This document shows, in pieces, positions 1 through 32,649 of a stretch of DNA of 32,649 bases. The notes under the pieces were generated by a model. That model was given only the letters and a program-made list of their open reading frames with translations. It searched no databases and was not told where the DNA came from. The stretch is from NCBI GenBank assembly GCA_009924165.1, contig RFSD01000003.1:1-32649 (forward strand), written 5' to 3'. This DNA comes from Chitinophagia bacterium (lineage in GTDB: Bacteria; Bacteroidota; Bacteroidia; Chitinophagales; Chitinophagaceae). Every line of letters begins with the position of its first letter. The stretch's first letter is position 1. Made by a program: the position numbers and the translations under genes.

Positions 1-24
1 GGCTCCCAATTGGGAGCCTTTTTT
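1..24 (+). terminator. Intrinsic terminator of the gene upstream of the window
   Basis: GGCTCCCAATTGGGAGCC is a perfect 18-bp palindrome followed directly by a run of six T. This is a textbook rho-independent terminator shape, although the fully palindromic stem leaves only a minimal loop. It probably ends transcription of a gene lying to the left and separates it from mnmE. The T-run ends just before the mnmE promoter box. Confidence 0.8.
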
Positions 25-27
25 GTG

Positions 28-35
28 TAATTTTG
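28..35 (+). promoter_or_regulatory. Putative -7 box (TAATTTTG) of mnmE
   Basis: TAATTTTG matches the Bacteroidota -7 consensus TAnnTTTG exactly and lies only 5 nt before the mnmE ATG. In this phylum transcription usually starts a few bases downstream of the box, which would put the start site at or next to the ATG and give a leaderless or nearly leaderless mRNA. No TTG -33 element is visible at the right distance because the terminator occupies that space. Confidence 0.5.
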
Positions 36-40
36 CATCC

Positions 41-1423
41 ATGCAAAGCAAATTAAGCAACTGGAATGATACGATTGTAGCACTTGCTACAGCACCTGGA
101 TTAGGCGCTATCGCAGTGATAAGGCTGAGTGGACCAGAAGCAATTCAAATTGTCAATGCAGTATTTGAAAAAAAGGATTTAACCAAGCAGGCTTCGCATA
201 CAGTACATTTTGGAAAATTAATGGATAAGGGCTTGGTGCTAGATGAAGTTGTAGCAAGTATATACAGAGCGCCTAAATCCTATACAGGCGAAGAAGTTGT
301 TGAAATTTCATGTCACGGTTCTCCATTTATACAAGATGCTATCTTACAATTGATGATTGAAAAAGGGGCAAGAATGGCTAAGCCAGGAGAGTTCACTCAA
401 CGTGCTTTCTTAAATGCCAAACTAGATTTAACACAAGCCGAAGCGGTAGCAGATTTAATTGCAAGCAATACCGAGGCAGCAAGAAAAACTGCATTACATA
501 ATTTAAAAGGGGGCTTCTCCAATGACCTGCAGTTAATGCGTGAAAAATTAATTAAGTTTTCGGCCTTGATAGAATTAGAATTAGATTTCTCTCAAGAGGA
601 TGTTGCTTTTGCAAATAAAAAAGAGTTAGAAAATTTAGTACATCAATTGCAATTAAGAACTCAAGAATTATATGACTCATTTAAATTAGGCAATGCCATT
701 AAAAATGGAATACAAGTGGCCATTGTTGGAAAACCAAATGCAGGAAAATCTACATTATTAAATGCTTTATTAAATGAAAACAGGGCTTTAGTGAGTGATA
801 TTCCAGGAACGACTAGAGATACAGTAGAAGAGTATATTAATATTCAAGGCGTGCTTTATAAATTAATCGACACCGCAGGTATCAGGATGCAAACAGATGA
901 TTCGATTGAGCAAATGGGTATCGAAAAAAGTAGGGAAAAAATTCAAGAAGCAGATATTGTGATTGCATTATTTGATGCAAGCAATCATTCCATATCCGCC
1001 ATTCAAGCATGGCAGTCCGATATTGGTGTGGCAATGGATAAATTAATTTTAGTAGGCAATAAAATAGACCTTGCATTAGATCCATATTTTAAAACAGATC
1101 CTGTGTTTAAAGAAGTCTTATTTATCTCTGCTAAAAACAAGGAAAATATTGCTGCATTAGAAAACGCGTTGAATCAAAAGGTGGTAGGAGATGGATTGAA
1201 TAAAGAAGGTACTATTGTCACTAATGCAAGGCATGTGGCTTCTTTAAAAAAATTAATGCTGGCTTTGAATGATATAGAAACAGGATTAATACAAAATGTA
1301 ACAGGCGACTTATTAGCTTTAGATATTCGTCAAGCATTACACTACTTGGGAACAATTACAGGAGAAATCACCAACGAAGATCAATTGGATTTTATTTTTT
1401 CTAAATTCTGTATTGGCAAGTAA
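41..1423 (+). CDS. mnmE: tRNA uridine-5-carboxymethylaminomethyl modification GTPase MnmE
   Basis: MnmE (TrmE) works with MnmG in the cytoplasm to add a carboxymethylaminomethyl group at C5 of the wobble uridine of certain tRNAs, using GTP and a folate one-carbon donor. The 460-aa product has the usual full length. An N-terminal folate-binding domain (about residues 1-120) is followed by a helical domain interrupted by a Ras-like G domain. Visible G motifs are GKPNAGKST (P-loop, about residue 230), DTAG and NKID. The protein ends in the conserved FCIGK motif with the catalytic cysteine. The ORF track begins at a TTG at 23, but the ATG at 41 fits the family N-terminus (NDTIVALATAPG) and the promoter box just before it. 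The gene converges on the broken lacI gene with an 11-bp gap. Confidence 0.97.
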   Translation: MQSKLSNWNDTIVALATAPGLGAIAVIRLSGPEAIQIVNAVFEKKDLTKQASHTVHFGKLMDKGLVLDEVVASIYRAPKSYTGEEVVEISCHGSPFIQDAILQLMIEKGARMAKPGEFTQRAFLNAKLDLTQAEAVADLIASNTEAARKTALHNLKGGFSNDLQLMREKLIKFSALIELELDFSQEDVAFANKKELENLVHQLQLRTQELYDSFKLGNAIKNGIQVAIVGKPNAGKSTLLNALLNENRALVSDIPGTTRDTVEEYINIQGVLYKLIDTAGIRMQTDDSIEQMGIEKSREKIQEADIVIALFDASNHSISAIQAWQSDIGVAMDKLILVGNKIDLALDPYFKTDPVFKEVLFISAKNKENIAALENALNQKVVGDGLNKEGTIVTNARHVASLKKLMLALNDIETGLIQNVTGDLLALDIRQALHYLGTITGEITNEDQLDFIFSKFCIGK

Positions 1424-1434
1424 AGTACAATTGT

Positions 1435-2213
1435 TTACATAGATTTACCTTCTACAAATCTTGCATCTAAAGTTAGTTCAGTCAAAGTCTTTCCGCCTTT
1501 AATATTTGCAAGCATTTGCACAAATGCTAATTTGCCTAATTCAAATCCACTTGTTTCTACATAACTAATTGTTGGATGGTATAAATTTGGAATAAATCCA
1601 TTACTAATACTTATAACTCCAATCTCTTTTGGAACTTTTATATTATGTGCTTGAATAGATTTCATTACACCAATTAAAATTTCGTCTGTCATAGCAAACA
1701 CCGTATCAAATTTTTGTGTTTTACTTAAATGTTTATCAAATGCAGTTTCTGCTTCTGCAGAGCTATGGGTATTAACATAAGTACAATGTGTTTTAGGAGC
1801 GTACTTTTCCATAAATTGTTGAAAAGCCTGTTTTCTTTTTTGACTAATGGATAATGCAGGGTCACCAAAAATTGCCAACACATGTTTAGCACCTCTTTCA
1901 ATAATTTGTTGTTACTTGATTGCAAGATCATCAATGCATACCCGTTTTTTCTACTCTCTTCCTCAATAGCAGCAATAAAACTATCATAAAACAAATTCGC
2001 AATGGCAGGGACGATAACGCCAAATATTTTGCTACTCTGTGTTCTTAATTGAATGGCATAAGCATTTGGCTCGTAGTCAAGGCTATTGGCCAGTGCATGT
2101 ACTTTCTCTTTCGTTGCTGTTGAAATATCTGGATGATCTTTCAAAGCTCTGGATACAGTAGAAATACTGAGCTGTAATTGTTGCGCCAACAATTTGAGGG
2201 TCGTGTTCATCAT
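1435..2213 (-). pseudogene. LacI-family transcriptional regulator, internally deleted and frameshifted
   Basis: Two minus-strand ORFs in different frames together make up one LacI/GalR-type regulator. The first gives an intact N-terminus: a helix-turn-helix with the hinge (STVSRALKDHPDIS, residues 17-31) and the start of the periplasmic-binding-like core (GVIVPAIANLFYDSF). It leaves frame after about residue 102, at MILQSSNN. The second frame resumes with IIERGAKHVLAIFGDP and continues to a normal C-terminus. Family members are about 340 aa, whereas the two parts sum to about 260. About 70-75 residues of the effector-binding core are therefore missing, and the junction is out of frame. The junction lies at the short repeat TTGTTGTT (1906-1913), which suggests slippage or a deletion between short repeats. 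The product would keep the DNA-binding domain plus about 60 aberrant residues. The gene lies divergent to the SusC gene and presumably controlled it. An assembly error is possible but would need to remove more than 200 bp. Confidence 0.85.
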
Positions 2214-2517
2214 AATATGAAAGCTTTACAAAGTTCAAATTAAGGAAAATTAACACAAAATTTATCGCAAACGTTTGCAAAATTCTATTATTTTTATTTA
2301 TTTATATCCTTTTATACATGTAAGGAATAGCATGCTAAAATGCGCATAAATCAATCTATCATTGAGTTACAGGCGATTTATAAAGGTCGGTTAAGGCTTA
2401 AAAACGAACATTTGTGAAAGGGCAAACCAAAAAGTTAAAAATTATTTAACAAAAAATGTGATTCATATTAAAAATGTGTATTTTGTAACCGCTTATTAAA
2501 CCAATAAACTGCCAATT
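2214..2517. promoter_or_regulatory. Divergent control region between the lacI remnant and the SusC gene
   Basis: This 304-bp gene-free stretch is very AT-rich. It contains the LacI-type operator (listed separately), two further short palindromes (TACATGTA at 2315-2322 and TAGCATGCTA at 2328-2337) and an inverted repeat GTTAAA-5nt-TTTAAC at 2434-2450. A possible SusC promoter box, TATTTTG at 2479-2485, lies 32 nt before the ATG but is one base short of the TAnnTTTG spacing, and no -33 TTG fits. I see no ORF or RNA gene here. The palindromes beyond the operator have no assigned partner. Confidence 0.55.
2267..2278. promoter_or_regulatory. LacI-family operator, perfect palindrome
   Basis: GCAAACGTTTGC is a perfect 12-bp palindrome with the central CG typical of LacI/GalR operators. 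It lies 53 bp upstream of the start of the lacI remnant and about 240 bp upstream of the SusC gene. That position suits autoregulation of the regulator and control of the divergent susCD transcription unit. A copy with one mismatch lies at 22450-22461, upstream of the sucrose operon. Confidence 0.75.
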
Positions 2518-5500
2518 ATGAATTTTTCAAAAATTGTTAAGTCCTCTATTTTAGGACTGTTTCTTGGCTTGCTTGCAATCAATGCACAAGCACAGAACAA
2601 AACAGTTACAGGTAAGGTGTTAGATGCTAAAGACGGTTCTCCAATCGCTTCAGCATCTGTTGTTGCTAAAGGAACTTCAACAGGCGCAAAAACAGCGGCT
2701 GATGGAACTTTTGCTATTACTGTACCTTCATCTGTAACAAAATTAGTTGTTTCAACTGTAGGTTATTCTTCTAGAGAAGTAGCTGCAGAAGGAAACGTAA
2801 CAGTATCATTAAACCAAACAAGCGAGCAATTGAATGAAGTTGTTGTTGTTGGTTATGGTACTCGTAAAATTAAAGATGCGACTGGTGCGGTTGTTTCTTT
2901 GGGTGAAAAATCCTTCAACAAAGGGATTATTTCTTCTCCAGAGCAATTGTTACAAGGTCGTGTTGCTGGTGTGAATGTTACAACAAATTCTGGTGAGCCA
3001 GGAGGAGCTGTGAACGTGACTATCAGAGGTACTTCTTCTGTAAGAAGTAACAACAACCCATTGTATGTGGTTGATGGTGTGCCTTTATATGGTGGCGGTA
3101 CAGTTGGAAGTTCTATCACAGTAGATGGTGGTACTACAGCAAGAAACCCATTATCATTCTTAAACCCTAACGATATTGAGAATATCTCTATCTTAAAGGA
3201 TGCGTCTTCTGCAGCTATTTATGGTGCTAGAGGTGCGAATGGTGTTGTATTAATTACTACTAAGTCTGGTAAAGGTAAGCCTAGCTTAACTTTCAATGCA
3301 ACTACATCAGTATCTACAACTGCTAATCGTTATGATTTAGCTAGTCCACAAGAATTCATGTATGGCATCAAAAAGACATTACAAGAATCAGGATTTGACT
3401 TCTCTGGTGTTGGTTCAAATGATAAAGGTTTTAACACAGACTGGCAAGACCAAGTATTCCAAACTGCTATTTCTAACAGTTACAACTTATCATGGGGCTT
3501 CTCAAATTCAAAGTCTTCTTTGAAATTGAATGGTTCATTCGATAACCAAGAAGGTATCGTTAAAACTCAAGGGTTGAAGCGTTATACTTTTGGTTTGAAA
3601 TATTCTAATCAATTAACTTCTCGTTTAAAATTAGATGTAACTGCTAATCAGTCTATCGTTAACAACAGCTATGCTCAAGTAACGAACAATGCTGGTTACC
3701 AAGGTTCATTGATTGGATCAATGATTGGTGCAAACCCAACATTCCCTGTTTATAATTCAAATGGTCTATGGTTTGATAACCAAGATGGTAACAGAAACCC
3801 TGTTGCAATTTTAGAAGGTTACAAAGACAATGACACTTACAATAAATTATTAGCGAATGTGTCTGTATCATACAAGATCTCAGACGATTTAACTTATAAG
3901 GCAATCTTCGGTATGGAGAATGGTGCTTCTGAGCGTTTAACTTTTGTTGACCCTCGTTTACCAGGTGCTTATATCCAAGGTACAATCAACATTCGTGGTA
4001 AGAACTATGTTGGGTCTGATTTTTCTGGTAAAGGAAGAGCAGCTCAACAATTCTTAGATCAAACTTCTAGCTTGATCGAGCACACGTTGAACTATGATAA
4101 GACTTTCAAGAACGGCAACAACTTACAAGCTTTGGCTGCCTTCTCTTATCAAAAAACAACTGACTATTACAGAGCTTCTCAAAGATGGGGTAATGCTGGT
4201 GCAACTCGTATGTTAACTAATTTCAAAGAGTACACTGGTGGTGTAACTGATGTATATGGTGACAGTACGCAAGTTGAATTACAGTCTTATTTCTCTCGTG
4301 TAAACTACACAATGAAAGACAAGTATATCTTATCTGCATTGGTGAGAATAGACGGATCTTCTAAATTTAGCTCTGGTAGCAAATACGGTACTTTCCCTGC
4401 ATTTGGTTTCAAATGGAGAATGTTAGAAGAAAAATTTGCTCAAAATACATTGGGTAAAATTTTCTCTAATTTTGACTTGAGATTAAACTATGGTATCACA
4501 GGTAACCAAGAGTTCCCTGCATATGCTTCTTTAGCTTTACAACAAAGAAACTTTACAGGTGGATCAAGTGTGATTACCAACTCTAATCCTAATTTACGTT
4601 GGGAGCAAACAACTACAACTGGTGTAGGTATTGACTTCTCAATGTTCAATGGTAGATTGAATGGTACAGTGGATTATTTCAACAAGACTACACAAGATTT
4701 ATTGACTTTGATCAGCTATCCTCAACCAGCAGCATCTGCTGATCGTTGGGTGAATTTAGATGGTGATGTAATCAATAAAGGTTGGGAATTTGGTTTAGAC
4801 TATCAACTAGTTCGTCCTGCTTACAGAGGTGCATTTGGATGGGATGTGAATTATAACATGTCTTTCTTAAACAACAACGTAACTGGATTCGGATCTACTG
4901 TGCTTAACACAGGTGAGGTTTCTGGACAAGGTTTATCTGGTGCTTACGCACAAACAATCCGTGATGGTTCTCCTTTATTCACTTTCGTAATGCCTACATT
5001 CTTAAGATTTGATGCTTTTGGAAATGGTGTTTACGCAAATGGTGCTAAGGATGAAATTCAAGGATCAGCTTTACCTACATTCAATGCAGGTTTAACAAAC
5101 AACTTTACATATAAGAAATTAACTGCTAGCATTTTCTTTAATGCAGTAACTGGATTCTATGTGTACAATAATACAGCGAACGCCTTATTATTAAAAGGTA
5201 GTTTGAAGAATGCAAAGAATGTAACAAGAGAAGTTGTGAATTCAATTGAGAATTCTATCAACCCAGGTAACGTTTCAACTCGTTTCTTAGAAAAAGGTGA
5301 TTATATCCGTTTAGCAAATGCTAGCTTAAGTTATGCATTAGATGTGAAGCAAGGCTCATTCATTAAAGGATTGAACTTGACTTTATCTGGTCAAAACTTA
5401 GCATTATTCACGAAGTACTCTGGTTTAGATCCAGAGGTGAACGTGGACAAATCTAGAAACGGTGTTCCATCTCGTGGATTTGACTATACAGCAACTCCAA

Positions 5501-5541
5501 GAGCAAGAGTAATCACTTTTGGTATCAATGCTCGTTTTTAA
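2518..5541 (+). CDS. SusC/RagA-family TonB-dependent outer-membrane receptor
   Basis: This is a TonB-dependent active importer of the outer membrane that forms a lidded pore with its SusD partner and typically takes up oligosaccharides. The 1007-aa protein begins with a signal peptide cleaved after about residue 25 (AINAQAQ). A carboxypeptidase-regulatory-like domain (about 28-105, starting TVTGKVLDAKDGSPIASASV) comes next, then a TonB box (EVVVVGYG), the plug domain (GRVAGVNVTTNSGEPGG, PLYVVDGVP, ISILKDASSAAIYGARGANG) and a long beta-barrel ending in aromatic FGINARF. No STN domain is visible, so it is not of the anti-sigma-signalling type, which fits control by the adjacent LacI regulator instead. 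The SusD gene follows after 21 bp. The substrate cannot be read from sequence. A link to sucrose or another glucoside is inferred only from the shared operator. Confidence 0.95.
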   Translation: MNFSKIVKSSILGLFLGLLAINAQAQNKTVTGKVLDAKDGSPIASASVVAKGTSTGAKTAADGTFAITVPSSVTKLVVSTVGYSSREVAAEGNVTVSLNQTSEQLNEVVVVGYGTRKIKDATGAVVSLGEKSFNKGIISSPEQLLQGRVAGVNVTTNSGEPGGAVNVTIRGTSSVRSNNNPLYVVDGVPLYGGGTVGSSITVDGGTTARNPLSFLNPNDIENISILKDASSAAIYGARGANGVVLITTKSGKGKPSLTFNATTSVSTTANRYDLASPQEFMYGIKKTLQESGFDFSGVGSNDKGFNTDWQDQVFQTAISNSYNLSWGFSNSKSSLKLNGSFDNQEGIVKTQGLKRYTFGLKYSNQLTSRLKLDVTANQSIVNNSYAQVTNNAGYQGSLIGSMIGANPTFPVYNSNGLWFDNQDGNRNPVAILEGYKDNDTYNKLLANVSVSYKISDDLTYKAIFGMENGASERLTFVDPRLPGAYIQGTINIRGKNYVGSDFSGKGRAAQQFLDQTSSLIEHTLNYDKTFKNGNNLQALAAFSYQKTTDYYRASQRWGNAGATRMLTNFKEYTGGVTDVYGDSTQVELQSYFSRVNYTMKDKYILSALVRIDGSSKFSSGSKYGTFPAFGFKWRMLEEKFAQNTLGKIFSNFDLRLNYGITGNQEFPAYASLALQQRNFTGGSSVITNSNPNLRWEQTTTTGVGIDFSMFNGRLNGTVDYFNKTTQDLLTLISYPQPAASADRWVNLDGDVINKGWEFGLDYQLVRPAYRGAFGWDVNYNMSFLNNNVTGFGSTVLNTGEVSGQGLSGAYAQTIRDGSPLFTFVMPTFLRFDAFGNGVYANGAKDEIQGSALPTFNAGLTNNFTYKKLTASIFFNAVTGFYVYNNTANALLLKGSLKNAKNVTREVVNSIENSINPGNVSTRFLEKGDYIRLANASLSYALDVKQGSFIKGLNLTLSGQNLALFTKYSGLDPEVNVDKSRNGVPSRGFDYTATPRARVITFGINARF

Positions 5542-5562
5542 ATTTATAAATAATTAATACAC

Positions 5563-7128
5563 ATGAAAAATAATTTCATCAAACAAACTACTACTTATAT
5601 AGCTGCAATTGCAGTTACATTAGGAGCAGTCTCTTGTTCAAAATTAGATGAACAAGTGTACGGTTCTAAATCAGTAGCATCAGCTTCGACTGGATCGTCT
5701 ACTGCTGACCTTAACTCAGTTTATGGTCAATTGAACCAATTGTCAGGCCAATATGGTTGGCATGCACTACAAGTACACTCTACTGATGAGTTACTTGGAC
5801 CAACCCGTGGTACTGACTGGGATGACTTTGGTACTTGGAGAAAAATCCATTTACATGCGACAGATGGTGCGCACAATCAAATTTTTGATACTTGGAATGG
5901 TTTAAATGGTGCTTTATTCCAAGCTACTTTAGTTGCAGAAAAATCTACAGGAGCTGCTCAACTAGAAGGTAAATTTTTAAGAGCCTTCTTTGCAACTCAA
6001 GTAATGGATATCTACGGACAAGTTCCTTACAGAGCTGCTGCAGATGGTCCAGATAAAATTCCTGCTGTTAAATCAAGATCAGAAGCTTTTGATTGGATTA
6101 TGAAAGATGTTGATGATGCGATTGCTGGTTTACCAAATTTTGGTACTGGAAGTGATATGCACAAGGCGAATAAACAAGCTGCTCAGTTCTTGAAAGCTCG
6201 TTTGTTATTGAATAAGGCTGTTTACAAAGCAGATCCTAAGACACCTACCACTTTCTCTTTTGTTCCTGCTGATATGGACCAAGTAATCACTTTAGTGAAT
6301 GCAATTGAAGCTTCTGGCAAATTTGCATTGTCTACTGGATACTGGGATAACTTTAAGTGGGATAACTACCAAAAATCAACTGAGTTGATTTTATCAAGAG
6401 CATCTAATGGTCCTGGTAAAGCAACACAAACAGGTGGTAACACTGGTGTGACTTGGGCAACTGGTATGGGAACACACTACAACCAAGCATTCTCTGGTTG
6501 GAATGGTTTCACTACAACTGCTGATTTCTACAATTCATTTGCTGACGGTGATCAACGTAAAACTGCAGAATTAGCAGATGCTACAGAAGTACATGGTCTA
6601 ACTGCTGGATTCATGGCTGGTCAACAATATAAATATGTTGGTGGTAAAAAAGTAGAAGTGACTGATCGTTCTGGTGGAAAATTAGTTTTCACTCCAGATG
6701 TAAGCTTATTCTTCTCTACAGAATCTAAAGGTATCAGAACTAATAAGTATCCTTTAAAAGGAGATCAATTAGGATTTAACGAAGAAAATGAGTTTGTGAT
6801 CTTCCGTTTTGCTGACGCTTTATTAATGAAAGCAGAAGCATTATTAAGAACTGGCAAAGCTGCTGATGCATTGGTGATTGTAAACAACATCAGAAAGCGT
6901 GCTGGAGCAACTAATCTATCTGCAGTTACATTGAATGATCTACTTGCTGAAAGAGGTCGTGAATTGTACTTAGAAGGTTCAAGAAGAACGGATATGATTC
7001 GTTTTGGAAAGTACAACGATCCTGTAAACGAAAGACCATTAAAGTCTGACGCTTTCAGAGTTGTTTATCCTATCCCTAACCAAGCTGTTTCTTCAAACCC
7101 TAATTTGAAGCAAAACTTCGGTTACTAG
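5563..7128 (+). CDS. SusD/RagB-family nutrient-binding outer-membrane lipoprotein
   Basis: This is the surface-exposed lid partner of the upstream SusC, holding the glycan ligand over the barrel. The N-terminus is a lipoprotein signal with lipobox GAVSC, lipidated at Cys25. The 521-aa length and alpha-helical TPR-like body match the family. The conserved C-terminal region has ADALLMKAEALLRTG, then VNNIRKRAGA, LLAERGRELYLEG and R-R-D-IRFGKY, ending in VYPIPNQ...NLKQNFGY, the usual SusD closing motif. It is co-transcribed with the SusC gene (21-bp gap) and followed by a strong terminator, so susCD looks like a bicistronic unit. Confidence 0.95.
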   Translation: MKNNFIKQTTTYIAAIAVTLGAVSCSKLDEQVYGSKSVASASTGSSTADLNSVYGQLNQLSGQYGWHALQVHSTDELLGPTRGTDWDDFGTWRKIHLHATDGAHNQIFDTWNGLNGALFQATLVAEKSTGAAQLEGKFLRAFFATQVMDIYGQVPYRAAADGPDKIPAVKSRSEAFDWIMKDVDDAIAGLPNFGTGSDMHKANKQAAQFLKARLLLNKAVYKADPKTPTTFSFVPADMDQVITLVNAIEASGKFALSTGYWDNFKWDNYQKSTELILSRASNGPGKATQTGGNTGVTWATGMGTHYNQAFSGWNGFTTTADFYNSFADGDQRKTAELADATEVHGLTAGFMAGQQYKYVGGKKVEVTDRSGGKLVFTPDVSLFFSTESKGIRTNKYPLKGDQLGFNEENEFVIFRFADALLMKAEALLRTGKAADALVIVNNIRKRAGATNLSAVTLNDLLAERGRELYLEGSRRTDMIRFGKYNDPVNERPLKSDAFRVVYPIPNQAVSSNPNLKQNFGY

Positions 7129-7158
7129 GATTTACCAAAAATAGTTAACCTATTATAG

Positions 7159-7187
7159 AAAAGGCCGTGGTTTACCACGGCCTTTTT
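7159..7187 (+). terminator. Intrinsic terminator after the SusD gene
   Basis: GGCCGTGG-TTTA-CCACGGCC forms a perfect 8-bp GC-rich stem with a 4-nt loop, extended by A:T pairs and followed by TTTTTG. It starts 31 bp after the SusD stop codon and should end most susCD transcription. Confidence 0.9.
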
Positions 7188-7230
7188 GTTTCCAGGAAGG
7201 TTTCATAAAAATTTAAACCTCCCAGGAAAC
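7188..7230. repeat. Imperfect inverted repeat between two terminators
   Basis: GTTTCCAGGAAGGTTT and AAACCTCCCAGGAAAC are 16-nt arms with 14 complementary positions around an 11-nt AT-rich loop. The element begins where the T-run of the first terminator ends and stops shortly before the second terminator stem. It could be a third RNA hairpin or a protein-binding site. No T-run follows it directly. Confidence 0.55.
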
Positions 7231-7245
7231 AACTATTATGATTTT

Positions 7246-7271
7246 AGGCTGCCGTTTACGGCAGCCTTTTT
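7246..7271 (+). terminator. Second intrinsic terminator upstream of the VCBS gene pair
   Basis: AGGCTGCCG-TTTA-CGGCAGCCT is a perfect 9-bp stem with the same TTTA loop as the terminator at 7159, followed by TTTTTG. With no gene between the two terminators, it acts either as a backup to the first or as the end of a short untranslated RNA. Confidence 0.85.
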
Positions 7272-7272
7272 G

Positions 7273-7280
7273 TATTTTTA
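7273..7280 (+). promoter_or_regulatory. Possible -7 box of the first VCBS gene
   Basis: TATTTTTA differs from the Bacteroidota box TAnnTTTG only at the last base. It lies 24 nt before the ATG at 7305, the same distance as the acpP box from its ATG, and directly after the second terminator. No -33 TTG is visible. If real, the VCBS pair has its own promoter and is not simply read through from susCD. Confidence 0.35.
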
Positions 7281-7304
7281 TGAATACTATAAGACCTTGA
7301 TTTT

Positions 7305-10300
7305 ATGCCAAAAACATACTTATTCCTTTTCGTCACTTTTTTATTATTCGCTTGTACAAAGTCTAAAGATGGTCAGCTTTTTGAAAAAGTTGAAAACAGT
7401 GGAATTCAATTCACCAATACTGTGACAGACGAAAAGGATAATAATATTTTCAAATACCGTAATTTTTACAATGGTGGTGGGGTAGGTATTGGCGATATCA
7501 ATAATGATGGATTGGCAGATGTGTTTTTTACTGCTAATCAAGGGGCTAATAAATTGTACTTAAATAAAGGGGATTTTAAATTCGAAGACATTTCTGATAA
7601 AGCAGGCTTCTCAAAAAAAGACCAATGGAGTACGGGCGTGACCATGGTGGATATCAACAACGATGGTTGGCTGGATATTTATGTGGCCAATGCAGGAAAT
7701 ATGATGCAAGAAGACCTACGTAAAAATCAATTATTCATCAACAACCATGACCTCACTTTTACGGATAGTGCAGAGGCGTATGGTTTAGCAAACAATGGTT
7801 ACACCACACATGCTTCTTTCTTTGATTATGATATGGATGGTGACTTGGATTGTTTCATGGTCAACAATAGCCCAATCCCAGTGAACACTTTAAACTATGC
7901 GAATGCAAGAGATATCAGAGCAGAAAATTCAGATATTGCAGACTTCTTGAAAGGAGGTGGCGATCATTTATATAAAAATGAAGCTGGAAAATTTGTAGAA
8001 GTTTCTGCTGAAGCTGGCATCCATGGCTCTTTGATTAGCTTTGGATTAGGAGTTACTATTGGGGATGTGAATGGTGATGCATGGCCAGATGTCTATGTGT
8101 CCAATGATTTTTTCGAAAGAGATTATTTATACATCAATCAAAAAAACGGCACATTCAAAGATGAAATAGAAGCTTATACAGAACACAATAGTATTGCATC
8201 AATGGGTACGGACATGGCTGATGTCAACAATGATGGCTATCCAGATATTTTTACCACAGAAATGTTACCTGACAATGATTTCAGATTAAAGACAACTACC
8301 TCTTTTGATAACATTGATATCTATCGCTTAAAAGTAGCTAGTGGATTTTACCATCAGTTCATGCACAATGCTTTGCAATTAAATAATAAAAATGGCAAGT
8401 ATAAAGAAGTAGCGCGTTTTTCGGGTGTAGAAGCAAGTGATTGGAGTTGGGGTGAAATGATCTTTGATGCAGACAATGATGGCTATAATGATATTTATGT
8501 AAGTAATGGTATTTATCGTGATTTAACCAATCAAGACTTTATCGACTTCTTTGCCAATACCATGATTCAAAAAATGGTTTTGTCTGGTAAGAAAGACGAG
8601 ATCAGTAGTATCATTGAAAAAATGAGTAGTCAGCCCATCCCAAATAAAATGTTTAGGAACAATGGGGATTTAACTTTTAAGGATATGGGTAAGGACTGGG
8701 GCTTGGATATCCCTAGTTTTTCCAACGGCGCAGCTTATGGTGACTTAGACAACGATGGCGATTTAGATATGGTGGTGAACAATAATAATATGCCAAGTTT
8801 TGTATTTAAAAATAAGAGTAGAGAAAAAAATAAAAACGGATATATTGGATTTAAACTAAAAGGCTTACCACAAAATACCAATGCAGTTGGCGCAAAAATT
8901 AATGTATTTATTCAAGGGCAAATTTTAAGTAAGGAAGTCATTCCTGCAAGAGGGTTTCAGTCTTCTGTGGATTATAAACAAATCTTTGGATTAGGAAAAT
9001 TTACAACAATTGATTCGGTGCAAGTGATCTGGCCTAATCTAACACAAAGCATATTGAAAATTCAAAAACTAGACACAGTATACACTATTGATCAAGCTTC
9101 ACAAATCGTTAAACCATTTGTAGTTCTGCAAGAAAAAGTAGCGCCATTATTTGAAGAAGTAAATGCCAATTTTGAAAAACATACCGAGGATGATCATGTA
9201 GATTTTTATGCAGAAAGAATCATTCCAAGAATACTATCCCAAGAAGGTCCAAAAGCGGCCAGTGCCGACATCAATGGTGATGGGCTAGCGGATCTATTTA
9301 TTGGGGGGGCTAATAACAAGGGTAGTCAAATTTACCTTCAAACAACCAACGGAGATTTTAAACCAAAGCCTCAAGCTGCATTTTCTGCATTTACAAGTTA
9401 TGAAGATGTAGCTGCAATATTTTTTGATGCGGATAAGGACGGGGATATGGATTTATTGGTGGGTTCGGGTGGTAACAATCGATTATCAAACAGAGGAGAA
9501 TTGAATCACCGTCTTTTCCTAAATGACGGTAAAGCTAATTTTACGCATCTTGCGGATGCATTCCCTGTTTTTGAATACAATACCGGTGTGATGGTGCCAT
9601 TGGATTATGATTTGGATGGTGACCTTGATGTATTTGTAGGTGCTCGTAATACGCCATTAAAATATGGTGTAACGCCATCTAGTGCTTTGTATCAAAACGA
9701 TGGATCTGGGAAATTCAAAGATGTGACATCGACAATTGCACCAGACTTTTTAAAATTAGGCATGGTGACCAGTGCAGTTTGGGGTAAAATAACAAACAAG
9801 CAAAGTTCAAGTTTAATAGTGGTAGGGGATTATATGTATCCCGTGATCTATGCCTTTGAAAAAGGTAAAATGGTGGAGCAGGCTTCGAATTTGAATGGAT
9901 TGAGTGGTTGGTGGCAGTCTATCCAAATGGCAGATATCGATGGCGATGGTTTTCAAGATTTAATCATTGGCAACATGGGCGAGAATGGCTATCTAAAACC
10001 AACACCAACAGCGCCGGTAAAACTTTGGATCAATGATTTTGATGGTAACGAGAGTATCGATAAAATTTTGACAAGAACAATTGATGGTAAAGATGTTCCA
10101 GTATTCATGAAAGGCGAAATGCAAGAACAAATCCCATTACTGAAAAAAGAAAATTTGAATTACGAGATTTATGCAAAAAAAGCATTCCAAGAATTATTTA
10201 AAAAAGAATTGCTAGATAAAGCTGCCGTGAAAATATATAACTATACCAGTTCTATTATCGCATGGGGCAAAGGGAATGGTCAATTTGATATTCAACGTTT

Positions 10301-10610
10301 ACCAAACGAAGTACAATTTTCTTCATTGAATGCAATGGTGTCCACGGATGTCAATGCAGACGGCAAAACAGATCTAGTGCTGGGCGGAAACCAATTTGGA
10401 TTTTTACCTCAGTTTGGTCGCTTAGATGCTAATTATGGACTGGTATTAATCAATAAAGGCAAAAGAGTATTAGAAGTAGTTGAAGATAAGCAGTCGGGCT
10501 TAGCCATTACAGGACAGGTAAGAGATATGGTCTTTTTTCAACAAGGTGTACAAAAAAAGGTATTATTTTTTAGAAACAACCAGGCGCCTGTATTCATGAA
10601 ATTAAAATAA
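7305..10610 (+). CDS. FG-GAP/VCBS-repeat lipoprotein with ASPIC/UnbV domain (first of a pair)
   Basis: The exact function is not known. The family (CRTAC1/UnbV-like) is built from calcium-binding beta-propeller repeats and is often found beside SusCD genes. The 1101-aa product has a lipoprotein signal (LLFAC, Cys17), so it is probably anchored in the outer membrane. About a dozen DxNxDGxxD-type calcium loops occur in two clusters. The first cluster, about residues 60-500, includes DINNDGLADVFF, DINNDGWLDIYV, DYDMDGDLDCFM and DLDNDGDLDMVV. The second, about 650-1090, includes DINGDGLADLFI, DADKDGDMDLLV, DYDLDGDLDVFV and DVNADGKTDLVL. Between them is an ASPIC/UnbV-type segment (about 515-590, NAVGAKINVFIQG ... 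DSVQVIWPN). One N-terminal loop has DVNGDAWPD, with the usual Gly replaced by Ala. It is followed after 4 bp by a paralogue. A role in binding surface glycan or protein ligands for the SusCD importer is inference. Confidence 0.9.
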   Translation: MPKTYLFLFVTFLLFACTKSKDGQLFEKVENSGIQFTNTVTDEKDNNIFKYRNFYNGGGVGIGDINNDGLADVFFTANQGANKLYLNKGDFKFEDISDKAGFSKKDQWSTGVTMVDINNDGWLDIYVANAGNMMQEDLRKNQLFINNHDLTFTDSAEAYGLANNGYTTHASFFDYDMDGDLDCFMVNNSPIPVNTLNYANARDIRAENSDIADFLKGGGDHLYKNEAGKFVEVSAEAGIHGSLISFGLGVTIGDVNGDAWPDVYVSNDFFERDYLYINQKNGTFKDEIEAYTEHNSIASMGTDMADVNNDGYPDIFTTEMLPDNDFRLKTTTSFDNIDIYRLKVASGFYHQFMHNALQLNNKNGKYKEVARFSGVEASDWSWGEMIFDADNDGYNDIYVSNGIYRDLTNQDFIDFFANTMIQKMVLSGKKDEISSIIEKMSSQPIPNKMFRNNGDLTFKDMGKDWGLDIPSFSNGAAYGDLDNDGDLDMVVNNNNMPSFVFKNKSREKNKNGYIGFKLKGLPQNTNAVGAKINVFIQGQILSKEVIPARGFQSSVDYKQIFGLGKFTTIDSVQVIWPNLTQSILKIQKLDTVYTIDQASQIVKPFVVLQEKVAPLFEEVNANFEKHTEDDHVDFYAERIIPRILSQEGPKAASADINGDGLADLFIGGANNKGSQIYLQTTNGDFKPKPQAAFSAFTSYEDVAAIFFDADKDGDMDLLVGSGGNNRLSNRGELNHRLFLNDGKANFTHLADAFPVFEYNTGVMVPLDYDLDGDLDVFVGARNTPLKYGVTPSSALYQNDGSGKFKDVTSTIAPDFLKLGMVTSAVWGKITNKQSSSLIVVGDYMYPVIYAFEKGKMVEQASNLNGLSGWWQSIQMADIDGDGFQDLIIGNMGENGYLKPTPTAPVKLWINDFDGNESIDKILTRTIDGKDVPVFMKGEMQEQIPLLKKENLNYEIYAKKAFQELFKKELLDKAAVKIYNYTSSIIAWGKGNGQFDIQRLPNEVQFSSLNAMVSTDVNADGKTDLVLGGNQFGFLPQFGRLDANYGLVLINKGKRVLEVVEDKQSGLAITGQVRDMVFFQQGVQKKVLFFRNNQAPVFMKLK

Positions 10611-10614
10611 TAGT

Positions 10615-13600
10615 ATGTTGTTTAAATATATCCATAGATCAAAGCAGGTTGCATCCATTATGATATTGAGTGCAAGCCTTCTTGCATGTAATACAGCAAC
10701 AAAGGATACCCCTTTATTTGAAGCTTTATCGGCTGAGCAAACAGGGATCCAATTTGAAAACAAATTACATCCCAATGAGCAGTTCAATATGTTTCATTAC
10801 ATGTACTATTACAATGGGGCTGGTGTAGCGACAGGTGATTTTAACAATGATGGCAAAGCGGATATCTTTTTTGCTTCCAACGAGGGAGACAATCAGTTGT
10901 ATTTAAATAAAGGAGCATTAAAATTTACAGAAGTCAGTAAAGAAGCGCAAATTCCACAGGATAGTGCTTGGAATACGGGCGTGTCAGTAGTGGACATCAA
11001 CAATGATGGTTTATTGGATATCTATATATGCAGGCTAGGTAATTTTGAAAAATTTATATCCAAGAATCAATTATTAATTTGTGTAGGTATTGAAAATGGC
11101 ATTCCAAAATACAAAGAAGCTGCTGCTGAATATGGCTTAGATTTTTCTGGATTTAGTACGCAAGCAAGTTTTTTTGATTACGATCAGGATGGGGACTTAG
11201 ATGTGTTTTTGTTGAATCATTCTGTGCATCAGAACGGCACATTTGCACCAAGGACTAGCTTCATGGGCACATTTGATCCATTATCAGGCGATCGTATTTT
11301 TGCCAATAATAATGGGCGTTTTGAAGATGTCACAAAAGCCTCAAAAATCAACAGCACGGCGATAAGTTATGGATTGGGTGTAGTGATGAGTGATATTAAT
11401 TTGGATGGCTGGATAGATATTTATGCTGGGAATGATTTTCATGAAAACGATTACTTGTATATCAATCAAAAAAATGGCAGCTTTAAAGACGAGCAAAAGG
11501 AAAGGTTGATGCATACAAGCCAATACTCTATGGGCGTAGATGCTGCAGACTTAAACAATGACGGATTTCCAGAGATTGTATCAATGGACATGTTACCTAA
11601 AGATCCTTATATTTTAAAGCGCTCTTTAGGAGAAGATGATTATGATATTTATCAATATAAGATATCAGTTGGTTATGACTATCAGTTTACACGTAATAAC
11701 CTGCAATGGAATCGTCGTAATGGCAAGTTCAGTGAAGTGGGTATGTATGCTGGTATGTTTGCAACAGATTGGTCATGGGCTACTTTATTGATGGACTTTG
11801 ACAACGACGGCTACAAGGATATTTTTGTTGCGAATGGCATTCCTAAGCGTATGAATGATATGGATTATGTTAACTATGTATCCAATCAAGAGATTCAAGA
11901 AAAAATAAGGGATAATAAAATGGGTGAAAAGGATATGGCATTGATTGATCGTTTCCCTGAAATTAAAATTCCCAATCAATTCTTTTTGAACAAAAAAGGT
12001 TTATCATTTGATGATAAGGAAAAAGCGATTATCAATAATCCTCCCTCTTATTCCAATGGTGCTGCTTACGCAGATTTTGATAATGATGGCGATTTAGATT
12101 TAGTAGTCAACAATGTCAATGACAAGTCATTTATTTATGAAAACAAAAGCAATCAAGATACAACAGCACATTCGGTTTCAATAATACTAAAAGGTGCAGC
12201 AAAAAATATCAATGCCATAGGTGCTAAGTTGGTGTTGTATACGCCAGGTGAACTTAGAACTTACGAAAAGTTCCCAGTAAAAGGATTTTTATCAAGCATG
12301 GAGATTCCATTGTCTATTGGATTAAAAAATACCATAATTGATTCTGCTTTTTTAATTTGGCCTGATAATCGTTTTCAAAAAATCAATCCTGCCGATTTTA
12401 AGAAAAAGCAATTGAACCTAAATTATCAAATGGGCTTACCAATATTCAATTATGATTTAATCAATCAGCATTGGCCACAGCAAACAAAGGAAATGTTGGA
12501 TTTTACAGCAGCATCTGGCATTCAATTTAAACATCAAGAAAATATCTTTCAGGAATTCAATAGAGAACAATTGATTCCGCAAATGAATTCTACAGAAGGC
12601 CCTGCATTAGCGTTAGGAGATATCAACAAAGATGGGCTTGAAGATATATTCATTGGTGGAGCTAGAGGATTTAGCGCCGCATTATACTATCAACAAGCCA
12701 ATGGTAAATTCATTATATCAAAACAAGAAGCATTTCGATTAGATAGCAATTACGAAGATATTTGTGCTGTGATGGCAGATGTGAATAAGGACGGATTTAA
12801 AGACATCATTGTTGGTTCTGGAGGCAATGAATACTATGGAGAGGATAAACATATGATGCCAAGGGTGTACCTGAATAGTGAAAAAGGACAGTTTACTTTA
12901 TTGAATGATGCGATACCAGTATACAATCAAAGCTCTGATATTATTGCTAGGGATTTTAACCAAGATGGCGCAATCGACCTGTTCATTACAAGTAGAGTAA
13001 AAGCCATGGATTATGGAGCACCTATTGACAGTTATTTATTATACAATACAGGGGATGGACATTTTAAAAATGTAACTGCTTCAATAGCTCCTGATTTAAT
13101 TGGTATTGGATTTATTACTAGTGCAACAGAAATGGACGTGAACAAGGATGGCAAGATGGAGATATTGCTAACGCATCAGTGGGGTGGTATTGATATCTTA
13201 TTTCCCTCAACTAAAAAATGGGAAAAATCAAATGCGACTAACTTGCCAGGCTGGTGGAATTTCACCTTACCTGTAGACATTGATTTAGATGGCGACATGG
13301 ATTTTATTGCAGGCAATTTAGGATTGAATACAAGATTAAAGGCGTCAGAAAAAGAGCCTATCAGTATGTATTATAATGATTTTGATGACAATGGAAAATT
13401 TGAACAGATTATTACTTTTTTTTTACAAGGAAAAGAAATTCCATTTGCCAATAAGGATGAGATACAAAGACAGATCCCTAAAATAAAGAAATCATTCCTA
13501 TATGCCGAAGACTTTGCTAAGGCTAATTTGTATGATATTTTTACGAAAGAAAAATTAAAGGCTTCTAAGCTTGTCAAGGCATATCATTTTGCAAATACTT

Positions 13601-13950
13601 TATTCATTAATGATGGCAAAGGTCAATTCATAGCTAAGGTTTTGCCATGGGAAGCCCAAATCACTGCATACAAAGCAGCAGTGGTGACAGATGCCAATGG
13701 AGACAAATGGCCAGACATTTTAATGATGGGTAATTTTTACGATAACAATGTACAAATGGGTAGGTATGATGCGGATTATGGCACGCTCTTGATCAATAAT
13801 GGAAAGCAAGACTTTAGTGCTGCGCCATTGAACGGATTAAGTGTTAAAGGTCAAGTGAGACGTATAGCACCAATTAAATGGAAGGATCAAGTAGCTTATG
13901 TATTGGGGATGAATTCAGATAGCCTAAGACTGATTGGATTTAAAAAATAG
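10615..13950 (+). CDS. FG-GAP/VCBS-repeat lipoprotein with ASPIC/UnbV domain (second of a pair)
   Basis: This 1111-aa paralogue of the preceding gene has the same architecture: lipoprotein signal (SLLAC, Cys25), N-terminal propeller-like repeats (DFNNDGKADIFF, DINNDGLLDIYI, DYDQDGDLDVFL, DFDNDGYKDIFV, DFDNDGDLDLVV), a central ASPIC/UnbV-type region (about 525-600, NAIGAKLVLYTPG ... IDSAFLIWPD) and a second repeat set (DINKDGLEDIFI, DVNKDGFKDIIV, DFNQDGAIDLFI, DIDLDGDMDFIA). About 14 acidic calcium loops can be counted. The 4-bp gap after the first gene shows co-transcription, and the two proteins probably arose by tandem duplication. They have diverged widely between motifs, so they may bind different ligands or form a heterodimer. 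An internal ATG (MILSASLLAC) could also start a shorter signal peptide. Confidence 0.9.
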   Translation: MLFKYIHRSKQVASIMILSASLLACNTATKDTPLFEALSAEQTGIQFENKLHPNEQFNMFHYMYYYNGAGVATGDFNNDGKADIFFASNEGDNQLYLNKGALKFTEVSKEAQIPQDSAWNTGVSVVDINNDGLLDIYICRLGNFEKFISKNQLLICVGIENGIPKYKEAAAEYGLDFSGFSTQASFFDYDQDGDLDVFLLNHSVHQNGTFAPRTSFMGTFDPLSGDRIFANNNGRFEDVTKASKINSTAISYGLGVVMSDINLDGWIDIYAGNDFHENDYLYINQKNGSFKDEQKERLMHTSQYSMGVDAADLNNDGFPEIVSMDMLPKDPYILKRSLGEDDYDIYQYKISVGYDYQFTRNNLQWNRRNGKFSEVGMYAGMFATDWSWATLLMDFDNDGYKDIFVANGIPKRMNDMDYVNYVSNQEIQEKIRDNKMGEKDMALIDRFPEIKIPNQFFLNKKGLSFDDKEKAIINNPPSYSNGAAYADFDNDGDLDLVVNNVNDKSFIYENKSNQDTTAHSVSIILKGAAKNINAIGAKLVLYTPGELRTYEKFPVKGFLSSMEIPLSIGLKNTIIDSAFLIWPDNRFQKINPADFKKKQLNLNYQMGLPIFNYDLINQHWPQQTKEMLDFTAASGIQFKHQENIFQEFNREQLIPQMNSTEGPALALGDINKDGLEDIFIGGARGFSAALYYQQANGKFIISKQEAFRLDSNYEDICAVMADVNKDGFKDIIVGSGGNEYYGEDKHMMPRVYLNSEKGQFTLLNDAIPVYNQSSDIIARDFNQDGAIDLFITSRVKAMDYGAPIDSYLLYNTGDGHFKNVTASIAPDLIGIGFITSATEMDVNKDGKMEILLTHQWGGIDILFPSTKKWEKSNATNLPGWWNFTLPVDIDLDGDMDFIAGNLGLNTRLKASEKEPISMYYNDFDDNGKFEQIITFFLQGKEIPFANKDEIQRQIPKIKKSFLYAEDFAKANLYDIFTKEKLKASKLVKAYHFANTLFINDGKGQFIAKVLPWEAQITAYKAAVVTDANGDKWPDILMMGNFYDNNVQMGRYDADYGTLLINNGKQDFSAAPLNGLSVKGQVRRIAPIKWKDQVAYVLGMNSDSLRLIGFKK

Positions 13951-13956
13951 CTTTTA

Positions 13957-14856
13957 TTAAAATACTGGATAATTGATGGTGGACTTCCACTTTTGAGCAT
14001 CTGGTTCCTTTATTCTATTGGTATTGTAAATGACGTATGGAATTGCTGGACTCGTTCTTTGTTTATCTCCTAAGTATTGCTTAGTCGCCAAAAGCGCATT
14101 ATAAACAGTAGCAGCATCACCAGTTACAGAAACAGAAAGCAATTTTCCTAAAACCATTTTTTTAAGCGAGAAGGGTGGCTTTACCTGAATATCCTTTTCA
14201 ATAGGGATCGCTACTTGGGTAAATACTTCATTTTCATTGATTCTTGTAATATTGACCATTGGGTCATTTTTTACTTTCACATTTTGTGCAGCTATATATT
14301 GCTCTATTTGAGCGATCATGTCATAAACTTGAACCAAGGTAGGCGTATCCATTAGCACTTGATCTAAAGCAATCAAGCTAGAATCTTGTACTCTGGTTTC
14401 TTGAATGTCAAATCCATAAACACCTTTGACAGTATTGTAATAATTTCCTGCAGCAGAAAGAATGAGATCAAGTTGACCTTGTATTTTTTTTGCGAATAAA
14501 TAATTTTGAACTCTAGCAATTGGCGACCAATTGGTATTCTCCATGGAAGTTTCAAATCCAATGATTGCATTTGTACTTGTATCATCAATGATTGAAAATT
14601 CCACTGGTATTTTTATAGCATCAAGGGTCAGTTCTGTTTGAATCGTTGCCACCATAGTACCAGTCACGTTTAATGTAGTTTCCTTTGGCATCCATTCAGA
14701 CCATTTAGCAGTCTGCATCATGCCTCTAATGACACTAGGTGCAGATTGATGGACTAATTGGCTCCCCTTAATAGAAATCAGCTTTGGTACCAGAAAATAT
14801 ACTGCCATCAAGCCCAAAAGAAGGATTGTTGATAATAGGAACACAATTTTACGCAT
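13957..14856 (-). CDS. Membrane-anchored protein with SRPBCC-like and GyrI-like effector-binding regions
   Basis: The function is not established. The 299-aa protein starts with one hydrophobic segment (FLLSTILLLGLMAVYFLV, residues 5-22), which fits a signal anchor. Residues of about 30-150 resemble a polyketide-cyclase/SRPBCC fold (AKWSEWMPK near the start). The C-terminal half ends with a pattern typical of GyrI-like/AraC effector-binding domains: VSVTGDAATVYNALLATKQYL, PAIPYVIYNT, EPDAQKWKSTINYPV. It is convergent with the second VCBS gene (6-bp gap) and divergent from the next exported protein (84-bp gap). A possible promoter box TAATTTAG lies on its own strand upstream, with one mismatch. 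Assignment of the C-terminal domain is by pattern only. Confidence 0.7.
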   Translation of the reverse strand: MRKIVFLLSTILLLGLMAVYFLVPKLISIKGSQLVHQSAPSVIRGMMQTAKWSEWMPKETTLNVTGTMVATIQTELTLDAIKIPVEFSIIDDTSTNAIIGFETSMENTNWSPIARVQNYLFAKKIQGQLDLILSAAGNYYNTVKGVYGFDIQETRVQDSSLIALDQVLMDTPTLVQVYDMIAQIEQYIAAQNVKVKNDPMVNITRINENEVFTQVAIPIEKDIQVKPPFSLKKMVLGKLLSVSVTGDAATVYNALLATKQYLGDKQRTSPAIPYVIYNTNRIKEPDAQKWKSTINYPVF

Positions 14857-14940
14857 AAAAAAATGGGATTGAGAGCGCTAAATTACAAAAATCCCCCTTC
14901 ATAAGTACCCAATTTTGACTAAAATGGCTAAATTAGCATA

Positions 14941-15504
14941 TTGAAAAAACTAGGCGCCATATTATTCTTGGGCATTTTGCTTTTTAACGGATTTGGATAC
15001 CGATTGGTATCTAATTACTTTGACCAAAAAGCAGCCAACCAATTAGTTAATCTAATTGAAGAAAATAATTATGACGAATCTTATTTAGTCACTATTAAGA
15101 CGCCAATCAATCTACCTTATTACGCAAACAATCCTCAATTTGAAAGAGTGGATGGTGAGATTGTGATCAAGGGCATTGTGTATCAGTATGTGCAAAGAAG
15201 AATTTACAACGACAGCCTTGAATTAAAAGTATTACCCAACCAAGATCGTTTGCATATCAAAAATGCAAGAGAAGATTTTTATAAATTAGCGCAAGACCTT
15301 TCTAACACGAGTGCAGATAAAAAATCTGTTCCATTAGGTAAGTCTACTGCAAAATTTATCAGTTTTGATTATATCCAACAAAATATGAACTGGCATCTAG
15401 CCCCAGTTAATTTGGCGAATGTAACGACTGGTTATCGTTACGCTACGCGTTTAATAAGCAATTATTTAACAGTACAAGGTCCGCCTCCAAAAATGATTGC
15501 TTAA
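14941..15504 (+). CDS. Unrecognised exported or membrane-anchored protein
   Basis: I do not recognise this 187-aa protein. It begins with a short basic N-terminus and one hydrophobic segment (MKKLGAILFLGILLFNGFGY), so it is probably exported or anchored with the rest in the periplasm. The remainder is mixed alpha/beta with many Tyr and Asn and no cysteines or obvious catalytic motif. The start is a TTG: an in-frame stop lies 12 nt upstream, only ATT, ATA and TTG are available, and the ATG at 14924 is in another frame and stops after six codons. TTG followed by AAAAAACTA gives the typical MKKL signal start. It lies between a divergent GyrI-like gene and a haloperoxidase-like gene, with no clear operon link to either. 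Confidence 0.65.
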   Translation: MKKLGAILFLGILLFNGFGYRLVSNYFDQKAANQLVNLIEENNYDESYLVTIKTPINLPYYANNPQFERVDGEIVIKGIVYQYVQRRIYNDSLELKVLPNQDRLHIKNAREDFYKLAQDLSNTSADKKSVPLGKSTAKFISFDYIQQNMNWHLAPVNLANVTTGYRYATRLISNYLTVQGPPPKMIA

Positions 15505-15606
15505 TTTTTTACGCTTGCAATGAAGTCATGCTTAAGCAGGGGCTTCAATATTCGTGCATTTGCTTATAAAGCTTTGCCAATTACTTTTACTATCAACCGA
15601 TTTCAA

Positions 15607-16932
15607 ATGAATAAAATATTTGTGGTATTGCTATTTGCAATAGCAGTAGCAGCTTGTAACCAGTTTAATGATTATAAAAAAATTACTAATAACCCGGATT
15701 TATATGCCTATACAGTGCATGAATTGAATCAGGTGGTCATGGGTAATAACTTTAGTCCAATTGTGGCTTCAAGGAACTACGCCTATGCAGCGATTGCGGG
15801 ATACGAAGTGGTCGCAGCGGGCAATCCAACTGCATACCAAAGTTTAGCTGGACAATTAAAAGGCCTAGCTCAAATGCCAAAACCAAAAGATACTGCGAAT
15901 ATTGATTTTCCGTATGCAGCATTGGTAGCCTATGCTACAGTAGGCCAGGCAGTGACTTTCCCAGAGGGAAGTATGCAAGATTATACAGATAGTTTAAGAA
16001 AATTAGTTAAATCAAATGGCATGTCGAGTAAAATGGTTCAAGCATCTGAAGCATTTGCTAAGGAAGTAAGTACGACCATAATTGCATGGAGTAAAAAAGA
16101 TAATTATGCGCAGACAAGAAGCGCTGAAAGATACACTGTAAAAGATTCTCCAGGACGTTGGGTGCCAACACCTCCTATGTACGCATCTGCAGCTGAGCCA
16201 CATTGGGCCGAGATTAGAACAATGGCCATTGATAGTGCCAGTCAGTTTAGACCTTCACCTCCACCTGCATTTAATGTAACAGATAAGAGCAGTGAGTACT
16301 ACAAGAATTTAATGATGGTGAAAAATGCTGGGGATAGTTTAACGGAGGAGCAAAAGCATATCGCTAATTTTTGGGACGACAATCCATTTAAAGTGAATGT
16401 AACCGGTCATGCGATGTTTAGTACCAAAAAATTCTCCCCTCCGGGTCACTGGATGAGTATTGTTGGGATTGCAAATAAAACAGCTAAGTCGGACTTTAAC
16501 ACCGCTGTATATGCTTATGCTAAAACAGCTATTGCAATATTTGATGCCTTCATCCACACTTGGGATGCAAAGTATACTTACAAAACAGTTCGTCCAGAAA
16601 CGGTGATCAACAAATACATCGATCCCAATTGGAGACCGCTTTTACAAACGCCGGCTTTCCCTGAGTATACTTGTGGGCATTCTACCATTTCATCCTCAGC
16701 GGCAGAAGCTTTAACAAGTGTTTATGGCGATAATTTTGCCTATACAGACTCTACCGAATTAGAATTTGGTATTGAAAACAGAAGCTTCAAGTCGTTTAGG
16801 CATGCTGCAGAGGAAAATAACTGGGCACGATTTTACGGGGGTATCCATTTTCACAATTCTTGTCTTAGGAGCACAGAAAAGGGTCAAGCTTTAGGAAATT
16901 ATATCGTTTCCAAATTAAAAATGAAAAAATAA
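15607..16932 (+). CDS. Vanadium-dependent haloperoxidase / PAP2-superfamily lipoprotein
   Basis: This belongs to the fold shared by vanadium haloperoxidases and type-2 phosphatidic acid phosphatases. Such enzymes oxidise halides with peroxide or hydrolyse phosphate esters, and the sequence cannot decide which. The oxyanion-site residues are visible: K322-x6-R329-P (KYTYKTVRP), C356-G-H358 (PEYTCGHS) and R408-x5-H414 (RFYGGIH). These spacings match Lys353/Arg360, Ser402/Gly403/His404 and Arg490/His496 of the fungal chloroperoxidase from Curvularia inaequalis, with the serine replaced by cysteine. The N-terminus is a lipoprotein signal (AVAAC, Cys17). The ORF track starts 29 codons earlier, but ATG 15607 gives a clean signal peptide, so I chose it. 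A beta-barrel protein gene follows after 40 bp and is probably co-transcribed. Confidence 0.88.
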   Translation: MNKIFVVLLFAIAVAACNQFNDYKKITNNPDLYAYTVHELNQVVMGNNFSPIVASRNYAYAAIAGYEVVAAGNPTAYQSLAGQLKGLAQMPKPKDTANIDFPYAALVAYATVGQAVTFPEGSMQDYTDSLRKLVKSNGMSSKMVQASEAFAKEVSTTIIAWSKKDNYAQTRSAERYTVKDSPGRWVPTPPMYASAAEPHWAEIRTMAIDSASQFRPSPPPAFNVTDKSSEYYKNLMMVKNAGDSLTEEQKHIANFWDDNPFKVNVTGHAMFSTKKFSPPGHWMSIVGIANKTAKSDFNTAVYAYAKTAIAIFDAFIHTWDAKYTYKTVRPETVINKYIDPNWRPLLQTPAFPEYTCGHSTISSSAAEALTSVYGDNFAYTDSTELEFGIENRSFKSFRHAAEENNWARFYGGIHFHNSCLRSTEKGQALGNYIVSKLKMKK

Positions 16933-16972
16933 AATTCAATTGAACTGAATTCTATAACTATTAAACTAACTC

Positions 16973-18067
16973 ATGAAAAATTCAATTATATTAATGGCAT
17001 TGTTTTGCCTTGGCTTTATTCATCAATCCAATGCACAAGGTTGTGTGGCTATTAGAACAGTGGGCGGATTGTGCACAATGGAACACGCAGGTATGCACCA
17101 AGAAGACAGTTCTAAATGGACTTTGAATATTAATTACAGGTACTTTACTTCTTATAAACACTTCAATGGAAGAGACGAGCAAAAATTCAGAGTGGAAGAA
17201 GGTTCGGAAGTCATTAATTATATGAGTGCAATGGATTTTAACTTATTAAGAAACATCAATAGTAAATGGATGGTAGGCATCAATATACCACTTGTGAACT
17301 ATGATCGTACCTCAAAATATGAACACTTAGGCAATACCAGTCCATATCGTTTTGCAACGGCAGCTAGAGGTTTAGGTGATATTCGTCTTGCAGCATATAG
17401 ATGGTTGATTGCACCCGATGCCAATAAAAAAGGCAATTTAATGGCAGGACTAGGTATCAAATTACCTACAGGTAATTTTAAAGCGCAGGATGAATTTCAA
17501 TATGCAACTAACGCTCGAAGAATTGGTTATGTAGACCAATCTATTCAACCAGGTGATGGCGGATTTGGTGTTACTGTTGAATTAAATGGATTTAGACAAA
17601 TTAATACAACATGGAGTGCTTATGCTAACGCATTTTATTTATTGAATCCTAGGGACAATAATGGTGTGAGTACAGCAAGAGGTGGAACGCCTTCTGCAAC
17701 TGCAATCAAGTATACTTCGAATGTGATGAGTGTGGCAGATCAATACATGGTTAGGTCTGGATTCAACTATAGCAAACAAGCTTGGGCTTATTCATTAGGC
17801 TTAAGATATGAGTGTATTCCAACTTATGATTTGATAGGAAAGAGCACAGGATTCAGAAGACCTGGTAATATATTATCTGCTGAACCTGGCGTAACCTATA
17901 TGTATAAAAAATATAATTTTTTCCTATACACTCCAGTGGCTATAAGACGTGAAAGACCACAGAGCTATCCAGATATTGTAAGAACTAATCTTACAGGAGT
18001 TTTTGCAAGAGGAGATGCTGCATTTGCTGACTACAGTATTAATGTAGGTATGAGTTTTAGATTCTAA
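16973..18067 (+). CDS. Outer-membrane beta-barrel protein (transporter-like), partner of the haloperoxidase gene
   Basis: The 364-aa protein has a signal peptide cleaved after about residue 21 (HQSNAQ), alternating hydrophobic/polar beta strands throughout and a terminal Phe (NVGMSFRF) typical of outer-membrane barrels. The overall pattern (WMVGINIPLVNYDR, MAGLGIKLPTGNF) resembles the MetA/transporter-type barrel families, but no substrate can be assigned. The mature N-terminus is unusual: two cysteines 11 residues apart, then several His and Met residues (CVAIRTVGGLCTMEHAGMH), which could be a disulfide or a metal site. The gene lies 40 bp after the haloperoxidase gene on the same strand and overlaps the amylosucrase 3' end by 4 bp in convergent orientation. 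Confidence 0.8.
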   Translation: MKNSIILMALFCLGFIHQSNAQGCVAIRTVGGLCTMEHAGMHQEDSSKWTLNINYRYFTSYKHFNGRDEQKFRVEEGSEVINYMSAMDFNLLRNINSKWMVGINIPLVNYDRTSKYEHLGNTSPYRFATAARGLGDIRLAAYRWLIAPDANKKGNLMAGLGIKLPTGNFKAQDEFQYATNARRIGYVDQSIQPGDGGFGVTVELNGFRQINTTWSAYANAFYLLNPRDNNGVSTARGGTPSATAIKYTSNVMSVADQYMVRSGFNYSKQAWAYSLGLRYECIPTYDLIGKSTGFRRPGNILSAEPGVTYMYKKYNFFLYTPVAIRRERPQSYPDIVRTNLTGVFARGDAAFADYSINVGMSFRF

Positions 18068-20013
18068 CTAATGACTTCTAAAATAGCGAACTGATAGCCA
18101 CCTAGTATAAAAAATTCATTGTCATTACCAACATTGTGTGTAAGGCCAGTCCAATGATCTTTTAATTGCGATGGCCTTATACCATGTTCTTTAAAAGTAT
18201 ACCAAGTTACAAAGGAGTCAGCAGGTTGATAATTAAAGAGACAGAATAACTTTTTATTTTCAAAGGAACGGATGAACCCAGCAACATGAATATTATGAGG
18301 AGTCATCCAAGTCACATTGCTAAAGTCGCTCAAAATAGGCAATGTTTTTCTGATTTGAATTAGCTGCTTCGTTTCATTAAAGATGCGATATTCTATACTT
18401 CCTTTAATTTTCCTCTGTTCATTTTTAGTCCAGTCAATGATTGGTCGATGCATCCACCTATTGTCATAATTTTTCCCTGGGTCATTTAAATAACTATAGT
18501 CATTGGTGTAAGCCATCTCATCGCCATAATACAACATGGGAATACCGCCCATGAACATCGAATGTGCTTGCATCAATATAATTTTTCTCAATGCGTTTTC
18601 TATTTCACCTGCATTATTCCATGCTATTGCTTTTTCTAATCCACATAATGATGCGAGGGATCCACTAATGCGGGCATCATTTGTTTTTGGATTGACAGAA
18701 AATAAGGCACCTGCTGCAACGGATCCATCATGACTACCAGCATAATAATTTTTTAAATAGGTTCTATGATGATAGGGGTCAAAACCAGTACTTGCAATGA
18801 TTTCGTCGTCATAACCCAATCCGATATCGTCATGGCATCTAGTGTAGGAGATCCAAGTACAACCGTATGGTTTTTGCAAGATAGGATGCTGGGCTTTTAG
18901 CATAATCCTTGTGTCTCCAGTCGCAAGCGCGTCCCATTGCAATGCCATTTGTGTGGCGTTGTATGCTACATCACACTCATTTGCAGTATATTTATCTGTA
19001 CCAAAATATTTGATGATTTCATTTGGGGCAACAATGGCTTCTCCTAACAATGCCATACCTGGGCTTGTTACTTGAGTGCATTGTTTGATCAATCTAAGTA
19101 AAGTATGTGCTTTAGGTAAATTTTGACAACCAGTACCAATTTCTTTCCAAATAAATGCTGGCGCATCAATACGTAAAATATCAACACCTAGATTCGCATA
19201 AAATAAAATCGTATCCATCATGGCAACCAATACATTTGGATTGCTAAAATTTAAGTCCCATTGATAATGATGGAAAACAGTCATCACCCATTTATTCAAT
19301 TCTGGAACATAAGTGAAACTTCCAGGGGAGGATTCGGGGAAAATTTCCGGCATGGTTTGATCTAATTGATCAGGTATGCCTCGATTGTCGAAGAAATAAA
19401 AGAAATCTTGATAATAAGGATCTCCAGCTTTCGCTTTCTTTGCCCATTCGTGATGGTGTGAGGTATGATTTAAAACAATATCTAACATTAAATACATATT
19501 GGATGTATTCATGTCTGCTATTAAGTTTTGCAAATCTTGCAAGGTCCCAAATCTAGTTGCTACTTTTCTAAAATCAGATACTGCATAACCTCCATCACTT
19601 TCACCTTCTGGACTTTCAAAAATAGGCATAAGGTGTAAAAAATTTACACCTAGTTCTTTAAAGTAAGCTAGCTTTTTTTGAAGTCCTTGAATGTTTTCAC
19701 TGAAACGATCCACATACAAACTCATCCCAGTGATCTCATTGCTTAAATACCAATGACCCAATTTGGACTTTTTGATATCTTTTTTTAGAAAGACATCAGC
19801 GCGTTCTTTGTATTGTTGAATTAATGTAACTAAAAGCGCTTCAAAAGCTTCATTTCTTTTTGGATGCCAAGCATAGACTTCATCAAATAAATTTTCGATT
19901 GTACTTATATGCTTCAAAAATTGTTGACTAAAAGCCTTATCCTTTTTTGTGGAATCAATTTTGTATTTAGATAGTAAGTCAGTACCGAATTGATGTAATG
20001 GGGTCAGGTTCAC
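18064..20013 (-). CDS. Amylosucrase (GH13 family, sucrose glucosyltransferase)
   Basis: Amylosucrase transfers the glucosyl unit of sucrose onto an alpha-1,4-glucan and releases fructose. The 649-aa protein has the family layout: a helical N-terminal domain (1-90), then the (beta/alpha)8 barrel. Visible motifs are DIVLNHTS (about 178-185), GVDILRIDAPAF with nucleophile D283, GEAI with acid/base E325, and RCHDD with D395. These positions are close to D286, E328 and D393 of the Neisseria polysaccharea enzyme. No signal peptide is present, so it acts in the cytoplasm. The start is GTG, 14 bp after the fructokinase stop, with no in-frame ATG upstream. It is the last gene of the transporter-fructokinase-amylosucrase operon. 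A sucrose hydrolase of the same subfamily is the main alternative, since hydrolysis and polymer formation cannot be told apart here. Confidence 0.9.
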   Translation of the reverse strand: MNLTPLHQFGTDLLSKYKIDSTKKDKAFSQQFLKHISTIENLFDEVYAWHPKRNEAFEALLVTLIQQYKERADVFLKKDIKKSKLGHWYLSNEITGMSLYVDRFSENIQGLQKKLAYFKELGVNFLHLMPIFESPEGESDGGYAVSDFRKVATRFGTLQDLQNLIADMNTSNMYLMLDIVLNHTSHHHEWAKKAKAGDPYYQDFFYFFDNRGIPDQLDQTMPEIFPESSPGSFTYVPELNKWVMTVFHHYQWDLNFSNPNVLVAMMDTILFYANLGVDILRIDAPAFIWKEIGTGCQNLPKAHTLLRLIKQCTQVTSPGMALLGEAIVAPNEIIKYFGTDKYTANECDVAYNATQMALQWDALATGDTRIMLKAQHPILQKPYGCTWISYTRCHDDIGLGYDDEIIASTGFDPYHHRTYLKNYYAGSHDGSVAAGALFSVNPKTNDARISGSLASLCGLEKAIAWNNAGEIENALRKIILMQAHSMFMGGIPMLYYGDEMAYTNDYSYLNDPGKNYDNRWMHRPIIDWTKNEQRKIKGSIEYRIFNETKQLIQIRKTLPILSDFSNVTWMTPHNIHVAGFIRSFENKKLFCLFNYQPADSFVTWYTFKEHGIRPSQLKDHWTGLTHNVGNDNEFFILGGYQFAILEVIS

Positions 20014-20027
20014 AGTGCACTTGCTAT

Positions 20028-20981
20028 TTAGGAATTGAAAATAGAATTATTTAAATGTTTAAAAGCTTCCATGGCGCCCATGTATTCACATGTTCTTGCC
20101 CCCGCTTTATTGGCATTCGTAATCATTATTTGCCATCTCTCAATAGCGATTGTTTGCATATCAGAAGGCTTAGTTCCAATGAGCTGGTACAAAACGGCAC
20201 CTACAAAAGCATCTCCTGCTCCAGTGGCATCAATTGCAGTAATTGGAATGCTTGAAATAATTTCTGTACCATGACTGGTCGACAAAAGTGTACCCTCTTT
20301 GCCCAAGGTGATGGCAAATACGGCATTTGTTTTTGCACGTAAAGCCGCTGCTGCAGCATCCACCGTGTCAAGTTCAGTAATTAACATCGCTTCCTCGTCA
20401 CTTAGTTTAAAAAAATCACAGGACTGAATAAAATGCCAGGACTGTGTAATAAAACTTGCAGTATTGTTGGGGAATAATAAATGTCTATAATTGGGATCAA
20501 AGCTAATCAAAGCACCAGCTGCTTTTGCTTTATTTAATAAATCAATATAGGTTGCTTGCAAGGGTCCAGGTAAAAAACCTGTTGCAGATCCAAAATGTAC
20601 AATACTATATTCGTTTAAATTGATTGTCGCTAAATCAGCCATTGACAATTGCCCATCGGCACCTCTATTAAAATAAAAATCTCTTTCACCATCTTCCATT
20701 AATGAAACAAATGCAAATGTGGTAAAGGAGTTTGGGTCTTGTATGATCCATTTTGTATTCACACCCATTTCATTTAATAAATCAATTAAGTGCTGACCAA
20801 AAGGGTCTTTGCCCACTTTTGCAGCCATGTCTACTTGACCTCCAAGTGCGGCAATAGCCGCAGCTACATTCGCAGGTGCGCCACCCGCTTTTTTTAAAAA
20901 ATTTTGCCCATCTGCAAGTCGACTTCCTCGGTCGGTACAAATCATATCAATCAAGGCCTCTCCAATACACAAAACTTTCAT
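20028..20981 (-). CDS. PfkB-family fructokinase
   Basis: It phosphorylates a sugar with ATP in the cytoplasm, most likely fructose released by the amylosucrase encoded 14 bp downstream. The 317-aa protein shows the ribokinase/PfkB signatures: an N-terminal GEALIDMI, the substrate-binding KAGGAPANVAAAIAALGG (about 31-48), and the ATP and anion-hole motif DATGAGDAF near residue 250 with the catalytic aspartate. The GGAPANVA form is common in bacterial fructokinases. Substrate assignment comes from operon context between a sucrose-type transporter (22-bp gap) and amylosucrase. Other hexose or 2-keto-sugar kinases in this family cannot be excluded from motifs alone. Confidence 0.9.
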   Translation of the reverse strand: MKVLCIGEALIDMICTDRGSRLADGQNFLKKAGGAPANVAAAIAALGGQVDMAAKVGKDPFGQHLIDLLNEMGVNTKWIIQDPNSFTTFAFVSLMEDGERDFYFNRGADGQLSMADLATINLNEYSIVHFGSATGFLPGPLQATYIDLLNKAKAAGALISFDPNYRHLLFPNNTASFITQSWHFIQSCDFFKLSDEEAMLITELDTVDAAAAALRAKTNAVFAITLGKEGTLLSTSHGTEIISSIPITAIDATGAGDAFVGAVLYQLIGTKPSDMQTIAIERWQIMITNANKAGARTCEYMGAMEAFKHLNNSIFNS

Positions 20982-21003
20982 ATCCTTTTAATTTAGCTTA
21001 ATA

Positions 21004-22347
21004 TCAATTTTCATGTCCACCATTCATGGTCATTCCACCATCACTGTTTTTATTTTTATGTGCACTTTTTACCAACAAAGTAGCTACTGCAGCAAGCAAT
21101 AATAACACGCCTGCAAAACTAATGGCTTTACCTGGGTCATTGCCTAGGAAGTTTTTCAAAATATATCCAAATGTCATTGTCTGTAATAGCATAGGTATCA
21201 CAATCATCATATTGATGATGCCCATATATACACCGTACCTTTCTTTTGGAATTTTGTGCACTACTAATAAATAAGGGATACCCATCATACTTGCCCATGC
21301 GATACCAAATCCGGCCATAGGAACAAATAATAAATTTTTATCTGTGATATGTGGGAATACAAGTAGGCCAATAGCTGCCATGATTAAACATATCACATGA
21401 ATCATTTTTGGGCTAATTTTTTTTGCCAACCAAAGTAAAATGAAGGCAGATAAAAACGTTACAATATTATACCAGCCATTCACTAATCCTGACCAAGCTA
21501 CAGCATCTTCATAAGCAGGATTGTTTTGATACACAGTTGTATTCCAAACAGATTTAGCAATACTTTTTGATGCATTCTGCCAATAACAAAAAAGTGCATA
21601 CCATTGAAATAAATAGACCAATGCCAATTGCCACATCACTTTTGGCATATCACCAATGGCCGATGCAATTTCTTTGAACGGTGTAAACACATTTATTTTT
21701 TCCGCTTTCAAAGCGGCAAGTTCTGCTTCAGTTGGAGGAATCTCAGGTGTTTTAAAAACAGACCAACCTACTGTAGCAATGGAACAAACGCTGCCTAAAA
21801 AGAAAGAGGCATATACCCAATAAGGTAAGCTACCAAAACTGCCTGGAATATGTTCCCTAAAAAAGTATAAAGAAATATTAGCTAAGGTAATTCCTAAGCC
21901 AGTAAAAAAACTTTGGGTTAAAAAACCAGAAGCATGTTGTTCGCTAGGTAATTTGTCGGCAATAAATGCACGATAAGGTTCCATCGCTGTATTGTTTGCA
22001 GCATCTAATACCCATAACAATCCGACTGCCATCCACAACGCACTACTAAATGGGTAAAGAAATAAACAAATACTACAGAGTAAAGCGCCAATTAGAAAGT
22101 ATGGCTTACGTCTTCCAAATCTTGGTGACCATGTTTTATCACTCATAGCGCCAATGATGGGTTGAATGAGTAATCCTGTCATGGGGCCAGCTAAATTAAG
22201 CAATGGTATTTGGTCTGGACTCGCACCCAACATATCATAAATTGGATTTACAGCTGACTGTTGTAATCCAAAACTATATTGAATTCCAAAAAAGCCAACA
22301 TTCATGTTGATGATCTGCGAAAAGGATAACCTTGGTTTAAATGACAT
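21004..22347 (-). CDS. SUT/SLC45-like (GPH-type) sugar:proton symporter, probably sucrose
   Basis: This is an inner-membrane permease of 447 aa with about 12 hydrophobic segments. Features of the sucrose/maltose transporter group (plant SUT, animal SLC45) are visible: the N-terminal GLQQSAVNPIYDMLGA, the loop-2/3 motif SPRFGRRKPYFLIGA, and the membrane-embedded LDAANNTAMEPYRAFIAD. It is the first gene of the operon with fructokinase and amylosucrase, so sucrose is the natural substrate. The cytoplasmic tail is short and ends in a Gly/Met/His-rich stretch. Control is probably through the LacI-type operator about 100 bp upstream. The SusCD system could supply the outer-membrane step, but this is inference. 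Confidence 0.88.
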   Translation of the reverse strand: MSFKPRLSFSQIINMNVGFFGIQYSFGLQQSAVNPIYDMLGASPDQIPLLNLAGPMTGLLIQPIIGAMSDKTWSPRFGRRKPYFLIGALLCSICLFLYPFSSALWMAVGLLWVLDAANNTAMEPYRAFIADKLPSEQHASGFLTQSFFTGLGITLANISLYFFREHIPGSFGSLPYWVYASFFLGSVCSIATVGWSVFKTPEIPPTEAELAALKAEKINVFTPFKEIASAIGDMPKVMWQLALVYLFQWYALFCYWQNASKSIAKSVWNTTVYQNNPAYEDAVAWSGLVNGWYNIVTFLSAFILLWLAKKISPKMIHVICLIMAAIGLLVFPHITDKNLLFVPMAGFGIAWASMMGIPYLLVVHKIPKERYGVYMGIINMMIVIPMLLQTMTFGYILKNFLGNDPGKAISFAGVLLLLAAVATLLVKSAHKNKNSDGGMTMNGGHEN

Positions 22348-22374
22348 AAATTATATTTTAAGCAATGCGTTCTT

Positions 22375-22407
22375 TAAATATAGTGATTTTGTCATTTTTA
22401 CTAACAA
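22375..22407 (-). promoter_or_regulatory. Possible promoter of the sucrose operon
   Basis: Read on the minus strand, a TTG (22405-22407) is followed after 22 nt by TATATTTA (22375-22382). The latter differs from TAnnTTTG only in the last base and ends 27 nt before the transporter ATG. The spacing is at the long end of the usual range. Confidence 0.35.
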
Positions 22408-22449
22408 TTGTTGTTATATAATCCCTCTTTTTATTGGTATTTTTCTAGT

Positions 22450-22461
22450 GCAAACCTTTGC
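22450..22461. promoter_or_regulatory. LacI-type operator copy upstream of the sucrose operon
   Basis: GCAAACCTTTGC matches the perfect operator GCAAACGTTTGC at 2267 in 11 of 12 positions, the difference being one central base. It lies about 100 bp upstream of the transporter gene and 6 bp upstream of the -7 box of the divergent YcxB-like gene. It could therefore regulate either gene. By base-count reasoning a one-mismatch copy in this small intergenic gap is unlikely by chance. Confidence 0.55.
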
Positions 22462-22467
22462 GCTTTG

Positions 22468-22475
22468 TATCTTTG
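22468..22475 (+). promoter_or_regulatory. Putative -7 box of the YcxB-like gene
   Basis: TATCTTTG matches TAnnTTTG exactly and lies 23 nt before ATG 22499, which supports the short form of this gene over the longer ORF from 22304. No convincing TTG is present at the -33 position. Confidence 0.5.
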
Positions 22476-22498
22476 CATTCAATCCCTACATTCAGTAT

Positions 22499-22963
22499 AT
22501 GTCTATCCAAATACAGTATCAAAAATCTCATGTTATACAAGGCCTAAGGTATCATTTTATCAAGCAACCTGAAATCAAGGGTTTAATGCTATTTGTAAAT
22601 GTCTATGCCATTATTACAGCAGGTCTATTGTTTTATAAAAAAATCAGACCCGAACTTTTTTTAATTGGGTCTTTATTATGGATTGTACTTATGGTATTTT
22701 TTTGGTTTTTATTACCCTGGCTTTTTTTTAGAAAGACCACCATGTTTAAGCAAGACTGGTTATTTGATTTTGATAGCACTGGCGCCAGTTTGAATTCAGA
22801 AAGCGGAACGGCAACTTGGGATTGGTCAGAAGTGACCAGATTTTTTGAAAGTCCCTTGTTTTTTCATGTCTATTTTGCGCCAAAATCCTTTTTTATCCTT
22901 CCGAAGGCGCATTTTAGCTTCGAAGAACAGCAATTAATTAGGGGGTTTTTTAGGAAAAAGTAG
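22499..22963 (+). CDS. YcxB-like small membrane protein
   Basis: The 154-aa product has a polar N-terminus (YQKSHVIQGLRYHF), two adjacent hydrophobic segments (LMLFVNVYAIITAGLLFY and FLIGSLLWIVLMVFFWFLL) and a C-terminal soluble part in which TWDWSEVTRFFESPLFFHVYF and FFILPKAHF match the pattern of the YcxB-like domain family. The function of that family is unknown. The ORF track extends to 22304, but those 65 codons overlap the upstream control region, and the promoter box at 22468 lies within them, so ATG 22499 is preferred. The gene is divergent from the sucrose operon, and a LacI-type operator lies between them. Confidence 0.75.
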   Translation: MSIQIQYQKSHVIQGLRYHFIKQPEIKGLMLFVNVYAIITAGLLFYKKIRPELFLIGSLLWIVLMVFFWFLLPWLFFRKTTMFKQDWLFDFDSTGASLNSESGTATWDWSEVTRFFESPLFFHVYFAPKSFFILPKAHFSFEEQQLIRGFFRKK

Positions 22964-22984
22964 CAATTGTTAGTTATTAAAGCG

Positions 22985-23015
22985 GCTTTTTAGCCTTAAA
23001 ATGGCCTAAAAAAGC
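22985..23015. repeat. AT-rich hairpin downstream of the YcxB-like gene
   Basis: GCTTTTTAGCC and GGCCTAAAAAAGC can pair around TTAAAAT, with one or two bulged bases. It sits 22 bp after the stop codon and could be a weak terminator, but no clear T-run follows on the plus strand. Confidence 0.35.
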
Positions 23016-23065
23016 AGTTAATACAGAAGATTCTCACATGTGAAAACAAAAAAGCAAATAAACGA

Positions 23066-23094
23066 TTGGTATTTTAACAAAAAGTATATTTTTG
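23066..23094 (+). promoter_or_regulatory. acpP promoter (TTG-N18-TATTTTTG)
   Basis: A TTG at 23066-23068 is followed after 18 nt by TATTTTTG (23087-23094), an exact TAnnTTTG match. The ATG lies 24 nt further on. This is the most complete Bacteroidota-type promoter in the window, as expected for a highly expressed gene. Confidence 0.65.
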
Positions 23095-23118
23095 CCGCGT
23101 AAACAAAAACCTTTTACA

Positions 23119-23355
23119 ATGTCAGAAATCGCAATTAGAGTTAAAAAAATTATCGTAGACAAGTTAGGTGTAGATGAAGCAGAAGTTACAAATGAAGCTT
23201 CATTCACAAATGATTTGGGCGCGGATTCTTTAGATACAGTGGAATTGATCATGGAATTCGAAAAAGAGTTCAATATTTCTATTCCAGACGAACAAGCAGA
23301 AACTATTACTACTGTTGGTCAAGCTGTTGCTTATTTAGAAGAGCACGCAAAATAA
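23119..23355 (+). CDS. acpP: Acyl carrier protein
   Basis: AcpP carries growing acyl chains on a phosphopantetheine arm during type II fatty-acid synthesis in the cytoplasm. The 78-aa acidic protein has the standard length, and the attachment motif [17 protein letters not shown] contains the modified serine. The ORF track begins nine codons earlier at a TTG, but ATG 23119 ([17 protein letters not shown]) matches the family start and follows a good promoter. FabF, which extends chains on AcpP, is the next gene, with a terminator hairpin between them. Confidence 0.97.
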
Positions 23356-23393
23356 TATTGTATTATTTTATAAGCTGAAACTTCGGCATATTT

Positions 23394-23432
23394 AATCCGC
23401 CTTTTTGAGCCTTGCTTTAAAGGCGGATTTTT
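23394..23432 (+). terminator. Terminator or attenuator between acpP and fabF
   Basis: AATCCGCCTTT and AAAGGCGGATT are perfect 11-nt arms around a 14-nt loop, followed by a run of T. It lies 38 bp after the acpP stop and 17 bp before the fabF ATG. It may end most acpP transcripts and let a fraction read into fabF, giving the high AcpP to FabF ratio a cell needs. Confidence 0.8.
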
Positions 23433-23449
23433 ATTTAAAAACATCTCAT

Positions 23450-24703
23450 ATGCAAGCTAGACGTATTGTTGTTACAGGAATAGGTGCTCTAACACCCATC
23501 GGTAATAATGTAGAGACTTATTGGAACAATCTAATCAATGGAGTTTCTGGTGCAGACATGATTACGCAATTTGATGCATCTAATTTTAAGACAAGATTTG
23601 CATGTGAAATTAAAGGCTTTGATCCTACTGAATTTATGGATCGCAAGGAAGCTAGAAAACTAGATCGTTTTGCACAGATTGCTTTGGTAGCTAGTGATCA
23701 AGCGGTTTTAGATGCGGGCATTACAAAAGAAAATGTAGACCATGACAGAGTGGGTGTCATCTTTGCAAGTGGCATTGGAGGGTTAACCACTTTTACAGAA
23801 GAGGTGACCAATTTTGTAAATGGGGATGGTACGCCTAGGTTCAATCCTTTCTTTATTCCAAAAATGATTTTAGATATTGCAGCAGGACAAATCTCTATGA
23901 AGCATGGCTTCAGAGGTCCTAACTATGCCGTTGTAAGCGCTTGTGCATCTAGTACGAACGCCATTATTTCAGCAATGGATAATTTAAAATTAGGCAAAGC
24001 AGATATCATCATCACGGGAGGATCTGAAGCAGTCATAGGCATTGCAGGTATGGGTGGATTCAATGCAATGAAAGCAATGAGTGAGCGCAATGATGATCCA
24101 AAAACTGCAAGCCGTCCTTATGATAAAGACCGTGATGGATTTATCATGGGGGAAGCAAGTGGTGTTTTAGTATTAGAAGATTTAGAACACGCAATTCGTC
24201 GTGGTGCAAAAATATATTGTGAAGTAGTAGGAGGAGGTGCTACAGCGGATGCCTACCACCTGACAGCACCTCATCCAGAAGGATTAGGCGCAAGAAACGT
24301 TATGAATGCAGCATTGAGAGATGCGGGCATGCAGGCCAACGAAATTGACTATATCAATACGCATGGCACTTCAACTCCTTTAGGTGACATTGCAGAAGCA
24401 AAAGCCATCACAGATGTGTTTGGAGAGCATGCGTACAATTTAAATATTAGCTCAACCAAATCCATGACAGGTCATTGCTTGGGTGCTGCCGGTGTGATTG
24501 AAGCGATTGCTTGTATTCAAACAGTGATCCACGATATCATTCCACCAACCATCAATCATTTTACAGATGATCCAGATTTAGATCCCCGTTTGAATTTCAC
24601 ATTTAACAAAGCCGAAAAGCGCGTTGTCAATGCAGCTTTGAGTAACACATTTGGTTTTGGTGGCCACAATGCTTGTGTGATTGTTAAGAAATACAAAGCT
24701 TAA
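23450..24703 (+). CDS. fabF: 3-oxoacyl-[acyl-carrier-protein] synthase II
   Basis: FabF condenses malonyl-ACP with acyl-ACP, the chain-elongation step of fatty-acid synthesis. The 417-aa protein has the full thiolase-like fold. The catalytic triad is visible as Cys at about residue 165 (VVSACASSTNAI), His in THGTSTPLGD and His in GHCLGAAG, with the conserved Lys in STKSMTGH and the Gly-rich FGFGGHNA near the C-terminus. The ORF track adds 15 codons at the 5' end, but these run through the terminator hairpin, and ATG 23450 gives the family start (MQARRIVVTGIGALTPIG). rnc follows after 11 bp, an acpP-fabF-rnc order that is common in bacteria. Confidence 0.97.
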   Translation: MQARRIVVTGIGALTPIGNNVETYWNNLINGVSGADMITQFDASNFKTRFACEIKGFDPTEFMDRKEARKLDRFAQIALVASDQAVLDAGITKENVDHDRVGVIFASGIGGLTTFTEEVTNFVNGDGTPRFNPFFIPKMILDIAAGQISMKHGFRGPNYAVVSACASSTNAIISAMDNLKLGKADIIITGGSEAVIGIAGMGGFNAMKAMSERNDDPKTASRPYDKDRDGFIMGEASGVLVLEDLEHAIRRGAKIYCEVVGGGATADAYHLTAPHPEGLGARNVMNAALRDAGMQANEIDYINTHGTSTPLGDIAEAKAITDVFGEHAYNLNISSTKSMTGHCLGAAGVIEAIACIQTVIHDIIPPTINHFTDDPDLDPRLNFTFNKAEKRVVNAALSNTFGFGGHNACVIVKKYKA

Positions 24704-24714
24704 CCAAGCATTAG

Positions 24715-25425
24715 ATGAAGCGCTTATACCAACTTATTTTTTCATTTAGAAAATCTGAATTCGAAAAAAGTGTGGACATGCTCATTGGATATCATAGTAC
24801 CAAAATGGTACTATTCCATACCGCTTTTAACCACCGATCTTTAAAAGAAAATCCATCAGAGAATAATGAAAGGATGGAATTCTTAGGCGATGCGATTATT
24901 AGCTCTGTGGTAGCTGAATACCTATTTAAAAAGTATCCCTATAAAGGAGAAGGTTTTTTAACCGAGATGCGAAGTAAGATGGTTAATAGGCAACAGTTGA
25001 ATCATATTGCAATACAAATGGGGTTAAAAAAAATGACTCGTTTCAATAAATTAGATGGCGGATTAAAGAGTAGTCAAATTTTTGGTAATACGCTAGAAGC
25101 CTTAGTGGGCGCTATTTACCTAGACAAGCAATATGAATTTACAAAAAAATGGATCATCGAAAAAATGATTCAACCTTATTTGTTCATGGACGAATTAGAA
25201 CAAATAGATATCAATATTAAAAATAAAATAATCGGCTGGGCATTAAAACAAGGTAAACAAATTGACTTTGTTTTAGCAGACGAAACATTAGAAGGAAGAA
25301 GAAGATTATTTACCATCAACATTGTCATTGACGGCGAAGTGATTACTTCACAAAAAGGGTTTACTAAAAAAGACGCTAGTCAAATTGCAGCCCAAAAAGC
25401 AATTGAAATTTTACAAATTACCTAG
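24715..25425 (+). CDS. rnc: Ribonuclease III
   Basis: RNase III cleaves double-stranded RNA, for example in rRNA precursor maturation. The 236-aa protein has the catalytic domain with the signature NERMEFLGDAII (about 52-63) and the second acidic motif GNTLEALVGAIYLD. A C-terminal dsRNA-binding domain (about 168-235) ends in GFTKKDASQIAAQKAIEIL. Compared with the E. coli enzyme it carries a slightly longer N-terminal lead, usual in Bacteroidota. It is 11 bp downstream of fabF and probably co-transcribed. It converges on the epimerase gene with an 18-bp gap. Confidence 0.96.
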   Translation: MKRLYQLIFSFRKSEFEKSVDMLIGYHSTKMVLFHTAFNHRSLKENPSENNERMEFLGDAIISSVVAEYLFKKYPYKGEGFLTEMRSKMVNRQQLNHIAIQMGLKKMTRFNKLDGGLKSSQIFGNTLEALVGAIYLDKQYEFTKKWIIEKMIQPYLFMDELEQIDINIKNKIIGWALKQGKQIDFVLADETLEGRRRLFTINIVIDGEVITSQKGFTKKDASQIAAQKAIEILQIT

Positions 25426-25443
25426 GCAAATTATATAGGTGTC

Positions 25444-25848
25444 TTATTTTCTCGTTTGGCATAATTCAACTAAGACCCCGTTGGCGTCTTTTGGATGCAC
25501 AAAACAAACCCATTTATTGTCGGCACCTAATTTTGGCGCTTCATTCAGTAAAGTGAAGCCCTCTTTTTTCAATCTTTCCATTTCGGCTAGTATATCCGGA
25601 ACCTCAAAAGCGACATGGTGCAATCCTTCCCCTTTTTTGCCAATGAACTTGGCAATCACTCCATCCGGGTCTGTGCTTGCCACCAGTTCTATTTTGGCTC
25701 CATTTTGAAAAAAAAATGCCGTATCTACCGCCTCGCTAGGTACTAGTTCGGTTTTATAGCATGGCTCCCCTAAAAGGCGCTCATATAATGGAATACTTGT
25801 TTTAATGTCATTGACCGCAATGCCAATATGGTCCACGATATAATCCAT
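25444..25848 (-). CDS. mce: Methylmalonyl-CoA epimerase
   Basis: It interconverts (R)- and (S)-methylmalonyl-CoA, linking propionyl-CoA and succinyl-CoA metabolism. The 134-aa protein is a vicinal-oxygen-chelate/glyoxalase-fold enzyme of the usual length. Metal ligands are visible as His7 (VDHIGIAV), the His in GLHHVAFEV and the Glu in GVLVELCQ near the C-terminus. The NDIKTSIPLYERLLGEP segment is also characteristic of the family. It stands alone on the minus strand between rnc and iscS. The mutase subunits are not in the window. Confidence 0.93.
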   Translation of the reverse strand: MDYIVDHIGIAVNDIKTSIPLYERLLGEPCYKTELVPSEAVDTAFFFQNGAKIELVASTDPDGVIAKFIGKKGEGLHHVAFEVPDILAEMERLKKEGFTLLNEAPKLGADNKWVCFVHPKDANGVLVELCQTRK

Positions 25849-25923
25849 TTTTGCTTGTTTTACGAATTGGGAAAAAAATACCTCTTAAAGCTAACGAAAT
25901 CCTACATATTGGTGTTCAATCTT

Positions 25924-25931
25924 TAACTTTG
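25924..25931 (+). promoter_or_regulatory. Putative -7 box of the isc operon
   Basis: TAACTTTG matches TAnnTTTG exactly and lies 28 nt before the iscS ATG. The nearest upstream TTG is only 12 nt away, so a proper -33 element is not seen. No IscR-type binding site was recognised. Confidence 0.5.
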
Positions 25932-25959
25932 TGCTCTTAGACAAATATAAAAAAGAACT

Positions 25960-27177
25960 ATGTTAAAATTACCAATTTATCTTGACCATAATGCAACCAC
26001 TCCAATGGATCCTAGGGTCTTGGAGACGATGCTTCCTTATTTTACCGAAAATTTTGGAAATGCGGCAAGTAGAAACCATTCTTTCGGATGGCATGCAGAG
26101 GAAGCTGTAGATTATGCACGTGAGCAAATTGCGCAATTAATTGGTGCAGACCCAAAGGAGATCATTTTTACCTCAGGTGCTACAGAGGGGGACAATTTAG
26201 GGATCAAAGGGGTGTACGAAATGTACGCCAGCAAGGGAAATCATATCATTACTTGTACCACTGAACATAAAGCAGTTTTAGATACTTGTAAGCACCTAGA
26301 AAAACTAGGCGCAGAAGTGACTTATTTGGAAGTACAACCTGATGGATTGATAGACTTAAAAGAATTAGAAGCTGCAATGAGACCAACGACTATTTTAGTT
26401 GCAATCATGTATGCGAATAATGAAATTGGTGTAATACAACCGGTAAAAGAAATTAGCGCCATTGCAAAAAAGCACGGTGCATTATTTTTTACAGATGCAG
26501 TGCAAGCTGTAGGTAAAATTCCAGTAGATGTAAATGCAGATGGAATTGACTTGATGGCATTTACAGCACATAAAATGTACGGTCCTAAAGGGGTTGGTGC
26601 ATTGTATGTTCGTCGTAAAAATCCAAGAGTAAAAGTAACAGCACAATTAGATGGTGGTGGACACGAAAGAGGCATGCGTAGTGGTACTTTGAATGTACCT
26701 GGTATTGTAGGCTTTGGTAAAGCTTGTGAATTAGCAAGATTAGAAATGGCTTCTGACACCGAAAGAATTTCTAAATTAAGAGATAAATTAGAAAATGCTT
26801 TAAAGCAAATCGAAGAGTCTTATGTAAATGGTAATCCAGCACATCGTTTGCCACATGTAAGTAATATTTCTTTCAAGTATGTCGAAGGTGAAGGTTTGAT
26901 GATGGGCTTCAATCAAGACATCGCATTGTCTTCTGGTTCAGCTTGTACATCTGCTTCATTAGAGCCTAGCTATGTTTTGAAAGCTTTAGGTTTAGGAGAT
27001 GATTTAGCGCATAGCTCATTACGGTTTGGCTTAGGAAGATATACTACAGAAGAACAAATCGATTTTACAATCAAAGCAGTAACAGACACTGTATTGAAAT
27101 TAAGAGAGATGAGTCCTTTATGGGAAATGTTCAAAGAAGGTATCGATATCGATTCAATTCAATGGGCACATCACTAA
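25960..27177 (+). CDS. iscS: Cysteine desulfurase IscS
   Basis: This PLP enzyme takes sulfur from cysteine and passes it to the scaffold protein for Fe-S cluster assembly. The 405-aa protein has the usual length. Visible motifs are the N-terminal [14 protein letters not shown], the PLP-lysine region [13 protein letters not shown] (about residues 202-214), and the mobile active-site cysteine loop [17 protein letters not shown] (about 324-340). The alpha-helical C-terminus ends in the [14 protein letters not shown] type found in IscS/NifS group enzymes. It starts a three-gene operon with iscU (52-bp gap) and iscA. No iscR, hscA, hscB or ferredoxin gene is nearby, so this is a reduced isc cluster. 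Confidence 0.96.
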
Positions 27178-27229
27178 TTTAACAAAAGAGACCAAGTCTC
27201 ATTTTTGAAAATATATAAAATAAACAATC

Positions 27230-27646
27230 ATGGCATACTCAGATAAAGTAATCGATCATTATTCTAATCCTAAAAATGTAGGAACATTAGATAAAGCATC
27301 AAACACAGTTGGAACAGGTTTAGTAGGCGCACCAGAATGTGGTGACGTAATGCGTCTGCAAATTCAAGTAGATAATGCGACTGGTATTATCACTGATGCA
27401 AAATTCAAAACATTTGGTTGTGGATCTGCAATCGCCTCTTCTTCTTTAGCCACTGAGTGGTTAAAGGGTAAGTCAGTGGATGAAGCCGTTAAAATTGATA
27501 ACATGGATTTAGTGGAAGAGTTAAACTTACCTCCAGTTAAAATTCACTGTTCAGTTTTGGCAGAAGATGCTATCAAAGCTGCGATCAATGATTACCGTTC
27601 AAAGAATGGTTTAGAACAATTGGTATTCGAAGAGCGCATTCACTAA
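27230..27646 (+). CDS. iscU: Fe-S cluster scaffold protein IscU
   Basis: IscU receives sulfur from IscS and iron to build a [2Fe-2S] cluster before handing it on. The 138-aa protein has all three cluster cysteines: Cys37 (APECGDVM), Cys64 (FGCGSA) and Cys107 (KIHCSVLAEDA), with the assembly aspartate in ECGDV. The LPPVK motif, recognised by the HscA chaperone in other bacteria, is intact even though no hscA gene is in the window. The gene lies between iscS and iscA, with only 8 bp before the latter. Confidence 0.97.
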   Translation: MAYSDKVIDHYSNPKNVGTLDKASNTVGTGLVGAPECGDVMRLQIQVDNATGIITDAKFKTFGCGSAIASSSLATEWLKGKSVDEAVKIDNMDLVEELNLPPVKIHCSVLAEDAIKAAINDYRSKNGLEQLVFEERIH

Positions 27647-27654
27647 TTCATTAC

Positions 27655-28008
27655 ATGAGCGAAGTTTTAGAAAATACAATTTACGTGAGTGAAAAGGCAA
27701 AGGCAAAAGTAAAACAACTTATGCTAGATGCTGGTGTCTCCGACGACCCTAACTATTTCTTAAGAGTAGGTGTTGTGGGCGGCGGCTGTTCTGGATTGAG
27801 CTACAAACTAGACTTTGACAATGAAATCAAGCCGATGGATCAAGTCTTTGAAGACAACGGCATAAAAATTGTCACTGATCTAAAAAGTTTTTTATACTTA
27901 GTCAATACTGAATTAGAGTTTTCAGATGGATTGAACGGGAAAGGTTTTTATTTCAACAATCCCAATGCAAGCAGAAGTTGTGGATGCGGAGAGAGTTTTG
28001 CGGTTTAA
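27655..28008 (+). CDS. iscA: A-type Fe-S carrier protein (IscA/SufA/ErpA family)
   Basis: A-type carriers move Fe-S clusters or iron from the scaffold to target enzymes. The 117-aa protein has the three conserved cysteines, Cys45 (GGGCSGLSY), Cys109 and Cys111 (SCGCGESF), in a HesB-like fold. Its position at the end of the iscS-iscU operon and 8-bp spacing support the IscA name, but ErpA and SufA cannot be told apart by sequence alone. A strong terminator follows 44 bp after the stop codon. Confidence 0.93.
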   Translation: MSEVLENTIYVSEKAKAKVKQLMLDAGVSDDPNYFLRVGVVGGGCSGLSYKLDFDNEIKPMDQVFEDNGIKIVTDLKSFLYLVNTELEFSDGLNGKGFYFNNPNASRSCGCGESFAV

Positions 28009-28052
28009 TCTTTTAAGTTTCCCCAATGTCCATAAAAATGAACGATTTATCT

Positions 28053-28083
28053 AAAATGCCCCTGTAAAACCGGGGCATTTTTT
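28053..28083 (+). terminator. Intrinsic terminator of the isc operon
   Basis: AAAATGCCCC and GGGGCATTTT are perfect 10-nt arms around a 9-nt loop, running into six T in total. It separates the isc operon from the GldF-GldG gene, and the -7 box of that gene begins 3 bp later. Confidence 0.9.
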
Positions 28084-28086
28084 ATG

Positions 28087-28094
28087 TAGCTTTG
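28087..28094 (+). promoter_or_regulatory. Putative -7 box of the GldF-GldG gene
   Basis: TAGCTTTG matches TAnnTTTG exactly and ends only 4 nt before ATG 28099. Transcription would start at about the ATG itself and give a leaderless mRNA. A terminator occupies the -33 region and no TTG is visible there. Confidence 0.45.
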
Positions 28095-28098
28095 GGTC

Positions 28099-30549
28099 AT
28101 GTGGGCAATATGTAAAAAAGAGTGGGCACATTATTTCGGAAGCCTTTCCGGCTATTTGATCATTAGTTGCTATTTACTGGTGAATGGTCTATTATTATTT
28201 GTTCTCCCCAACTTTAATGTATTAGATTTTGGATACACGAGCTTGCAAGTGTATTTTGATTTTGCGCCATGGATTTTAATTCTTTTGATCCCCGCAATTA
28301 CCATGCGGAGTTTCTCCGAAGAGTACAAGCAAGGCACTTATGAAATTTTAAAGAGTCTCCCTATTTCAACTAGGAGCATTTTAATTGGGAAATATGTAGG
28401 GGTTGTATTCATTACTATTTTGGCAATTCTCCCTACATTTTTTTATGCCATTGTACTTAACTACTTAAGTGCTATAGGCGGGATAGATTGGGGGGCAACC
28501 ATCGGTGCTTATATCGGGTTAATTGCATTGGCTGCAGTATATGTAGCAGTCGGTGTTTATATCAGTTCAGCTACAAAGCATACTATGATTGCTTTATTGG
28601 GTTCGGTTGTTATTTGTATTTTTTTATACAAAGGATTTGATTGGATGGCCGATTTACAGTTTTTTCAAAATGGGTATGATTTTTACATTCGTCAATTAGG
28701 CCTTGCAGCACATTATCAAAATTTAAATAAAGGTGCGATTAGGTTAGAGGATATACTTTATTTTGTTACCATTATTCTTTTATTTGCTCTAGGTGCAATT
28801 GAGCAATTGTCTGGCAAGTTCAAGTATAGCTGGGTTTTTCTGATCATGCTTTTATTGAATTTTTTAAGTCATTGGTATCCACTACAAATGGATCTAACAA
28901 AAGACCAACGCTATACCATCAGTGAACAATCTACCTTATTGATTCAAGAGGTGAAGCAGCCTGTAAAAATGCATCTTTATCTTGGAGGTGAATTACCATC
29001 GCATTATAAAAAATTAGAATTGGCCACTATTCAGTTGCTTAATCAATTAGAACAACTGAATCCTACATGGATTAGTTGGGAGCAAACTGTTCCAGGTGAA
29101 CTGTTTAAAGACAGTACCTTGATGCTTTTTTATGATAGTCTTCAAAAGCAAGGTTTACCTATTGATCGTTTTCAAAATACAGAGACTATTACTGATAAAA
29201 AATTAGATCAATTATTGGTACCAGGGTTATTGATTGAAGTGGAGGGGCAAAAACCAATTGCAATCGATTTAAGAAGTAGCAAGCAGTTTTTTAAGCCCTA
29301 TAATATTGTAAAGGAATTACCCGAAATAGATATTGAAGCCAGCTTTAATGCTGCAGAGGCATTACTAGAATATAAAATTGTGCAAGCTATTTACTTAATG
29401 AATAGGACGGTAAGACCAAGTATTGCTTATTTAGTAGGTAATGGAGAACCATTGGATTATACGGTGAACGATTTAGGGCAGTCCATTAAAAATCAATACA
29501 ATCTTGGGGTCTTTGATTTAAAGAAAGGATTTCCTGATGCGAGTAAAATCAACACTTTATTAATTGTAAAACCTACTCAGCGTTTCTCGGAATTAGACCA
29601 ATTAAAAATTGACCAATTTGTGCTTGCCGGTGGCAATGTGATTTGGGCATTGGATCCATTGTATGCCGAGTATGATAGTTTACGCAATACAAACGGCGCC
29701 TACCTTGCATTTGATCGTGGACTTGGTTTAGAAGCGCAGTTATTTAAATATGGCGTAAGGGTGAATACCAATTTAGTGCAAGATTTAAATTGCGCTAAAT
29801 TGCCAATGGTGGTTGGTGTAGATGCTGCGGGTGCACCAATAATACAAAGAGTACCTTGGCCATACTATCCTTTTGCACAAGCCGGATCCGAGCATCCAAT
29901 GGTGCAAAATATGGATAGGGTGTTGACCGCTTTCCCTGCAAGTTTAGACACCATAAGGGCTGCAGGTATTGATAAGACTATCTTATTAACAACAGATACC
30001 ACGAGCAGAATCATTAGTAGTCCAACGATGATTCAATTAAATAGTGGTCAACAGGAAGGCGAATTAGCAAGCTTTACTAAACAACATATTCCAATTGCAG
30101 TTTTATTAGAAGGTCAATTTAAATCTGCCTTTGTAGGTAGGCTCACTCAGTCTCTAATGGACTCGGTTCAAAAAGCCACCGGTAAAGCTTTTCTGACAAC
30201 GGGCATTAAAGCATCAAAACAAATTGTGTTATCGGATGCCGATTTAATCACCAATTTTGTGGATGCACAAAAAGGGCCGCTCCCTATGGGGATGATACCT
30301 TTTGAGGGCGTACAATTTGCGAATCCTGTTTTTTTTCAAAATATGATTGCATACTTAAATGAACCTGTGCATTTACTTGAAGCTAGAAAAAAGAATTTAG
30401 TATTAAGGAGACTAGACCCGGGTAAGGTTGCAAAAAATAGACTTTGGATTCAAATTGTATTATTGCTTGGTCCGGTTTTCTTACTCGGATTAGGTTATTG
30501 GATAGCTTATGCTTATCGCCAATCTCGATTTGCTGTATCTAAATCATAG
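28099..30549 (+). CDS. gldG: GldF-GldG fusion: ABC transporter permease joined to the GldG auxiliary subunit
   Basis: In Flavobacterium, GldF (permease, about 240 aa) and GldG (about 560 aa) form an ABC transporter with the ATPase GldA that is linked to gliding motility. Here one 816-aa ORF holds both. Residues 1-240 are an ABC-2 type permease with six hydrophobic segments, including the conserved MRSFSEEYKQGTYEILKSLP. Residues 243-260 are a further membrane helix leading into MDLTKDQRYTISE, the typical start of GldG. A large periplasmic domain follows (FVLAGGNVIWALDP at about 510-523), then a final membrane helix near 785-808. No stop codon or frameshift is seen at the join, so the fusion is genuine in this sequence. 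No gldA is in the window. The terC-like gene follows after 14 bp. A homologous non-gliding ABC exporter is possible. Confidence 0.87.
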   Translation: MWAICKKEWAHYFGSLSGYLIISCYLLVNGLLLFVLPNFNVLDFGYTSLQVYFDFAPWILILLIPAITMRSFSEEYKQGTYEILKSLPISTRSILIGKYVGVVFITILAILPTFFYAIVLNYLSAIGGIDWGATIGAYIGLIALAAVYVAVGVYISSATKHTMIALLGSVVICIFLYKGFDWMADLQFFQNGYDFYIRQLGLAAHYQNLNKGAIRLEDILYFVTIILLFALGAIEQLSGKFKYSWVFLIMLLLNFLSHWYPLQMDLTKDQRYTISEQSTLLIQEVKQPVKMHLYLGGELPSHYKKLELATIQLLNQLEQLNPTWISWEQTVPGELFKDSTLMLFYDSLQKQGLPIDRFQNTETITDKKLDQLLVPGLLIEVEGQKPIAIDLRSSKQFFKPYNIVKELPEIDIEASFNAAEALLEYKIVQAIYLMNRTVRPSIAYLVGNGEPLDYTVNDLGQSIKNQYNLGVFDLKKGFPDASKINTLLIVKPTQRFSELDQLKIDQFVLAGGNVIWALDPLYAEYDSLRNTNGAYLAFDRGLGLEAQLFKYGVRVNTNLVQDLNCAKLPMVVGVDAAGAPIIQRVPWPYYPFAQAGSEHPMVQNMDRVLTAFPASLDTIRAAGIDKTILLTTDTTSRIISSPTMIQLNSGQQEGELASFTKQHIPIAVLLEGQFKSAFVGRLTQSLMDSVQKATGKAFLTTGIKASKQIVLSDADLITNFVDAQKGPLPMGMIPFEGVQFANPVFFQNMIAYLNEPVHLLEARKKNLVLRRLDPGKVAKNRLWIQIVLLLGPVFLLGLGYWIAYAYRQSRFAVSKS

Positions 30550-30551
30550 CT

Positions 30552-30559
30552 TATCTTTA
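30552..30559 (+). promoter_or_regulatory. Possible -7 box of the TerC-family gene
   Basis: TATCTTTA differs from TAnnTTTG at the last base and ends 4 nt before ATG 30564, the same spacing as the box before the GldF-GldG gene. It overlaps the short gap after that gene's stop codon. Confidence 0.3.
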
Positions 30560-30563
30560 CAGC

Positions 30564-31532
30564 ATGACAACAGATCAAATGGTATACCTGGTTTTTGGCG
30601 TGGTTGTAGTGACTGCTTTAATATTAGACTTGGGCTTTCTAAGTAAAAAAAATACGACTATTACGATTCGCCAAGCCCTTCAACAAACATTTATTTGGGT
30701 CTTGTTGGCTTTAGGTTTCTTTGTATTCATGTGGATAGAAGAAGGGCAGAAATTGGCCTTTGAATATTTAAGTGGCTACTTAATGGAATGGAGTTTAAGT
30801 ATTGACAATATTTTTGTTTTCATTTTAATTTTTGATGCATTTAAAGTAAAGGAACAACACCTTTCAAGGGTCTTGTTAATCGGCATTTTAATTGCTATTT
30901 TATTTAGGGTAATATTCATCACAGTGGGTGTAGCATTGGTAGCCAAGTTTGCTTGGATTTTATATTTATTTGGCGTGTTTTTATTGTATACAGGCTATAA
31001 GATGTTTAGGGCAGGAGAAGATGAAGCTTTTGATCCGCATCAATCTAAAATCTACCTTTTCTTAAAAAAGTTTTTGCCAATCACCAATGAAGACGGGGAT
31101 GGTAAATTTATGATGCGTATTGGCGGAAAACCAATGTATACAAGCCTTTTCGTGGTGGTTGTTTTATTAGCTGCAATTGATTTAGTATTTGCTTTAGATT
31201 CTATCCCAGCGGTAATGGGCATTTCAATGAGTAGTTTAGTGATCTATACTTCTAATATTTTTGCGATACTTGGATTGCGCTCTTTGTTCTTTTTATTACG
31301 AGGTGCAGTGAATCAATTTGAACACCTTCAACAAGGTATTGCGATTGTGTTAATATTCATTGGTGTTAAAATGCTTGGGGAGCATTATATCAACATGGTC
31401 ATGAGTAAAAACACCCAAGTGCTTATTTCTTTATTAGTAATTGTGTTTTCAATTACAGGTTCAATTTTGTATTCTATCTTTTCAAATCGTCAAAAAAATC
31501 TACCAAAGAATTTCGAGGATAATACCATTTAA
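30564..31532 (+). CDS. TerC/Alx-family integral membrane protein
   Basis: TerC-family proteins are inner-membrane proteins linked to metal-ion (manganese) export, pH response and tellurite resistance. The specific role here is not known. The 322-aa protein has about eight hydrophobic segments. Both hallmark acidic motifs inside the membrane are present: LSIDNIFVFILIF (about 82-94) and DLVFALDSIPAVMG (about 212-225). A hydrophilic loop (DPHQSKIYLFLKKFLP, DEDGKF-like region) separates the two halves. It follows the GldF-GldG gene by 14 bp and precedes lspA by 3 bp, so the three may be co-transcribed. Confidence 0.9.
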   Translation: MTTDQMVYLVFGVVVVTALILDLGFLSKKNTTITIRQALQQTFIWVLLALGFFVFMWIEEGQKLAFEYLSGYLMEWSLSIDNIFVFILIFDAFKVKEQHLSRVLLIGILIAILFRVIFITVGVALVAKFAWILYLFGVFLLYTGYKMFRAGEDEAFDPHQSKIYLFLKKFLPITNEDGDGKFMMRIGGKPMYTSLFVVVVLLAAIDLVFALDSIPAVMGISMSSLVIYTSNIFAILGLRSLFFLLRGAVNQFEHLQQGIAIVLIFIGVKMLGEHYINMVMSKNTQVLISLLVIVFSITGSILYSIFSNRQKNLPKNFEDNTI

Positions 31533-31535
31533 TAT

Positions 31536-32171
31536 ATGCAATTAAAAATGAACGGGAAAAAAGTAGCAGCACTCATCATCGCCATTATTGTAATTGATCA
31601 GTTGTTGAAATTTTATATCAAGTTGAATTACTTTTTAGGCGAAGAACATCAAGTGATTGGGTCTTGGTTCAGGCTGCATTTTGTAGAAAATGAAGGGATG
31701 GCATGGGGCCTTAAATTTGGTGGTGAGTTTGGTAAAATTGCTTTGACCTTATTTAGATTGGCTGCGGTGATTTGGGGTACTTTTTTAATCAAAGGATTTA
31801 TCAAAAAGCAATACCATAATGGTTTTATTATATGCGCTGCTTTAATTTACGCAGGGGCATTGGGCAATTTAATCGATAGTATGTTTTATGGCTTGTTGTT
31901 TGATGCCAGTATTCCATATACTGCTATGGTAGCGCAATTTTTACCAGAAGGTGGGGGGTATGCCAGTTTTTTGCATGGCAAAGTGGTAGACATGTTTTAT
32001 TTCCCAATCATCACTAATGCACAGTTCCCAAGCTGGATGCCAATTTGGGGTGGTGAATCATTTGAATTCTTCCGTCCAGTATTCAATTTCGCCGATATGT
32101 CCATCAGCACTGGAGTCATTGCACTTTTTGTCTTTCAAGGCAAGTTTTTCCCATCAGACGAGGCTGCATAA
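31536..32171 (+). CDS. lspA: Lipoprotein signal peptidase (signal peptidase II)
   Basis: LspA cleaves the signal peptide of lipid-modified prolipoproteins in the inner membrane and is needed for lipoproteins such as those encoded elsewhere in this window. The 211-aa protein has the aspartate-protease motifs: the N-terminal membrane D in IDQLLKFYI, the catalytic Asp in GALGNLIDSMFYG and the second catalytic Asp in VFNFADMSIS. It is longer than the about 165 aa of E. coli LspA because of an insertion around residues 125-175, as is common in Bacteroidota. Two starts are possible, ATG 31536 and ATG 31548 (MNGKK). The first is listed. Confidence 0.95.
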   Translation: MQLKMNGKKVAALIIAIIVIDQLLKFYIKLNYFLGEEHQVIGSWFRLHFVENEGMAWGLKFGGEFGKIALTLFRLAAVIWGTFLIKGFIKKQYHNGFIICAALIYAGALGNLIDSMFYGLLFDASIPYTAMVAQFLPEGGGYASFLHGKVVDMFYFPIITNAQFPSWMPIWGGESFEFFRPVFNFADMSISTGVIALFVFQGKFFPSDEAA

Positions 32172-32239
32172 TTTCCTTTCCTTTTTTCAGTGCTTATTCG
32201 TACCTTCATGGCCTAAAAATCAGATAGGACAAGCGTTTT

Positions 32240-32649
32240 ATGAGTAATCAATATCCAGAATTTAATGGCTTACATCTGCCAACAATAGAAGCAGAAATTT
32301 TAGCAGCTTGGAAAAAAGAACAAGCATTTGAACAATCCGTTCAATTAAGAGAAGGCAAAACACCATTTGTGTTTTATGAAGGACCTCCAAGTGCCAATGG
32401 TATGCCTGGCATTCACCATGTGATATCAAGAACTTTAAAGGACATGGTTTGTCGTTATAAAACAATGCAAGGTTTTCAAGTAAAAAGAAAAGGTGGATGG
32501 GATACCCATGGTTTACCAGTTGAGTTAGGGGTAGAAAAAGAATTAGGTATTACGAAAGAAGATATTGGAAAGACAATCACTATAGAAGCCTACAATCAAA
32601 AATGTAGAGAAGCAGTATTACGTTATAAAAAAGAGTGGGATGATATCAC
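32240..32649 (+). CDS. ileS: Isoleucyl-tRNA synthetase, 5' end (cut by the window edge)
   Basis: IleRS charges tRNA-Ile with isoleucine. The visible 136 residues start MSNQYPEFNGLHLPTIEAE and contain the class I HIGH-type ATP-binding motif as PGIHHV in YEGPPSANGMPGIHH (about residues 50-65), followed by the family motif GGWDTHGLPVE. The reading frame stays open to the last base of the window, so the remaining C-terminal part lies beyond it. The ORF track misses this gene because it has no stop. It begins 68 bp after lspA. lspA and ileS are also neighbours in many other bacteria. Confidence 0.95.
   Translation, partial: MSNQYPEFNGLHLPTIEAEILAAWKKEQAFEQSVQLREGKTPFVFYEGPPSANGMPGIHHVISRTLKDMVCRYKTMQGFQVKRKGGWDTHGLPVELGVEKELGITKEDIGKTITIEAYNQKCREAVLRYKKEWDDI

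Follow-up and report, generated by a model that had tools for sequence, protein, structure and literature searches.

A predicted LacI-type regulon joining a SusCD receptor locus and a putative sucrose operon in freshwater Sediminibacterium

The regulator and receptor locus

The window, i.e., the whole stretch of 32,649 bp analysed here, is contig 113 of a 1.78-Mb, 234-contig assembly, and it comes from a freshwater Sediminibacterium. Sediminibacterium MAGs (family Chitinophagaceae) are among the named relatives of its lacI locus, and synteny with congeners extends over about 20 kb. The first of the two loci considered in this work combines a regulator gene with a divergently transcribed receptor gene pair:

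1435..2213, minus strand: lacI, LacI-family regulator, start codon at 2213, DNA-binding domain intact
2267..2278, no strand: predicted LacI operator 1, GCAAACGTTTGC, a perfect 12-bp palindrome in the divergent lacI-susC gap
2518..5541, plus strand: susC, TonB-dependent receptor of the SusC/RagA type (TIGR04056, 659.5 bits, over the cut-off)
5563..7128, plus strand: susD-like lipoprotein gene (PF07980)
7246..7267, plus strand: terminator-like strong hairpin with a T-run, located past susD and ahead of the first FG-GAP/ASPIC gene

The N-terminal part of the lacI product matches the LacI helix-turn-helix domain PF00356 (41.4 bits against a cut-off of 27). Operator 1 covers positions -65..-54 relative to the lacI start codon and lies at -251 relative to that of susC. 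It is thus far nearer to lacI, with 53 bp up to the start codon, whereas 239 bp separate it from susC.

The earlier note on this DNA had considered the FG-GAP/ASPIC (VCBS) gene pair downstream of susD as a possible member of the same regulon. Scanning of the upstream regions of these genes revealed no operator, and the terminator-like hairpin parts the pair from susD, so inclusion of the pair via an operator of its own is not upheld. A second hairpin was read by eye at 7162-7183 in the same susD-FG-GAP gap (7129-7304), and comparable hairpins are present in this gap in congeners. The hairpins suggest either attenuation or a separate transcript.

The putative sucrose operon

The second locus, 20 kb away, includes an operon headed by an MFS transporter gene, which is followed by the genes of a PfkB-family kinase and a GH13 enzyme:

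18064..20013, minus strand: amylosucrase-like GH13 enzyme (amylosucrases lead its PDB matches, with E values down to 1e-138)
20028..20981, minus strand: PfkB-family kinase, fructokinase-like (closest to fructokinases)
21004..22347, minus strand: MFS transporter resembling sucrose transporters (the sucrose transport protein SUC1 is its best match in the PDB, E 2e-17)
22450..22461, no strand: predicted LacI operator 2, GCAAACCTTTGC, reading GCAAAGGTTTGC on the MFS strand, at -114..-103 relative to the MFS start codon
22468..22475, plus strand: TATCTTTG, which fits the -7 promoter word of Bacteroidota (TAnnTTTG) and is located 6 bp past operator 2 on the YcxB side
22499..22963, plus strand: gene for a YcxB-like membrane protein, divergent from the MFS gene and starting 37 bp past operator 2

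The GH13 protein aligns to PDB entry 7esh across residues 45-598, i.e., over nearly its full length, and its motifs RIDAPAFIWK, GEAIVAP and RCHDDIG match their counterparts in this alignment. We take these to be the catalytic motifs of the amylosucrase family. The MFS protein scores below the cut-off of TIGR01301, the NCBIfam model of GPH sucrose symporters. Judged by sequence, this is an operon for sucrose use. TAnnTTTG is the -7 promoter consensus of Bacteroidota (PMC7366714); sigma-70 promoter predictions were set aside because they are unsuited to the promoters of this phylum.

Frequency of the operator word

The words reported in the earlier note are confirmed at both places, and operators 1 and 2 are the only matches to the operator word with zero or one mismatch in the window. 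In the whole genome, the word occurs once in perfect form and three times with one mismatch; the one-mismatch copies other than operator 2, two in number, sit within coding sequence, so operators 1 and 2 are the sole intergenic ones at this stringency. Copy number revealed no enrichment: there are 4 copies with at most one mismatch versus 3 for the backward control, and 59 versus 75 with at most two, so near copies occur at background level. A degenerate palindrome search returned hits too numerous to be of use. It is positional conservation in congeners, and not word frequency, that argues for operator function. If the LacI-type word were simply a common one and the likeness of the two sites accidental, the background counts in this genome could be accounted for, but chance would not be expected to keep the word at fixed positions in both orthologous loci of congeners, or to remove it jointly with LacI, and we consider this explanation extremely improbable.

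Conservation across Sediminibacterium

Operator 1 is found about 65 bp in front of nearly every close lacI orthologue, in differing flanking sequence; in one genome (G081) the site at lacI is weaker, with three mismatches, and is located at -86. Operator 2 is identical in 17 genomes (the window and 16 congeners), and the spacer on its MFS side is poorly conserved. More distant congeners carry other operator forms in front of the MFS gene. Overall, a site with at most two mismatches precedes the MFS orthologue in 27 of 38 genomes and none of the 123 control upstream regions, which were those of the PfkB, GH13, susD and FG-GAP genes of the same loci.

The canonical operator of the LacI family is an even palindrome, mostly with a central CG, and a minority of operators have another centre (PMC4052901). 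Operator 1 has the canonical form, and the centre of operator 2 is CC/GG. The idea that a CC centre excludes LacI binding at operator 2 was considered and rejected, as the lacI sites of relatives have the same centre. Two genomes (G013 and G069) carry the GG-centred GCAAAGGTTTGC at lacI and the CG-centred GCAAACGATTGC at the MFS gene, which is the reverse of the arrangement in the close clade, and GG-centred sites are located in front of lacI in six loci outside this clade (L165, L171, L181, L186, L195, and L220). Since the two forms are swapped in these genomes and lacI itself can have a GG-centred site, the exchange of the centre is tolerated.

Five genomes that bear LacI have a different site, GCAATCGTTCCC..., in front of the MFS gene, which counts against a single LacI governing both loci; three of the five have a distinct LacI (30% identity) encoded near the MFS gene. 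A composite site, GCAATCGTTCCCGGTAACGTT, lies between the MFS gene and a divergent susC in three loci (L108, L121, and L260), with another LacI (30% identity) encoded nearby. The regulator has apparently been replaced in these loci.

One regulator for both loci

The recognition-helix region, S(I/V)STVSRAL, is the same in nearly all of the susCD-linked and sucrose-linked LacI proteins, so the operator word alone cannot separate paralogues and genomes with a single LacI become especially relevant. In eight genomes (G000, G001, G005, G007, G009, G014, G020, and G068), the search for PF00356 genes found the orthologue of the window's lacI and nothing else. Both sites are kept in each of these genomes, so a second LacI-type protein that could bind operator 2 was not found in them. 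Conversely, six genomes, each at least 92% complete (G011, G017, G035, G036, G067, and G084), have the MFS gene with neither a LacI orthologue nor the MFS site, and in four of them no LacI-family gene was found at all. When only genomes of at least 80% completeness are counted, none of the 6 without a LacI orthologue has the MFS site, versus 20 of the 25 with it, the other five being those that carry the GCAATCGTTCCC... site (Fisher p = 6e-4, a value which overstates independence because the genomes are related; the safer statement is that LacI and the site were lost jointly in two separate events on the MFS tree). The MFS site thus depends on the presence of LacI. Two genomes with the site in which LacI was not found (G031 and G082) speak against this dependence; they are 75 and 64% complete, respectively.

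On the LacI tree, susCD-linked and sucrose-linked proteins fall into largely separate groups. In other Chitinophagaceae, relatives of the window's LacI are encoded beside GH13-PfkB-MFS genes, where either GCAAACGTTTGC or the word ACAAACGTTTGC occupies -85..-88 of the MFS gene, and a CCAAACGATTGC-type site is located in front of a susC that does not adjoin lacI. Taken together, the operator kept at both places, the sole LacI, the joint loss and the linkage of LacI to the sucrose operon elsewhere give good support to the proposal of the earlier note that the lacI/susCD locus and the predicted cytoplasmic sucrose operon belong to one LacI-type regulon.

Operator 2 could also be viewed as a promoter element that serves the divergent YcxB-like gene, since its spacing to the TATCTTTG-type word is fixed in the close clade. 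However, three genomes (G017, G036, and G084) keep the YcxB-like gene divergent from MFS yet have neither the site nor LacI, and in G027 the site precedes MFS although the YcxB-like gene is located about 10 kb away, an observation directly opposed to such a role. Nor would a promoter element explain the palindromic form of the site, which is a perfect GCAAAGCTTTGC in G005 and CG-centred in distant congeners. We regard this interpretation as very unlikely.

Control and substrate of SusCD

We consider it likely that the two words serve as operators for the same local LacI-family regulator, the one encoded at 1435-2213, whose control would cover both loci. In this regulon, a LacI dimer would bind NCAAA-SS-TTTGC. 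At operator 1 it would cover the region just upstream of lacI in the divergent gap, resulting in autoregulation, and at operator 2 it would control the MFS/fructokinase/amylosucrase operon. LacI is most likely a repressor, which would be released by a sugar appearing upon entry of sucrose or a related alpha-glucoside into the cell. Outer-membrane import and cytoplasmic use would then be induced jointly, in the manner of the Xanthomonas SuxR system.

How far this control extends to susCD is less certain. The 95 bp next to susC include a strongly conserved block that contains an inverted repeat. The repeat, GTTAAAAATTATTTAAC, located at 2434-2450, is kept with small variations in 9 of 9 aligned sequences and is possibly a site for another regulator or a promoter element. 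Direct control over susC from operator 1 is likely, but the operator is far from this block, so the control may be indirect. LacI might even govern only itself and the sucrose operon, with susCD being a divergent neighbour under its own proximal element GTTAAAAATTATTTAAC; the position of operator 1, much closer to lacI, and the conserved block next to susC are both in line with such an arrangement. Yet L175 and several group-B loci have a site at susC without an adjacent lacI, and in three genomes (G027, G034, and G062) the site holds its distance to susC (248-254 bp) and not to lacI. Exclusion of susCD from the regulon seems rather unlikely to us.

The earlier note went on to predict the SusCD substrate, sucrose or a sucrose-containing glucan, from regulation. 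This prediction is plausible but unproven. Two genomes (G078, 96% complete, and G065, 82% complete) keep lacI, the operator and susCD without an MFS orthologue or amylosucrase, which also weighs against a regulon with one LacI for both loci. In some congeners, SusC encoded beside lacI shares only about 40% identity with that of the window, with LacI about 80% identical (L132, L136, and L139 versus L126 and L141); SusCD has apparently been swapped in place there.

Further differences between congeners were noted around this locus. A GH65 kojibiose hydrolase gene (NF053734, about 1150 bits) follows the FG-GAP pair in L133 (12141-14186), L135 (9582-11630), and L142 (7458-9503), and a search of the window genome for such a gene found none. 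Many congeners have a HAD-family beta-phosphoglucomutase-like gene after lacI (e.g., L126, 2272-2940, and L136, 8791-9435), which is missing in the window.

The regulator gene in this assembly

Compared with intact orthologues (about 330 aa), the window's lacI has a 214-bp internal deletion (window 1881-1930), about which the earlier note was silent. The deletion removes a part of the periplasmic-binding-protein-like effector domain, which is intact in the orthologues, and shifts the frame after codon 102. With the frame broken, the regulon would be constitutive in this strain, unless the deletion arose through faulty assembly. The dN/dS value of the C-terminal part versus the nearest orthologue is about 0.09, the same as in intact pairs; therefore, the deletion is either very recent or, again, an assembly fault.

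The frame shift is an objection from the window itself to a LacI regulon operating there. It is possible, though we hold it somewhat less probable than the opposite, that lacI is a pseudogene, both operators are relics and both loci are constitutive in the window genome; this is compatible with the LacI regulon as the explanation for the relatives. Besides the frame-shifting deletion, the lack of any copy of the missing segment elsewhere in the assembly and of any other LacI-family gene in the window genome, as far as our searches of both could find, point in this direction. On the other side, the low C-terminal dN/dS would make any loss very recent, and an assembly of 234 contigs leaves room for a fault. 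A broader scenario can be offered as speculation, which we think improbable as a whole: one LacI couples the SusCD importer to the distant amylosucrase/fructokinase operon for the use of plant or cyanobacterial alpha-glucosides (sucrose and 1,2-linked ones, e.g., kojibiose), and the regulator has just been lost here, leaving two orphan operators and constitutive scavenging. Kojibiose is named as the 1,2-linked candidate because congeners carry the GH65 kojibiose hydrolase.

Comparison with known systems

A literature search found no relevant report on sucrose in connection with TonB-dependent uptake in Sediminibacterium. The present results provide a comparative-genomics argument, independent of SusC homology, that ties a SusCD importer to a putative cytoplasmic sucrose pathway in Chitinophagaceae, and Sediminibacterium genomes with a single LacI make the assignment of the regulator unusually clean. 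A comparative survey named the LacI-family sucrose regulons ScrR, CscR and SuxR in Proteobacteria, Firmicutes and Actinobacteria (PMC4052901); the predicted regulon would extend this type to a phylum not named for it there. It resembles these regulons in having a local autoregulated LacI and an even palindromic operator in front of the transporter and catabolic genes, and differs in the GG/CC centre of the operator before MFS, in place of the usual CG.

A kojibiose hydrolase has been described for the branched-dextran utilisation system of Flavobacterium johnsoniae (PMC10316084). The likeness lies in the GH65 kojibiose hydrolase at the SusCD locus of several congeners, and the window genome, in which this gene was not found, differs.

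The closest counterpart by functions is the sux locus of Xanthomonas campestris, which includes the LacI-type repressor SuxR, the TonB-dependent receptor SuxA, the amylosucrase SuxB, and the transporter SuxC (PMC1790865). The same set (TonB-dependent receptor, MFS transporter, amylosucrase, and LacI regulator) is complete here, with a common predicted operator in front of the receptor locus and the transporter operon, so that an outer-membrane receptor, an inner-membrane transporter, an amylosucrase and an autoregulated repressor would be under one LacI-family regulator, as they are in Xanthomonas. This likeness concerns functions, and induction by sucrose is putative here. Unlike in Xanthomonas, the role of the receptor falls to a SusCD pair, there is a fructokinase in addition, the phylum is Bacteroidota, and the genes are distributed between two loci 20 kb apart, with lacI residing at the receptor locus.
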